Assembly (NCBI GenBank): GCA_002721445.1
Contig: PBKN01000009.1
Location: 80,242 to 144,241, forward strand
Length of the DNA stretch: 64,000 nucleotides
Direction: 5' to 3'
Origin: Chloroflexota bacterium
Lineage (GTDB): Bacteria; Chloroflexota; Dehalococcoidia; Lucifugimonadales; GCA-002723415
A model generated the notes under the pieces. That model was given only the letters and a program-made list of their open reading frames with translations, searched no databases and was not told the DNA's origin. Positions 1 to 64,000 of this stretch are shown here, in pieces (within the stretch, counting starts at the first letter, position 1; every line of letters begins with the position of its first letter). A program made the position numbers and the translations under genes.

Positions 1-217
1 TATATTCTCCAGGTTCAATAACTTCAATCAAAGGGCAAGGTTTTGGATTTCTTTGACAAAATAATAAAAAATCAAAAGCATAACTCATTGGTAATATAGC
101 TAAATTTGTTTGAACATAACCTGGAGCCATGCCAGAAGTAGGGCAAATTAATTGGCTAGTTCTAAATAACTCTCTAATACCAGATGGGTTATCTAACGCC
201 TTAATGTCATTTGACAT
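1..217 (-). CDS. DUF1445/YcsI-type putative hydro-lyase, 3'-truncated by window edge
   Basis: Only the first 72 codons are in the window; the rest lies left of base 1. The readable part resembles the start of the DUF1445 (YcsI, D-glutamate cyclase-like) family. It begins [18 protein letters not shown] and continues with [16 protein letters not shown] and [17 protein letters not shown], the conserved N-terminal block of that family. The start is firm: GGAGGTG sits 4 nt upstream of the ATG. The gene lies just downstream of mutS on the same strand, 71 nt away, so it may be the last gene of the nuo-fpr-mutS run. The family's reaction is poorly defined, with hydro-lyase and D-glutamate cyclase both proposed, so no specific substrate is claimed. 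Confidence 0.8.
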
Positions 218-288
218 GTTCACCTCCAATAAATTAATTTTTGAACTTCACTACTTTAACTTATTTAATAGATTAATAATAGCAAATC

Positions 289-2883
289 CTATTTATTTTT
301 AAATTTATATTTATTTATTAAATCCTGTATCTCATATAATTTAGAAATTGCATCCAAAGGTGTCATTAGAGATATATCTAAATCTAATATATCATCAAGT
401 ATTTGATCAGAATAATCAAATAATTTCATTTGAGAAGATCTGAAAACAGCATCGTCAAATTCTTTAACTGAGTAATCAGGACTAAATTCACTAGTATTTG
501 ATTCTAGTGAATTTAGTATTAAATTTGCTTTACTAATTACTTGATTAGGGAGACCAGCTAATTTTGCTACATTAATTCCATAACTTTTATTAGCTCCTCC
601 AGGAAGTATCTCTCTTAAAAATATAACTTCATCATTATCTTCTGAAACAGCAAAATGCAAATTTTTAACTAATGGATATTTATCAGATAATTTAATCATC
701 TCATGATAATGAGTTGCAAACAACGTTTTACATCCTAATTCAGGAGACTCATATAAAAACTCAGCTACAGCAGTAGCAATAGATAATCCATCATAGGTAC
801 TAGTACCTCTTCCAATTTCATCTAATATTACTAAAGATTTAGGTGTAGCATGATTTAATATCATAGCTGATTCAGACATTTCAACCATAAATGTTGACTT
901 ACCCATAGAAATATCATCTTGTAATCCAGCTCTAGTAAAAATACGATCTACTATACCAATATTTGCATATTTAGCAGGAACATAACTTCCTATCTGAGCC
1001 ATCAAAACTATTAGAGCAACTTGACGAATATAAGTGGATTTGCCTGACATATTGGGACCAGTTAATATAAGTAATCTATTTTCACTATTTGAAATCTTAA
1101 TATTATTAGAAACAAATGTACCGGGAGATACTAATGTTTCAACTACTGGATGTCTACTATCATTTATTTCTATTAAATCAGAATTACTAATTAAAGGACA
1201 TACATAAATATGCTCTAATGCAACTTCAGCAAAAGAGCTGAAAACATCAATTTGACCAATTGAATCAGCTAACGCCATAATAGCTTCATAATCTCTACCT
1301 ATATTTTCACAAATGTTCCTAAATAATTTTAATTCTATTTTTTTAATTCGCTCATCAGCATTCAACAATAATAGTTCATATTCTTTTAATTCAGGAGTAA
1401 TAAACCTCTCAGAACCTACTAAAGTTTGCTTCCTTATGTAGTTCTCTGGGACAAATTTAATATTAGAATTCCTAATTTCGATATAGTATCCGAAATTCTT
1501 GTTGTAACCAACTTTTAAAGACCGAATTCCTGTTTTATTTCTTTCTTCATTTTGAAGATTAGCAATGAAATTACGTGCATTTTTAGACATATCATAAATC
1601 TGATCTAATTCAGAAGAAAAACCTCGTTTTATAGTTTTACCATCTCCAACTAAATTAGTTGCTTCTAAATTTATAGAATTATTTATTAAAGATACAGCAC
1701 TATAATTATCTAATATACTTTCAACTATCCAGAACAAAGAATTATTATTACTATCTTTAATTAAAGATTTTATTTGAGGAGATAATTCAAGGCTATTTGA
1801 TAATGATAATAAATCTCTTGGAGTTGCAGAGAATCGTTTTATTTTACTCATCAATCTTTCTATATCAGATATTTGATTAAGCAATTCAATAATTGCTTTT
1901 CTATTTAGTCCATTCTTATACAACCAATTAACAACTTCTTGTCTTTTATTTATTTCTTCAACATTGATTAAAGGGAAAGATATAAATTTTTTCAACAACC
2001 TACTGCCAATTGGAGTTTGCGTTCTATTTAAAATACTATAAAGAGAGTTTTGGCTGTCAGAGTTATTTACATTTTCAAATAATTCCAAGTTTCTTTTTGT
2101 ATAATGATCTATAGACATAAATGAATTTGTTGAATAAGTAAAAAGCTTTTTTATTATATCTAAAGATTGAGGTTGTGTATCTTTAATATATGAAATTATT
2201 GCTCCTGCAGATATTATAGCTAAATCTAGGTTTGAACAGCCATATGCCTCTAAAGAAGAAACGCTAAAATGATTTAATAAAGTCTTTTTAGAATTTTCAT
2301 AATTAAATAATGTATTTGGTATGATTGTTAACTTATTTTCAAATTCCTTGGCAATATCAGAACCCTCAGACAATAATATCTCTGAAGGATTAATTCTAGA
2401 TAACTCATAAGAAAGTTCCCTGAGTTGAAATTGGGTAGTAGCAAATTCACCAGTAGTTATATCTATAAATGATAAACCAACTTCATCAGATTTAACAAAT
2501 ATAGACACAAGGTAATTATTTGAACTTATATCCAGCAAAGAATCTTCTACAATTGTTCCAGGAGTAACAACTCTAACGACTTCCCTATCTACAATTTTCT
2601 TCCCTTTTGTAGGCTCGCTTGTCTGTTCACATATAGCTACTTTATAGCCTTTTTTTATTAAAACTGACAAGTAAGTTTCTAAAGAATGGAAAGGTATACC
2701 AGCTAATGGTACTCTTTGACCTTTACCCATTTCCCTAGATGTTAAAGCAATGTCTAATTCTTTTGAAAGCAGTTTAGCATCAGAATCAAATGTTTCGTAA
2801 AAATCTCCCATTCTAAAAAGAAGTATTTCTTCCTTGTAATTATTTTTAATTGTGAGATATTGATGCCTTGCTGGAGTTACCAT
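289..2883 (-). CDS. mutS: DNA mismatch repair protein MutS
   Basis: This is the mismatch-recognition ATPase that opens methyl-independent mismatch repair in the cytoplasm. The 864-aa length is normal for MutS1. The mismatch-wedging motif is visible near the N-terminus (GDFYETF, Phe28 and Glu30). The C-terminal ATPase has a Walker A GPNMSGKST at about residues 610-617, a Walker B DEIGRGTSTYDG, and the ATHYHE switch motif. The ATG start gives the short N-terminal tail expected before the mismatch domain. The gene follows the ferredoxin reductase by 53 nt on the same strand. No mutL is visible in the window. Nothing looks truncated. Confidence 0.98.
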   Translation of the reverse strand: MVTPARHQYLTIKNNYKEEILLFRMGDFYETFDSDAKLLSKELDIALTSREMGKGQRVPLAGIPFHSLETYLSVLIKKGYKVAICEQTSEPTKGKKIVDREVVRVVTPGTIVEDSLLDISSNNYLVSIFVKSDEVGLSFIDITTGEFATTQFQLRELSYELSRINPSEILLSEGSDIAKEFENKLTIIPNTLFNYENSKKTLLNHFSVSSLEAYGCSNLDLAIISAGAIISYIKDTQPQSLDIIKKLFTYSTNSFMSIDHYTKRNLELFENVNNSDSQNSLYSILNRTQTPIGSRLLKKFISFPLINVEEINKRQEVVNWLYKNGLNRKAIIELLNQISDIERLMSKIKRFSATPRDLLSLSNSLELSPQIKSLIKDSNNNSLFWIVESILDNYSAVSLINNSINLEATNLVGDGKTIKRGFSSELDQIYDMSKNARNFIANLQNEERNKTGIRSLKVGYNKNFGYYIEIRNSNIKFVPENYIRKQTLVGSERFITPELKEYELLLLNADERIKKIELKLFRNICENIGRDYEAIMALADSIGQIDVFSSFAEVALEHIYVCPLISNSDLIEINDSRHPVVETLVSPGTFVSNNIKISNSENRLLILTGPNMSGKSTYIRQVALIVLMAQIGSYVPAKYANIGIVDRIFTRAGLQDDISMGKSTFMVEMSESAMILNHATPKSLVILDEIGRGTSTYDGLSIATAVAEFLYESPELGCKTLFATHYHEMIKLSDKYPLVKNLHFAVSEDNDEVIFLREILPGGANKSYGINVAKLAGLPNQVISKANLILNSLESNTSEFSPDYSVKEFDDAVFRSSQMKLFDYSDQILDDILDLDISLMTPLDAISKLYEIQDLINKYKFKNK

Positions 2884-2936
2884 ATATATATCACTTAGAG
2901 ATTAATTTAAAGAATGAAGAAACAAAAAAATTTATA

Positions 2937-3677
2937 TTAATCTTCTTTCCAATATCGCTCTTCTTCAATTGAAAAACCTTTGTCACCTAAAATTTCTTTA
3001 ACATTTTCTATCATACCTGGGTGCCCACATGCAGAAACTAAAGTATCATCAGAAGAAATATCAAATAAGTTAACATATTTTTCAACTATTTGATTAACCC
3101 TTCCAATTTCACCTGACCATTTAATATTTTCAGGTTCATTAGGTCTACTAATCGTAGGTATAAATTTAATAAAATCAGAATAAGAAGTTGATAAGTCTAT
3201 TAATTCAGAATCATATACAAATTCATCTATGTAACTAGCACCTAATAATATAAAAAACTTATTACCTAAACAAGATCGATAAATATAATCTCTAATATAA
3301 CTTATATATGGAACTATTCCTGTAACTGTAGCAATTAATAAATGATTAGTAAATTCTTCCTTAAAAGTAAAAAGCCCTTTGGCTCTAGGTCGAATTGTTA
3401 CTTGGTCTCCAACATTTAAATCATAAAGTTTAGGAGTTAATATACCATCAGGAAACGGCACTAATTCAATAAATAATTCGATTTTATCTTCATGAGGAGC
3501 TGAAACTATCGAATACGCTCTTTCAATACCATCAACTCCTATAGTACAGTACTGCCCTGGTTTAAAAGTAAAATTATTTGGTTTTTCTAAAAACAGACTC
3601 CATAAGTCTGATGTGTGGTCTTTCCTATCAACTATTGAAACTTTATCCAATTTGATTTTACGATTATTATTATTCAT
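2937..3677 (-). CDS. fpr: Ferredoxin/flavodoxin-NADP+ reductase, Fpr type
   Basis: A 246-aa flavoprotein predicted to exchange electrons between NADP(H) and ferredoxin or flavodoxin. The FAD-binding motif is ERAYSIVSAP, with the RxYS arginine and tyrosine. A following Rossmann-like half holds the pyridine nucleotide site (TVTGIVPYISYIRDY) and a C-terminal block ACGHPGMIENVKEIL. The chain ends near an aromatic YW, as in bacterial Fpr enzymes. It starts at an ATG 67 nt below nuoG on the same strand. Its position directly behind an NADH/Fe-S module suggests the two work on the same pools of NAD(P)H and ferredoxin; that link is inference from position only. Confidence 0.88.
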   Translation of the reverse strand: MNNNNRKIKLDKVSIVDRKDHTSDLWSLFLEKPNNFTFKPGQYCTIGVDGIERAYSIVSAPHEDKIELFIELVPFPDGILTPKLYDLNVGDQVTIRPRAKGLFTFKEEFTNHLLIATVTGIVPYISYIRDYIYRSCLGNKFFILLGASYIDEFVYDSELIDLSTSYSDFIKFIPTISRPNEPENIKWSGEIGRVNQIVEKYVNLFDISSDDTLVSACGHPGMIENVKEILGDKGFSIEEERYWKED

Positions 3678-3744
3678 ATATTTAATCCTAAGAGTTAATT
3701 TTTAATTTTTACGAAACAAAATTTAGTACTACACAAAATACTTA

Positions 3745-6477
3745 TTATACTTTAGTTAATTTTGCAAAAAGCAATTCATCTGAAATTGTATTAATCATTT
3801 CTCTTTCATTACTACCATATTCAAAATCACTAATTCTAGCACCAAATAATAAAGATGCACTAATTAAGCCTTCATGGGGGTAATCAACAGCAGCTGACCC
3901 TAATATCTTCATTCTTTGAGTTTCTACTTCAATCAAATCACCATCAGCAATAGAATACTTAGATGCATCATTATTATTAATATGAATTATTGGGTTGGTT
4001 TTAATATCACGTTTACCTTCATTATTTAAAATTTGTAAACCATTATCATTATCGTGCAATATATTTGATAAAGCTAATAAAAATGGAAATTCATTATGTG
4101 TATAAACTTCAATATCATTGGTAGTAAAAATTGCTAAGCTGAATTTCTTTTCTTCATTTTTATCATTAAGAATATTAATTCTAGAGTCCTCAGATGATAT
4201 CAGCTCATATGAAAATCCTGAATAACTTGGAATAAGAGAAACTATCTCTTTAAAAATATCTTCAGATTTTTCATAGTTAAAACTATCTGATTTCATAGCA
4301 ACAGCAATTTTACTTAAAATTTTCCATGTATGTTCTTGATCATTTTTTAAGCCCAAAGCTGGTGAGATCAATTGCACTAATCCTTCTAAATTTGTAACAC
4401 TTCCTTCTTTTTCCGCAAAATTTGTTGCAGGCAAAACCACATCAGCAAATTTAGTCAAATCAGTATTAAAACTATCTTCAACTATAAGTAATTCCAATTT
4501 ATTTAAACTATTGATGAATCCTTTAAATTCTGTAGCTGATAATCTTGGAAGATCACCTATAAAATATAAGCATTTAATTTCATTATTGTTAATAGCTTCA
4601 GAAAGCTCCTTGATACCTTTACCTTGAACTTTAGGTAATTTAGAATTCCAAATCCTCTCTATATCATTTTTTCTAGAATAATCCAAATAACCTGGTAAAT
4701 ATTTAGGGTTACAACCAACATCCTTAGAACCTTTATCATTACCGCCTGGGCTTAATGGATATAATCCTCCAAATTTATTATTATAATTACCTGTAATTAA
4801 TGATAGATTATAAATAGACTTAATGCATTCTTCTAAATATCTATCTTCAACAGTTTCTAAAGCATATAAAATTGATCCTAACCCAGCTTTAGCAAATAGA
4901 CGAGCAGAATTTTTTATAGTATCAACAGGAACGCCAGTGACTTCTGAGACTTTAATAACATCAAAATTCCAAATGTATTTTCTAAAATCTGCAATATTAT
5001 TAACTCTATTATACAAAAAATCATGATTATCAAGAGATTCATCTAGAATCACTCTAATCATTCCAGATATAAAAATTGATTCAGTATTTGGTTTAACTTT
5101 TATGAAAAGCGAAGCACTTTTAGAAATTTCAGTTTCTCTTTGATCTACCACAATCAATTTTGACCCATTTTTAACTGCTCTTTTAACAGGTAATCCAACA
5201 ACATTGTTTTCTAAAAGTAAATCAGTAGAAATCATCATAATCACATCAGATTTCTCAATATCCCATATAGAATTTTCAGGTCTTAAATTACCAGTTAATT
5301 CTCTAGTCAAGTCAGATATTTCGGGTTTGTAATTTGTTGAAATATCAACATTATTAGATTTCATAACTAATCTTGCAAACTTTTGAACAACATAATTATC
5401 TTCGTTTGTACCTTCACCAGAAGCGATTAACGCAAATTTATCTCCTTTATAATTATTAAAATTAACAGCTAAATGATCAATTACATCATGCCAAGATACA
5501 ATTTCTAAATCCCCAATTTTATTACGTATCATTGGGTTATTTATCCTATTCTTACTATTCACAATATCTAATCCAAATTTACTCTTAAAACAACCTTGCC
5601 CATGATTTGAAAAACCATTTAAATCAGGTATTGATCTTATCATTCTATTTCTTTTATCCACCTCTAATGTCAACTTGCATCCAACTGGACAGAAAGTACA
5701 AACAGAAGATACTTTTTTTACAGCTTTATCCCATTTATATTTGCGTTCTACTAAAGCACCTGTAGGACATACATCAATACATGCCCCACAAAATTCACAA
5801 CCAGATTCTATTAAAGATGATCCTTTAGCTGTACCAATTAAAGTTCTACCAGATCTTTCCAATAAAGTTATTGCACTATCCCCTCTAACTTCATCACATA
5901 CTCTTACACATCTCACACAAGCAATACATAAATTCATATCCATATCCCAAAATGGATCAGTAGTATGCAAAGGAATATTGCGGTTATTATAGGTTAATGG
6001 TGAATCCATATCCATTTCTAAGTATCTAACAGTATCTTTTAATTCACATCTTTCATTTTTAGGACAAGTCACACATCTATCATTAACAGATACGTGTCTA
6101 AGACACACATCTGATGGACCACATAATTCTACTCTATGACACGTAAGACACCCATGAGGATGTTCTGTAAGTAATAAATCCATAATTCCTTTACGAGTAG
6201 AGTCGATATTAGTATTTTTAGTTTTTACTCGCATTCCTTCATTAACAGGAGTAGTACAAGCTGCAGGAGTTCCAGGTATAGGTCTGTACTTTCCATCAGG
6301 GCCAATTTGCTCAACTTCAACTACACACATTCTACAAGCACCAAAAGATTTCATTCCGGGATAATAGCATAGATATGGTATGTATTTTTCTGAATCAATA
6401 GCAGCTTGGAGAATATTAGAACCATTTTTTGCTTTAATTTCTTCTCCATCTAAAGAAAAAGTTATTTCATCTGACAC
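3745..6477 (-). CDS. nuoG: NuoG/FdhA-like Fe-S and molybdopterin-fold subunit
   Basis: A 910-aa iron-sulfur protein that would pass electrons from the NuoF flavin. In order it has an N-terminal 2Fe-2S domain (CYYPG, CRMCVVEV, CTTPV), a Cys3His region (HPHGCLTCHRVELCG), two 4Fe-4S clusters (CIACVRCVRVC and CEFCGACIDVCPTGA), the molybdopterin-type 4Fe-4S site (CTFCPVGC, later GQGC), and a long molybdopterin-oxidoreductase fold. In the region where a formate dehydrogenase carries its Cys or Sec ligand to Mo, I see neither Cys nor an in-frame UGA. A NuoG-like electron-transfer role is therefore favoured over formate dehydrogenase. The start is GTG overlapping the nuoF stop by one base, with GGAGG upstream. 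Confidence 0.87.
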   Translation of the reverse strand: MSDEITFSLDGEEIKAKNGSNILQAAIDSEKYIPYLCYYPGMKSFGACRMCVVEVEQIGPDGKYRPIPGTPAACTTPVNEGMRVKTKNTNIDSTRKGIMDLLLTEHPHGCLTCHRVELCGPSDVCLRHVSVNDRCVTCPKNERCELKDTVRYLEMDMDSPLTYNNRNIPLHTTDPFWDMDMNLCIACVRCVRVCDEVRGDSAITLLERSGRTLIGTAKGSSLIESGCEFCGACIDVCPTGALVERKYKWDKAVKKVSSVCTFCPVGCKLTLEVDKRNRMIRSIPDLNGFSNHGQGCFKSKFGLDIVNSKNRINNPMIRNKIGDLEIVSWHDVIDHLAVNFNNYKGDKFALIASGEGTNEDNYVVQKFARLVMKSNNVDISTNYKPEISDLTRELTGNLRPENSIWDIEKSDVIMMISTDLLLENNVVGLPVKRAVKNGSKLIVVDQRETEISKSASLFIKVKPNTESIFISGMIRVILDESLDNHDFLYNRVNNIADFRKYIWNFDVIKVSEVTGVPVDTIKNSARLFAKAGLGSILYALETVEDRYLEECIKSIYNLSLITGNYNNKFGGLYPLSPGGNDKGSKDVGCNPKYLPGYLDYSRKNDIERIWNSKLPKVQGKGIKELSEAINNNEIKCLYFIGDLPRLSATEFKGFINSLNKLELLIVEDSFNTDLTKFADVVLPATNFAEKEGSVTNLEGLVQLISPALGLKNDQEHTWKILSKIAVAMKSDSFNYEKSEDIFKEIVSLIPSYSGFSYELISSEDSRINILNDKNEEKKFSLAIFTTNDIEVYTHNEFPFLLALSNILHDNDNGLQILNNEGKRDIKTNPIIHINNNDASKYSIADGDLIEVETQRMKILGSAAVDYPHEGLISASLLFGARISDFEYGSNEREMINTISDELLFAKLTKV

Positions 6478-8240
6478 TAATTACCTCCAGTTTCTATTTC
6501 ACGAGTTGCATAAGGCCTAGTATTTTTAGGTGATATTATAGGCTGAACGCAACTACCAGTAGGACATTTTTTATCAAAAATATGTGCATTAAAGTCTGAT
6601 TCAAAATATTTTAAAGCTGATCTTATTGGACCATAACCCAGCTGGCCATGACCACATAATGAAGCTTTTTCCATATTTTCACCAACATTTTTAATTAGCT
6701 CAAGGTCTTTCGAAGAACTTTCAAATTTAACCATACGTTCAGTAATTTCTAATATATGTTCCATTCCTAATCTACATGGAAAACATTTACCACAAGATTC
6801 ATACTGACAAAATGCTACAAGAACTCTTGTTAAATCAACTATACATGTATCCTGGTCGCCAACTATAATTCCGCCAGATCCTAAAATCGCACCAGCTTTT
6901 TTCATTTCATCAAAATCTAGATGGATATCTAAACTATCAGAATCTAAAACCCCTCCTAATGGGCCACCAGTTTGTAAAACTTTCAATTTTTTACCTGATG
7001 CAGTTCCTCCACCTATTTCATAAATAACTTCTCTTAAACTAAGGCCCATAGGGACTTCATACAAACCTGGAAATTTGATATTTCCAGACAAGCATATGAT
7101 TGCAGTTCCTGTACTGCCAGGAATCTTTTTTTCTTTATCACCTTTTACCCCTATATTTGAAAACCAATCACTTCCATTAGAGATTATATCTGGAACATAT
7201 GTTAATGTTTTAACATTATTAATATTACTTGGTTTACCCCAAACACCAAATTGAGCAGGAAAAGGAGGTCTAAATCGTGGCTGAGACCTCTTACCTTCAA
7301 TAGATTCCATTAAAGCTGACTCTTCCCCTGCAACATAAGATTCACCAGTTAAAGATATCTCTACATCAAAACTAAACCCAGATTCAAAAATATTATTACC
7401 TAATAAACCTAATTCATACGCTTTTTTTATGGCATTTTCCATTCGATCAATAGGGCCATCATGACCATGTCTAATAAATACAATACCATTTGTAGCACCA
7501 GTAGCATAACCAGCTATAGTAAGGCCTTCTAAAAGTTTAAAAGGATCACTTTCTAATATACCTTTATCATTATAAGCACCTGGATCTCCTTCTTCACAAT
7601 TGCATAAAATATATTTAGCAGAACTCGAAGATTTAACTAAAAAACTCCACTTAAAACCAGTAGGGAAAGCAGCCCCTCCTCTTCCTCGCAATCCTGATTC
7701 AGAAATTTCTTTAATGACTTCTTCTTGAGACATTCCATTTAATGCTTTGTTTAAAGCTAAATAGCCTCCCTGAGATACGTACTGGTATAAATTGTAAGGT
7801 GAAATATTACCAGCGTTACTTAAAGCTATTTTCTTTTGATATCTAATACCTGGTAAATCATTCAAACTTGGTAAATTTTCATCAATTTCATCTACTACAC
7901 CTAAAATACTTGGGTGTTCAATTGTTTTATTAACAATAAAGCTTTGAATTATTGAACTTACATCCTTTGAAGAAACATTTTTAAAAAACACCCTGCCTTT
8001 ATTCGGTAATTTGATATCCAATAAAGGTTCAGCAAAACATATCCCCATACACCCCACTTCATCAACATGGGAATCAATTTTTAATTCATTTAATACTGAA
8101 TGAATTTCATTAAATACTTGGTCAGCGCCTGCAGCCTTACCACATATAGCTGTGCCAATACGAATCCAAGGCTTATCACCTGAATCCAATTCAAGCCATT
8201 TATCATCTGCTAATTCTTTAAGGTCTGTATAATTCAACAT
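6477..8240 (-). CDS. nuoF: NADH-binding flavoprotein NuoF/HydB type
   Basis: A 587-aa NADH dehydrogenase 51-kDa-type subunit that oxidises NADH at FMN. The N-terminal 100 residues form an extra thioredoxin-like 2Fe-2S domain (AICGKAAGAD, then GCMGICFAEP), absent from classical complex I NuoF but usual in hydrogenase, formate dehydrogenase and bifurcating types. The core has the glycine-rich nucleotide site GRGGAAFPTGFKW, the motif GEESALMESIEG and the 4Fe-4S site ESCGKCFPCRLG. A CPTGSC near the C-terminus is not followed by the two extra 4Fe-4S motifs seen in some HydB proteins. The start lies 1 nt beyond the nuoE stop. Translational coupling across nuoE-F-G is likely. Confidence 0.93.
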   Translation of the reverse strand: MLNYTDLKELADDKWLELDSGDKPWIRIGTAICGKAAGADQVFNEIHSVLNELKIDSHVDEVGCMGICFAEPLLDIKLPNKGRVFFKNVSSKDVSSIIQSFIVNKTIEHPSILGVVDEIDENLPSLNDLPGIRYQKKIALSNAGNISPYNLYQYVSQGGYLALNKALNGMSQEEVIKEISESGLRGRGGAAFPTGFKWSFLVKSSSSAKYILCNCEEGDPGAYNDKGILESDPFKLLEGLTIAGYATGATNGIVFIRHGHDGPIDRMENAIKKAYELGLLGNNIFESGFSFDVEISLTGESYVAGEESALMESIEGKRSQPRFRPPFPAQFGVWGKPSNINNVKTLTYVPDIISNGSDWFSNIGVKGDKEKKIPGSTGTAIICLSGNIKFPGLYEVPMGLSLREVIYEIGGGTASGKKLKVLQTGGPLGGVLDSDSLDIHLDFDEMKKAGAILGSGGIIVGDQDTCIVDLTRVLVAFCQYESCGKCFPCRLGMEHILEITERMVKFESSSKDLELIKNVGENMEKASLCGHGQLGYGPIRSALKYFESDFNAHIFDKKCPTGSCVQPIISPKNTRPYATREIETGGN

Positions 8241-8241
8241 T

Positions 8242-8721
8242 TTATAATTTAGGATCTATTTTTAATAATATTTTTAAAATATCTTCTGAAGTTGTGTTAC
8301 CAATAAAATCATGATTAATACTAATAACTGGAGCTTGTGAACAAGCTCCTAAACAAGTATTATATTTTAAAGTAAATTTCCCACTATCTGTCTCACCTTC
8401 TCCTTTAAGACCTAAAGCATTTTGAATATCATTTAATATCTTAGCTGCCCCAGCCAAATGACATGTGGGCCCCCAGCATATCTCAAGTATATTTTCACCA
8501 GGTTTAGTAAATCTAAAATTCGGATAAAACGAAGCTACACCCCATACTTCATTGATAGTATGATTAGTATATTCAGCTATAACTTCAATAGCTAAATCAG
8601 GTATATAACCAAATTCATCTTGAGTAGCTAAAAGTGAAGAAAGTACTGTAATAGTCGGACGGGTTTGAGAAGAAACAATATGATTAATTTCATCTCGAAA
8701 TCGATCAGTATCGACCTGCAA
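8242..8721 (-). CDS. nuoE: 2Fe-2S subunit NuoE
   Basis: A 159-aa thioredoxin-fold 2Fe-2S protein, the 24-kDa subunit of NADH dehydrogenase-type modules. The four cluster cysteines are visible as CWGPTC and, about 40 residues later, CLGAC. The N-terminal half is helical, with the usual PDLAIEVIAEY region. The start is TTG, chosen because GGAGG lies 5 nt upstream and no ATG fits. It is the first gene of the nuoEFG-fpr-mutS run, and a promoter-like sequence lies about 30 nt upstream. The membrane and quinone subunits of complex I are not nearby. Confidence 0.93.
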   Translation of the reverse strand: MQVDTDRFRDEINHIVSSQTRPTITVLSSLLATQDEFGYIPDLAIEVIAEYTNHTINEVWGVASFYPNFRFTKPGENILEICWGPTCHLAGAAKILNDIQNALGLKGEGETDSGKFTLKYNTCLGACSQAPVISINHDFIGNTTSEDILKILLKIDPKL

Positions 8722-8751
8722 TTAAACCTCCATAAACATATATAATTAAGA

Positions 8752-8780
8752 ATGATAGCATACCAAATTATTTGCTACAA
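8752..8780 (-). promoter_or_regulatory. Candidate sigma70 promoter of nuoEFG
   Basis: Read on the minus strand, TTGTAG (8775-8780) is separated by 17 nt from TATCAT (8752-8757). A TG one base before the -10 gives an extended -10 form. Transcription would start about 24 nt before the nuoE start codon. In an AT-rich genome such matches arise by chance, but the exact spacing and the position before a long same-strand gene run support it. Confidence 0.4.
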
Positions 8781-8827
8781 GAAGTATATTAGATATATTT
8801 AATAGTTTTAATAATTATTCTTAATAG

Positions 8828-10150
8828 CTAGAAGCTTTGCATTATCGTATTAGCAAGATTACGCCCCATACGAACACTATAATTAGTACCTCTATCTTCC
8901 GGATAAACTTGAGAAGTATTTGCTAAATATAATCCTTGAATTGGTGTTTTATGATCAGGAATATTTTTAGAATAATTTATTCCTACAATTGGTTGAGCAT
9001 AATCAATTTTATGATGATATGAAGTTTCAATCCAATCAGAATTAAAATCAGGGTTTATTTTTACCAAATGAGGTATGTAATGTTCTAATAATTCTTCATG
9101 ACTCATACTATACATATAATTATCTTTATCTAAATAATTTGATAAATAAACTATATGCTTATCTGAGTAATTACTAGAATCAATAAAATTAGTATGTTCA
9201 ATAACGGCTACGAACGGAATAGAGCGATCAGCAATATTTAACCAATATCTATCAGTTAAAGGTTTATTCAAAACTAAAACTATCAATACTGCTGACATAT
9301 ATTTGATTGAGGCAATTTTGTTCTTATACGCTAAGCTAAGGTCATCACCAACTAATTTCTCGAAAATATGCGAAGGAGTAGTCACTAAACATGCATCAAA
9401 TTTTATTAATCTTTTTATAGAATTTTTTTCAGAAATTTCAAGGCCAATAAATTTATCTTTATTAGTAACTACTTTATTTACCAAAGTAGATAAATTTATT
9501 TCTCCTCCCGAATTTTTAATTTTATCACTAAGAACGTCGAATATTTGAGCAAAACTTCCCATAGGATAGCCAAGTTTTTCTTTAGAAAAATTAGATCCTC
9601 TAGATGCTAATCGAGTATGTACTTTACCCCAAATCCAGGCCATACTAATTTTATCGTAAAATTTCTCTCCAAATTTACCTCTTAACATCGGCTCCCAAAA
9701 TATTTCATAAGCATTTTTACCAACGTTTTTACTTAGCCAATTTGATGCAGTTATATTCTCAAAGTCTTTAAAATTCATCTTTTTCTGAATATATAAAGTA
9801 GCCAAACCTAATCTTAATCTATCTAATATGTTTATTGCTGAAAATCTTAATAAATCCAATGGAGTTCCAAATGGATATATTTTGCCATTAACTAATGTGC
9901 CTACTTTAGACTCAAACCATTTTATTTCATTCCCAAGACCAATTTCATTTAACAAATTAATTATATCTATATCATTAGTAAACCAGTGATGATAACCTCT
10001 TTCAAGTTGAGTTCCACCAACATCAAAAGTTGAAGCATGCCCTCCCATAAAAGCAGATGCTTCATATATCTTAGGCGAATGCCCTTTTATTGATAAATCA
10101 TAAGCTGCAGCCATACCAGTTGCCCCAGCACCAATAATTGCTATATTCAC
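8828..10150 (-). CDS. FAD-dependent amine-oxidase-type oxidoreductase
   Basis: A 440-aa flavoprotein of the protoporphyrinogen oxidase / amine oxidase / UDP-galactopyranose mutase-like fold. The N-terminus is a dinucleotide-binding motif (IIGAGATGMAAAYDL) followed by EASAFMGGHAST, and the C-terminus closes with a typical FAD-contact segment ending in GRNLANTI. The substrate is not evident. Homologues of this shape often sit in polysaccharide and lipid-sugar loci. Here it lies next to a flippase-like membrane protein and two giant membrane glycosyltransferases on the same strand, so a role in envelope glycan or isoprenoid-lipid chemistry is inferred. It starts at ATG, 40 nt after the preceding gene. 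Confidence 0.8.
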   Translation of the reverse strand: MNIAIIGAGATGMAAAYDLSIKGHSPKIYEASAFMGGHASTFDVGGTQLERGYHHWFTNDIDIINLLNEIGLGNEIKWFESKVGTLVNGKIYPFGTPLDLLRFSAINILDRLRLGLATLYIQKKMNFKDFENITASNWLSKNVGKNAYEIFWEPMLRGKFGEKFYDKISMAWIWGKVHTRLASRGSNFSKEKLGYPMGSFAQIFDVLSDKIKNSGGEINLSTLVNKVVTNKDKFIGLEISEKNSIKRLIKFDACLVTTPSHIFEKLVGDDLSLAYKNKIASIKYMSAVLIVLVLNKPLTDRYWLNIADRSIPFVAVIEHTNFIDSSNYSDKHIVYLSNYLDKDNYMYSMSHEELLEHYIPHLVKINPDFNSDWIETSYHHKIDYAQPIVGINYSKNIPDHKTPIQGLYLANTSQVYPEDRGTNYSVRMGRNLANTIMQSF

Positions 10151-10190
10151 TATTTCTCCTATGCTTTAGATTATATACTATATAAAAAAA

Positions 10191-11243
10191 TCAATTTGAA
10201 GACTTAATCAATTTAAAAAACGAAACATTTGAGAACAATAAAATTAATTGGCCAATAATTATAACTGGAAAAATTAAAAGTGCATGAGATAAAGTTGCAA
10301 AACCGGCAGCTATGGATCTATCAATTAAACCAATAGAAGAAAAAATCAATGCTTCTCTTGCAATTAATTCAAATAATCCCAATCCCCCAGGAGCAGCTGG
10401 AATAGAACTTCCAATATTAACTATAGCTGTAATTAATACCATATAAACAATCATATAAAAATAATTTTGATATATGTAACTTAAATCAAATGAAAGAGCA
10501 ACAAAGAAGAATAGCCCAGATTCTAATACCCAAATAGGAATTGACAATAAAAATAATAATAGTAATTTTTTTGTTTCTCTAACAGACATTAATCCGTTAA
10601 TTAAATTTTCAGATAAATTACCTAAATGGTTTTTAATTTTTTCAGGAAATATTAAAATTATTTTCAAAAAAAATATATGAGTTCTATTTGGAGCATATGC
10701 TATTGAAAGAATTAACGTAAACAATAAAATAAAAGGTAAACTAAATACAGATATAATTAAAATTCTATTTAAACCAAATGAATCTTCAAAAATAATAAAA
10801 AAATCAGATAATGGTATGAAAAAACTTATGATGAAAATAAATAGAAGCAATATAAGTGCATCTAATACACGTTCTAAAAATATTGTAGATAATACTGCAG
10901 CCTTGCTAATATCTTCTCTTATACCAGTATAATATGCTCTAGTGAACTCACCTAATCTAAATGGTAATAAATTGTTTGCCATATATCCAACAATTACAAT
11001 AGGAAAAAGATTAAATGAACTAATAGGTTTTATTGGAGTTAACAAAATTTTCCATCTGAGTGTTCGGAAAATTAATGAAAACAAATACATAACAAAAGCT
11101 GGCAAATAATAACGATAATCAGAATTAATAATTGAATTTACCATTGTATTAATATCAATGGTAAATATGAATAATCCTAATAAAAACGTACTAAATACAA
11201 AAGCAGTACATAATTTTATCAAATTAACCAATTTAAACTCCAT
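10191..11243 (-). CDS. Flippase-like / lysylphosphatidylglycerol synthase TM-domain protein
   Basis: A 350-aa integral membrane protein with about eight hydrophobic segments spread over its whole length. It carries hallmarks of the UPF0104 / LPG-synthase transmembrane family: a LPFRLGEFTRAYY segment at about residues 96-108 and SSIPAAPGGLGLFE near residue 280. Members without the soluble synthase domain, like this one, are often found in glycan loci and are thought to be flippases or lipid-modifying proteins. It lies 11 nt from the TIGR03663-type gene and 40 nt from the FAD oxidoreductase on the same strand. Substrate unknown. Confidence 0.82.
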   Translation of the reverse strand: MEFKLVNLIKLCTAFVFSTFLLGLFIFTIDINTMVNSIINSDYRYYLPAFVMYLFSLIFRTLRWKILLTPIKPISSFNLFPIVIVGYMANNLLPFRLGEFTRAYYTGIREDISKAAVLSTIFLERVLDALILLLFIFIISFFIPLSDFFIIFEDSFGLNRILIISVFSLPFILLFTLILSIAYAPNRTHIFFLKIILIFPEKIKNHLGNLSENLINGLMSVRETKKLLLLFLLSIPIWVLESGLFFFVALSFDLSYIYQNYFYMIVYMVLITAIVNIGSSIPAAPGGLGLFELIAREALIFSSIGLIDRSIAAGFATLSHALLIFPVIIIGQLILLFSNVSFFKLIKSSN

Positions 11244-11254
11244 ACAATAATAAT

Positions 11255-13264
11255 TTATTCAGGTAAATTATTACTTATAATAACAAATGAATTTTCACTA
11301 CCAATTTTAGAATCCAGACCTTCATTAAAAATTATATATTTAATAACTTTATTCCAAAATCCATATTTTAATATGTCTTCAATGTTAAAGCTTCTATAAA
11401 CTTCTTCAGGAAACCAACTTCTATGACGAATTTTTAATGGTTCTTTATAGCCATTATTTAAAATACTTTTAACTTTTGATAAATTTTGTTCATGTATAAT
11501 TATAATTTCTCTATTTGATAATACAGATTTATAATATGAAATATTATCACTATTAAAATTAGAAAAATCTGCCCAATATACATCTTCAAATTCTCGTAAA
11601 TACCATTGCCAAGGCCAAGTAAAACCACTAGTTGTATCAATTAAAATCGGTAAATTATTAAAATCACCAGACTTAATTGACCATTCTGTAATATCATCAC
11701 TTAATTTTCGAATATCCGAGGAAGTCTGCGTGTAAACTATAGGCCCAATTGGTTTATCAGAATGAATATAAGTAGATCTAAATCCTACAAGAATTGAAAA
11801 AATAAACATAATAATAATTAATATAGTAGCTGTATATACATATATTTGTTTTTTATTAAGAATAAAATTATTTTTAGTTCTACAGTTATCTAATAAAACT
11901 GATTTAAAAATTAAAAGATTGTCTCCTAATACATATCCTGTAATACATATTAAAGGTAATGCTATATGAACCATTAACCATGGCATTTTTTCACTTGCAA
12001 TAATATATGCCAAAAGAGTTATAAAACTCCAATTGATCAAAAAGTTTGTAAAATCTGACTTCTTTTTTAAATAAAATATCATTGAAAATATAAAACCAAT
12101 AATTATAAAAAATTCATATATACTCATGGTGAAAAAATAGTAATACCAAGGCTGCCCACCTCTAGCTACTTCTTGCTGTACAACCCAATAACCTAAGGAT
12201 TGCCAAATTCCAGAACCTATACCTGAAAAATCAGTAAAAGCTTTTGTATATGCTAGTAACCATATGCCATAAAATATTAATGAAGATTTCCACCAAACTG
12301 CCCAGTTCCAAAGATAACCAAAATATACCGATGTTATAATCAAAGATGCAACTATTAATGTAGCTAAAACGACTCCTCCTCCAATAGGTATACCTGCGGA
12401 TGGTCCCGATCTTTGAGCAATAGTTAAATTAGTCCAATTTAGTAAAATTGAATCCTGAAAAACTGCAAATAATGCTGACCATTGCGGTAGAGTAAGTAGA
12501 AATATCAAAATTAATAGATTTAATTGAGCTTTAGGTAAACGTAAATTAAATTTACCAAATAGAAAATAATAAATTCTTATAGCTAATTTATATAAAGCTA
12601 ATGGAGGTGATAGGCTATATAAATTCATATTCCTAACGATATTAGTTTTAAACTTAGGAATTAGCATGAAAAAAAGTGTGCCTAAAATAGTAACTACAAA
12701 TATATAAGTATTCTCTTTAGTAGCAAAAGATAAAGCTAGAAAAGCAGATATCATATATAAATAATGATTTTTCTCTTCTCCAATGTATTTCCAAACTAGT
12801 ATAACAATAGAAAATGACCAAAAAGCAATTAATATATCATTCCTAGCAAACCGACTAAAATACAACATTGTTGGGGAAAAACACAATATAATAGAGGTAA
12901 ATAAAGCCCCGTAATTACCTAATTTAAAACGAAAAAAATAGGGTAACCCCACTAATAAAGTTCCAAAAATGACATATATTATCCTGCTAATAAAATCACT
13001 CGCATCAAAAAAAGTAAAAAGCAAAGCATTTATCTCAAATTGCAAAGGCCCATGCAACATAGGATTGTGTTGATATCCACCACCTTGAGCAAGTACCCAT
13101 GAATAAAAAGAATGTAAACTTTCATCATGGTGAACAGCTCGAGAGGATAAATCCCAAATTCTCATAATAAAAGCTATAAGAATTATTAAAGAGTAATAAA
13201 ATAATAGATTATATCTTCTTATATTAAAAAACCCTCTACTTGTATTGTAAATTTTCAAAATCAT
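11255..13264 (-). CDS. TIGR03663-type membrane glycosyltransferase-like protein
   Basis: A 669-aa polytopic membrane protein with about eleven hydrophobic helices and a soluble C-terminal stretch after about residue 500. The first extracytoplasmic loop carries AVHHDESLHSFYSW. This HHDE motif matches the acidic catalytic site of dolichyl-phosphate-mannose-type (GT39/GT83) transferases and the TIGR03663 (Agl23-like) family known mainly from Chloroflexota and archaea. It most likely moves a sugar from a lipid carrier on the outer face of the membrane; donor and acceptor are unknown. It lies 36 nt after the DUF2298 gene, a pairing that is common in Chloroflexota. Confidence 0.82.
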   Translation of the reverse strand: MILKIYNTSRGFFNIRRYNLLFYYSLIILIAFIMRIWDLSSRAVHHDESLHSFYSWVLAQGGGYQHNPMLHGPLQFEINALLFTFFDASDFISRIIYVIFGTLLVGLPYFFRFKLGNYGALFTSIILCFSPTMLYFSRFARNDILIAFWSFSIVILVWKYIGEEKNHYLYMISAFLALSFATKENTYIFVVTILGTLFFMLIPKFKTNIVRNMNLYSLSPPLALYKLAIRIYYFLFGKFNLRLPKAQLNLLILIFLLTLPQWSALFAVFQDSILLNWTNLTIAQRSGPSAGIPIGGGVVLATLIVASLIITSVYFGYLWNWAVWWKSSLIFYGIWLLAYTKAFTDFSGIGSGIWQSLGYWVVQQEVARGGQPWYYYFFTMSIYEFFIIIGFIFSMIFYLKKKSDFTNFLINWSFITLLAYIIASEKMPWLMVHIALPLICITGYVLGDNLLIFKSVLLDNCRTKNNFILNKKQIYVYTATILIIIMFIFSILVGFRSTYIHSDKPIGPIVYTQTSSDIRKLSDDITEWSIKSGDFNNLPILIDTTSGFTWPWQWYLREFEDVYWADFSNFNSDNISYYKSVLSNREIIIIHEQNLSKVKSILNNGYKEPLKIRHRSWFPEEVYRSFNIEDILKYGFWNKVIKYIIFNEGLDSKIGSENSFVIISNNLPE

Positions 13265-13300
13265 ATTATCTTATTTTTATAACCACTTGAAAAATTAATT

Positions 13301-15646
13301 TTAATTATTTGTTTTGTAAATTATAATACCGTCTTCTTGAAAAACTTGTTGGAAAAATAAATCAAATTTCTCTAATCCAGTTTGACCATATTTTTTGCGT
13401 TCTCTGTCACCAACATAAATATATTTAATATTATATTTAGATATTAATGTTTTTGTTTGATTTATATCTTGAGTTTGATATATTTCTTTCACATGGTTCT
13501 CTCTCAGAAATATTTCATCACTTTCATCTCTCCATTGTAGCTGATGACCCGGCCAATTAATGATATTAGGATTACCTGTGGATCTAGAAATCAACCCCAT
13601 ATCAGACCATTCTCCTACAGCTTCTAATAAAACGTCTGAAGAACCTGAATATGAAATCATAAAATTTATAGCATTAAATTCATTCTGCTCTAGGTAATCT
13701 AAGCCATTAAGACTAAAACTCGGTCTGTCAAAATCAACTTTGTTGTTAATAGCAGCTGGAGCATAATATAAAGTAATTATAGAAAACATCAAAAATACAC
13801 AAAAAATAATTCTATTTATAAACCTAATAAAAAATAATTTACTCTTATTAGTAAACCAAAAATAGTAAATTATATAACTTATTACTAAACCAAATAAAAT
13901 CCATATTTGATAATAAAGTTTAAATATTGTATTCATTCTATTATCAAAAAAATCACCTATATATAATAATTCAGAACCTAATATCAAAAAATAACTTAAA
14001 CCAATAAGCACCATTAAAAAAGAAAGTGTCAAATTATTTTTATTTTTCATTACCCAAATCGCATTATAAAAAGTTATAGAAATTAAAATACCTAAAGGAA
14101 GAATATGAACTAATCTAGATAAAATACTTAAATTTGATATATCTAAATTAATAACTAATATTACCCAAATAATAAAAGGTGTTAACCATAATAACGATGA
14201 ATAAATAAATATTTTCAACCATTCAGCAACAACTTTTGTCTTTGAAAAAAAATGTAAAACAAAAGGAACAGTTAACAATAAATACATACCCCAAACAATG
14301 AAAAAATGAATATATCTAGTTGTTGTCTGAACTGGCTTGATACCTGAAACCATAGTTTGAAAATCAATATAAAATGGTAAGAAGATTATTATTGATAAAG
14401 CAAAAATTAATAAAGGAGATATTAAAGATCTAAATAATAAATTTATATCTAAATTATTGTTATATTTATATAATTTAAATAATATAACAATAATTAACAA
14501 AGAAAATACAACTGGTGCATTCCAAAAATTTATAAATCCTAATGTTCCAAAAACTAAACTAGTAATAAAAATATAAATGAATGCAAAATTATCTAATTTT
14601 TTTAAACCTTTATATTTATATTTTTTGAGTGCAAATCCAAAATAATTTACAGGTAATATAAACCATTGCCAACAAACTATAATAGCTAATATAAAAAAAG
14701 GAATTGCCATCATGTGGGGATGTAGATCCCCAAGTAAAAAACTAAAGAAAGGAAATTCCTGTATAGTATAATCAATCCCCTTGCTAAATTCAAAAGTATT
14801 AATGATTCTAGTAGATCTAAACCACCACCAAAATTCCTGAGGAGCCCAGCTATAAGCTATTTCATTATTGGGGCCATTCAAATTTTCAATTGCTATCCAT
14901 GAATAAAATGCATTTGACCCTATACCGTTATATGACATAAATTCTAGTAAAACTTCAAGGTTTGACATAAAGCATATAAATAAAATAGATAATAAAGATA
15001 ATAAAATTATTTTTTTATTACTTATAAAATTTAATTTTAATAAATTAAATGAAAATCCAAAAATAATCATTGCAGATAAAGCAGGTATTAAAGCCAGAGC
15101 AAGATTATATGCTATATATGCAGGAATAAAAGACAATTTACCTAATACTGAAATTATCCAATAACCAAAATAATAATAATTTATACTTTCTCCATTAAAC
15201 CAAATATCATTTGGGTTTCCAAATCCTGAGTTATAACATGCATTTAAAAAAGCAATATCCATTGGTTGCTCGGTATGATTAATTGCAGGATCCATTCCTC
15301 TTATAAATAACCAAAAAAAGAAAGTTAATAAAAAAACTATTTCAGAAATAATTATAATTCGCCAATTTTTTATAAAAAAATTCCTTATATTGAACGAATT
15401 ATTAAAATTCATAAATAACAAAACCAAAACAAAGAAAAAAGATATAAGCCACAAAGAATAACTATTACTAGGTACAATATGGTAAACATTTAAAATCCAA
15501 GAAATAAAAGCTAATAATAATATTCCAAGAATTTTACTAACACAATAACCTTTATCAACTAATCTAGGAAAAACAAAATTTGTTATTGGTAATGCAAAGA
15601 GTCCAATTAATTGAATAACTATAAGCCATTTCAATACATCAAACAT
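13301..15646 (-). CDS. DUF2298 (Chlor_Arch_YYY) giant membrane protein
   Basis: A 781-aa membrane protein with well over ten hydrophobic helices and a small soluble C-terminal domain. It matches the DUF2298 family in its first large loop (RGMDPAINHTEQPMDIAFLN, with conserved Glu and Asp), in the YYYFGYW segment, and in FLLGDLHPHMMAIPF. The family is largely restricted to Chloroflexota and some archaea and resembles GT-C glycosyltransferases, so the window's taxonomic reading leans on it. The gene abuts ftsY (4 nt) and precedes the TIGR03663-type gene. The reaction is not established. The HEQ and YVGDRERK segments at the C-terminal end are of unknown use. Confidence 0.85.
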   Translation of the reverse strand: MFDVLKWLIVIQLIGLFALPITNFVFPRLVDKGYCVSKILGILLLAFISWILNVYHIVPSNSYSLWLISFFFVLVLLFMNFNNSFNIRNFFIKNWRIIIISEIVFLLTFFFWLFIRGMDPAINHTEQPMDIAFLNACYNSGFGNPNDIWFNGESINYYYFGYWIISVLGKLSFIPAYIAYNLALALIPALSAMIIFGFSFNLLKLNFISNKKIILLSLLSILFICFMSNLEVLLEFMSYNGIGSNAFYSWIAIENLNGPNNEIAYSWAPQEFWWWFRSTRIINTFEFSKGIDYTIQEFPFFSFLLGDLHPHMMAIPFFILAIIVCWQWFILPVNYFGFALKKYKYKGLKKLDNFAFIYIFITSLVFGTLGFINFWNAPVVFSLLIIVILFKLYKYNNNLDINLLFRSLISPLLIFALSIIIFLPFYIDFQTMVSGIKPVQTTTRYIHFFIVWGMYLLLTVPFVLHFFSKTKVVAEWLKIFIYSSLLWLTPFIIWVILVINLDISNLSILSRLVHILPLGILISITFYNAIWVMKNKNNLTLSFLMVLIGLSYFLILGSELLYIGDFFDNRMNTIFKLYYQIWILFGLVISYIIYYFWFTNKSKLFFIRFINRIIFCVFLMFSIITLYYAPAAINNKVDFDRPSFSLNGLDYLEQNEFNAINFMISYSGSSDVLLEAVGEWSDMGLISRSTGNPNIINWPGHQLQWRDESDEIFLRENHVKEIYQTQDINQTKTLISKYNIKYIYVGDRERKKYGQTGLEKFDLFFQQVFQEDGIIIYKTNN

Positions 15647-15649
15647 TAC

Positions 15650-16585
15650 TTACACTTCTTTTAAATTATCATCTTGGCTGAATAAATTATTGACAAAATA
15701 ATTAGAATTAAATTTCACCAAGTCACTTAAACTTTCTCCTGTTCCTAAAAAACAAATTGGAGTCTCAAGAGTTTTTACTACTGAAAAAACTATACCACCT
15801 TTTGAAGTTCCATCTAGTTTTGTTAACAAAATTCCATTACATCCTAAATTAGAAGTAAATTTTTCAGCTTGAGTTAATCCATTTTGACCAATTGTGGAAT
15901 CTAAAACTATTAAAACAGATAATTGATTTTCAGGAATCAACTTACATATTGATCTCTTAATTTTTTTCAACTCTTCCATAAGATTAGTTTTGGTATGTAA
16001 TCTCCCTGCAGTATCAATAATTCCAATATCAAGTTTACGTGAAATCGCAGCATTGACTGTATCATATGCTACTGCTGCAGGATCAGAACCTTCTTCATGA
16101 CTCACAACATTAACATTAATTTTATCACCCCAAACCTTAAGTTGTTCTATTGCACCAGCTCTAAAAGTATCTGCAGCTCCTAATATGATATTTTTTCTTT
16201 CTAGTTGGTAATATTTAGCAAGTTTGGCTATAGTTGTAGTTTTACCAACTCCATTAATTCCAACAATTAAAAAAACATGAGGGATTTTATTATCATTAAT
16301 AGACAAATTATTTGGAGAATCCAAAATCCCAATCATTTCATTCTTTAAAATATTAATTAATTCTTTAGTTTCATTTATTCTTTTTTCTTTAGCAATTACA
16401 TGTAATTTTTCAATTAAAAAACTAGCTACATCAATGCCAACATCTGATATATATAAACTTTCTTCTAAAATATCCCAAAATTCATTATCTATCTTTTCAG
16501 ATTTAATAAATGGTAAAAAGTTAGTTGACCATAATGCTCGAGTCTTATCTAAAACTTTTGAATGTATTCGATAATTATTAAACAT
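15650..16585 (-). CDS. ftsY: Signal recognition particle receptor FtsY
   Basis: A 311-aa SRP-type GTPase that docks SRP-ribosome complexes at the membrane. The NG domain is complete: an N-domain helical bundle, a G1 loop GINGVGKTTT at about residues 109-118, DTFRAGAIEQLKVW, DTAGRLHTKTNLMEEL, TKLDGTSKGG, and a C-terminal FLGTGESLSDL. The acidic membrane-binding A domain found in enterobacterial FtsY is missing, as is common in shorter bacterial forms. It lies 4 nt after the sortase gene and 4 nt before the DUF2298 gene, so the whole block is probably one transcript. Confidence 0.95.
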   Translation of the reverse strand: MFNNYRIHSKVLDKTRALWSTNFLPFIKSEKIDNEFWDILEESLYISDVGIDVASFLIEKLHVIAKEKRINETKELINILKNEMIGILDSPNNLSINDNKIPHVFLIVGINGVGKTTTIAKLAKYYQLERKNIILGAADTFRAGAIEQLKVWGDKINVNVVSHEEGSDPAAVAYDTVNAAISRKLDIGIIDTAGRLHTKTNLMEELKKIKRSICKLIPENQLSVLIVLDSTIGQNGLTQAEKFTSNLGCNGILLTKLDGTSKGGIVFSVVKTLETPICFLGTGESLSDLVKFNSNYFVNNLFSQDDNLKEV

Positions 16586-16589
16586 AATA

Positions 16590-17594
16590 TTAATTTAGAT
16601 CTTTATATTTAGATTGAATAGACTTACGTACACCTACTAATCTTGCTGTAACAACTAATCTATGGTCATAAATCAATTTTGGGACGCAAGTTACTAAAGT
16701 TATCGTTGAGTATTCTGAAGAATATAAATCTAATTCATCTTGGTGCATAACTTTAGTACTTATTACCTTATAAGCAAATTCTGCAACATCTGTATTTAAA
16801 ACAACATATACAGGAAATCCATCTCTCATTTTATCAGGTATAAGTGGAAGATTTCTGAACACATCTCCTTCATCTCTTAAGGGACTCTGAAGATGCCCAA
16901 AATACCATGAATTACCAATTTCACCAGGCTTACTTGTATCAGGTATATGACCTACTACATTTTTAGGAGTATTATATTGCATACTATTATCAAGTTCAAC
17001 AAGTTCTAATTCTTCAACTTTAGAATTTAAATTAATAATTGGAATAGTAATATAATTTGCATTCGAACCTAATAGCGATTGATCAAAATCATTTGGGCCA
17101 AACACCTTTTGATAATCATTGAGGAAATCCGATGATTTTATTTTTTCAGGCCCAATAACCAATTCATTATTATATTTTTCAAAATCATCTTTTTGCTTAT
17201 CAATATTTTCTTTTTTATTTATTTCTTTGTTATTTTGAAATTCAGAATCAACCTCAATATTTTCCACTTCAATAGTCTCTAAACTAACTTCGGAATTTGT
17301 TAAAGATTCTTTCAATTCAGATGTATTTTGAGAAGTATTTTTTTTAATGACAAAATTTGAATCTTCATCAATTTTACTATCATTTGTTTCATAAATTTCT
17401 AAGCTTGATGAATAATTGTTAAAAAAATCATTATCTTCATAAAGTATTTCTACATTTAATGTAGATAATTCAGATGTAGCTTTAATTTTATAAAAATAAA
17501 TTGAAGCAGAAATTGTTGAAAACAATATTCCCAATATTATTAAAAAATATCCAAATTCCCTTATCCCATATTTAGACATTTTAAAACTTATCAT
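16590..17594 (-). CDS. Sortase-family transpeptidase with long acidic linker
   Basis: A 334-aa protein with one N-terminal membrane helix (about residues 12-33), a long charged, low-complexity linker (about 45-150, rich in Glu, Asn, Ser and Lys), and a C-terminal sortase domain. The catalytic triad is visible: His234 in YFGHLQSP, Cys303 in TLVTCVP and Arg312 in DHRLVV. Sortases cut a sorting signal and join the protein to an envelope amine. The active site would face outside the cytoplasm. No partner with an obvious sorting signal is in the window. The start could be Met1 or Met6; neither has a clear Shine-Dalgarno. It lies 4 nt upstream of ftsY. Confidence 0.87.
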   Translation of the reverse strand: MISFKMSKYGIREFGYFLIILGILFSTISASIYFYKIKATSELSTLNVEILYEDNDFFNNYSSSLEIYETNDSKIDEDSNFVIKKNTSQNTSELKESLTNSEVSLETIEVENIEVDSEFQNNKEINKKENIDKQKDDFEKYNNELVIGPEKIKSSDFLNDYQKVFGPNDFDQSLLGSNANYITIPIINLNSKVEELELVELDNSMQYNTPKNVVGHIPDTSKPGEIGNSWYFGHLQSPLRDEGDVFRNLPLIPDKMRDGFPVYVVLNTDVAEFAYKVISTKVMHQDELDLYSSEYSTITLVTCVPKLIYDHRLVVTARLVGVRKSIQSKYKDLN

Positions 17595-17685
17595 GATTAC
17601 ACTAAATATAACTATATTAAAATTAATTTAATAAGCTGTAAATTTAAAAAGAAATATTAAATAATTAAAACAATTAATATTTAAC

Positions 17686-17925
17686 TTATCTAACTCTGGG
17701 GGAGTGAGAAGCTCCACTAGCAATAGGTTCATTTAAATATACATCTCCATTGCGAATTTTGATATTAAAACCACAATCAGGATCACTGCAAACCCATGCT
17801 TTATAATGTATAGATGCCCCTTGGCTACCAAAGTCTGATAGAGGTAATAATTGCCCCAAATCACATTTTCTACAAATTGGCCATGTATTATTATCCAAAA
17901 TCCCTCCTCCGAATACACATTCCAT
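17686..17925 (-). CDS. Small zinc-ribbon-like protein
   Basis: A 79-aa protein with two cysteine pairs, Cys18/Cys21 (CRKC) and Cys46/Cys51 (CSDPDC), spaced as in a zinc ribbon, followed by the beta-rich segment GFNIKIRNGDVY. No enzymatic residues are apparent. The ribbon, its strand direction and its position between amidohydrolase and sortase genes support a real gene. I do not recognise a named family. It could bind nucleic acid or be an assembly partner; the sequence does not decide. No strong Shine-Dalgarno precedes the ATG, so the start is the least certain part. Confidence 0.65.
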   Translation of the reverse strand: MECVFGGGILDNNTWPICRKCDLGQLLPLSDFGSQGASIHYKAWVCSDPDCGFNIKIRNGDVYLNEPIASGASHSPRVR

Positions 17926-17974
17926 AAGGATATAATAGGATAATTATAACATTTGTATCTAAACTCTACAAGTT

Positions 17975-18826
17975 TTAAATAAAACTTTCTAATCTGAAAA
18001 TTTTTTTGGCATTCTCATAAAAAATGTTAATTTTATCAACTTCTGAATTATTCGATTGATCTAAATGTTTTTTTATAAACTTGGGATTAACAAGAGGAAA
18101 ATCACTTCCAAACAATATCTTATTTGAACCTACCAGAGAAACAGATATGTCAAATATTTTTCTATCATATAAAAGTGTTGTAGCTGAAGTGTCAAAATAA
18201 ACATTCTTCAAAGAACAATCTACTTCTGGCATTAATGAATAAAAAGGCAATCCCCCTCCCCAATGTGAACATATTATAGTAGTATCAAGATAATTATTAA
18301 TAAAATTTAATAAAACTTCTGGTCTTGTGTGTCCTTTTCCATCATACAAATGTCCTACAGGTTCAGATGAATGCGTATTCACTATCATATTATTTTCTTG
18401 GACAACTTCCATAATATTATCCATTACATTTTTATCAGACAAATTAAAACCTTGAGTATCAGGATGTAATTCTCCTATACCACTCAACCCTAATTTATGA
18501 CATCTATCAATTTCATTTGCCGCTGCATTACCATGTAAAGGATTAACACCTGCAAAACCTATAAGTCTATCTGGATAACGTTTTACAGAATCAATAATAT
18601 AATCATTCACCTCTCTGACGATACCTGAATCTTGCCAGCCCATAGATAATATAACAGAGATATCAATTGATTCCTTATCCATATTAAAAATCAAATCTTC
18701 AGCTGTAACCATTTTTGCATTATTATTAGAAAATAAAGTTCGAAATGTTAAATCCTTATCTAACAAGTTCTTTCGATTTAAAATCAAAGTTTCGGGGAAT
18801 ATATGTACATGAGAATCAATAATCAA
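17975..18826 (-). CDS. Amidohydrolase (Amidohydro_2, TIM-barrel)
   Basis: A 283-aa metal-dependent hydrolase or decarboxylase of the amidohydrolase-2 family. Metal ligands and catalytic residues are visible: HVH in DSHVHIFPE at the N-terminus, the central His in NTHSSEPVGH and CSHWGGG, and Asp in FGSDFPLV near the C-terminus. Members act on aromatic and carboxylic intermediates (o-pyrocatechuate/ACMSD-like), but the substrate here cannot be read. The start is TTG (TTG ATT ATT GAT), with AGGA 6 nt upstream. It is the second of two adjacent amidohydrolases, 30 nt after the larger one. Confidence 0.88.
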   Translation of the reverse strand: MIIDSHVHIFPETLILNRKNLLDKDLTFRTLFSNNNAKMVTAEDLIFNMDKESIDISVILSMGWQDSGIVREVNDYIIDSVKRYPDRLIGFAGVNPLHGNAAANEIDRCHKLGLSGIGELHPDTQGFNLSDKNVMDNIMEVVQENNMIVNTHSSEPVGHLYDGKGHTRPEVLLNFINNYLDTTIICSHWGGGLPFYSLMPEVDCSLKNVYFDTSATTLLYDRKIFDISVSLVGSNKILFGSDFPLVNPKFIKKHLDQSNNSEVDKINIFYENAKKIFRLESFI

Positions 18827-18855
18827 TTTAAATCCTAACTAAAAAACCTTCGAAA

Positions 18856-19941
18856 TTATTTTTGAAATAATTTATATATATTATCACCAAAAATCTTATT
18901 TTTATCTTGAACAGATAGAAAATTACAATACTTTCTAATATAATCTATTGATTGTTTATATGTACAATATCTTTCAACATTAGGCATGTCTGATCCCCAA
19001 GCTAATCTATCTGATCCTAACCTTTGATAATATTCTTTAATAACAGAATATGACTCTTTAAATGGGTAATCCCAACTTTGGCCAAAAGCAATAGGAAATA
19101 ATATTTCTGAAATAAGATTTTGAGAATCTAAAGCTTTCCAGGCTTCATCAGGAATTTCAAATTTATCTCCATTAGAAAATGTAGACAAACTTAATCCATG
19201 TGTAAATACAACTTGTATATCATCATATTTTTTCAGCCAATTTGTAAAAGCATTTAATTCATTTAAATATACCTCTTTGTTAGGATTTACTGATGTCAAC
19301 ATCCAAAATACTGGTATATTTAATTTTCTTACTCTATCCCAAAATTTAAAAAATATTTCATCATCCACTAACTCATCTCGCCCATGCATTCTCAATGTAC
19401 CAGATTGATACCATAACCCATTTAATCCATCCTCTTTGATTGCGATTTCAAGATTTTCAATCTCACTATATTGGTCACTTTTCCATTCATCAATCATAGC
19501 AAGGCCCCAAAATCGATCAGGGAATTTATCTATAGCTTTTTTAATATATTTATTTAATTTTCCATATGAATGACCTGTTTGCAATACAGCCTTATCAATT
19601 CCAACGTAATCCATTTGAGCAATCATTAATTCTGGAGTAGCTTCTAAGTTTGCTAAAGTCGGTGGCAAATACTGTCTATAATAATTTTTAGAATTATAAA
19701 ACCAATTAAACTTTCCATGGTCACTTGCATAAATATTTACATCAGATAAATAATCAAATGAGAATCCTCCAGGAGTTACTAATGATTGTTCATTCAAAAT
19801 TTCTCCGGACTCCGTATCTCTGACAGGCTGACCATTAAACATTAACATATGCTGTATATATTTCATGTGTTCTGCATCACTACTGTGGCCAGAAGCACCT
19901 GACATAGGTGGGAAAATATGGGCATGAGAATCAATAATCAA
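18856..19941 (-). CDS. Amidohydrolase (Amidohydro_2), longer paralogue
   Basis: About 361 aa, the longer neighbour of the amidohydrolase that follows it. It has HAH in DSHAHIFPP, the later His in FTHGLSLS, and Asp in WGSDMPNVERYC, consistent with a metal-bound TIM barrel. An insertion around residues 25-90 accounts for the extra length. A longer reading from a TTG at 19951-19953 is possible, but GGAGG (19947-19951) overlaps that codon and sits 5 nt before the TTG at 19939-19941. The shorter form, MIIDSHAHIF, is therefore preferred and matches the neighbour's N-terminus. Likely works in the same degradation pathway; substrate unknown. Confidence 0.87.
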   Translation of the reverse strand: MIIDSHAHIFPPMSGASGHSSDAEHMKYIQHMLMFNGQPVRDTESGEILNEQSLVTPGGFSFDYLSDVNIYASDHGKFNWFYNSKNYYRQYLPPTLANLEATPELMIAQMDYVGIDKAVLQTGHSYGKLNKYIKKAIDKFPDRFWGLAMIDEWKSDQYSEIENLEIAIKEDGLNGLWYQSGTLRMHGRDELVDDEIFFKFWDRVRKLNIPVFWMLTSVNPNKEVYLNELNAFTNWLKKYDDIQVVFTHGLSLSTFSNGDKFEIPDEAWKALDSQNLISEILFPIAFGQSWDYPFKESYSVIKEYYQRLGSDRLAWGSDMPNVERYCTYKQSIDYIRKYCNFLSVQDKNKIFGDNIYKLFQK

Positions 19942-19999
19942 ATCAACCTCCAAATAATAAAATTTAGTAAATTATTTTGTGAGTATAAAAAACAAAAGT

Positions 20000-20998
20000 T
20001 TAGAAATTATTAACATCAACAACAATTCTTCCTCGTATGTTACCTAACAAAATTTCTTGAGCCACTCTAAAAACATCACTCAATACTACTTCAGTTGTAA
20101 TCAAATCTAAATTTAATTTTTTTATGTATTTATTTAATCTATTCCAAGATATATTTCTTCTCTCTAGAGGACAAAAGTTAGAGTCAATTCCAATCAAACG
20201 AACTCCTCTAAGTATAAATGGAAGAACATTTGTATTGAAATTCACTCCAGCAGCATTTCCACATACAGCTATGCAACCATTATTTTTAATGGAAGGTATT
20301 AAATTACCTAATACATCTCCTCCAACTGTATCAATTACCGCTGCCCATTCGCCTTTCTTGAGAAGTTTATTATGACTATCTAAATCATCAGAATAAATAA
20401 CATTAGATGCTCCCAGTGAAAGAAGATATTCTAAATTCTTTGCACTTCTTGTCAAAGCAACAACTTCATATCCCAAATTAGAAAGTAATAAAATTGATGT
20501 ACTTCCTACTCCACCACTTCCACCTGTTACTAGAACAGGCCCATTTTTAGATTTTATATAATTATCTTCTAACTCCAAAATACTTAACATTGATGTAAAA
20601 CCAGCAGTTCCTAAAATCATTGAACTTTTGAGACTTATATTATCTGGTCTTTTGATTAGCCAATCTCCTTTAACTCTAGCCAACTGAGAAAACCCTCCAG
20701 TATGAGTTTCTCCTAATCCCCATCCAGTAGCTATAACTTCATCCCCAGCAACAAAGTCTTTATGATTAGATTCTATAACAATCCCAGAAAAATCTATCCC
20801 TGGAATCATAGGGAATTTTTGCATTATTCTGCCTTTATTACCCTTTAATGCAAGACCATCTTTATAATTTACTGTAGAATAAAAAACTTGGATTAATACA
20901 TCACCAGGAAATAGGTCATCAATGCTTAAATCAGAAATAGATATATTTAATTTACCCTCTTGCTCTATAGCATGAACAGCTTTGAATTTATCAATCAT
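20000..20998 (-). CDS. YhdH/AcuI-type MDR oxidoreductase (acryloyl-CoA reductase-like)
   Basis: A 332-aa medium-chain dehydrogenase/reductase of the YhdH/YhfP branch, which lacks catalytic zinc. The N-terminal domain has STVNYKDGLALKG and PGIDFSGIV, characteristic of this branch. The nucleotide-binding domain has TGGSGGVGSTSILLL. Family members reduce acryloyl-CoA to propionyl-CoA with NADPH (AcuI in DMSP degraders, YhdH in E. coli). In a marine setting that is attractive, but no DMSP lyase gene or other direct support is visible here. It follows the 2-hydroxyacid dehydrogenase by 14 nt on the same strand. Confidence 0.85.
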   Translation of the reverse strand: MIDKFKAVHAIEQEGKLNISISDLSIDDLFPGDVLIQVFYSTVNYKDGLALKGNKGRIMQKFPMIPGIDFSGIVIESNHKDFVAGDEVIATGWGLGETHTGGFSQLARVKGDWLIKRPDNISLKSSMILGTAGFTSMLSILELEDNYIKSKNGPVLVTGGSGGVGSTSILLLSNLGYEVVALTRSAKNLEYLLSLGASNVIYSDDLDSHNKLLKKGEWAAVIDTVGGDVLGNLIPSIKNNGCIAVCGNAAGVNFNTNVLPFILRGVRLIGIDSNFCPLERRNISWNRLNKYIKKLNLDLITTEVVLSDVFRVAQEILLGNIRGRIVVDVNNF

Positions 20999-21012
20999 AA
21001 TTATTCTCTAAT

Positions 21013-22053
21013 TCATTTAGACATTGCTGGATTTCTATTTGAAATCATATTTTTTACATCAGGATTGACTAAAGACATAGGCCATTGATTATTTAAAACT
21101 CTATAAGCTTCTTGTCCAACATATTTATAAAGAACTTCATCTGAACCAGTTGATGTACCTGCAGTATGGGGAGTCATAATAACATTTGGAAGAGAAATTA
21201 AAATATTATCATCTTTTATAGGTTCCTCTTCAAAAACATCTAAACCTGCTCCAGCAATACAACCAGATTTCAAAGCATCTATCATTGCTTTTTCATCAAT
21301 AGTTCCTCCTCTACAAGTATTTATGATGAATGCAGTATTTTTCATATTTTTAAAAAATTCTTTGTTAATTATCTTTTTAGTTTCATTATTTAAAGGAAGA
21401 TGAATTGATACATAATCAGATATCGCTGCAATTGATTCTAAACTATTGTATAATTCCACTTCATATTCTCTTGCAATCCAAGGTTCTACATAAGGATCAT
21501 AAGAAACAACTTTCAACCCAAATGCTTTAGCTTTTCTTGCAGTTGCTCTCGCAATATTTCCAAAACCAATTAATCCTAAAGTTTGATTGTAAACAGGAGG
21601 CATATGAAGTTTTTTTTCAGCTAGAAATTTTCTCATTCCTTCACTAGGAGCTTTATCCCATTGACCTGACTTAACTAAATCATTTAAAAAATTTAAATGT
21701 TTCGCACATGATAAAAGTAACATTATTGCATGATTAGAGACTTCTTCTGAACAAAAACCAGCAGTATTAGTAAGCATAATTTTATTTTTTGTAGCTGCCT
21801 CATCGTCAATCCTATCAAATCCATGTCCAAAACTAACTATAGAATATGCACTGTCAATTTCATTAATTACAGAAGCAGGCATGGGAACCCCTTCATTTAT
21901 AATTAAATCAGCACCTTTAACTGCTTCAATTGTTTCTCCTTCGCTATTACAAATATGTACAGATAAATCATATTCAAGCCCATTGAGTTCTTTTTTTATC
22001 TGCTCTAAATTTGGTTCAGCTACACAAATATAAGATATATTACTTTTAGACAT
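21013..22053 (-). CDS. D-2-hydroxyacid dehydrogenase
   Basis: A 346-aa NAD-dependent dehydrogenase of the D-isomer 2-hydroxyacid family (phosphoglycerate dehydrogenase / CtBP-like). The Rossmann motif is GLIGFGNIARATARKAKAFG. The catalytic Arg is in NTCRGGTIDE, the Glu near FEEEPIKDD, and the His in MTPHTAG. It reduces a 2-keto acid or oxidises a D-2-hydroxy acid; which one is not decided by sequence. There is no ACT or ASB regulatory domain, so a dedicated SerA is unlikely. Start ATG with AAGGAGC 6 nt upstream. It sits between a class V aminotransferase and a YhdH-type reductase, fitting an amino- or organic-acid catabolic run. Confidence 0.88.
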   Translation of the reverse strand: MSKSNISYICVAEPNLEQIKKELNGLEYDLSVHICNSEGETIEAVKGADLIINEGVPMPASVINEIDSAYSIVSFGHGFDRIDDEAATKNKIMLTNTAGFCSEEVSNHAIMLLLSCAKHLNFLNDLVKSGQWDKAPSEGMRKFLAEKKLHMPPVYNQTLGLIGFGNIARATARKAKAFGLKVVSYDPYVEPWIAREYEVELYNSLESIAAISDYVSIHLPLNNETKKIINKEFFKNMKNTAFIINTCRGGTIDEKAMIDALKSGCIAGAGLDVFEEEPIKDDNILISLPNVIMTPHTAGTSTGSDEVLYKYVGQEAYRVLNNQWPMSLVNPDVKNMISNRNPAMSK

Positions 22054-22097
22054 GTTAAAGCTCCTTAATTTAATGAATTATAATTCAAATTAAAAAA

Positions 22098-23267
22098 TTA
22101 AATCTTATTTGATATATCAGAAACAGCATTTAAAACAAAATCCAATTCATCCTCAGTATTGAAAAATGCTGTAGATATACGTAAGCCTGATATATCTGTA
22201 TGACGTAAAGATGGCCTACCTAATATATTTCTTTTTAACATTTCTTCACTTAATTGATCTCCATGAATATTACCTAGTGAAAAAGTTACAATACCTGTAG
22301 TAAAATCTAAATCAACAGGGCTTCTTAAGGTTACTTTTGGAATTTCCAATAAACCTGCTCTTAATTGTTCTGTTAATTTAGAAACCCTCTTTTCTATATT
22401 GTTTATTCCTAATGAATTTATATAATCAATAGCTAAGCCCATGGCAATATACAAAGGTTTTTGCCTACCCCCAAATTCGAATTTATGTGCTGTAGTTTCA
22501 TAAACCACATCATCTTTCAAACCTCTATCCCATATACCCGCATAAGCACCAGTCCATGAAATGTTTAACTTTTCTATCCATTCTGGTTTAACATAAAAAC
22601 CTGCAACTCCCCATCCACCTAATAACCATTTATGTGCAGTAAATGAATAAAAATCACAATCAATGTCATTTAAATCAATAGAAAATTGTCCAGCAGACTG
22701 AGCTCCATCAAATATAACAGCTACACCATTTTCGTGTGCTAGGGAACAAATTTCTTTCGCTGGTAATTTATGACCTGTATCAGTGGTAACATGACTAAGC
22801 GAAATAAGTTTCGTATTCTTATTTATTAAATCATTTAATTCAGATAGAAAAGTATTTTTATCCTCAGAAACTTTTACTTTTACAACCTTAACACCAAATT
22901 TATCTCTTAGATTAAGCCATGGCATTATACCACTTGGATGTTCTTCAGAAGACACTATAATTTCATCTCCCTTAACCCAATCCATTCCATGAGCAACTAT
23001 ATTCATACCTTCAGAAATAGCTCTAGTAAAAGCAATAGCATTGATAGGAACATTAAATAGATTTGCTGATAAACTTCTAGTTTCTTCCATCCTATTTTCT
23101 AGATCAGATTTAACCTTAGGAGTATCAGGACCATAATCTCTTGCATATTCGTATATATTTTGAATCTCTTTAGCTATTTTTACTGATATTGGACCAGTTC
23201 CACCAGTATTTAAGTAAACAGAATTAGATAATACTGGAAAATCCTTTCTAACATCATCTATATTCAT
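22098..23267 (-). CDS. Class V PLP aminotransferase / cysteine desulfurase-like
   Basis: A 389-aa fold-type I PLP enzyme. The Schiff-base lysine is Lys213 in FTAHKWLLGGWG. HVTTDTGHKLP, IFDGAQSAGQ and the C-terminal GRPSLRHTDISGLRIS are the other family landmarks. The usual catalytic Cys loop of NifS/IscS desulfurases is not visible near the C-terminal third, so an aminotransferase, lyase or isopenicillin-N-epimerase-like function is more likely than sulfur transfer. Start ATG with GGAG upstream. It lies 44 nt before the 2-hydroxyacid dehydrogenase on the same strand. Confidence 0.82.
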   Translation of the reverse strand: MNIDDVRKDFPVLSNSVYLNTGGTGPISVKIAKEIQNIYEYARDYGPDTPKVKSDLENRMEETRSLSANLFNVPINAIAFTRAISEGMNIVAHGMDWVKGDEIIVSSEEHPSGIMPWLNLRDKFGVKVVKVKVSEDKNTFLSELNDLINKNTKLISLSHVTTDTGHKLPAKEICSLAHENGVAVIFDGAQSAGQFSIDLNDIDCDFYSFTAHKWLLGGWGVAGFYVKPEWIEKLNISWTGAYAGIWDRGLKDDVVYETTAHKFEFGGRQKPLYIAMGLAIDYINSLGINNIEKRVSKLTEQLRAGLLEIPKVTLRSPVDLDFTTGIVTFSLGNIHGDQLSEEMLKRNILGRPSLRHTDISGLRISTAFFNTEDELDFVLNAVSDISNKI

Positions 23268-23305
23268 ATATTATCTCCATTATCTTTAAATTTATTTTAA
23301 TAACA

Positions 23306-24601
23306 TTATAAGATAGGCATATATCTATCTAATTCATATTTAGTAACTTTTGTATTATACAATTCCCATTCAATTTTTTTATTTTCAATAAAACTATTGA
23401 ACACATAATCCCCCAGAGCTTTATGCACCAATTCACTATTTTCTGTAATTAGTATAGCTTCCCATAAATTACTAGGCAATTTTTCATTTTTATTTTCAAA
23501 TTCTAAAAGTTCATAATTATTCTCAATACCTTCTAGCCCTGCAGCAAGCATTACACTAAAAGCTAAATAAGGGTTACAAGCTGGATCTGGTGCACGATAT
23601 TCAATTCTTCTAGAAGAATTGTTACCCATTCTATAAGATGGAACTCTTATTAAATCAGCCTTGTTAACTAAAGCCCATGATATATATGTAGGAGCTTCGA
23701 ATCCAGAAACTAATCTCTTATAAGAATTAACCCATTGATTTGTAATCGCTGTAATTTCTCTAGCATGTTTTAATAAGCCTGCAATAAAACTACGAGCTGT
23801 TTTTGATAAATATACTTTATCATCAGGATCAAAGAAGACATTATCATTTCCATGAAAAAGAGATTGATGAATATGCATTCCATTACCATTTATATCTGAA
23901 ATTGGTTTAGGCATAAATGTTGCATGACATCCATATTTTTTAGCTATTTCTTTAACTACTAATCTATATGTCATAACAGTATCTGCCATTGTTAGAGCAT
24001 CAGTATGGCGCAAATCAATTTCATGTTGACTTGAAGAAGCTTCATGATGAGTTGAACCTACCGGGATTCCAAATTCTTCAAGGGCAAGCACTGTTTCGTT
24101 CCTTAATTCTCCTGAAAAACTGTTATCTAGTTGATCAAAATACCCTTCTAAATCAATTGGCTCTGTTGTTTTATTGGATTTAAAATAAAAATGTTCCATT
24201 TCAGGTGCAACATAATATGTATAACCCATTTCAGTTGCACGTTGCAGATTCCTGCGTAAAACATATCGTGGATCACCTTCAAATGAATTGTTTTCAGGAG
24301 TATAAATATCACAAAATATCCTAGCTACTGTAGTAGTACCAGATTTCCAAGGTATTAAACTAAAAGTATTAGGATCAGGGAATGCATATAAATCTCTCTC
24401 ATCAGATCTTGCAAATCCTTCAATTGAAGAACCATCAAAAGAAATACCGTTAGATAATCCTCTTTCAAGTTCTTCAATCGTAATACTAAAGCCTTTTAAA
24501 TTACCAAGAATGTCTGAAAACCATAGTCTGATAAATTTAACATCATTTTCTTTAGCTTGATGTAAAACATATTTAACACCATCTTCATTAATTTTTAACA
24601 A
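23306..24601 (-). CDS. glnA: Glutamine synthetase type I (GSI)
   Basis: A 431-aa ATP-dependent enzyme making glutamine from glutamate and ammonium. The beta-grasp N-terminus (FIRLWFSDILGNLKGF), the catalytic block (APEMEHFYF, GNGMHIHQSL) and the ATP/Glu site (SYRMGNNSSRRIEYRAPD) are present. The C-terminus lacks the tyrosine-containing adenylylation segment of GSI-beta enzymes, so control by GlnE-type adenylylation is unlikely. Start TTG with AGGTG 6 nt upstream. The gene lies 33 nt after a second glutamine synthetase of a different type, probably on the same transcript. Confidence 0.95.
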   Translation of the reverse strand: MLKINEDGVKYVLHQAKENDVKFIRLWFSDILGNLKGFSITIEELERGLSNGISFDGSSIEGFARSDERDLYAFPDPNTFSLIPWKSGTTTVARIFCDIYTPENNSFEGDPRYVLRRNLQRATEMGYTYYVAPEMEHFYFKSNKTTEPIDLEGYFDQLDNSFSGELRNETVLALEEFGIPVGSTHHEASSSQHEIDLRHTDALTMADTVMTYRLVVKEIAKKYGCHATFMPKPISDINGNGMHIHQSLFHGNDNVFFDPDDKVYLSKTARSFIAGLLKHAREITAITNQWVNSYKRLVSGFEAPTYISWALVNKADLIRVPSYRMGNNSSRRIEYRAPDPACNPYLAFSVMLAAGLEGIENNYELLEFENKNEKLPSNLWEAILITENSELVHKALGDYVFNSFIENKKIEWELYNTKVTKYELDRYMPIL

Positions 24602-24634
24602 ATTTCACCTAACTAATTAAAACAAATTAATAAT

Positions 24635-25639
24635 TTATTTTTTTGCTGAACTACATACAGTATCAGTAATAAGGTTAGCGACAACATAGGGATCCATATT
24701 TGCATTTGGACGACGGTCTTCTATGTAACCTTTACCATCAACATTAACTTGCCATGGAATCCTTACAGATGCCCCTCTGTCTGAAACCCCATATGAAAAT
24801 TTATCTACTGAAGCTGTTTCATGTAAGCCTGTTAATCTTTCTTCAATTGCAAATCCATAATTCTTAATATGTAATTCATGTTTTTTTGAAAGAGCTTCAG
24901 CTGCATCTATACATGGCTGATAACTTGTCCTCATTTGTTTAGTAGAAAAATTAGTATGACAACCTGCACCATTCCAGTCTCCTTTTACAGGTTTAGGATC
25001 TAATGTCGCACTAATATTATGATCTTCTCCTATTCGATATAATAACCATCTTGCTATCCAAAGCTGATCTCCTACAGCAGTTGGCCCAATTGGCCCAACC
25101 TGAAACTCCCATTGTGCAGGCATAACCTCAGCATTTATACCAGAAATATTTAATCCTGCTAATAAACATGCATCCAAATGTTCTTCAACTAGAGGTCTAC
25201 CAAATACTTCATCAGCTCCAACTCCACAATAATAGCCACCTTGAGGAGCAGGAAATCCATTAGAAGGCCAACCTAAAGGCTGAATCCCATCAAAAAGTGT
25301 ATACTCCTGTTCGATACCAAACCATATATCAAAATCAGAATATTTTTTTTCGGTTTCTGAACATGCATAACGAGTATTTGAAACATGAGGAGTCATATCA
25401 GTATTCATTACTTCTGTCATGACTAAAATATCATTACCAAGCCGAATTGGATCAGGACAAGTGAATACTGGCTTCAATACGCAATCAGAATTCTCACCGG
25501 GTGCCTGGTTAGTACTAGACCCATCAAACCCCCATATAGGAGGATTTTCACCTAATGGAACAATTTTAGTTTTAGATCTTAATTTTTGTGTTGGTGTTGT
25601 ACCATCAATCCAAATATATTCAGCTTTATAAGACTCCAT
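24635..25639 (-). CDS. Glutamine synthetase type II (GSII, eukaryote-like)
   Basis: A 334-aa glutamine synthetase of the type II family, otherwise typical of eukaryotes and some bacteria such as rhizobia and actinomycetes. Diagnostic segments are AEYIWIDGT, WGFDGSSTNQAPGENSDC, WFGIEQEYTLFD, GDWNGAGCHTNFST and the C-terminal DRRPNANMDPYVVA. It carries out the same reaction as the type I enzyme downstream. Start ATG with AAGGAGT at good spacing. Having GSI and GSII back to back suggests that one was acquired, and that the cell may deploy isoenzymes under different nitrogen supply; that is inference. Confidence 0.94.
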   Translation of the reverse strand: MESYKAEYIWIDGTTPTQKLRSKTKIVPLGENPPIWGFDGSSTNQAPGENSDCVLKPVFTCPDPIRLGNDILVMTEVMNTDMTPHVSNTRYACSETEKKYSDFDIWFGIEQEYTLFDGIQPLGWPSNGFPAPQGGYYCGVGADEVFGRPLVEEHLDACLLAGLNISGINAEVMPAQWEFQVGPIGPTAVGDQLWIARWLLYRIGEDHNISATLDPKPVKGDWNGAGCHTNFSTKQMRTSYQPCIDAAEALSKKHELHIKNYGFAIEERLTGLHETASVDKFSYGVSDRGASVRIPWQVNVDGKGYIEDRRPNANMDPYVVANLITDTVCSSAKK

Positions 25640-25763
25640 ACTTTACTCCTTTATTAAATAAAAATTTATTAAATAAAAATATAATTTATATATTTCTTTT
25701 GTATTTCAAAATTATTAAATTTTTGTTAAATAAAAGAAATAGATAAATAAATAAAGTATAAAA

Positions 25764-26528
25764 TCAAATTGAATTTTTATTTGATTCTAACCTTTTGATT
25801 TCTTCATCAATTTGAACTATCTCTACAAATTCTTGCTGTGTTAAATGGAAACATCTCTTAAGCCATAAATCAGTTAGTTTTGAACCAAACACATCTGATG
25901 ATTTAGCAGCATTTGTAATTTTCGCAATTTCATATTCACTTGGTAAATGTTTAGACAGATTCTCTATATCAGTTTCAGCTTCTTGAGCTAGAGCATTTTC
26001 ATTACCCTCAATTGCAAATCTTAATCTACCAATCATTTTAGTTAATTCACTTAATTTATCATTGGTACTCATAAATTCGTATAATACACTATTAACATCT
26101 AGTGTTGAATTATTTACATCATCAATTCTTTCCATAGAATTTTCTAAAAGAACTTCCTGGTCGTAATATTCTGCATATTTCTGCACAGCTTCATTAACTA
26201 ATATCATAGATGATTGTATGTCTATGCTATCAAACAAACCCCCATACAATATATCGTCAGTTCTAATATTAGCAATTACATCAATATATTCTCTACTTTC
26301 TACTTTTTCTGGTGCGGGAGGAAATGCAAAAGCAGACAAATCATTGGCTCCAATATCAGATATTTGATTCATTAAAAATGGAGGAACATATTTAGATACC
26401 TCGACAGTTATTGGCAATAAAACAATGTATGTTGCCCATACTTCATTTTGATTATTTGAATCTCTAAAATAAAGTATAGCATGACCTTTACATTCTTCTT
26501 GACTTCCTAAATCAAAATTCAAATCCAT
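25764..26528 (-). CDS. Conserved-looking hypothetical protein, 254 aa
   Basis: I do not recognise the family. The protein is soluble, acidic and without a signal peptide. The N-terminal half contains a beta-rich stretch (GHAILYFRDS, then EVWATYIVLLPITVEVSKYV and a PPF segment). The C-terminal half is helical and charged, with NSVLYEFMSTNDKLSELT and a final Lys/Glu-rich helix. The ATG is preceded by GGAGG at about 12 nt and a nearer GGGTGA. It is divergent from pyrD across a symmetric promoter region and lies upstream of GSII, so it may head the glutamine synthetase transcript. Confidence 0.72.
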   Translation of the reverse strand: MDLNFDLGSQEECKGHAILYFRDSNNQNEVWATYIVLLPITVEVSKYVPPFLMNQISDIGANDLSAFAFPPAPEKVESREYIDVIANIRTDDILYGGLFDSIDIQSSMILVNEAVQKYAEYYDQEVLLENSMERIDDVNNSTLDVNSVLYEFMSTNDKLSELTKMIGRLRFAIEGNENALAQEAETDIENLSKHLPSEYEIAKITNAAKSSDVFGSKLTDLWLKRCFHLTQQEFVEIVQIDEEIKRLESNKNSI

Positions 26529-26567
26529 ATCACCCTTATACCTCCAAAATCAAATTAATTCCAAATA

Positions 26568-26606
26568 CTATTATACTCATAAGTAAAAAGAGTATAATAG
26601 TATAAT
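26568..26606. promoter_or_regulatory. Mirror-image promoter/operator between the 254-aa gene and pyrD
   Basis: An 11-bp perfect inverted repeat, CTATTATACTC (26568-26578) and GAGTATAATAG (26590-26600), with an 11-nt spacer lies in the 100-nt divergent intergenic region. Each arm contains TATAAT reading outward: 26593-26598 toward pyrD and 26570-26575 (minus strand) toward the 254-aa gene. A second plus-strand TATAAT lies at 26601-26606. This could be a pair of divergent -10 elements, a dimeric repressor site, or both. No good -35 boxes accompany them. Confidence 0.5.
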
Positions 26607-26628
26607 AGTACATTAACTGAGTAAATAT

Positions 26629-27699
26629 ATGAAATCTTATTTTTTAAAACCACAATTCTACAAAAGTTATATTCGACCAATATTATTTAGTTTACCCCCA
26701 GAATTTTCTCAAAAAATAGCAGATATGGTTCTTGAAAAAAAGATTTTTCAAAAACTAATCTCAGATAATTTACTGGTTAACAATCCAAAATTAACTACTA
26801 AATTCGTTGGAATTGAATTAAATAATCCAGTGGGCCTAGCTGCTGGTTATGATAAAAACTGCAAACATATAACAGCTACTGAAAAACTTGGGTTCAGCTA
26901 TTTAGTATGTGGAACAATTATAAATAATCCTAGATATGGAAATCCAAAACCAAGAATTTCAAGACTTCCTAAAGATAATGCTCTTATAAATTCATTAGGG
27001 TTTCCTAGTGAAGGTTTAAATCAAATAATTCATAATCTAAATAAGAGTAAAAATCATAATAACCCAATTATATTAAGTATTTCTGGTCTAAACATAAATG
27101 AAATACTAAATTGTTATAAAAAACTTGAAACTTATGCTAATGCCTTCGAAATAAATATAAGTTCACCAAATACTAAAGGACTCAAACTTTTTCAAGATCA
27201 CAAAATATTAAAAGAATTATTCATTAAGTTGAATGAAATTCGTACAAAACCTATTATAATTAAAATACCTCCATATACAAATTCGAAAAAAGATGTATAT
27301 AAATCTGTAAATTACCATGATAAAAATCAAATCATGAAGATAGTTCAAACCTGCTTAGAACAATCTATAGATGGAATTACTGTTTCAAATACAACTCCAA
27401 TAACTAGCAATAAATTACAATCAAAATCTGGGGGTTTAAGCGGTAAGCCAATATTCGAAAATATGATAGAAATGATTAGAGATATAAAATATGAAGTTGG
27501 GCAAAAGATTGATATTAGTGCTTGTGGAGGTATAAGTACTGGAAAAGATGTTTTAGAAGCTATAAAAGCTGGAGCTAAGGCTACTCAAATCTATACAAGT
27601 TTAATCTATGAAGGACCAGGAATAGTAAAAATAATTAACGAAGAAATACTATCTTTACTGAAAGAAAATGAAGATTTAATGTCATTGCAGTCTAAATAA
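26629..27699 (+). CDS. pyrD: Dihydroorotate dehydrogenase, class 2 (quinone-linked)
   Basis: A 356-aa FMN enzyme oxidising dihydroorotate to orotate in pyrimidine synthesis. The N-terminal helix block (YIRPILFSLPPEFSQKIA) is the membrane-associating extension of class 2 enzymes. NPVGLAAGYDKN is the FMN/substrate region, and NISSPNTKGL carries the catalytic serine that defines class 2, where class 1 has cysteine. The C-terminal ACGGISTGKD and AGAKATQIYT bind FMN phosphate. The start is ATG at 26629. The gene is divergent from the 254-aa gene and converges on the HAD phosphatase with a 3-nt gap. Confidence 0.93.
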   Translation: MKSYFLKPQFYKSYIRPILFSLPPEFSQKIADMVLEKKIFQKLISDNLLVNNPKLTTKFVGIELNNPVGLAAGYDKNCKHITATEKLGFSYLVCGTIINNPRYGNPKPRISRLPKDNALINSLGFPSEGLNQIIHNLNKSKNHNNPIILSISGLNINEILNCYKKLETYANAFEINISSPNTKGLKLFQDHKILKELFIKLNEIRTKPIIIKIPPYTNSKKDVYKSVNYHDKNQIMKIVQTCLEQSIDGITVSNTTPITSNKLQSKSGGLSGKPIFENMIEMIRDIKYEVGQKIDISACGGISTGKDVLEAIKAGAKATQIYTSLIYEGPGIVKIINEEILSLLKENEDLMSLQSK

Positions 27700-27702
27700 A
27701 AG

Positions 27703-28515
27703 TTATTTAAAATAACCTAACTCCATAAACTCCTCTAAAACAGACGCAACTCCATCATTTTCTATACTAGGGGCAAGTTTATTTGCTACATTAATAATTT
27801 CAGGTACTGAATTTTTGACAGCAACACCCATTTCAACCCATTTAATCATTTGCAAATCATTGTATCCATTACCAAAAGCAATAGTCTCTGATTTTTTTAT
27901 TTTTAATTTTTCACATAACCATGCTAAACCTTTATCTTTACCACTATTTGGATGAAGTATCTCACAGAAATACGGTAAAGATCTTGTAATATATAAATAA
28001 TTTTTAAATTTAGATTGCAAATGAGATTCTAATTTTTGAATTTTACATGCATCACCAAGTACAACAATTCTATCAGGGTTTTCTAAAGCAAGATCCCTTA
28101 AATTATCAATATATTTTATGTCCAAGTTATTTCTATTGCCATAAGACACCATTTCGTCTGTCAGATCAGATACGAATACATGACCGTTACAATTAACCAT
28201 GATTTGAAATCCAGAATAATCATCAAGTTCATTTAAAGCAGAATTTAACATGATTGGGTTAAGAGGAGAATGCCATTTAATTGAACCATTTTTTAAATCT
28301 ACAACTTGAGCCCCTTGAAAAGGAACAATATATTTTATACCGTAAATACCGTCCAATATATTTTTAGCTGACTTAAATGTCCTTCCTGTGGCTATAACAA
28401 TATGTACTCCTAATTCAACTAAATCTTTGATTATTTTAATTGTACGTATAGAAACAGGATTTTCTGTATTTCTAATTGTTCCGTCAATATCAAGAGCAAT
28501 TAATTTATATTTCAC
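27703..28515 (-). CDS. HAD-superfamily Cof-type phosphatase
   Basis: A 270-aa sugar-phosphatase-like HAD hydrolase of the Cof/IIB subclass. Motif I is ALDIDGTIRNT with the nucleophile and acid/base aspartates. Motif II lies in VIATGRTF, and motif III/IV in ETIAFGNGYNDLQMIKW, with the late Asp binding Mg. The large IIB cap occupies the middle of the protein. Likely substrates are small phosphorylated metabolites; the specific one cannot be read. It starts at ATG and runs convergently with pyrD, divergently from the molybdenum hydroxylase gene. Confidence 0.87.
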   Translation of the reverse strand: MKYKLIALDIDGTIRNTENPVSIRTIKIIKDLVELGVHIVIATGRTFKSAKNILDGIYGIKYIVPFQGAQVVDLKNGSIKWHSPLNPIMLNSALNELDDYSGFQIMVNCNGHVFVSDLTDEMVSYGNRNNLDIKYIDNLRDLALENPDRIVVLGDACKIQKLESHLQSKFKNYLYITRSLPYFCEILHPNSGKDKGLAWLCEKLKIKKSETIAFGNGYNDLQMIKWVEMGVAVKNSVPEIINVANKLAPSIENDGVASVLEEFMELGYFK

Positions 28516-28629
28516 AAAAATTATCCTCTAATAATATAATAAATAGAAAAATTACTGTGCTAAAATAATAACAAATTAATTTTAACAAATTTTAATGATT
28601 AAATGAATAATAAAAAAATGAGGTAATAA

Positions 28630-30882
28630 ATGACTTTAATCAACCATAATTCAAATAAATATAAAGTAGTTGGAACAAGACCCATACGTCATGATGCTTT
28701 AGATAAAGTAACAGGTAAAGCAAATTATGGTGCAGATATTAATTTACCAGGAATGTTACACGGTAAAGTACTTAGAAGTCCTTATGCTCATGCAAAAATA
28801 AAATCTATCGACTTTAGTAAATTAAATAAATTAAATAATATTAAAGCAATAGCAACTTTTAAAGATTTAAAAAACCCTGGTCCAACAGATATGAAGGCTG
28901 TTTTAGGCCAAACACCTACTCACAATATATTTGCAGAAAACAAAGTTTTATATAAAGGCCACCCTATTCTAGCTATTGCAGCAACTAACATTCATGATGC
29001 TGAAGAAGCATTAAAATTAATAGACATAGAATATGATGTTCTGCAGCCTACTACAAATGTTGAAGATTCTATATCAAAAAATGCACCTATATTACATGAT
29101 AATTGGATAGATCCACTAAATGATAAGCCAACTAATATTGGGGAACACCAACAATTTAAATCAGGTAACATTGATGACGGCTTTCAAAAAAGTGATAATA
29201 TTTTTGAAAAACAATATACAACAAAAACTGTTCATCAAGGATATATTGAATTGCAAAATGCCACTGCATGGTGGACTAATGACCAAAGAGTAACTATATG
29301 GTGTAGTACACAAGGGCATTTTGGAGTAAGAGATAACACTGCAAGAATTCTTGGAATCCCAGTTTCAGACATCAAAGTTGTACCGATGGAAATAGGTGGA
29401 GGCTTTGGTGGTAAAATTGCAGTTTATTTAGAACCAATTGCAGCAATTTTATCTAAAAAGAGTGGGCAACCTGTCAAACTTACTATGACTAGGTCTGAAG
29501 TTTTAGAAGCTACTGGACCTACTTCCGGAAGTATAGTTAACATTAAAATAGGATATACAAATCAAGGCATAATTACAGGAGCAAAAGCTGATATTTTTTT
29601 TGAAGCTGGAGCTTTTCCAGGAGGCCCAATAGGTGGTGCATGTGCTGCAATATTTGCCCCATATGATATTAAAAATGTTCTAATAAATGCATATGATGTA
29701 GTAACAAATAAACCTAGAACTACTGCATATAGAGCCCCTGGAGCACCAATTGTATGCTTTGCTGTCGAAAGTGCCTTAGATGAAATATCTAAAGAAATAA
29801 ATATCGACCCTATTGATATTAGATTGTTAAACGTAGCTGAAGAAGGTAGTCGAAGAGCTGATGGGGTAGTCAATTTAAAAATTGGGGCAAAAGAAGTTAT
29901 GGAGGCTCTAAAAAAACATCCACATTACTTAAGTCCAGTTAAAGGCCCTAATATTGGAAGAGGAATAGGAATGGGTTTTTGCAGGAATAATACAGGACCA
30001 GCATGCGCTGTAGCTAATGTATTAAACAATGGAACAATAACTCTTGTTGAAGGCTCTATTGATCTTGCTGGATCTCGTACAGCAGTTTCACAACAATTAG
30101 CAGAAGTTTTAGGAATACCAGTAGAAAAAATAATCCCTCAAGTAGGCGACACTGATACCATAGGCTACACATCTAATACAGGAGGAAGTGGTGTGGTGTT
30201 CAAAACAGGATGGGCTGCTTACGAAGCAGCACAAGATATAATACAGCAACTTGTTAAACGAGCAGCTAAGATTTGGGATACTAATGAAAAAGATATAGAA
30301 TATATTGACGGTATTTTAAAGCATAAAATTGATACAGAACTTCAAATTACTTTTGAAGAAATAGCAGGATTACTATCCCAAACTGGAGGACCAGTTGTAG
30401 GAAAGGCGAACCTTAACCCCGGAGGTTCTGGAGGATCTTATGCAGCTAATATAGTAGACTTAGAAGTTGACCCTGATACAGGAAAAGTAACTATATTGAG
30501 ATTCACAGCTTTTCAAGATGTAGGAACAGCTATTCACCCTAGTTATGTAGAAGGCCAAATTCAAGGAGGTACTTCTCAAGGTATTGGATGGGCTTTAAAT
30601 GAAGAATACTTTATGAATGAAAAAGGTGAATTAGAAAACACTTCCTTATTAGATTATAGAATGCCTACAAGCCTAGATCTTCCTCCAATTGAAGCTGTAA
30701 TTGTTGAAGTCCCAAATCCAGGTCATCCATTTGGAGTAAGAGGAGTTGGTGAAGCAAATATTGTGCCACCATTGGCAGCTATTGGAAATGCTATAGAACA
30801 AGCATTAGGAATTAGAATGTACGACCTCCCTATGAATCCTCAATCACTCTTATTGGAGATAAATAAACAGAAAAACGCTTAA
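28630..30882 (+). CDS. Xanthine dehydrogenase/CoxL-family molybdopterin-binding large subunit
   Basis: A 750-aa molybdenum hydroxylase large subunit (aldehyde oxidase, CO dehydrogenase and xanthine dehydrogenase family). The N-terminal hammerhead domain (DALDKVTGKANYGADI, VLRSPYAHAKI) is followed by the Mo-pterin domains, with GGGFGGKI, AYRAPGAP and the C-terminal GVRGVGEANIVPP, whose Glu is the expected base. The CO dehydrogenase-specific active-site loop with a Cys is not evident, so aldehyde, purine or aromatic hydroxylation is more likely than CO oxidation. No 2Fe-2S or FAD subunit gene lies next to it; they would have to be encoded elsewhere. Start ATG with GAGGTAATAA upstream. Confidence 0.87.
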   Translation: MTLINHNSNKYKVVGTRPIRHDALDKVTGKANYGADINLPGMLHGKVLRSPYAHAKIKSIDFSKLNKLNNIKAIATFKDLKNPGPTDMKAVLGQTPTHNIFAENKVLYKGHPILAIAATNIHDAEEALKLIDIEYDVLQPTTNVEDSISKNAPILHDNWIDPLNDKPTNIGEHQQFKSGNIDDGFQKSDNIFEKQYTTKTVHQGYIELQNATAWWTNDQRVTIWCSTQGHFGVRDNTARILGIPVSDIKVVPMEIGGGFGGKIAVYLEPIAAILSKKSGQPVKLTMTRSEVLEATGPTSGSIVNIKIGYTNQGIITGAKADIFFEAGAFPGGPIGGACAAIFAPYDIKNVLINAYDVVTNKPRTTAYRAPGAPIVCFAVESALDEISKEINIDPIDIRLLNVAEEGSRRADGVVNLKIGAKEVMEALKKHPHYLSPVKGPNIGRGIGMGFCRNNTGPACAVANVLNNGTITLVEGSIDLAGSRTAVSQQLAEVLGIPVEKIIPQVGDTDTIGYTSNTGGSGVVFKTGWAAYEAAQDIIQQLVKRAAKIWDTNEKDIEYIDGILKHKIDTELQITFEEIAGLLSQTGGPVVGKANLNPGGSGGSYAANIVDLEVDPDTGKVTILRFTAFQDVGTAIHPSYVEGQIQGGTSQGIGWALNEEYFMNEKGELENTSLLDYRMPTSLDLPPIEAVIVEVPNPGHPFGVRGVGEANIVPPLAAIGNAIEQALGIRMYDLPMNPQSLLLEINKQKNA

Positions 30883-30884
30883 TT

Positions 30885-31868
30885 ATGACAACAATTAAAC
30901 ATGATATCAAAGATAATAATTCTGAAAACCTAACTATTGAATTAAAAAGTGTAAGTAAATCCTTTGACGCTATAAAAGCTGTTAAAAGCCTATCTTTTAA
31001 AATTAAACAAGGGGAAGTGATAGGGTTTTTAGGTCCTAATGGTTCAGGAAAAACTACAACAATGCGTCTACTAACTTCTTTTTATAATCCAGATTCAGGA
31101 AATATAAAAATAAATGGAATAGATACACAAGAAAATGATATACATACTAGAAATTCAATTGGATATTTGGCTGAAAACAATCCTTTATATGAAGATCTAC
31201 TTGTAAAAGAATATCTAGAATTTGTTGCTGATATAAGAGGACTTACAAAAACTGAAAAAAAAGAGAACATAGCAAATTCTGTTGAAGAAATTGGTCTTAA
31301 AGATGTATATTTTCGTCCAATAAATCAATTGTCTAAAGGTTATCATCAAAGAGTTGGACTAGCTCAAGCAATTTTACACGACCCTTCAATACTTATACTT
31401 GATGAACCTACAGAAGGACTAGACCCTAATCAAAGGCTAACTCATCGAAATCTAATAAAAACTTTAGGTGAAAAAAGAACTGTACTTTTAAGTACTCATG
31501 TAATGCAAGAAGTGGAAACAACTTGTGAGAGAGTAATACTTTTAAGTAAAGGGACTTTAGTTGCTGACCAGCCAGTGAAAGATCTATTAAATCAAGTAGA
31601 AGGCTTAAAAACAGTTTATGTTGAAATAGATGGTAATAATATTGAAAAAGAATTAAATAAACTACCTGGATTACATTCAATTGAAGTAACTGACACCATA
31701 GAAAAACGTAAAGGATTTACCATATCTGTCGTCGGAGACATTGATCCAAGACCAGAAATTTATAAAATCTCAAAATCAAAAAATTGGGTAATCTGGGAAT
31801 TACACGAAATAAAACCCAAACTTGAAGAAATATTTAGAGACTTAACAACTCAAAATAAAAAACTATGA
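30885..31868 (+). CDS. ABC transporter ATPase, GldA/ABC-2 type
   Basis: A 327-aa ABC ATPase. Walker A is GPNGSGKTTTMRLL, signature LSKGYHQRVGLAQ, Walker B ILILDEPTEGLD, and switch His in LLSTHVMQEVE. After the ATPase core comes a roughly 80-residue C-terminal domain, as in GldA/CcmA-like proteins. It starts 2 nt after the molybdenum hydroxylase stop and its UGA stop overlaps the permease ATG (ATGA), so translation is coupled. With the next two genes it forms the ABC-2 / GldG / DUF4340 set, an exporter-like complex whose cargo is unknown. The gene ends at an ordinary UGA, which matters for the UGA recoding discussed at 47 and 49 kb. Confidence 0.9.
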   Translation: MTTIKHDIKDNNSENLTIELKSVSKSFDAIKAVKSLSFKIKQGEVIGFLGPNGSGKTTTMRLLTSFYNPDSGNIKINGIDTQENDIHTRNSIGYLAENNPLYEDLLVKEYLEFVADIRGLTKTEKKENIANSVEEIGLKDVYFRPINQLSKGYHQRVGLAQAILHDPSILILDEPTEGLDPNQRLTHRNLIKTLGEKRTVLLSTHVMQEVETTCERVILLSKGTLVADQPVKDLLNQVEGLKTVYVEIDGNNIEKELNKLPGLHSIEVTDTIEKRKGFTISVVGDIDPRPEIYKISKSKNWVIWELHEIKPKLEEIFRDLTTQNKKL

Positions 31869-34156
31869 AAAATCTATCAACTATAGTAAAAAAAGATCTT
31901 AAAGGTTATTTTGATCAACCAACAGGATATATATTAATTGTTATATTTTCTGCAGTTTCAGCATATTTATTTTTCTTTGTATCAGGATTTAATGATACGT
32001 CTGAAGCTTCAGTAAGAGAATTATTTAACATTTTGCCTTGGTTACTTGGTATATTTGTACCTGCATCAACTATGCGCCTTATTGCTGAAGAACAAAGAGA
32101 TGGAACTTTAGAAATATTACTAACACATCCAATTAAATCATGGATAGTCTTATTTTCTAAATTTATAGTGGGAATGATATTTGTTTCCATAGCTATACTA
32201 TCTACAATAGGTATACCTATTGCTCTTCAAACTATAGAAGGAATAAATGAAGTAAAATGGAATTTAGATGAAGGGGCAGTAATATCCCAATACATAGGGA
32301 GTTTCTTCTTAGCTAGCGTTTTCGTATCTGTAGGATTGTGGACATCTAGCTTAACTCAAAACCAAATAATTGCATTTATACTAGGTATATTTTTTACAGC
32401 AATTTTATTACTTATAGGGCTTGATATTGTAACCGAGCCAATACCCGATAGATTTGCTGGATTACTTCAAGATTTAAGTCCAATTACTCATTTTGAAAGT
32501 ATCTCTAGAGGTATTTTAGACTTAAGAGATATAATATATTTTATCTCATTAACATCAACTTTCTTAAGCGCTACTTTTCTATCAATACGTAAAAAAAGTT
32601 TGAATAGTAGATCTCCAAATTACAGGAATTTACAACTTGGTGTAACAGGAATGATTATATTAAGCATATTAACTGCCTGGTTTAGTAACTCTATAGGAGG
32701 TAGATTAGATCTTACAGAGAGCAGGCTATACTCGATGCATCCATCTACTGAAGCAATTATATCTGATCTTGATGATTTACTGGTAATCAACCTTTTTACT
32801 TCAAAAGATCCTCCTACTGAAATAATTACTACGACCAGAGATGTTAGAGATTTTCTAAGTGACCTATCTCGAAATTCAAATTCTAAAGTTAAAATTTCTC
32901 ATAAATTTCCTGAACCCCCAAAAGAAAATGATATTAATTTCAGGAGTAAAGAAGCAAAAGATTTACGTGAGGCATCTATGGCTGGTATTCCAGTTCAACA
33001 ATTTAATGTTAGATCACAAGGTGAAATACTAATTAAAAATGGTTATCTTGGTATATCAATGACTTATGGTAATAAAAGAGAAATAATTCCATTTATTGAA
33101 ACCATAGACGGTTTTGAATATAGAATTGCTAGTTTAATTGAAAAAATGAGTAAAGAAGACAAAAAAACTATCGGATTTTTAACTGGACATGGAGAAAAAA
33201 ATATTAATACTGATTACAACTTCCTTGCTTCTTTATTAAACCAACAGTACAACATAATAAATATTGACCTTGAATCATCCCCAGATGATTTAAAAAATAT
33301 AGATATGTTAATAATATCTGGTCCAAATTCCATAATATCAGATGATATAAGTTCTAAAATAAATGATTATATTTTTAATGGTGGTAAAACAATGTTCTTT
33401 ATAGATAGAGTAGCTATTAATAAAGAACAATTAATAGCTACTCCTAATAGGTATAACTATCATGAATTTTTATCTAAATATGGAGTTGTAGTTGATGATA
33501 ATATCTTATTTGACGTTTTTTCAAATGAGAATTTATCTTTTATAGATCAAAGTGGTGGAAAAATTTTAACACCTTACCCCTATTGGATGAGGGTTTCAAG
33601 TGTTGATACTAATATAACTGGTAGCAATCAATCTGTATTAATTCCATGGGGAAGCTCCGTAGCATTTGACTTATATAAAGCAGAAAAATTCAATATGATT
33701 CCTTTACTCCAAACAACTAAATATGCCGCTGTAGATTTTAATTATCAAGAGAATCCAGACATAAGCCCATATTCTCAGGCACTTGATATTAAAGAAACAG
33801 ATATGATTTCAAATAATGTCGGAGTTGCTATTACTAATAAAAGAAAAACAGAAGAATATCCTAATGATTTCAGAATTGTTGTGATTGGAGATTCTGATTG
33901 GTTATCAAATGAAACAGTTCAATTGGCTAATGAAAATCTGACTGTAGCATTAAATATAATTGATTGGCTTGCTCAAGAAGATAAGTTATTACAAATAAGA
34001 AACAAAGTTATATTAGATCGAACACTTCTATTTAAAGATTCAACAAATAGAAACATAATTCAATATACGAATATAATTGGAATTCCCATTATCTTTATCA
34101 TAATTGGCTTAATAAGGTATATTCGCCGCAGAAGTAATATTTTAAGGAGCATTTAA
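31865..34156 (+). CDS. ABC-2 permease fused to GldG-like domain
   Basis: A 763-aa fusion. Residues 1 to about 250 are an ABC-2 permease with about six membrane helices and the loop RLIAEEQRDGTLEILLTHPI. After a further helix near residue 265, residues from about 285 to 730 form a GldG / ABC-type_uncharacterized domain (STEAIISDLDDLLVINLFTSKDPP, GFLTGHGEKNI, MLIISGPNSII, IVVIGDSDWLSN). A final helix lies near the C-terminus, followed by a basic tail (RYIRRRSN). In Bacteroidetes GldFG takes part in gliding, but this family is widespread and no other gliding genes are visible. Translationally coupled to the ATPase upstream. Confidence 0.88.
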   Translation: MKNLSTIVKKDLKGYFDQPTGYILIVIFSAVSAYLFFFVSGFNDTSEASVRELFNILPWLLGIFVPASTMRLIAEEQRDGTLEILLTHPIKSWIVLFSKFIVGMIFVSIAILSTIGIPIALQTIEGINEVKWNLDEGAVISQYIGSFFLASVFVSVGLWTSSLTQNQIIAFILGIFFTAILLLIGLDIVTEPIPDRFAGLLQDLSPITHFESISRGILDLRDIIYFISLTSTFLSATFLSIRKKSLNSRSPNYRNLQLGVTGMIILSILTAWFSNSIGGRLDLTESRLYSMHPSTEAIISDLDDLLVINLFTSKDPPTEIITTTRDVRDFLSDLSRNSNSKVKISHKFPEPPKENDINFRSKEAKDLREASMAGIPVQQFNVRSQGEILIKNGYLGISMTYGNKREIIPFIETIDGFEYRIASLIEKMSKEDKKTIGFLTGHGEKNINTDYNFLASLLNQQYNIINIDLESSPDDLKNIDMLIISGPNSIISDDISSKINDYIFNGGKTMFFIDRVAINKEQLIATPNRYNYHEFLSKYGVVVDDNILFDVFSNENLSFIDQSGGKILTPYPYWMRVSSVDTNITGSNQSVLIPWGSSVAFDLYKAEKFNMIPLLQTTKYAAVDFNYQENPDISPYSQALDIKETDMISNNVGVAITNKRKTEEYPNDFRIVVIGDSDWLSNETVQLANENLTVALNIIDWLAQEDKLLQIRNKVILDRTLLFKDSTNRNIIQYTNIIGIPIIFIIIGLIRYIRRRSNILRSI

Positions 34157-34157
34157 A

Positions 34158-35087
34158 ATTAAAAACATACAAGTTGGATACATTTTAATATTACTAATCA
34201 CAATTGGATTAATTATATTAGCTTATCAAGTAATATCGACTAATGAAGATCAATTGGTCTTATCTGGATTATTACCAATTTCAGAAGACGTCATTGATAA
34301 AATTGTCATAACTTCTAATAAAAATGATGAAGCAGTCACTTTATTAAAATTAGGCAATACATGGACTCTCAACAACCAAAAAGTATTTCAGAATAAACTT
34401 GATGCATTTTGGTCAATTACATCATATTTTGAAGGAGCGCAGCTTACCTCAAAAAATAAAAACAAGCATTCAAAAATAGGCCTTGATGATATCCAAGGTG
34501 TTAATTTAGAATTTTTTGTAGGAAATTATTTACAAGAAAAATTTATATTAGGAAAATGGACAAATGACTCAAGGCTATGTTACTTCAGAAAACCTGGTAA
34601 AAGTGAAGTATACTCTACTGAATGTCCTGTACCAGCAGATACTATATTTGACACTAATATTTTAGGATGGCAAGACCCTACTATTTTATCAGTACCAAAA
34701 GTTGAAATATCTGAAATACAATATATTTATGAAACTGAGGAATTTAAAATTGTTAATAATGGAAATGAGCAAATTATAATAAGTCAAGAAGGAAATGAAT
34801 TCGCTCAATGGATTCCAGTAAATACTATATTTCAAACATTATCAGGATTCATTTCTTCAGGTTTTGCAAACAAAGAAGAAGCTATATCATTACAACTTCA
34901 AGAACCATTTGCAACAATAAAAATAAAGACAATTGATGACTCAAGTAACAAATCAATGACCTTGAAATTCTTACAAAAAGATGACAAAAGTTATTATGTA
35001 TATATTACTGGTAGTCCAACAGTATATATATTAGAAAAAGCTATAGGTGATTTAATATTACTTAACAAATCTCAATTAACTGATTAA
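34158..35087 (+). CDS. DUF4340 protein with AUU start codon
   Basis: About 309 aa. An N-terminal membrane anchor (GYILILLITIGLIILAY) is followed by an extracytoplasmic beta-rich region of the DUF4340 type (DKIVITSNKNDEAVTLLKLG, GNTWTLNN and several similar repeats). The first ATG/GTG/TTG in frame is TTG at 34254, which would delete the anchor. An ATT at 34158-34160 lies 8 nt after AAGGAG (34144-34149), directly behind the permease stop, and the in-frame codons upstream end at a stop at 34143. AUU initiation is therefore the best reading. DUF4340 genes regularly follow GldG-type permeases, as here, and probably form one membrane complex with them. Confidence 0.82.
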   Translation: MKNIQVGYILILLITIGLIILAYQVISTNEDQLVLSGLLPISEDVIDKIVITSNKNDEAVTLLKLGNTWTLNNQKVFQNKLDAFWSITSYFEGAQLTSKNKNKHSKIGLDDIQGVNLEFFVGNYLQEKFILGKWTNDSRLCYFRKPGKSEVYSTECPVPADTIFDTNILGWQDPTILSVPKVEISEIQYIYETEEFKIVNNGNEQIIISQEGNEFAQWIPVNTIFQTLSGFISSGFANKEEAISLQLQEPFATIKIKTIDDSSNKSMTLKFLQKDDKSYYVYITGSPTVYILEKAIGDLILLNKSQLTD

Positions 35088-35090
35088 AAT

Positions 35091-35867
35091 TTAAATTATT
35101 TCTGGTATTACCAATATAGAATCATCTAAAGGATCTTTATTTATACGTACTTTAGCTTCAAATACATCCTCAATATTTTGCTGATTAAAAATTTCTAAAG
35201 GCTTTCCTTCTGCAAATAAAATTCCATCTTTTAACATAACAATTCTATCGCAATATTTAGAAGCCAAGGTTAAATCATGTATAGATAAAATTATACTTGT
35301 ATTATATTTGTTCTTTAGTTTTTTGACTAAATCTAAAACCATGACTTGGTGAACTAGATCTAAATTAGATGTTGGTTCATCTAACAATAATATTGGAGAT
35401 CTTTGGTTTAACGCCATAGCAATTGCAACTCTTTGTATTTCTCCACCAGAAATTTCTGAAATTAATTTATCTGACAAATTAACAATATTTGTCATTTCCA
35501 TAACATCATAGGTTATTTCTAAGTCTTCATTACTACCCATGTGAAAGAAATCAATATATGGATTCCTCCCCATATATACTAAATCTATAACTTTATAATC
35601 TGTTGGGAAGTTAATTTTTTGAGGCACTACAGAAATAAATTTAGATCTATATTTTATAGACATACTATTAATGTTTTCTCCGTTATAAGAAACAATTCCT
35701 GAAGTGGGTTTTTGAAGTCCATTTATTATATTGATCATTGAGGTTTTACCTGATCCATTTTTACCAACTAATCCAACTATTTCGCCTTGATTAAAATTTA
35801 TATTAATATTGGAAAGAATTAAATTCTGATTATAAGTTAAATTTATGTCTCGTAATTGTAATACCAT
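35091..35867 (-). CDS. btuD: Cobalamin ABC importer ATPase
   Basis: A 258-aa ABC ATPase of the Fe-siderophore/B12/heme family. Walker A is GKNGSGKTSMINII, signature ISGGEIQRVAIAMALN, Walker B ILLLDEPTSNLD, switch IILSIHDLTLA. It is the last gene of a three-gene importer and overlaps the permease stop by one base. The cobalamin assignment rests on the riboswitch upstream of the first gene, not on the ATPase itself, which alone could serve siderophores. It converges on the DUF4340 gene with a 3-nt gap. Confidence 0.88.
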   Translation of the reverse strand: MVLQLRDINLTYNQNLILSNININFNQGEIVGLVGKNGSGKTSMINIINGLQKPTSGIVSYNGENINSMSIKYRSKFISVVPQKINFPTDYKVIDLVYMGRNPYIDFFHMGSNEDLEITYDVMEMTNIVNLSDKLISEISGGEIQRVAIAMALNQRSPILLLDEPTSNLDLVHQVMVLDLVKKLKNKYNTSIILSIHDLTLASKYCDRIVMLKDGILFAEGKPLEIFNQQNIEDVFEAKVRINKDPLDDSILVIPEII

Positions 35868-36931
35868 TATTTAAACCTATATCTCATTTGATACCTTAAT
35901 ACAAATAAGAAAAATGGGCCTCCACAAAATGCTGTAACTAAACCAACTGGCAATTCTGAAGATCCTAATATCGTTCGAGCAATCAAATCAGCTAAAATCA
36001 AAAATATTGCCCCAACCAAAGAAGAAAGTGGAATTAAGTATCTATAATCAGTACCCCATATAAGTCTTACCATATGAGGTGCAATTAGTCCTACAAAACC
36101 TATTAAGCCACAAAAAGAAACTGCTCCAGCAGTCGCTAGTGATGCTGAAACAATCAAAGCTTTCTTTACATATTCAATATTAACCCCTAAAAGCATTGCA
36201 TGATCTTCTCCTAATTGTAAAATATTAATATATCTACTAAATCCTAATATAATTAAAAAACTTGGTATTACATATATTAATACTAAAATTACATGTTCCA
36301 TTCTTGCAGAAGTAAAACTTCCAAACAGCCAGCTAAGTACTGGTCTTATATCAGGATCACTTCCAATCATTAAAAGTGCAGTAATGGCTCCACATATAGA
36401 TGAAATAGCTATTCCCGCTAATAAAAGCGTAGTTAAAGTCAAAGAATTAGATTTATATGAAATAAAATATGCAAGCATAACGCATGAAATTGCTCCTAAA
36501 AAGGCTCCAAAAGGCAAAACATTTATAATTCCAAAATAAATTGGTAAGGGAGAAACAATAATTATAGTAGCACCTAAACCAGCACCTGAAGCTACACCAA
36601 TTAAATATGGATCTGCTAAATTATTTCTAAAAAGACCTTGATAAGTTGCACCTGACATTGCAAGTGCAAAACCAACTATGCCAGCTAATAAGACTCTAGG
36701 GATTCTGATTTTGAATATAATTACATCAAAATTAGTATTAGAATTATGGTATCCAAAAATTTTATCATAAATAATTCCTATCAATTCTAATATTGGAATA
36801 TTTACAGATCCAATACAAACAGCAATACATCCAATTAATAATAAAGAAAATGATAAGAAGATTATCCAATAAACTTTAAAATTATCATATAAATAATTTT
36901 TTTTTCTTTGTATGAAAATTTGTTTATTCAT
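35867..36931 (-). CDS. btuC: Cobalamin ABC importer permease (FecCD/BtuC family)
   Basis: A polytopic permease of about 354 aa with about ten hydrophobic helices, FecCD family. Landmarks are ALAMSGATYQGLFRNNLADP near the third helix and LIGFVGLIAPHMVRLIWG with the ATPase-coupling glycine loop. A five-residue longer reading starting at TTG 36944-36946 exists. It has no Shine-Dalgarno, while the ATG at 36929-36931 gives a standard N-terminus (MNKQIFIQ), so the ATG is preferred. The gene begins just after btuF and overlaps btuD by one base. Confidence 0.9.
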   Translation of the reverse strand: MNKQIFIQRKKNYLYDNFKVYWIIFLSFSLLLIGCIAVCIGSVNIPILELIGIIYDKIFGYHNSNTNFDVIIFKIRIPRVLLAGIVGFALAMSGATYQGLFRNNLADPYLIGVASGAGLGATIIIVSPLPIYFGIINVLPFGAFLGAISCVMLAYFISYKSNSLTLTTLLLAGIAISSICGAITALLMIGSDPDIRPVLSWLFGSFTSARMEHVILVLIYVIPSFLIILGFSRYINILQLGEDHAMLLGVNIEYVKKALIVSASLATAGAVSFCGLIGFVGLIAPHMVRLIWGTDYRYLIPLSSLVGAIFLILADLIARTILGSSELPVGLVTAFCGGPFFLFVLRYQMRYRFK

Positions 36932-36947
36932 ACTAATCTCAACCAAA

Positions 36948-38012
36948 TTATTTTGTTGTTAAAAAAGAATCAATATTTTCTGAATAAATAAGCTGGGCTA
37001 GCTCTTCAATTCCCTCAATAAACCTAGGTCCACCAATTGATAATGCATCAGATGACAAACTATACACCCTATTATTTGAAACAGCATTAATATCGTTGAA
37101 TGCTGGGTCTTTTGTAATTGATTCAATATCCAATGTAATAATTATGTCAGGATTTCTATCTACAATTATTTCTCTGCTAATCTGCACATATCCATCTACA
37201 TCATAAGCAATATTATTTGAATTTAATAAATCAAAGACTTCACCAACTAAAGTATTTGGACCTGGAGTCCAAAGTCCTCCTACATCTTGAAAAATAGATT
37301 GTTTAATGTTTATATTTTCCACAGCTTTTTCAATGTTTTTTAAACGATTTTCAAAATCAAAAATAATATCTTCAGCTTTCAATTCAGCATCTAATATTCT
37401 TCCCCACATTTTTATTTCATCAGATATTTTAGTAAAATCATTATTTAAACTTTCAATATATAAAACTTTTAATCCAGCATTTCTTAAATCATTTAAATTT
37501 TGATCAGAAAAAATAAATACTAAATCAGGATTCAATCCTATAATTGCTTCAATATTCATATTAAAAGCGCCACCAACTCGTGTTATTTTTTCAGCTTCAG
37601 GTGGATAAGCTACAAAATCGTGGGTACCTACAATTTTTTCACCTTCACCTAACTCAAATATAGTTTCTAATGCTGCTGAATCAAATGCAACTATTCGATT
37701 AGGAGATTCCGTAAATTTAATAGTTTCTCCACTTGAATCAATTAATTCAAAAGGATAAGAGTTTATTAATTCATCTTGGGTCTCAGATTTATCTTGGGTC
37801 TCAGATTCATCTTGGGTCTCAGATTCATCTTGGGTCTCAGATTCATCTTGGGTCTCAGATTTATCTTGGGTTTGTATATTTACTAGTTCAGAGTTATTTA
37901 AATTCTCACTAAAATCATTTTGATTTTCTTGATTATCACAAAAAACAAAAAAATAAATAAATATTACTGAAAATAGAGTATATAATAGGGTTCGAACAGA
38001 TAAAAAAGTCAT
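36948..38012 (-). CDS. btuF: Cobalamin-binding extracytoplasmic protein with ETQDES repeat
   Basis: A 354-aa periplasmic-binding-protein-2 family protein. A hydrophobic N-terminal segment (residues 8-24) ends in FVFCDN; this could be a lipoprotein Cys, but the lipobox is not canonical. Residues about 45-82 are a six-residue repeat rich in Glu, Thr, Gln, Asp and Ser. The binding domain follows, with RIVAFDSAALETIFELG, VGTHDFVAYPPEAEK, IEAIIGLNPDLVFIF and PDIIITLDIE. It captures the substrate and hands it to the permease. Expression is probably controlled by the cobalamin riboswitch in its leader, which supports B12 as the substrate. Start ATG with GAGGA 5 nt upstream. Confidence 0.88.
   Translation of the reverse strand: MTFLSVRTLLYTLFSVIFIYFFVFCDNQENQNDFSENLNNSELVNIQTQDKSETQDESETQDESETQDESETQDKSETQDELINSYPFELIDSSGETIKFTESPNRIVAFDSAALETIFELGEGEKIVGTHDFVAYPPEAEKITRVGGAFNMNIEAIIGLNPDLVFIFSDQNLNDLRNAGLKVLYIESLNNDFTKISDEIKMWGRILDAELKAEDIIFDFENRLKNIEKAVENINIKQSIFQDVGGLWTPGPNTLVGEVFDLLNSNNIAYDVDGYVQISREIIVDRNPDIIITLDIESITKDPAFNDINAVSNNRVYSLSSDALSIGGPRFIEGIEELAQLIYSENIDSFLTTK
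37771..37873 (-). repeat. In-frame 18-bp tandem repeat inside btuF
   Basis: Five full copies of an 18-bp unit (plus-strand form TCATCTTGGGTCTCAGAT, with TTATCT in one copy) run from 37771 to 37860. A partial sixth, diverged copy reaches 37873. Each copy encodes six residues of the SETQD(E/K) type, so copy-number change keeps the reading frame. It forms a flexible acidic spacer between the membrane end and the binding domain. The near-identity of copies at DNA level indicates recent slippage expansion. Confidence 0.93.
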
Positions 38013-38048
38013 AATAATCCTCGCTCCTCGAAGGACTAGACATATTAT

Positions 38049-38142
38049 AAATGGCAGTAGACCGGGCTCGTGAAAATCACCTACCGTTGCGGGTCAGCGT
38101 CGGAATTTGACCGACTTCCCTTTTAAGTCAAAGACACCATTA
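38049..38142 (-). ncRNA. Cobalamin (B12) riboswitch
   Basis: Read on the minus strand, the leader shows the conserved cobalamin-riboswitch core in order: AAAAGGGAAGTCGGT, AATTCCGACGC, the B12 box GCTGACCCGCAAC (about 38086-38098), then GGTAGGTG and GCCCGGTCTACTGCC. The outer ends AATGG and CCATT can pair as P1. Between it and the btuF start, a short hairpin TCCTTCGAGGA (38025-38035) lies close to the GAGGA Shine-Dalgarno, suggesting translational control. The element predicts repression of btuFCD when adenosylcobalamin or a related corrinoid is plentiful. Confidence 0.92.
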
Positions 38143-40348
<2,206 letters not shown>

Positions 40349-40352
40349 ATTT

Positions 40353-40369
40353 ACAATATATTATATTGT
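40353..40369. terminator. Possible bidirectional AT hairpin between gyrB and cysteine synthase
   Basis: The 17-nt sequence ACAATATATTATATTGT is a perfect 8-bp inverted repeat around one central base. It sits in the 21-nt gap between two convergent stop codons. It is pure AT, so the RNA stem would be weak. It may help termination in both directions, or be a chance palindrome in AT-rich DNA. Confidence 0.25.
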
Positions 40370-41290
40370 TTAATCCCAAATTCCTGTACTAAAATAACGT
40401 TCTCCTAAATCATTAAATAACGTTACAATTGAACCCTTTTCTAAAGACTTAGATATTTCTTTAGCTCCACATACATATGCTCCAGATGACTGTCCAATAA
40501 ATATACCTTTATTTGCTAAAGTTTTACACATTTTATAGGCATCATCAATATCCACAAAAACTTCTTGATCTGTAATTTCAGTATCATAAATTTCAGGTAT
40601 CATATGACCTTCACCTAATGGTTTTAATCCTTCAATTCCAGGCCATTCATCAAAATTTATACTACAGATTTTTATTTCTGAATTATATTCTTTTAACTTT
40701 TTCCCAACACCAGAAATAGTTCCTCCCGTTCCAACACCTCCAATAAAATGAGTTACATATGGATTTTGTTCTATTAATTCTTCAGCTGTAGTTTCATAAT
40801 GCGCCAAAGGATTATTTTTATTACTATATTGATCACAATAAAAATAAGTTTCAGGAGATTCTTCATAAATTTTTTTAACTTCTCTTAAAGTCTCATCATA
40901 ACCTAATATTGGATCAGTAAAAACTATTGATGCACCATGATTTAATATTCTTTTTTTTCTTTCTTCACTAGCATTTTCTGGCATTATTAATTTAACTTTA
41001 TAACCTAAAATAGCTCCTATCATTGCATAGGATATTCCAGCATTACCAGATGTTGCATCTAGTATAGTTTTATCTTTAGTCAAATCACCTGATAAAATAG
41101 CTTCAACTAACATTCTAAGAACTGGTCTATCTTTAATAGATCCTCCAGGATTTAAATGTTCACATTTAGCAAATAAATCAATTGAATTAGAATGCATAGG
41201 AATGTCTAGTTTAACCATTGCAGTATTCCCTATCAATGACAAAGCAGGATAGTTCAATATAAATTCTTTTATATTTTTAGGCAAAGCCAA
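40370..41290 (-). CDS. Cysteine synthase-family PLP enzyme
   Basis: A 306-aa fold-type II PLP enzyme of the O-acetylserine sulfhydrylase / cystathionine beta-synthase family. The PLP lysine is Lys53 in NPGGSIKDRP. The substrate-carboxylate loop is TSGNAG, and the phosphate-binding loop is GGVGTGGTISG. It makes cysteine from an activated serine and sulfide (CysK/CysM) or a related condensation; sequence does not separate these. There is no C-terminal CBS domain. Start ATG; 154 nt of AT-rich DNA separate it from the divergent ligA. Confidence 0.88.
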   Translation of the reverse strand: MALPKNIKEFILNYPALSLIGNTAMVKLDIPMHSNSIDLFAKCEHLNPGGSIKDRPVLRMLVEAILSGDLTKDKTILDATSGNAGISYAMIGAILGYKVKLIMPENASEERKKRILNHGASIVFTDPILGYDETLREVKKIYEESPETYFYCDQYSNKNNPLAHYETTAEELIEQNPYVTHFIGGVGTGGTISGVGKKLKEYNSEIKICSINFDEWPGIEGLKPLGEGHMIPEIYDTEITDQEVFVDIDDAYKMCKTLANKGIFIGQSSGAYVCGAKEISKSLEKGSIVTLFNDLGERYFSTGIWD

Positions 41291-41444
41291 ATTTATATAA
41301 CCCCTTAATTATGTTGATATTATTATCTATCATATATTTATTTAGTTTAGGTATTAAATTATAGAATCAATATACTTAATATTATATTATATAAAAAAAT
41401 AAAATTATATAAATCTATCAATTTAAAAGATATTAAGGTATCAG

Positions 41445-43457
41445 ATGGTTAATGAAGAATTAATTCAAAGAGTAAAATATTTACATCAACAAATAAAATA
41501 CCATAATGAACTATATTATGAATTAGATAGCCCAGAAATAAGCGATTATGATTATGATAATTTATTTAAAGAACTTAAAACACTAGAAAAAAATCATCCT
41601 AGTTTGATTTCTAGCGAATCACCAACTCAAAGTATACAAGATAACAAATTAGAAATATTTTCACAAATTAGTCATGAATCACCAATGCTAAGCTTGTCAA
41701 ATGTATTTAGTGAAGAAGAATTTATATCTTGGTTAGATAAAATAAAATTAAACACATCAAAGAAAATTTTAGAATTGGTATCTGAATTGAAATTTGATGG
41801 TTTAGCTATATCTTTAACATATATTAATGGCACATTAAAACATGCAGCTACACGTGGAGATGGCTTTATAGGAGAAGATGTAACAAATAATATTAAAACG
41901 ATTGATAATATACCAAAAAATATTTATTCACTAAAAAACGTAGCAAAAATAGAAATACGGGGAGAAGTTTATATTAAAAAGTCTAAATTTATAGCTTTAA
42001 ATTCAATCAGAACTAAAACAGGACTTCCTCCTTTTTCAAATCCAAGAAACACTGCTGCAGGATCTCTTAGGCAATTAGATCCAAAAATAACTAGAGAAAG
42101 ACCATTAGATGCATTTTTTTATAATATAGCATTTAGCACTACCCAAATCCCAAATACTCAATATGAAATATTAGAATATTTAAATAATTTAGGCTTACAA
42201 ACTAATCCAAATAATCAAAAAATTATATCTGGAGATGAAGTTTTAAAACTGCATAATTATTGGGGTGAAGAACGTTCTAAATTAGATTATGATTGTGACG
42301 GGTTAGTAATAAAAATTAATGATATAAATTTACAAAAACAATTAGGTTCTACATCTAGAGAACCTCGATGGGCAGTCGCATTTAAATTCAACTCAGAAAA
42401 GTCGAAAACAAAAATATTAGATATACAAGTCAATGTTGGAAGATCAGGAGCAATTACTCCTATAGCAATATTAGATCCTGTATATATTGATGGAGTTAAA
42501 GTACAATCTGCAACACTACATAATTATTCTTATATTCAAAAAAAAGAAATTATGATTAATGACTATGTAATAGTCGAAAGAGCAGGTGAAGTAATTCCTA
42601 AAGTATTAGAAGTAATCAAAACATCTAGAAAAGGTGATGAAAAAAAATTTGAAATGCCCGAAAATTGTCCTAGTTGTAATGAAAAGCTTTTCGATACACC
42701 CAATGAAGCTGCAATATTTTGTTTGAATTCATTTTGTAAAGAAAAACTGATTAGGTTACTTGAACATTTTGTAAGTAAAGATGCAATGGAAATAGATGGA
42801 GTTGGTAAAAAGCTTGTTGATATACTTATAAATGCTGAATATATATATGATATATCCGACTTATATTTTTTAAATAAAGATGACTTAATTAAATTAGATG
42901 GATTAGGCGATAAAAGTGCAGATAATATATTAAATTCAATTCAATCAAGTAAAACAAAACCACTAAATTCTTTGATTTTTTCACTTGGTATATCAAATAT
43001 TGGGAAAGAAGCTTCAATAATATTAGCAAATCACTTTAAAAATATTGATGATTTAATTAATGCTAATGAAGATGATTTAAACCAATTACCAGGTATAGGT
43101 CCTAAAATGACCCAAAATATTATCGAATATTTTCAAGCTGAGTCAAACATAAAAATAATTAATAAACTTAAAAAAGCTAATTTAAAAATGACTTTAACCT
43201 CAGGATATGAATCTAATATAAAAAATACAAACGTATTAAATGATATTAAATTTGTAATTACAGGCACACTTAAAGCAGGAAGCAGATCAGAAATTGATAA
43301 TTTAATAAATAAACACGGCGGAAAAACTTCTAATAATTTAAGTAAATCAACTAATTATTTAATAGTTGGAGACAAGCCCGGATCTAAATTAGACGATGCA
43401 AAAAGAATGCAAATTAAAATATTAACAGAATATGATTTTATAAAAATGATTGAATAA
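41445..43457 (+). CDS. ligA: NAD-dependent DNA ligase
   Basis: A 670-aa ligase of normal LigA length. The adenylation domain has the nucleophile Lys116 in ELKFDGLAIS, and the Ia domain precedes it (YHNELYYELDSPEISDYDYD). The OB fold, a Cys4 zinc site (CPSC and then C-x5-C), helix-hairpin-helix repeats (DGLGDKSADNIL, LPGIGPKMTQNI) and a C-terminal BRCT domain (VITGTLKAGSR, LIVGDKPGSKLDDA) follow in order. It seals nicks in replication and repair using NAD+. The next gene is recF, 77 nt on, same strand. Confidence 0.97.
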   Translation: MVNEELIQRVKYLHQQIKYHNELYYELDSPEISDYDYDNLFKELKTLEKNHPSLISSESPTQSIQDNKLEIFSQISHESPMLSLSNVFSEEEFISWLDKIKLNTSKKILELVSELKFDGLAISLTYINGTLKHAATRGDGFIGEDVTNNIKTIDNIPKNIYSLKNVAKIEIRGEVYIKKSKFIALNSIRTKTGLPPFSNPRNTAAGSLRQLDPKITRERPLDAFFYNIAFSTTQIPNTQYEILEYLNNLGLQTNPNNQKIISGDEVLKLHNYWGEERSKLDYDCDGLVIKINDINLQKQLGSTSREPRWAVAFKFNSEKSKTKILDIQVNVGRSGAITPIAILDPVYIDGVKVQSATLHNYSYIQKKEIMINDYVIVERAGEVIPKVLEVIKTSRKGDEKKFEMPENCPSCNEKLFDTPNEAAIFCLNSFCKEKLIRLLEHFVSKDAMEIDGVGKKLVDILINAEYIYDISDLYFLNKDDLIKLDGLGDKSADNILNSIQSSKTKPLNSLIFSLGISNIGKEASIILANHFKNIDDLINANEDDLNQLPGIGPKMTQNIIEYFQAESNIKIINKLKKANLKMTLTSGYESNIKNTNVLNDIKFVITGTLKAGSRSEIDNLINKHGGKTSNNLSKSTNYLIVGDKPGSKLDDAKRMQIKILTEYDFIKMIE

Positions 43458-43534
43458 ATATTAATTCAACCTATTGATTTAATATTTGTTCAAGTATAAT
43501 TAATTTTATTTAATTATATGTTTCGAGGTATAAA

Positions 43535-44704
43535 ATTCACCTCTCAAAACTTTATTTAAAAAATTTCCGGAATTACAAAAGCCTTCAGCTTCATATTGAA
43601 CCTGGAATAATATTAATTCAAGGTTCAAATGGAGAAGGTAAAAGTAATCTATTAGAAGCTATATATATATTATCTATTGCTAAATCATATAGGACTAGAA
43701 ATGAAAAGGATTTAATTTATAAATATAAGGAAAATGATATTGATTTCACACAAATTGAAGCAAAAACATTACACAATCAAATAGAATCTGAAATACAAAT
43801 AAACTATCATATATCTAAACCAATAGAGTCTATAAAAAACAAAATAGAATCTAAAACTAATTTTACTAAATCAATACGATTAAATGGCGTAAATATTAAT
43901 TCCTCAACTTTAGTTGGAAATTTAACTGCAGTATTATTTAATGCTGAAGATTTAGATATCATTTCTGGTAGTCCATCTGTAAGACGTAAATATATTGATA
44001 TATTTATTTCTCAACTTAATAAAAAATATTTAATTGCTCTTCAAAATTATCAAAAAATTCTTATACAACGAAATAACTTATTAAAAATAATACGCAAAGG
44101 CAAAGCTAATAAAGAAGAATTATATTTTTGGAACAATGAATTAATTCGAAGTGGTACATATTTAGTAGAAGAAAGAAATTCAACAATTAATTTATTAAAT
44201 AAGTTATCATTACCAATTCATAAAGATTTAAGTGATAATCAAGAAGACTTGAATATCACATATTTACCAAATATATCTGATATCACACAAGAAAATACCG
44301 TAATTAAATCTTTCGAAGAGCAACTTATAATACGAGAGAAAGACGAAATATTACAAGGAATAACTTTGGTAGGCCCACATAGAGATGACATAAATATTTC
44401 AATAAACAAAATGAATGCTCATTCATATGCTTCAAGAGGTCAATCTAGAACTGCAATTTTATCTATGAAACTCGCTCAAGCCAAAGTTCTAATGGATTTC
44501 TATAAAAAAGAACCAATAATATTGCTAGATGATGTATTATCAGAATTAGATATACATAGAAGTAAAAAAATACTTGATATAGCTACAAAATATACTCAAT
44601 GTATAATAACAACTAGTGATGAAAATTTGTTAAATAATCCAAATATTCTATCAAATCAAAAATTTAAAATTCAAGAAAACAATATTTTTTCTACTTTAAA
44701 ATAA
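43535..44704 (+). CDS. recF: DNA replication/repair protein RecF with AUU start
   Basis: About 389 aa. This SMC-like ATPase loads RecA at gaps with RecO and RecR. Walker A (GSNGEGKSN), the signature region (SRGQSRTAILSMKLAQ) and Walker B (PIILLDDVLSELD) are all in one open frame. No ATG, GTG or TTG exists in frame before TTG 44249, which lies far beyond Walker A. An in-frame stop lies at 43511-43513. The ATT at 43535 gives HLSKLYLKNFRNY right behind the initiator, the exact RecF N-terminus, and GAGG (43525-43528) sits 6 nt upstream. The ATG at 43518 is out of frame. AUU initiation is the simplest reading; a one-base homopolymer error is the alternative. Confidence 0.88.
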   Translation: MHLSKLYLKNFRNYKSLQLHIEPGIILIQGSNGEGKSNLLEAIYILSIAKSYRTRNEKDLIYKYKENDIDFTQIEAKTLHNQIESEIQINYHISKPIESIKNKIESKTNFTKSIRLNGVNINSSTLVGNLTAVLFNAEDLDIISGSPSVRRKYIDIFISQLNKKYLIALQNYQKILIQRNNLLKIIRKGKANKEELYFWNNELIRSGTYLVEERNSTINLLNKLSLPIHKDLSDNQEDLNITYLPNISDITQENTVIKSFEEQLIIREKDEILQGITLVGPHRDDINISINKMNAHSYASRGQSRTAILSMKLAQAKVLMDFYKKEPIILLDDVLSELDIHRSKKILDIATKYTQCIITTSDENLLNNPNILSNQKFKIQENNIFSTLK

Positions 44705-44713
44705 ATTTCATAT

Positions 44714-46354
44714 TTAGACTTCAGGAAAAGACCTTCGCCCTTCTAAATTACTATGAACATCTATTAATACAGTTTTACCTGATGCATTTAATTCTTGCGC
44801 TTTTTTGATTGCAGGTATAAGTTCATTTGGATCTTTTACTACAATTCCTATAGCTCCTAAACCTTCTGCAATCTTTGCATAATCTCCTGTTAGAAAAGTA
44901 GTCCCAAATTTTTCTTTTGCAGCAGGGTATCCTCCTGGATAAGTTGCCATTCCTCCATTATTTAAAACTAATGTTGTAATAGGTATTTTTTCACGAACTG
45001 AAGTTTCAATATCCAATCCAGACATACCAAATGCACCATCACCCATAAAGTTCATACAAAATCTATTTGGATTAGCAATCTTTGCACCAATCATTAATGG
45101 TATACCATAACCTAGATGTGTACTCTTACCCCATCCCACATAGCTATGAGGGACTGTAGCTATATAAAAAGGCATAATTGTATCCCTAGGAGCTCCAGCA
45201 TCATGAGTAATTGTACTATTATCTTTATCAATAGCTAAATTCATAGCATGAATTACTCTGTAAGTATTAATAGGAGTCTCATCAGATTCTAAAATAGGTT
45301 GCCATTCAGACATCCATTTTTCTTTCAATAAAGCTATTTCATCCGATATACCAGTATTAATATCATTATTAACTTTTAATTGGGTTTTTACTTCTTTTAA
45401 AATAGCTTCAAGTATTAATTTAGCATCTCCAGGTAATCCAACTTCAGCAGGAAAATCTTTATTTATATTTGAAATTGATTCAACACTATGTATTATTTTC
45501 TTCCCAGCAGGAATTTGTTGACCATATAACGTCTTTGTAAGACTTGATCCTATAGCAAATAAAACATCAGAATCTTTAAGCCATTTCTTTGCTGGAAGAG
45601 TTGTGGCAGCACTACCAGATCCTAAAGATAAAGGGTGATTTTCGTTAAATGAAGATTTACCAGGCATAGTACAAAATACTGGAATCTGTAACAATTCAGC
45701 TAATTCCTGTAATTGCACAGTAGCTCTAGAGAACAAAACCCCCATACCTGACCAAATAACTGGTCTTTTTGCTTCTAATAATATCTTTACTGCTTTATTA
45801 ATCTTATCTTGCTCTGGTAATTGAAGTGTTCGAGTTGGAATACTATATTCAATGTCATCTGAAGGCATATTAGATTCTCCAACATCTTTTGGTATCTCAA
45901 CAATCACTGGCCCAGGAGTACCATTCCTTAAGGCATGAAAAGCTCTTCTCATAACATCAGAAACTTGATCAGGATGAGATATCAATTCAGCATGCCTTGA
46001 AACAGATTCATATGTTCGAACAGGAGAAAAATAAGGATTAACACCATATTGAGAAAGTAAAGGTCCATCTGTTAAATATAATATTGGAACATTATCTGCA
46101 AAAGCTTGAGCTATACCTCCCATAGCATTTTCAGCACCCGAAGTTCCTTGAGTAATAACAACACCAAAATTATTTCTGCCTTTCATACGACTAAATCCAT
46201 CTGCAGCCATCACAGCACCTCTTTCATGTCTAAACATGATTGTTCTAATATCTTCCTGAGCTACAGCTTCTAATAAATCATTTGAAGGAAAACAAGTTAC
46301 AAATTCAATTCCTTCTTTTTTTAAAATTTTGGCAACTGCTTCTACTACAATCAT
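44714..46354 (-). CDS. TPP-dependent acetolactate-synthase-like enzyme (paralogue 1)
   Basis: A 546-aa three-domain TPP enzyme. The N-terminal domain carries the cofactor-activating glutamate in FRHERGAVMAADG, with TQGTSGAENAMGG after it. The central domain has PVIWSGMGVLFSRA. The C-terminal TPP/Mg motif is MGDGAFGMSGLDIETSV, ending near NNGG. It probably decarboxylates a 2-keto acid or condenses it. Acetolactate synthase itself is unlikely without a nearby regulatory subunit or FAD-site evidence. Start ATG with GGAGACTTT upstream. It converges on recF with a 9-nt gap and is divergent from crcB. Confidence 0.85.
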   Translation of the reverse strand: MIVVEAVAKILKKEGIEFVTCFPSNDLLEAVAQEDIRTIMFRHERGAVMAADGFSRMKGRNNFGVVITQGTSGAENAMGGIAQAFADNVPILYLTDGPLLSQYGVNPYFSPVRTYESVSRHAELISHPDQVSDVMRRAFHALRNGTPGPVIVEIPKDVGESNMPSDDIEYSIPTRTLQLPEQDKINKAVKILLEAKRPVIWSGMGVLFSRATVQLQELAELLQIPVFCTMPGKSSFNENHPLSLGSGSAATTLPAKKWLKDSDVLFAIGSSLTKTLYGQQIPAGKKIIHSVESISNINKDFPAEVGLPGDAKLILEAILKEVKTQLKVNNDINTGISDEIALLKEKWMSEWQPILESDETPINTYRVIHAMNLAIDKDNSTITHDAGAPRDTIMPFYIATVPHSYVGWGKSTHLGYGIPLMIGAKIANPNRFCMNFMGDGAFGMSGLDIETSVREKIPITTLVLNNGGMATYPGGYPAAKEKFGTTFLTGDYAKIAEGLGAIGIVVKDPNELIPAIKKAQELNASGKTVLIDVHSNLEGRRSFPEV

Positions 46355-46393
46355 AAAGTCTCCTCAACATATTTATTTATTGAAATTAGCACT

Positions 46394-46424
46394 ATTTTAA
46401 CATTTTAACATTTTAACATTTTAA
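46394..46424. repeat. Octamer tandem repeat upstream of crcB
   Basis: The 8-nt unit ATTTTAAC is repeated almost four times without change (46394-46401, 46402-46409, 46410-46417, then seven bases to 46424). It lies in the divergent intergenic region between a TPP enzyme and crcB. Copy-number change would shift promoter spacing for either gene. Function unknown. Confidence 0.85.
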
Positions 46425-46449
46425 AATATAATATATAAATAAAATATAT

Positions 46450-46469
46450 TATAAATAGTACTATTTATA
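46450..46469. promoter_or_regulatory. 20-bp perfect palindrome before the crcB ribosome binding site
   Basis: TATAAATAGTACTATTTATA is a perfect 20-bp palindrome ending directly at the GAGG Shine-Dalgarno of crcB. In DNA it could be a dimeric repressor site. In RNA it folds as an 8-bp stem with a GUAC loop right next to the ribosome binding site. The conserved crcB fluoride-riboswitch core is not present in this leader. Confidence 0.5.
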
Positions 46470-46479
46470 GAGGTTATTT

Positions 46480-46851
46480 ATGTCACAATGGTTATTAGTA
46501 GCTTCAGGAGGAGCATTAGGATCAATATCTAGATATGCTATAAACTTATTAGCTATATCTAGATTAAATTCAAATTTACTTGGAACATTTTTTGTAAATA
46601 TATCTGGCTCTTTAATACTAGGTATTATTATTGGAATATTAGATAATAAATCAGGTCAATCTACTTCATTTAGGTTATTTGCTATTATAGGATTTTTAGG
46701 TTCATATACCACATTCTCTACTTTAACTGTTGCATCCGCAAAATTAATTTTTGCTGATGAATTAATAAAATTTTTGTTAAATATTTTATTAAGTATATTA
46801 ATAGGACTTATTGCAGCAAGTTTAGGGATATTTATTGGAAAAAATATATAA
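46480..46851 (+). CDS. crcB: Fluoride ion exporter CrcB/Fluc
   Basis: A 123-aa membrane protein with four hydrophobic helices. Conserved features are GGALGSISRYAINLL at the N-terminus, GTFFVNISGSLILGI in helix 2, and GFLGSYTTFSTLTV in helix 3, with the phenylalanines and polar track that line the fluoride pore. It works as an antiparallel dimer, and a single gene is enough for that. Start ATG with GAGG 8 nt upstream, next to a palindrome. It is 18 nt upstream of the UGA-containing thioredoxin gene and probably shares its transcript. Confidence 0.92.
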   Translation: MSQWLLVASGGALGSISRYAINLLAISRLNSNLLGTFFVNISGSLILGIIIGILDNKSGQSTSFRLFAIIGFLGSYTTFSTLTVASAKLIFADELIKFLLNILLSILIGLIAASLGIFIGKNI

Positions 46852-46869
46852 ATAAGTTAAGAGTAAAAT

Positions 46870-47361
46870 TTGTACTTTATAATAAATCAATTTTCGTTTC
46901 TTTTAGTTTCGGTATTTTTACTAATATGTGTAACTATAATATCTAGGCAAATATTAGATTTCAAAATTACTTTGGTATTTATATTAATAATTACTAGTGG
47001 TTTAATTTTTACGCAAATATTTTTAAAAACAAAAACATCTGAAATTACAAAAATAGAAGATTTAAATAAATCTTTAGAATCTCATAAATTTACTTTAATA
47101 CAAATATATTCTGATTACTGAGTTGCTTGCTTATCATCAAAGCCTATAGTTGATAGGTTAGAATCAGAATTAGCAAAAGACATAAACTTTATAAGATTAG
47201 ATATCAATTCAGAACTAGGTAAATATATACGTAAAAATTACCAAATAAATACTGTACCATCATACTTAATATTAAATAAAGAAAAAGAAAAAATTTGGAG
47301 ACAAAATTTAAATGTACCAAGTATTGAATTAATTAATCAAATTAAGGAAAGTAATTCATAA
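46870..47361 (+). CDS. Membrane-anchored selenocysteine thioredoxin (in-frame UGA)
   Basis: A 163-aa protein if UGA 47119-47121 is read as selenocysteine (residue 84). Two N-terminal membrane helices (about residues 8-24 and 33-53) precede a thioredoxin domain: FTLIQIYSDY, then U-V-A-C with Cys87, then LSSKPIVDRLESEL, and the cis-proline loop NTVPSYLIL (Pro130) followed by KIWRQ. Read as a stop, UGA would cut the protein exactly at the active site. The downstream 79 codons stay open to a TAA and keep all thioredoxin landmarks. Start TTG 46870 follows an in-frame stop at 46864, with AAGAG 6 nt upstream. It should face outward and act in thiol/disulfide exchange. Partner enzymes are unknown. 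Confidence 0.85.
47119..47157 (+). promoter_or_regulatory. Candidate bacterial SECIS element 1
   Basis: From the recoded UGA (47119-47121) a stem-loop follows with arms CTTATCATC (47130-47138) and GTTGATAGG (47149-47157), eight of nine positions pairing with one U-U mismatch, and a 10-nt loop containing G. The stem starts 9 nt after the UGA, the spacing needed for SelB-bound Sec-tRNA delivery. The pairing is AT-rich and less striking than in element 2. Confidence 0.6.
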
Positions 47362-47372
47362 ATTAAAATAAT

Positions 47373-47831
47373 CTAATTGAATAACTCAGACAATTTATTA
47401 GCACGAAAAGAAAAAATCCGTTCTAATTCTTTTTTTACAAATAATTTATCTACTATAAAACCAAACCAAATCTTATATTTAACTTTATCAATTGCTAAGC
47501 ATCCATGTTCATTATCAATAAACAAATGCTCGTGTACCCATTGTCTATATGGCCCAAGAATCTGTTCATCTACAAAACGTTTATTTGGTTCCCAAACAGT
47601 AATTTTACTCCGCCATTTTATGGGTATATAACGTAGAGAAATACGATAATCAATTTTATCATTAAGTTTAATTTTGTCAGGTAGATTACTCAAGATTTTA
47701 AATTTTAAAAAGCTTGGAGTAAGTATCTGTAAATTATTTGCATCTGAAAAAAATTCAAATACCTCATCAGATTTTTTAGACAATTGTGTAGAGCAATAAA
47801 TTTCACCTTGGTCAATTTTCAATTCAAACAT
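47373..47831 (-). CDS. SRPBCC-family ligand-binding protein
   Basis: A 152-aa helix-grip (START/SRPBCC) protein of the polyketide-cyclase/dehydrase kind. The start (EIYCSTQLSKKSDEVFEFFSD) and ITVWEPNKRFVDEQ, then QWVHEHLFI, follow the family pattern of a deep hydrophobic pocket; no catalytic residues are obvious. It lies 4 nt downstream of the TIGR01777 epimerase gene on the same strand. SRPBCC domains are often found beside or fused to TIGR01777 proteins, so the two probably act together on an unknown ligand. It converges on the selenoprotein gene with an 11-nt gap. Confidence 0.78.
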   Translation of the reverse strand: MFELKIDQGEIYCSTQLSKKSDEVFEFFSDANNLQILTPSFLKFKILSNLPDKIKLNDKIDYRISLRYIPIKWRSKITVWEPNKRFVDEQILGPYRQWVHEHLFIDNEHGCLAIDKVKYKIWFGFIVDKLFVKKELERIFSFRANKLSELFN

Positions 47832-47835
47832 TTAT

Positions 47836-48744
47836 TTAACCTATGATATCTTTCAAAGCATTATCTAATTCTGCAAAATTAAATGAAAAATTCATGTCAA
47901 TTAATTTTTGTGGATTTACTCTGCGACTACCAAGTATTTCTAAAGCTAATTCTCCCATTAACATTTTCAAAGCAAAAGCAGGAACTAAAGCTAAATTTGG
48001 TCTTTTTAAAGTTTTAGCAAAAACAGATGAAAATTCTGATTGCCTAGAGGGATATGGGGAAACAATATTCAATGGTCCTTTAAAATCATTTCTAATAAGA
48101 AAATCAATTATATCTATAAAATCTTTAATATGAATCCATGACCACCATTGTTTACCATTAGATAATCTCCCTCCCAAACCAAACTTATATATGTATAACA
48201 TTTTTTTGAAGGCACCACCATTTTTACCTAATACTATTCCAGTCCTAAGTTGAATAGTATCAACGCCATGGTTATCAAGTTCTATTGATTCTTTTTCCCA
48301 TTTCAAACAAGTTTGTGCTAAAAAGCCTTTTCCAAACCCAGAACTCTCGTATAGTATTTCTTCTTCACGGTCGCCATAATACCCTATAGCACTAGAAGAA
48401 AGAAACTTTCTCACTTTGTGTTTCGGATTGTTTTTAATGATTTCAACTAAAATTCTAGTTGAATCAATTCTACTATTTATAATTTTAGATTTTTTATTCT
48501 TTGTCCAAAGTCCAAAAACATTTTCTCCAGCTAAATTAATAATCAAGTCGCTATTTATGACAGGTTCAACAGGGCATATTTTTAAATCAGGATCCCAGTA
48601 ATATTTTTTAATATTATCACCAAATAATGACTTAGATTTATCTATGTTTTTAGTCAAAATAGAAATAGAATACCCTAATTTATCTAATTTTTGTGATAAT
48701 TTATAACCAATAAAACCAGTAGCACCTGTAATCAAAATCCTCAA
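47836..48744 (-). CDS. TIGR01777-family NAD(P)-binding epimerase-like protein
   Basis: A 302-aa extended short-chain dehydrogenase of the TIGR01777 (YfcH / DUF1731) type. It has a Rossmann start ILITGATGFIGYKLSQKL, NLAGENVFGLWTKNKKSKI, SSSAIGYYGD, and the C-terminal DUF1731 block with PAFALKMLMGELALEILGSRRVNPQKL. The reaction is not established for the family. Start ATG. It forms a two-gene unit with the SRPBCC gene and is divergent from the lipoprotein selenoprotein gene, 124 nt away. Confidence 0.9.
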   Translation of the reverse strand: MRILITGATGFIGYKLSQKLDKLGYSISILTKNIDKSKSLFGDNIKKYYWDPDLKICPVEPVINSDLIINLAGENVFGLWTKNKKSKIINSRIDSTRILVEIIKNNPKHKVRKFLSSSAIGYYGDREEEILYESSGFGKGFLAQTCLKWEKESIELDNHGVDTIQLRTGIVLGKNGGAFKKMLYIYKFGLGGRLSNGKQWWSWIHIKDFIDIIDFLIRNDFKGPLNIVSPYPSRQSEFSSVFAKTLKRPNLALVPAFALKMLMGELALEILGSRRVNPQKLIDMNFSFNFAELDNALKDIIG

Positions 48745-48868
48745 TCAAATACTCTCCTATAAATGAAAACAAAGTAAATAAAATTATTTAACCAATTTAA
48801 AATTTAATGTATTATTATTAATTGTATACAACAAAATAGATAAATAAAAATTTATTAGTTAATGAATC

Positions 48869-49420
48869 ATGAAAAAATCAATATATATATTCGTATTTTT
48901 AATTTTTATACTTATAATCAGCTGTTCTGATAAAGAAAAAATAATTAATAGAAATGATGCTAATTCAAATTTTGAAAAAGAATCAATTAGTATTGTTAAA
49001 AATAAAATTGCTCCAAATTTCTCTCTAACTTCAATCGATGGAACTATAATAAATTATGAATCTAGCAATGACACAATTAAACCTAAATTCTTATTTTTTC
49101 TTTCGAAGTACTGAGGTACATGTCGCTCCGAGTTGCGGAGCTTAATTCCAATATATTCTAAATATTCCAACAACATAGATTTTTTGATTATTAGTATCGA
49201 ACAAAATGAATCTAAATTAGACTTAAAAAATTTTGCAACTAAAGAAAACCATCCATGGGAGATATTTAGTGCAGATAAAAAGACTATGGAGTCACTTAAT
49301 GTCACACAGCAATCAACTAAAATTTTCATCAATAAAAAAAATGAAATTATATATAAAGGAAATTATGGAGAAGGGTCTATATCTGAATGGACAGAATTAT
49401 TTAATAGTGCTATAAATTAA
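48869..49420 (+). CDS. TlpA-like selenocysteine lipoprotein (in-frame UGA)
   Basis: A 183-aa protein if UGA 49112-49114 is selenocysteine (residue 82). The N-terminus is a lipoprotein signal: KK, a hydrophobic run, and lipobox IISC with Cys19. The AhpC/TlpA-type domain begins with IAPNFSLTSIDGTIINY, reaches FLFFLSKY, then the active site U-G-T-C with Cys85, then RSELRSLIPIYSKY, DFLIISIEQ, and a C-terminal strand pair ending with WTELFNSAIN. The usual cis-Pro is replaced: TQQSTKIFI has Ser149 there. A GC-rich hairpin follows the UGA. A lipid-anchored seleno-reductase outside the cytoplasm is predicted. The start ATG has only a weak Shine-Dalgarno. The TPP gene follows 36 nt later. Confidence 0.88.
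49112..49141 (+). promoter_or_regulatory. Candidate bacterial SECIS element 2
   Basis: Behind the recoded UGA (49112-49114) lies a perfect 6-bp GC-rich stem, GCTCCG (49125-49130) with CGGAGC (49136-49141), closing a 5-nt loop AGTTG. The stem starts 10 nt after the UGA and the loop with its GU lies 17-21 nt after it, as in characterised bacterial SECIS elements. Five of six pairs are G-C in DNA that is otherwise about 70% AT, and the hairpin lies inside coding sequence (TCRSELRS), so it stands out. Confidence 0.78.
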
Positions 49421-49456
49421 AATTAATTAATATATAAATATTTTCCAGGAGAAAAA

Positions 49457-51133
49457 ATGTCAAATATAATACCCTCAGGTCACTCAATTGTAGAATCAAT
49501 AGCTAATGAAAATATTTCCCATGCCTTTGGTCTGCTTGGACATGCAAACTTATCAATACTTGATGGATTTTATGATAGGAAGTTTCCTGAATTTATTGGT
49601 TGCCGACATGAACAAGGAGCTATTTTAATGGCTGACGGATATGCTAGAGCAAGTGGTAAACCAGGAGTATGTATAGCTACATGTGGGCCTGGAGCAACAA
49701 ATCTAGCTACAGGAATAGCTCAAGCATATGAAGCTCAATCTCCAGTAGTAACAATTGCAGGAGGAATTCCTGAATCATATACATTTAGAGAAGGTTTCCA
49801 AGAATTAGACTTAGTAAGTATATTAAAACCATTAACAAAATTTTCTGGAAGACTTACTGACATGGAGCGTATCCCTGAACTAATGCAGCATATTTTCAGA
49901 ATTGCTACTAATGGTAAAAAAGGACCAGTCTATTTAGAATTACCTGAAGACAAACTCCTAAATAGCCAAATAGATTATCAACCTTTACCTCCTGAAGAAT
50001 ACAGGCTAATTGATCCAAAACCAGAAGGAGATGCTAAGGCAATCGAATTAGCTATAAATATTATGACGCAAGCAAAAAAACCTATAGTTATAGCTGGAGG
50101 AGGAGTAGTATGGGGAAATGCTACTGACAACACTATTAAATTAGCTGAATCACTAGGAGCAGGATTAATGACTTCATATGGTAGGAATGATGCATTGCCA
50201 TATGATAATCCGCTATTTTTAGGATCTTTAGGAAGAGGTGGAGCAATCGAAGCAATTGAGGCAATTCAAGAATGTGATGTTTTAATTGCTTTAGGGTCAA
50301 GACTATCTCAGATGACAGGATCTATGGGTGATAATAAATACATACCTAAATCTACAAAAATTATACAAATCGAAATTGATTCAAAAGAAATTGGAAGAAA
50401 CTATCCAGTTTCAGCAGGTATATTAGGAGATGCTGATGCTGTAGCTACTAAATTCTTAGAAATATTGAAAGAAAAAATAAAACATACTCATAAAAATCAA
50501 AACTGGCAAGATAAAATTAAAGAATTAGTAGCAAAAAGACATGCTAGGTTAAATAGCGAAGGCCAAAGTACATCTTCTCCGATAAAACCACAAAAAGTTT
50601 ATCATGAATTACGTAAATCAATGCCAAAGAATTCTATATATACTCTTGATGCTGGAGCAGTATGCGCTATGGGGTATGACAGATTAGATTTCACAGAAAA
50701 TAAAACATTTTTCAGCCCATTGTTTCTAGGATCCCTAGGAGTAGGTTATCCTGTCGCAATAGGTGCAAAAGTAGCTAGGCCAAATTCGCCAGTAATGGCT
50801 ATACATGGTGATGGAGGTTATCTTTTTAATTCTCAAGAATTGCAGACAGCTGTTGATTATAATATTAATGTTATAACACTAATTATGAATAATAATTGCT
50901 GGGGTGGAGAAAAGAAAATACAAGATGCTTTATTTGAAGGCAGACATGTAGGTTCCTATATAAATAATCCTAGATACGATAAATATGCTGAAGTATTTGG
51001 TGCTAAAGGTTTCTATGCTGAGACTTCAGATCAAATTTCAGAAGCTATAAATGAAGCTATAAATTCTAACAAACCTTCAATAATAGAAATTCCAGTAGAT
51101 CCAGAAGAGCTTGGAACAGATGTAAAATTATGA
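49457..51133 (+). CDS. TPP-dependent acetolactate-synthase-like enzyme (paralogue 2)
   Basis: A 558-aa TPP enzyme with the full three-domain layout. The catalytic Glu is in CRHEQGAILMADGYARASG. CGPGATNLATGIAQAYEA and PIVIAGGGVVWG mark the first two domains, and HGDGGYLFNSQELQTA with NNNCWGG marks the TPP/Mg site. It is closest in appearance to acetolactate synthase large subunits, but no small subunit accompanies it. Start ATG with CAGGAGA upstream. It ends at an ordinary UGA that overlaps the next gene's ATG (ATGA), so it is coupled to an NAD-dependent epimerase and then a ThuA-domain gene. Confidence 0.88.
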   Translation: MSNIIPSGHSIVESIANENISHAFGLLGHANLSILDGFYDRKFPEFIGCRHEQGAILMADGYARASGKPGVCIATCGPGATNLATGIAQAYEAQSPVVTIAGGIPESYTFREGFQELDLVSILKPLTKFSGRLTDMERIPELMQHIFRIATNGKKGPVYLELPEDKLLNSQIDYQPLPPEEYRLIDPKPEGDAKAIELAINIMTQAKKPIVIAGGGVVWGNATDNTIKLAESLGAGLMTSYGRNDALPYDNPLFLGSLGRGGAIEAIEAIQECDVLIALGSRLSQMTGSMGDNKYIPKSTKIIQIEIDSKEIGRNYPVSAGILGDADAVATKFLEILKEKIKHTHKNQNWQDKIKELVAKRHARLNSEGQSTSSPIKPQKVYHELRKSMPKNSIYTLDAGAVCAMGYDRLDFTENKTFFSPLFLGSLGVGYPVAIGAKVARPNSPVMAIHGDGGYLFNSQELQTAVDYNINVITLIMNNNCWGGEKKIQDALFEGRHVGSYINNPRYDKYAEVFGAKGFYAETSDQISEAINEAINSNKPSIIEIPVDPEELGTDVKL

Positions 51134-51927
51134 AAATATTAATTACTGGAGTTAGCGGATTAATTGGTAATTTATTAGCTGTACATTTAAAAAAACAAGG
51201 TCATGAAATTACTGCACTAAATAGAAGTAAGATTAATGGATATAATTCTATTCAAGCAGACATATCAAACTTAGAAGATATAAAACCAGCTTTTAATAAT
51301 AAAGACCTAGTAATACACATGTCTGCATACACTGCACCACCAAATTCAAAACATTCTCCTACAGATGAAGAACAGTGGCAAGGAAATTTAAACACCAATA
51401 TTATTGGAGTATACAATATATTTGAAGCTTCAAGGTTAGCCAAGATTCCTAGAGTAATATTTGGAAGTAGTGGAGCAGCAATTGGAGGATATTCTAAGAT
51501 ATTTCCTTACAATAAAATAGCTGAAGGTAAATATGATGAAATTCCTAAATCATATGATAAAATTTCTCATTCGGAAGTTAGACCATTGGGATTATATGGA
51601 GCTGCAAAAGTATGGGGAGAAGCAATAGCTAGACATTTTTCAGATGCATATGGCTTATCAATATTATGTTTAAGAATTGGTTCAGTTAGAAAAGAAGATT
51701 ACCCCAACAACCCTCATAGATTTTCTTATTACCTAAGTCATAAAGATATAATACAAATGGTAGAAAAATGTATTAAAGCACCTAAAGAACTATTATATGA
51801 TATATTTATGGCCTGCTCAGATAACAAATATAGTTATTATGACCTAGAACATGCTGAAAATATAATACAATATTTACCTGAAGATTCAGCTGAATCTGCA
51901 ATCAATTTATATAAAAAAGATAATTAA
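51130..51927 (+). CDS. NAD-dependent epimerase/dehydratase
   Basis: A 265-aa extended SDR. NAD binding is at ITGVSGLIGNLLAVHL. The catalytic Tyr and Lys are in GLYGAAKVWGE, with Ser in FGSSGAAIGG. It resembles uronate dehydrogenase / sugar epimerase-like SDRs; the substrate is not clear. It overlaps the TPP gene by 4 nt and is followed 19 nt later by a ThuA-domain gene. This three-gene order suggests carbohydrate or keto-acid metabolism. Confidence 0.88.
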   Translation: MKILITGVSGLIGNLLAVHLKKQGHEITALNRSKINGYNSIQADISNLEDIKPAFNNKDLVIHMSAYTAPPNSKHSPTDEEQWQGNLNTNIIGVYNIFEASRLAKIPRVIFGSSGAAIGGYSKIFPYNKIAEGKYDEIPKSYDKISHSEVRPLGLYGAAKVWGEAIARHFSDAYGLSILCLRIGSVRKEDYPNNPHRFSYYLSHKDIIQMVEKCIKAPKELLYDIFMACSDNKYSYYDLEHAENIIQYLPEDSAESAINLYKKDN

Positions 51928-51946
51928 AATTGCTTAGGAGATAATA

Positions 51947-52576
51947 ATGAAGATTTTGATATTATCTGGAGGTATGCACCCATTTCATCAAACAACACCG
52001 ATACTTATACATTTCCTCATTGAACATGGATTTGAAGTTAACTTAACCGAAGACCCTAATTATTTATTAACTTATGATATGACAAAATATGATGCTCTAA
52101 TATTTAACACACGTAGAGTAGAAGAACTTACATTGTCAAATGAACAACAAAAAGCATTAACTAACTATGTAGCTAATGGCAAAGGATTTGTTGCTATTCA
52201 TGTAGGTGCTGGATTACCTGAATCATGGCCTGAATATCACGATCTAACTGGAGGAGGTTGGGTTTATGGAGGAACTAGCGCTGCTCATCCACCAAGCAAG
52301 CATACTGTAACAATAGCTGACAATAGCCATCCATGCGCAAAAGGTTTAAAAGATTTTGAAATAGATGATGAAATATATATGAAAGTTGGTTGGAGACCAG
52401 ATAATGATATATTCTTAAGTACTAATTGTGAAGGAGAAATTCACCCTACAGCATGGTCTAGAAAATATAAAAAAGGTAAAGTAGTCACTACAAATCTTGG
52501 ACATTACGGACCAGCTTTTAAATCAACTGAATTTCAAAAAATGATAATAAACAGTATATATTGGGTAACTAGTTAA
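51947..52576 (+). CDS. ThuA-domain protein
   Basis: A 209-aa ThuA-like protein (glutamine-amidotransferase-like fold). It shows ILILSGGMHPFH, YDALIFNTRR, FVAIHVGAGLPESWPEY, GGTSAAHPPSKHTV and a final GHYGPAFKS. ThuA was found in trehalose utilisation, where it acts on 3-keto sugars; later work places the family in sugar degradation generally. Start ATG with AGGAGA upstream. It ends in a TTAA shared with the stop of gltD on the other strand. Confidence 0.85.
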   Translation: MKILILSGGMHPFHQTTPILIHFLIEHGFEVNLTEDPNYLLTYDMTKYDALIFNTRRVEELTLSNEQQKALTNYVANGKGFVAIHVGAGLPESWPEYHDLTGGGWVYGGTSAAHPPSKHTVTIADNSHPCAKGLKDFEIDDEIYMKVGWRPDNDIFLSTNCEGEIHPTAWSRKYKKGKVVTTNLGHYGPAFKSTEFQKMIINSIYWVTS

Positions 52577-53979
52577 CTAATTTTATTTAAATAATGATTA
52601 ATAGAATCTGCTACTTTTCTTCCTTCGGCAATTGCTGATACAACTATAGACTGACCTATTACCATATCACCTGCAGCAAAAACATTATTTATATTTGTAA
52701 CACCATTAGATTTAGTTTCAACATGATTGTTTTTTGACAACTTTATTCTTAATTTTTTTACAACATCATCTAAATCAGGGGTTTCAAAACCCATTGCTAA
52801 AACAACTAAATCTGTAGGTATATCTTTTTCAGACCCGGCTATTTCTTTAAAACCACCATTGTAATTATGCACCTTTACTGTGCTTAAACTAACAAGTTTT
52901 CCATCTTTACCGTTAAATTTTTTTGTAGATATTCCGAATTCACGTACACCACCTTCATCATGAGATCCTGAAGAAGTAAAGATTTTAGGCCACTGAGGCC
53001 AAGGATTATCATTTGATCTTCGTTTAGGAGGTTTAGGTAATAATTCGAATTGATAAACATTTTTTGCTTTTTGTCTATGAGCAGTACCTAAACAATCTGA
53101 CCCTGTATCTCCTCCACCAATAATAATTACATTTTTACCATTAGCTAAAATTTGCTTTTTATTTGAATCTAATTCAGGATCATTGAAAACATTTTGTTGA
53201 GTTAAATATTCCATAGCAAAATGGATACCTTCCAAATCCCTCCCTGGAATATTCAAATCACGTGGGTGCCTAGCTCCACATGCTAATAATAATACATCAT
53301 AATCTTTAATTAAATCATCTGTATCAATATTAACACCTACATGAGCATTTGGAACGAAATCTACCCCTTCTTGAATGATTTGATTAACTCTTCTTTCAAC
53401 AATAAACTTATCTAATTTAAAATCTGGAATTCCATATCTTAATAAACCGCCTATTTTAGCATCTTTTTCAAAAACCGTAACAAAATGACCTAGTCGATTT
53501 AATTGTTGAGCTGCAGCTAATCCAGTAGGCCCAGATCCTATTACTGCAATTTTCTTACCAGTTCTATTAGTAGGTATTTGAGGGGAAATCCAACCCATAC
53601 CCCAACCTTTTTCTGAAATTTCTTTCTCTATTTGTTCAATTGCAACAGGTTCATTATTAATATTTAACACACATGAAGCTTCACAAGGAGCTGGACAAAT
53701 CCTACCAGTAAAATCTGGAAAATTGTTTGTTGAATGTAGAGATTTAAGGGCACTCTCCCAATTAGATTTACTGACCAAATTGTTCCAATCAGGAATAAAA
53801 TTACCTAATGGACAACCTTGATGACAAAAAGGAACTCCACATCCCATACACCTTGATGATTGATCAATAACATCTTTTTTAGACCAAAAACCATTATAAT
53901 CTTTATAGTCGTTAACTCTAGACTTTATATCCCTTTGTTTAGGAAGATTACGTTTATAATGTATAAAACTAAATGACAA
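52573..53979 (-). CDS. gltD: Glutamate synthase small subunit
   Basis: A 468-aa NADPH-oxidising subunit of GOGAT. The N-terminal domain holds two 4Fe-4S sites (CMGCGVPFCHQGCP and CPAPCEASC), followed by FAD binding (IGSGPTGLAAAQQLNRLG) and NADPH binding (IIGGGDTGSDCLG). It feeds electrons to the large subunit that turns glutamine and 2-oxoglutarate into two glutamates. Start TTG, with no better in-frame choice; the Shine-Dalgarno is weak. It lies 22 nt downstream of gltB on the same strand. Confidence 0.95.
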   Translation of the reverse strand: MSFSFIHYKRNLPKQRDIKSRVNDYKDYNGFWSKKDVIDQSSRCMGCGVPFCHQGCPLGNFIPDWNNLVSKSNWESALKSLHSTNNFPDFTGRICPAPCEASCVLNINNEPVAIEQIEKEISEKGWGMGWISPQIPTNRTGKKIAVIGSGPTGLAAAQQLNRLGHFVTVFEKDAKIGGLLRYGIPDFKLDKFIVERRVNQIIQEGVDFVPNAHVGVNIDTDDLIKDYDVLLLACGARHPRDLNIPGRDLEGIHFAMEYLTQQNVFNDPELDSNKKQILANGKNVIIIGGGDTGSDCLGTAHRQKAKNVYQFELLPKPPKRRSNDNPWPQWPKIFTSSGSHDEGGVREFGISTKKFNGKDGKLVSLSTVKVHNYNGGFKEIAGSEKDIPTDLVVLAMGFETPDLDDVVKKLRIKLSKNNHVETKSNGVTNINNVFAAGDMVIGQSIVVSAIAEGRKVADSINHYLNKIS

Positions 53980-54001
53980 ATTTACTTACTCATTTCATAT
54001 T

Positions 54002-57000
54002 CTAATATTGATTTTTTGGAACAATTTTAACAAATTTTTTTAAATTCAAATCCCAATCTTTTAATATGGTTGATGCAATTACACTATCTGTAGATTTTAA
54101 GTGTTCAGAAATAAGCTCTTTTAATCTAACCTCATCTTTTTCAACTAAATTTTCTAATTCAACCATTTCTTTATTATATTTATTATTAAATGAATCATCA
54201 TAATCATATACAAAAGCAACTCCTCCACTCATTCCTGCAGCGAAATTAGTTCCAGTTTCACCTAAGATTACAACAATTCCTCCTGTCATATATTCTGAGC
54301 AATGGTTTCCTACCCCTTCAACTACTACTTCTGCACCACTATTTCTAATTGCAAACCTATCGCCACAAATACCGCTAATAAATACCTTGCCAGAAGTAGC
54401 TCCATATAAAACTACATTTCCTGCAATCACATTTTCGTTAGATTTAAAATTAGATTTTATAGGAGGTTTAAGTACAACTTTACCTCCAGACAAACCTTTA
54501 CAGAAATAATCATTAGCATCTCCTTCTATAGACATGTAAATGCCCTTAGCAAGAAATGCTGCACAACTTTGACCAACAGATCCAAAAAGTTTCAATTTAA
54601 TAGTATTATCAGGCAAACCATCTTCAGAATATTTTTTTGATATTACACTACTAAGCTTAGTGCCAATAGACCTGTTTTGGTTGGTAACATTAGATTTTAT
54701 CGTAACAGACTTTTTGAACTTAATTGCATTTTCAGATTTCCTTATAAAATAGTCATCTATTACATTTAAAGTGTTCCGATCATTATTTTTTCTACTACAA
54801 TATAAATCTGTTCCATTGTTTAATTTATCTTTATAAAGTAATTTGCTAAGGTCAATATTGTTAAATCTATCAATATCTTTCCTAGTTTTTAATAAATCTA
54901 CTCTTCCAACCATTTCATCAATATTTTTTAAACCAAGTTTAGCCATAATATGTCTTAATTCATCTGCAATGAAGAAGAAATAATTTATTATATGATCAGG
55001 TTCTCCTCTAAAGTGTTTCCTTAAATCTTTATCTTGAGTAGCTATGCCAACAGAACATGCATTAAGGTGACATTTTCTTAACATCACACATCCCATAACA
55101 ATTAACGGAGCAGTGGCAAACCCAAATTCTTCAGCTCCCAATAAACAAGCTATTGCTACATCTCTTCCTGTCTTTAATTGACCGTCCACTTGAACAGATA
55201 TTCTATCTCTTAAACCATTCATTACAAGAACTTGTTGAGTTTCAGCTAATCCTAATTCCCAAGGCAAGCCTGAATGTTTAATAGAAGACACAGGGGATGC
55301 ACCAGTTCCTCCGCTATCACCACTTATTAAAACAACATCAGATTTAGCTTTTGCAACTCCAGCTGCAATAATACCTACACCAACTTCTGAAACTAATTTC
55401 ACATGTATTCGAGCTTTATCATTAGCATTTTTTAAATCAAATATAAGCTGTGCTAAATCTTCAATAGAATATATATCATGATGAGGCGGTGGAGAAATCA
55501 ACTCGACTCCAGGTTTAGTTTTACGAAGTAATGCAATATAATCATCTACTTTATATCCAGGTAATTGTCCACCTTCTCCAGGTTTAGATCCTTGAGCCAT
55601 TTTAATTTGTAAATCTTTAGCATTGACTAAATAATTACTAGTAACTCCAAAACGAGCTGATGCAACTTGTTTAATTGAGCTATTTTTATCAACTAATTTA
55701 TTAGATTTAAATCTAGAGCTATCTTCGCCTCCCTCACCAGTATTACTTTTTGCACCAATACTATTCATTGCGATTGCAAGAGTTTCATGAGCTTCTTTAC
55801 TTATGGAACCCAATGACATTGCTCCTGTAGCAAACCTTTTAACAATTTCTTTAGAAGGTTCAACTTCAGAAATTGGAATAGAATTACCATTAAATTTAAA
55901 TTCTAATAGTCCTCTAAGAGTGCCAGTGATTTCATTTTCTGAATTTACATAATTTGTAAATTCTTTGAAATCATTAAAATCACCTTTCTTTGTAGCATGT
56001 TGAAGCTTAGATATAGCATCTGGACCCCAGCTATGAATTTCAGAATCTTTTCTCCATTGGTATTCGCCACTAAATACATCTTCAACATTAGTCATTTTAT
56101 TATATGCATGATTATGACTATTTCTAGAATATTTTTCCAAATCAAGTAAACCTATACCACCTATTCTTGACGGCGTACCAGTAAAATATTTTTCTATAAA
56201 CAATTCGTTTAAACCCAAAGATTCAAAAATTTGAGCACCTTTATAGGAATCAAATGATGAAATACCCATTTTTGACATAACTTTTATTAAACCTTTAGTC
56301 AAAGCATTTACAATATTTTGTTCGAATAAAAGTATATCTTTACCAGAATAACTATCAATATTTTTACTTAATTTCAAACCAGATTTTATTGCTAAATATG
56401 GATATATTAAATCAGCACCAAAGCCAAACAAAGTAGATATGTGATGAACTTGCCTCGGCTCACCAGAATCTAAAACAATTGATACTTTAGATCTTAATTT
56501 AGTTTGGATTAAATATTGATGCACAGCTGAGACAATAAGTAAGGATGGAATTGGTATCTTTAATTCCCCTACACTCTGATCAGAAAGTATAATAATGTTA
56601 TAACCATCATTAACTGATTCCAATATTTCCTTAAATATATCGTCTAACCTATTCTCCAGACAACCTATTTTTGAATCATTATTAAATGTAGAATCTATAA
56701 ATTTAGACTTAAGACCTGGCAAATTTAAATTCGCAATTTTTGCAAATTCATCTGTTGTTAATATTGGATTGTATACTTTTAGAAATTTATTATTAGAATC
56801 AATATCATTAAAAATATTACCACTACTACTTATAATAGATTCAACAGAAGTCATGTTTTTCTCTCTTATAGCATCAATAGGAGGATTACTGACTTGAGCA
56901 AAAAGTTGTCTAAAGTAATTAAATAAAAGCTGTGGCTTTTTTGACAACAATGCAATAGGAGTATCATCTCCCATTGAATATATTGTTTCACTCGCATCTC

Positions 57001-58471
57001 TAACCATATCTGTAAGTAAAACATTCAAATCTTCTGAGGTATAATTAAAACATATATGTAATTGATTTAATTGTTCATCAGAGAATTCTCTTGAAAATAT
57101 TGCAGGTTTAATATTAGAAAAATTTATTAATCTAGATTCGAGTAATTTACCATAATTACGTTTATTTGAAATATTAGATTTAACTTCATAATCAAATAAT
57201 AATTTTCCAGAAATTGTATCTAAAGAAAAAATCTGCCCTGCACCAAGTCTACCTTTTTTTACTACTTGATCATCAGGTACAAATAATAAACCTGATTCAG
57301 AACCCATAATTAATCTTTTATCAGATGTAATCCAATACCTACAAGGCCTTAATCCGTTTCTATCCATTATTCCAGAAACATTATCTCCATCAGAAGCCAA
57401 GATAAAAGCAGGCCCGTCCCAAGGCTCAATAAAAGAGGAACAGTATTCATAATAATTTTTTATTTCATCTTGCATGGAAATATTTTCACCCCATGCTTGG
57501 GGAATCATCATAGTTAAGGCTTCATTAATATCTAAACCACATGAAATTAAAAATTCTAAAGAAGTATCAAAATTAAAAGAATCACTCTGTTCTGGATAAG
57601 TCACTGGCAAAACTTTATTAATATCATCTGACAAAATTGATGACTGGATTGATTGCGATCTAGAATACATCCAATTTAAATTACCTCTAATCGTATTGAT
57701 CTCACCATTATGGGCAATATATCTATAAGGATGAGCCAGGCTCCATACTCCTAAAGTATTAGTACTAAAACGAGAATGAATAATTGCAAAAGCAGTTTTT
57801 ATACTATAATCACTGAGATCATGATAAAAATTAACTAACTGGTTAGGTTGAAACAAACCTTTATAAACTATTTTTTTTGCAGAAAGACTACAAATATAAA
57901 AATCACTATAATCTTTAGAATTAATTTTCCCTATATTTAATTCAATTTGCCTACGTATAATAAATAATTTCTGTTCAAAATCAACCTCTAGTTCTTGATT
58001 TTTAGAAACAAAAAATTGTCGAATTTTAGGCAACGATTTAAAAGCTATTGGACCAAGGAAATCTAAAGTTACAGGGACATCCCTCCAACCTAAAAATATT
58101 TGCCCTTCATTATTAACAGTTTTTTCTATAATTGATTGACATATATCAGAAATCGAATCTTCATTAGGTAAAAAAACGACTCCAATGCCATAAGAATCGT
58201 TATCTGGAAGATGAATTCCTAATCTCTTTGCTTCTTTAACAAAAAATTCATGAGGTTTCTGAAAAAGAATACCTGCGCCATCACCAGTTTTATAATCTGC
58301 AGAAAGAGCACTTCTATGGGTTAAATTATTAAGAGATGACATAGCATCAATTAAAATTCTATTGTTTCTTTCACCAGTAATGTTTGCAAATAAAGCTAAA
58401 CCACAGGAATCAACTTCGAATCTTTTATCATATAGACCTATATCCATTTTTGTATCACATGTATTACCCAA
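54002..58471 (-). CDS. gltB: Glutamate synthase large subunit
   Basis: A 1489-aa ferredoxin/NADPH-type GOGAT large subunit. Class II glutamine amidotransferase domain: the nucleophile after processing is Cys23 in DSCGLALFANITG, leaving a short propeptide, and HNGEINT follows. Then come the central domain, the FMN synthase domain (TGEGGEDSSRF, PGEGGQLPG, SGDSGGTGASP), a 3Fe-4S site (CVMLRKCHLNACSVG) and the C-terminal beta-helix domain (AGMSGGVAFVYD). Start TTG at 58469-58471; an alternative ATG is at 58445-58447. Both keep Cys23. Together with two glutamine synthetases in this window it forms the GS-GOGAT ammonium route. Confidence 0.96.
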   Translation of the reverse strand: MGNTCDTKMDIGLYDKRFEVDSCGLALFANITGERNNRILIDAMSSLNNLTHRSALSADYKTGDGAGILFQKPHEFFVKEAKRLGIHLPDNDSYGIGVVFLPNEDSISDICQSIIEKTVNNEGQIFLGWRDVPVTLDFLGPIAFKSLPKIRQFFVSKNQELEVDFEQKLFIIRRQIELNIGKINSKDYSDFYICSLSAKKIVYKGLFQPNQLVNFYHDLSDYSIKTAFAIIHSRFSTNTLGVWSLAHPYRYIAHNGEINTIRGNLNWMYSRSQSIQSSILSDDINKVLPVTYPEQSDSFNFDTSLEFLISCGLDINEALTMMIPQAWGENISMQDEIKNYYEYCSSFIEPWDGPAFILASDGDNVSGIMDRNGLRPCRYWITSDKRLIMGSESGLLFVPDDQVVKKGRLGAGQIFSLDTISGKLLFDYEVKSNISNKRNYGKLLESRLINFSNIKPAIFSREFSDEQLNQLHICFNYTSEDLNVLLTDMVRDASETIYSMGDDTPIALLSKKPQLLFNYFRQLFAQVSNPPIDAIREKNMTSVESIISSSGNIFNDIDSNNKFLKVYNPILTTDEFAKIANLNLPGLKSKFIDSTFNNDSKIGCLENRLDDIFKEILESVNDGYNIIILSDQSVGELKIPIPSLLIVSAVHQYLIQTKLRSKVSIVLDSGEPRQVHHISTLFGFGADLIYPYLAIKSGLKLSKNIDSYSGKDILLFEQNIVNALTKGLIKVMSKMGISSFDSYKGAQIFESLGLNELFIEKYFTGTPSRIGGIGLLDLEKYSRNSHNHAYNKMTNVEDVFSGEYQWRKDSEIHSWGPDAISKLQHATKKGDFNDFKEFTNYVNSENEITGTLRGLLEFKFNGNSIPISEVEPSKEIVKRFATGAMSLGSISKEAHETLAIAMNSIGAKSNTGEGGEDSSRFKSNKLVDKNSSIKQVASARFGVTSNYLVNAKDLQIKMAQGSKPGEGGQLPGYKVDDYIALLRKTKPGVELISPPPHHDIYSIEDLAQLIFDLKNANDKARIHVKLVSEVGVGIIAAGVAKAKSDVVLISGDSGGTGASPVSSIKHSGLPWELGLAETQQVLVMNGLRDRISVQVDGQLKTGRDVAIACLLGAEEFGFATAPLIVMGCVMLRKCHLNACSVGIATQDKDLRKHFRGEPDHIINYFFFIADELRHIMAKLGLKNIDEMVGRVDLLKTRKDIDRFNNIDLSKLLYKDKLNNGTDLYCSRKNNDRNTLNVIDDYFIRKSENAIKFKKSVTIKSNVTNQNRSIGTKLSSVISKKYSEDGLPDNTIKLKLFGSVGQSCAAFLAKGIYMSIEGDANDYFCKGLSGGKVVLKPPIKSNFKSNENVIAGNVVLYGATSGKVFISGICGDRFAIRNSGAEVVVEGVGNHCSEYMTGGIVVILGETGTNFAAGMSGGVAFVYDYDDSFNNKYNKEMVELENLVEKDEVRLKELISEHLKSTDSVIASTILKDWDLNLKKFVKIVPKNQY

Positions 58472-58645
58472 AACCCAATGAAATAAAAGAATCCTGAATA
58501 TTGAAAAATATTAATATAAATATTAATTCTATCACTTATCTATATTATTTCCAAATAAAAGACCTTCACAAAAATTAGTATTGATTATTATTATAAGGAT
58601 ATGTTATAATAATAATATATTGTTATATATTTAAGATTACTTTAT

Positions 58646-59677
58646 ATGAATAAGTTATATGCCTTAAAACTCGAATTGGAAAATATTCACGGTGAATCAA
58701 TAAGTGATTCTATGTGGGACTATTTACAGCAAAAAGGATTAGTCCAAGATGTTGTTGACGGTAAAATAAATCTAAATGATTTAGAAGAAATAATTAAAGA
58801 AATACAAATTGCTAGTGGAGTAAGAAGCAAGCCAAAAGACCGTTTATTATATCCCTTGAATAAAGTAAAAATATTACCTGACGCAGATAGAGTTTCAGCT
58901 CTTTCTGTAGCTATAGCAACATTAGCTAGTAAATCTAAAAAACTAATTGATTTTCGAAGAAAAGAATTAAACAAAAAAGTTATAAACATAACAGATGTTG
59001 ATAAATGGATTAAATCAAAAAATACTCAGGCAACAAATAGCTCGTTTATAGCAAAAATAGAAATACCTAATTCTCATAAACCAATACGTAATAATGATGG
59101 AAGTTACAAAATAACTCCACCTTTGAATATATCCCAAGCAAAAAATATTGAAGCCGATTACCTGAATTTCCTAGATAAAAAATTAGTGAATATTAAAAAA
59201 ATCCCAGTTATAAAAGACAGCTCATTAGATAATTTAAGGCTCTTATCAATAGAACTAAGTAAAGAATTTTCTTGGCAACAAAGCGAATCAACTATGTTTA
59301 TATTAACTGATTATATCCCCAAAATAGACCCAATTAATTCAAAATATATAAAAAATAACTACTTTAAAGGATTATCCAAAATACATATGGAAATAGACCC
59401 AACTACGTCACCTAAAGATGTAATGGTTAAATATTCAAAATTCAGACAGGAATTTATTAGTGGCAGACATAGAGATCTAAGTAGTAAGCACTTAAACCTT
59501 GCAATATTTTATGCAAAAAAGAATAAACGTGAAAAATGGATGGAAAGCATGAATACATGGAATAGCAACTACGGTATTACAAAGCCTTCTTGGAAGTATG
59601 AAGTAGTTACTAATTTTGCACTGCATTGTAAAAGAGCTTTTGAAAAATTAGTTTCACCTAATTTAAATCAAATATAA
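58646..59677 (+). CDS. Hypothetical protein, 343 aa
   Basis: I do not recognise the family. It is a soluble, Lys/Asn-rich protein with no signal peptide or membrane helix. It is mainly helical (KLYALKLELENIHG, DDVVDGKINLNDLEEIIKEI-like acidic and basic alternation). A basic cluster (FRRKELNKK), a Trp-containing motif KWIKSKN, and a helical C-terminal third (RHRDLSSKHLNLAIFYAKKN, CKRAFEKL) are visible. The last part hints at a tetratricopeptide-like helix pair, but no repeat is clear. Long ORF, ordinary codon use and a 51-aa gene directly downstream support it as real. Confidence 0.7.
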   Translation: MNKLYALKLELENIHGESISDSMWDYLQQKGLVQDVVDGKINLNDLEEIIKEIQIASGVRSKPKDRLLYPLNKVKILPDADRVSALSVAIATLASKSKKLIDFRRKELNKKVINITDVDKWIKSKNTQATNSSFIAKIEIPNSHKPIRNNDGSYKITPPLNISQAKNIEADYLNFLDKKLVNIKKIPVIKDSSLDNLRLLSIELSKEFSWQQSESTMFILTDYIPKIDPINSKYIKNNYFKGLSKIHMEIDPTTSPKDVMVKYSKFRQEFISGRHRDLSSKHLNLAIFYAKKNKREKWMESMNTWNSNYGITKPSWKYEVVTNFALHCKRAFEKLVSPNLNQI

Positions 59678-59689
59678 ATGGAGGAAATA

Positions 59690-59842
59690 TGGATTCAGAA
59701 AAATGGATAATAATAACAAAAAACGATAAATTTTCGATTTGTGAAAGTCAGAAAATGGATATAATATGTGAAGAAGCTCTTCTGCCAAATTGTATTTGGG
59801 CATCTGATACTTTAATAGGGCCAATAATATTAGTGTTAAATT
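59690..59842 (+). CDS. 51-residue-class small protein (50 aa)
   Basis: A small gene of 51 codons including stop. It begins MDSEKWIIITKNDKFSICES and ends GPIILVLN. GGAGG sits 4 nt before its ATG, a stronger Shine-Dalgarno than most neighbours have. Three Cys and two Trp in about 50 residues are unusual for a random AT-rich ORF. It lies 12 nt after the 343-aa gene and 17 nt before the cyclase gene, all plus strand. It may bind metal or be a subunit of a neighbour; no family is recognised. Confidence 0.55.
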
Positions 59843-59859
59843 AATAAAGGATATTAATT

Positions 59860-60768
59860 ATGTCAAATATAGAAAATGAAGAATTATTAAGATCTTATAT
59901 CAAAAAAAACAACAATTGGGGAAGGTGGAAATCAAATAGTGATTCTGGAACAGTAAATTTAATCACAAAATCAAAAGTGATTGAAGCTTCAAATTTAGTT
60001 AAATCTGGAAGAACAGTTTCATTGAGTAGGCCTTGGCCAAAAAAAGCGACAAGGGAAAACCCAGAACCTGCTAATAGCTATGTAATGTCTACAGAAGATG
60101 AAGTCGCAGGAGGTGCATTTGATTATATATCAGTATCATACCACGGTCATTCAGTTACTCATGTTGATTCACTATGCCATTTTTGGAATAAGGATGGCAT
60201 GTGGGAAGGGAAAGCTCCAAAAGATGAAATTAAACATGATGGAGTCTTAAGTGGTGCTGTTGACGCTTGGAAAAATGGAATTATTACTAGAGGTATATTA
60301 ATCGATATTCCCAAACACAGGAATCAACCTTATGTAACACAAGATAATCCTGTAACTGATATTGAACTCGAAGATATAATTCAAAAACAAAATATAACCA
60401 TATCTCCAGGAGATGCAATTGCGATTTACAGCGGAAGAGAATTATATGCAAAAGATAATCAAGGTACTTGGGGAGGCCACCCTTCAATGCCTGGATTACA
60501 TGCTTCATGCCTAAAGTTTATACGAGAACATGATATATCTGTAGTTATCTGGGATATGCTTGATGTTATTCCAATGCATTATGGACCTGAAATCAATGTA
60601 CATACTGCAATAAGTGCATTTGGAGTTGTATTACTAGACAATGCTCTATTAGAACCTTTGTCTATAGCATGTGAAGAAGAAAACAAATTTGAATTTATGA
60701 TAACAATAAATCCATTAGTTATTCCAGGTGGTACTGGATCTCCAGTAAATCCAATAGCTATTTTCTAA
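59860..60768 (+). CDS. Cyclase-family metal-dependent hydrolase (KynB-like fold)
   Basis: A 302-aa member of the cyclase family (Pfam PF04199) that includes kynurenine formamidase and isatin hydrolase. The metal-binding pattern HGHSVTHVDSLCHF corresponds to the family HxGTHxDxPxH motif with substitutions. Another His occurs in WGGHPSMPGLHASC, and there is an acidic DMLDVIPMHYG loop. It likely hydrolyses an amide or lactone-like ring with Mn or Zn. The extra N-terminal 90 residues are as in the longer bacterial branch. Start ATG with AAAGGA upstream. Confidence 0.86.
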   Translation: MSNIENEELLRSYIKKNNNWGRWKSNSDSGTVNLITKSKVIEASNLVKSGRTVSLSRPWPKKATRENPEPANSYVMSTEDEVAGGAFDYISVSYHGHSVTHVDSLCHFWNKDGMWEGKAPKDEIKHDGVLSGAVDAWKNGIITRGILIDIPKHRNQPYVTQDNPVTDIELEDIIQKQNITISPGDAIAIYSGRELYAKDNQGTWGGHPSMPGLHASCLKFIREHDISVVIWDMLDVIPMHYGPEINVHTAISAFGVVLLDNALLEPLSIACEEENKFEFMITINPLVIPGGTGSPVNPIAIF

Positions 60769-60807
60769 ATAAAAAATATATAGAAATTATTACTAATTAT
60801 TAATGTT

Positions 60808-61620
60808 ATGCAAGAAAAATATATAAATATTAATGGATTAAATATATTTTATAGAGAATTAGGCAATCCAAAATTGCAAGATGTAATTATGATTCATGGT
60901 TGGAGCACAACTGGTGAGGTGTGGAAAGATATAGCAAAAAAATTATCTAATGATTTTCATATTATTATTCCAGATAATAGAGGTAACGGGAAATCAAGTA
61001 TTCCTACAAGCGGGTACCATATTAAAGATTATGCTAAAGATATTTACAATATTATAGAAAAATTAAATTTAAAATCTCCTATATTTATTGGACATTCATG
61101 GGGAGGGAATATTGGAACATTAATGGGAGCTGAATACCCAAATTTATTTAACCTTATAATATTAGAAGACCCAGTTTATTGGAAAATGATAGATGGGTTT
61201 AAAACAATAATTCCAAACATAATAAAACAAAAAAATATGCCTCGAATTGATATAATTAAAAATGGTATTAATAATGGCCTTAATAATTTACAAGCCGAGA
61301 AAACAGCTGATTTACCAAAACAATATTCCGAAGAACACTTAAAAAGAATTGCATTCTATAACCGAAACTGGGCTTTAAATTGTGAATACTATTTGAAAAA
61401 AATATCCACACCAACTCTAATAATATTAGCTGACCCAGATCACGGTGGATACATATCAGACACAGAATATAAATATCATAGTAAAATCGCTTCTAAACTA
61501 GTCGATTTTGTTAAATGGAAAAATGTTGGACATTTAATGCATATTACCCACCCTGACAAATTTATTAAAGAATTTGAAAAATATACAAGCAAAAGATTAA
61601 AAATCAATAGATGTAATTAG
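60808..61620 (+). CDS. Alpha/beta-fold hydrolase
   Basis: A 270-aa alpha/beta hydrolase. The oxyanion region is IHGWSTTGEVW, nucleophile elbow GHSWGGN with Ser97, acidic residue in LADPDHGGY, and His in NVGHLMHITHP. It could be an esterase, C-C hydrolase or haloperoxidase-like enzyme. It follows the cyclase-family gene by 40 nt and precedes a benzoylformate-decarboxylase-like TPP gene. A ring-opening hydrolase, an alpha/beta hydrolase and a keto-acid decarboxylase together suggest a short degradation pathway for a cyclic or aromatic compound; that is inference. Confidence 0.86.
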   Translation: MQEKYININGLNIFYRELGNPKLQDVIMIHGWSTTGEVWKDIAKKLSNDFHIIIPDNRGNGKSSIPTSGYHIKDYAKDIYNIIEKLNLKSPIFIGHSWGGNIGTLMGAEYPNLFNLIILEDPVYWKMIDGFKTIIPNIIKQKNMPRIDIIKNGINNGLNNLQAEKTADLPKQYSEEHLKRIAFYNRNWALNCEYYLKKISTPTLIILADPDHGGYISDTEYKYHSKIASKLVDFVKWKNVGHLMHITHPDKFIKEFEKYTSKRLKINRCN

Positions 61621-61711
61621 AATACTATTTAAGTAATTAAATTTATTAGCTTGACTGTTTATTATATAAACAATTATCTTAATTAGACTAATTTAGTAAA
61701 GGAAATATAAA

Positions 61712-63373
61712 ATGCCTATTATGACTGGAAATAAAATATTACTCGAAATGTTAAAAGCTGAAGGCATTAAATACATTTTTGGTAATCCTGGAACATCAGA
61801 AAGCGCAATAATGGATGCTTTAGAAGAATGCCCAGAAATTGAATATATACTCAGCACACAAGAAGGAGTATCGATGGGTATGGCAGATGGATTTGCAAGA
61901 TCAGCAAAAACTCCAACTTTTGTCAATTTACATATAGATAGTGGGCTAGCTAATGGAATAAGTTTACTAAATAATGCCTATGCAGGTGGTACTCCCTTAA
62001 TATTAACAGCAGCTAATAAAGATATAAGAAAATTAGTTGAAGGTAGAACAAACTTAGTAGATATGGTTAAACCTTTTACTAAATGGGCAGCTGAAATAAC
62101 TGAAGCAGAACAAATACCTAGTGCAATTCGTAGAGCATTTAATGAAGCTAAAACCCCACCTACTGGACCTGTTTTCTTAGCATTTTCAGCTGATGCATTA
62201 GATAAAAAAGCTCAAGTAAATATCATCCCATCTAGAAAAGAATATCATCCTCCAGAACCAAATACAGATGCAATAAATAAAACTGTAGACATCATCAATT
62301 CTTGTACGTCTCCAATTATTCTGGTAGGTGATAGAATGGCTCAATCATCTAATACAAATTCTTTAGAAAATTTAGCAGAACTTATAGGTGCAAAAGTATA
62401 TTCTACCTCATATTCAGAAATGAATTTCCCCACAACTCACCCTCAATATTGTGGACCTTTAACACCGAATCCATTGACTAAGAAAGAATTGAGTAAATCT
62501 GACTTAATTATAGGAGTCGGTACAAATTTATTCTCAAGTTTTTTTTATTTTTCAGGTGAATTCAAATCCCCTACTGCAAAATTGATTCATATAGATTCAG
62601 CTTTCACTGAAATTGGTAAAAGTGAACCAACTGATATCGGTATTCTAGCTGACCCTGCAATAGCTGTAGAAAAAATTTCTAAAATTATAAAAGAAAAACA
62701 ATCAGGTGATAATACAGAAAGAATTATTGAACAAAATATTAAAATAAAAAAAGAAACCGAATTATCACAACAAAATTGGAATGACCAAGTAAACAAAAAA
62801 TGGGACAATCTTCCTATGCCTCCAGAAAGAATGATGATAGAAATTTCTAAATCTCTCCCTCAAAATTCAATTATAGTTGATGATTCTATATCCTCTCGTT
62901 CAGCGATGCATGGAGCTATAAAGTTTAATAAATCTGGAAGTATATTTGGTGAAAGAGGTGGAGCAATTGGATGGGGAATGGGAGGAGCATTAGGTATTAA
63001 ATTAGCAAACCCTGATAAAACAGTAATGGCCATTATTGGTGATGGGAGTTCCATGATGACTGTACAAGCATTATGGACTGCAGCTAATTACTCTATTCCA
63101 GTAATTTATTTAATTTGCAACAATGAATCATACCGTATTTTAAAATTAAACATGAATGTATATAAAACTCAAATATTAAAAGAAAAAAATCCAGAAAGTA
63201 AATATATTGGTGCAGACTTTCCAATCCCATTAAATATATCTAAGATTGCTGAAGCAATTGGAGTATATGGCAAAAAAATTACAGACCCCAAAGATATAAG
63301 CTTAGAAATTTCAAAAGCATTAAAACTTAATAAGCCTGCAGTACTAGATATAAGTATTGATAATACAGTTTAA
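61712..63373 (+). CDS. TPP-dependent decarboxylase, benzoylformate-decarboxylase-like (paralogue 3)
   Basis: A 553-aa TPP enzyme of the MdlC-like branch. FGNPGTSESAIMDALE at the N-terminus and STQEGVSMGMADGFARS with the catalytic Glu are typical of this branch. PIILVGDRMAQSS lies in the central domain, and IGDGSSMMTVQALWTAAN with ICNNESYRIL forms the TPP/Mg site. Likely a decarboxylase of an aryl- or alkyl-keto acid; MdlC substrate-pocket residues cannot be confirmed by eye. The start ATG at 61712 (AAAGGA upstream) is preferred over the ATG nine bases on. It converges on the ABC permease with a 12-nt gap. Confidence 0.88.
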   Translation: MPIMTGNKILLEMLKAEGIKYIFGNPGTSESAIMDALEECPEIEYILSTQEGVSMGMADGFARSAKTPTFVNLHIDSGLANGISLLNNAYAGGTPLILTAANKDIRKLVEGRTNLVDMVKPFTKWAAEITEAEQIPSAIRRAFNEAKTPPTGPVFLAFSADALDKKAQVNIIPSRKEYHPPEPNTDAINKTVDIINSCTSPIILVGDRMAQSSNTNSLENLAELIGAKVYSTSYSEMNFPTTHPQYCGPLTPNPLTKKELSKSDLIIGVGTNLFSSFFYFSGEFKSPTAKLIHIDSAFTEIGKSEPTDIGILADPAIAVEKISKIIKEKQSGDNTERIIEQNIKIKKETELSQQNWNDQVNKKWDNLPMPPERMMIEISKSLPQNSIIVDDSISSRSAMHGAIKFNKSGSIFGERGGAIGWGMGGALGIKLANPDKTVMAIIGDGSSMMTVQALWTAANYSIPVIYLICNNESYRILKLNMNVYKTQILKEKNPESKYIGADFPIPLNISKIAEAIGVYGKKITDPKDISLEISKALKLNKPAVLDISIDNTV

Positions 63374-63385
63374 TTTTTAAAATCT

Positions 63386-64000
63386 TTATCTACGAATTTG
63401 TTTTGGATCCATAGCTTCACGAAGACCATCACCTATAAAATTCCATGCTAGAACAGTTAAGAAAATAGCTAGCCCAGGAAAAACAGTTAACCACCAACAA
63501 TATTCAATTAATTCCCTCCCTGTTGTCAACATATAACCCCAAGAAGGTGTAGGTGGCTGAATTCCCAAGCCTAGAAAACTTAAACTAGCCTCAATTAATA
63601 TTGCATAACTCATTCCAAGTGAAATTTGTACAATAATTGGTGATAAAGTATTAGGGAATATAGATAGCCACATAATTCTCCAGCTACTAGCACCAATAGC
63701 TTTAGCACTTTCTACATATTCTTTTTCTCTTATAGACAATACATTTGCACGAGTAACTCTAGCAAATGAAGGTATAAAACCAATACCTATTGCAAGCATA
63801 GCATTTCTTAATGAAGGACCTAATATAGCTACCATTAAAATAGCTAATAATAACGAAGGGAATGCCAAAATAGCATCTATAATACGCATTATAAGACTAT
63901 CAATCCATTTACCATAATAACCTGCAGCTAAACCAGCTGTTACACCAATAAAGGTAGAAATCATCATAGCTAGTATTCCTACTTGAAGTGAAACTCTACC
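63386..64000 (-). CDS. Dipeptide/oligopeptide-type ABC permease (DppC/OppC), 5'-truncated
   Basis: The C-terminal 204 residues of an ABC importer permease; the gene runs past base 64000, where the frame is still open (GRVSLQVGILAMM). It shows the membrane segment LAAGYYGKW and, in the coupling loop, SAKAIGASSWRIMWLSIFPNTLSPI. A late helix region has ASLSFLGLGIQPPTPSWGYML, and the gene closes with FIGDGLREAMDPK, as in DppC, OppC and GsiD. The predicted cargo is peptide or a similar small solute. The ATG at 63967 is internal and not the true start. Confidence 0.93.
   Translation of the reverse strand, partial: GRVSLQVGILAMMISTFIGVTAGLAAGYYGKWIDSLIMRIIDAILAFPSLLLAILMVAILGPSLRNAMLAIGIGFIPSFARVTRANVLSIREKEYVESAKAIGASSWRIMWLSIFPNTLSPIIVQISLGMSYAILIEASLSFLGLGIQPPTPSWGYMLTTGRELIEYCWWLTVFPGLAIFLTVLAWNFIGDGLREAMDPKQIRR

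Follow-up and report, generated by a model that had tools for sequence, protein, structure and literature searches.

The locus considered here raises the question of whether an open reading frame interrupted by a single UGA codon is a broken gene or the gene of a selenoprotein. It lies in a stretch of 64,000 nucleotides, referred to as the window, from a SAR202-type Dehalococcoidia genome (1.71 Mb, 99% complete). A preliminary description had reported a gene broken at this UGA in the standard code, and its frame was reproduced in full: translation starts at ATG 48869, the UGA at 49112–49114 (residue 82) is the sole interruption, and 101 further codons lead to TAA 49418–49420. Termination at the UGA would leave a truncated product of 81 aa. 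Reading through it gives the protein of 183 aa already described, with the UGA residue first in a U-G-T-C motif, and the apparently broken gene is very probably a genuine selenoprotein gene that would encode a lipid-anchored redox protein. The features of the frame are the following:

48869–49420, forward strand: predicted selenoprotein gene, ResA/TlpA-type thioredoxin-fold lipoprotein, 183 aa with UGA as selenocysteine (Sec)
48869–48925, forward strand: signal sequence with lipobox I-I-S-C, predicted lipidated Cys19 at codon 48923–48925
49112–49114, forward strand: UGA codon of Sec82, residue 1 of the U-G-T-C active site, in a TGA/Cys column of the homologues
49121–49123, forward strand: codon TGT of the resolving Cys85 of U-x-x-C, invariant in homologue alignments

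The read-through protein, MKKSIYIFVFLIFILIISC...FFLSKYUGTCRSELRSL..., comprises a lipobox signal sequence, a linker and a thioredoxin-fold domain. The lipobox was recognised by pattern match (LIISC, Cys19), as expected of a bacterial lipoprotein, and a lipobox-like signal was found in 23 of 30 homologues, which bears out the earlier lipoprotein assignment. The protein scored over the curated cut-offs of PF00578 (37.5 bits, cut-off 26) and PF08534 (33.8 bits, cut-off 26.6). A structure predicted by AlphaFold2, for which the window protein was aligned with homologues from the genome collection, had a mean pLDDT of 84.8, and its top PDB matches were ResA structures (TM-score about 0.84 by target). 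Profile matches and fold place the protein in the AhpC-TSA/TlpA-ResA thioredoxin-fold superfamily, in agreement with the TlpA/AhpC-type fold first proposed. It shares with ResA, TlpA and DsbE (NF002854, TIGR00385; PDB 1st9, 2h1b, 4nmu) the fold, the extracytoplasmic membrane attachment and the xxxC active site, but differs from them in having Sec for the first Cys and no cis-proline, and it lies outside ResA proper, with 45.1 bits against a cut-off of 170 in NF002854; both the ResA and the DsbE models of NCBIfam matched it below their cut-offs.

Homologues of the gene were found in 76 of 98 genomes of the same order, the strong matches mostly carrying one in-frame TGA; a broad alignment (A1) was without a conserved stretch and the narrower A2 was used for the search of the genome collection. 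The closest homologues were 31–38% identical in a genome set free of members of the same family. At the Sec column the distinct sequences had TGA (74), TGT (eight), TGC (four), TGG (one) and AGT (one). Among the sequences with a Cys codon, six were family members and the rest were ordinary ResA-like proteins that keep the cis-proline. The in-frame UGA is thus aligned with UGA or Cys, as is characteristic of bacterial selenoproteins, and homologues of both kinds, which had been suggested as a check, do exist. The Sec/Cys pair, Glu88 and Trp174 were among the residues invariant across the alignment. In a phylum sample of 251 genomes, just two matches reaching E 1e-15 were obtained besides the window's own genome, both from more distant members of the Chloroflexota and each with one TGA. 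The single TGG copy (L080, G089:C282:6287-6943) has this codon in place of TGA beside an intact SECIS hairpin, which reflects either faulty assembly or decay of the gene.

Directly downstream of the UGA, the RNA can form a hairpin:

49125–49141, forward strand: bacterial SECIS (bSECIS) hairpin, stem GCUCCG/CGGAGC, loop AGUUG, backed by covariation and a codon-choice test

Its arms (49125–49130 and 49136–49141) enclose the loop 49131–49135, and the stem begins 10 nt past the UGA. Six base pairs, the AGTTG loop and the 10-nt spacing stood as first described; the stem had also been called all-GC, which was incorrect, as one of its pairs is U-A and the other five are G-C. The loop lies 17–21 nt past the UGA and has G at its second position. 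Bacterial SECIS elements have their apical loops at such a distance from the UGA, with a G among the first loop positions, so that the hairpin conforms to this type. A search of Rfam for a SECIS family gave no match to the hairpin.

One rival explanation is that the frame is a pseudogene, or contains a sequencing error from TGT or TGC to TGA, and that the hairpin arose by chance. Most of the TlpA/ResA superfamily have Cys at the UGA position and a single base change turns Cys into UGA; moreover, the isolated 41-nt fold had a z-score of only -1.42, which is weak when taken alone. Since the folding energy was insignificant by itself, codon usage and covariation were examined. The hairpin codons CGC TCC GAG TTG CGG AGC are minority choices in a window of 29% GC (CGC and CGG make up 1.6% and 0.9% of its Arg codons, respectively), and synonymous recoding at the codon usage of the window produced six Watson-Crick pairs with a probability of about 3e-6. 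Across the 74 distinct UGA members, 5.57 of the 6 stem pairs were formed, compared with 3.04 after uniform synonymous recoding and 5.04 (sd 0.04) after column-wise synonymous permutation within amino-acid classes, whereas the six Cys family members formed 1–4 of 6 pairs, the hairpin being degraded. The covariation score was 0.775, against 0.237 when shuffled. In 18 members, 29 cells were altered on both sides (8.8 in shuffles) and pairing amounted to 99.1% (30–60% in slid controls); these members had been picked for diversity and visible pairing, so that the figures for all 74 are less affected by selection. The same UGA with an aligned, covarying hairpin in 74 distinct sequences, the frame open well past the UGA and the loss of the hairpin in Cys members make a pseudogene or sequencing error vanishingly improbable, and it was regarded as refuted by the conserved UGA and the covariation. 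The misreading of TGT or TGC as TGA, which had been named as a possible refutation of the selenoprotein, is excluded by the same 74 sequences.

A further possibility is that a genome-wide or local change of the code makes the UGA specify Trp, Cys or some other amino acid instead of Sec, and recoding to Cys would be compatible with the protein chemistry of a Cys-like position. However, TGA terminates five of the 35 long open reading frames of the window, so the code as a whole is unchanged, and the genome has a complete selenocysteine pathway: selA, selB and selD scored over curated cut-offs, and selC is present as a tRNA-Sec with anticodon TCA (UCA). All four genes, proposed earlier as a check and characteristic of genomes with bacterial selenoproteins, were accordingly found, and selD carries an in-frame UGA of its own (NSGGUASK, L017:1471-2532). 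Additionally, the UGA form is associated with selA across genomes. In the order, selA was over its cut-off in 83 of the 98 genomes. It occurred in 50 of 52 with the UGA form versus 34 of 46 lacking that form (p = 0.003). The only UGA-form genomes from which selA is absent are two assemblies 83% and 65% complete, and selA is missing from the Cys-form genomes G030, G041 and G097. On the TGA-ended frames, the full pathway and the selA association, a code change was rejected as very unlikely.

Selenocysteine being the preferred reading, a mechanism can be proposed from the sequence. Because the element is conserved and the machinery complete, SelB and Sec-tRNA(Sec) would recognise the AGUUG-loop hairpin just past UGA 49112 and insert selenocysteine 82. 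The lipoprotein would then be exported, lipidated at Cys19 and tethered by its short linker to the outer face of the membrane, where Sec82-Gly-Thr-Cys85 may serve as the selenol/thiol pair of a ResA/TlpA-like redox reaction. In the predicted cycle, Sec82 would attack a disulfide or a sulfenic or peroxidic group as its oxidised substrate at the cell surface, after which Cys85 would resolve the mixed bond by forming a selenenylsulfide with Sec82.

The nature of the substrate is touched by one further residue:

49313–49315, forward strand: codon of Ser149, at the thioredoxin cis-proline position by profile alignment to 2m72

The replacement of the cis-proline by Ser149, noted from the outset, was confirmed by this alignment. 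In 73 aligned UGA members the column contains S (56), A (12), G (3), T (1) and P (1), and Cys family members mostly have QS. As Ser is found in Cys members too, while ordinary ResA-like proteins caught by the same profile retain Pro, the change is a signature of the subfamily, independent of selenium, and the family norm instead of a local oddity. According to the part of PMC2757866 that cites Su et al. 2007, the cis-proline precludes metal binding by active-site thiolates; it is also reported to aid substrate binding, and peroxiredoxins have Arg at this position (PMC2757866). Given these two roles, the changed residue may mean a substrate mode unlike that of ordinary thioredoxins, and it weakens the case for standard disulfide reductase activity. 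It was considered whether the selenoprotein has a function other than that of ResA, such as binding of a metal or Fe-S cluster or reduction of a peroxide or organic oxide, with the loss of the cis-proline as its mark. The Ser, Ala, Gly or Thr present in 72 of 73 UGA members, the reported bar of the cis-proline to metal binding and the peroxiredoxin Arg speak for such a function, but the overall fold and the U-x-x-C geometry of the model are ResA-like and no further invariant Cys or His was available in the alignment as a potential metal ligand, and this alternative is judged unlikely. That a selenoprotein subfamily centred on SAR202 and devoid of the cis-proline carries out non-thioredoxin chemistry at the surface, by binding a metal or cluster or by reducing an oxidised small molecule, is likewise a rather doubtful proposal. 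A ResA/TlpA-like redox lipoprotein with selenocysteine remains the favoured reading.

Marine bacteria are already known to have selenoproteins with a thioredoxin fold and a UxxC motif. Peroxiredoxin-like and thiol-disulfide-isomerase-like members were described from the Sargasso Sea in 2005 (PMC1088965) and found in Global Ocean Sampling data in 2008 (PMC2398784), and a 2026 review lists selenoproteins of the same kind (PMC13188914). Compared by domain and motif description with these families, some of them listed as 'Redoxin family' (PF00578, cd02966, PF08534; references WP_010940744.1, MGB1650493.1 and HEU0032618.1), the window gene fits, as their tables show (PMC2398784, PMC13188914): it has a thioredoxin fold with PF00578 over cut-off, Sec first in UxxC, a bSECIS directly downstream and a marine bacterial host. 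Its own subfamily consists of lipoproteins, is found mainly in the SAR202 order and has Ser/Ala at the cis-proline position, traits that may set it apart from the published families. A seleno-thioredoxin fold is shared with the TUGYCR-motif thioredoxin-fold (seleno)proteins of NF053656, but the motif is different and the score of 20.8 bits fell short of the cut-off, which is 100. Similarly, the pneumococcal surface lipoprotein thioredoxins Etrx1 and Etrx2 (PDB 4hqs, 2yp6) have a lipid-anchored extracellular TlpA-like domain, but with a Cys active site, and are not selenoproteins. The lipid-anchored selenoprotein had been called unusual; the protein and its Ser149 are real, but its rarity must be toned down, the family being order-wide and its UxxC kind established.

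The loss of the cis-proline is the sole feature with some claim to novelty, and specialists are likeliest to be interested in its natural occurrence next to an active site with selenocysteine, the matched Sec and Cys forms providing a natural test of cis-proline replacement in a seleno-thioredoxin fold. SAR202 bacteria, which form a major uncultivated group in the dark ocean, commonly have the selenocysteine pathway and are predicted to use selenium in surface redox lipoproteins, whose genes would be cut at the UGA by standard annotation. The literature searched contained no paper on selenoproteins in SAR202.

Other selenoprotein genes of the genome were sought among PF00578 matches and in the window, where a second candidate was found 1.5 kb upstream of the lipoprotein gene:

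46870–47361, forward strand: second predicted selenoprotein, membrane thioredoxin with U-V-A-C, UGA 47119–47121 (PF00085, E 3.9e-8)
47141–47159, forward strand: hairpin AGCCUAU-AGUUG-AUAGGUU of this gene, downstream of UGA 47119–47121

Its product has two hydrophobic stretches followed by the thioredoxin domain, and its relatives in the order retain the UGA and a similar hairpin. The PF00578 search revealed two more UGA genes in the same genome (L003:1501-1881 and L005:1501-1833). One encodes a peroxiredoxin (FTEGU) and the other a TlpA protein of UGC type (WUGCREQ), and selenoproteins of both kinds are known. The neighbourhood of one homologous locus, on a SAR202 chromosome (L063), showed no obvious functional partner and did not indicate a substrate. 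That chromosome carries tandem UGA paralogues of the lipoprotein family (2651–3274 and 3320–4411, both forward strand) and, close beside them, a gene for a UGSC-type selenoprotein (4214–5152, reverse strand). An RNA element was also noted in the window:

38035–38156, reverse strand: cobalamin riboswitch, 53.1 bits
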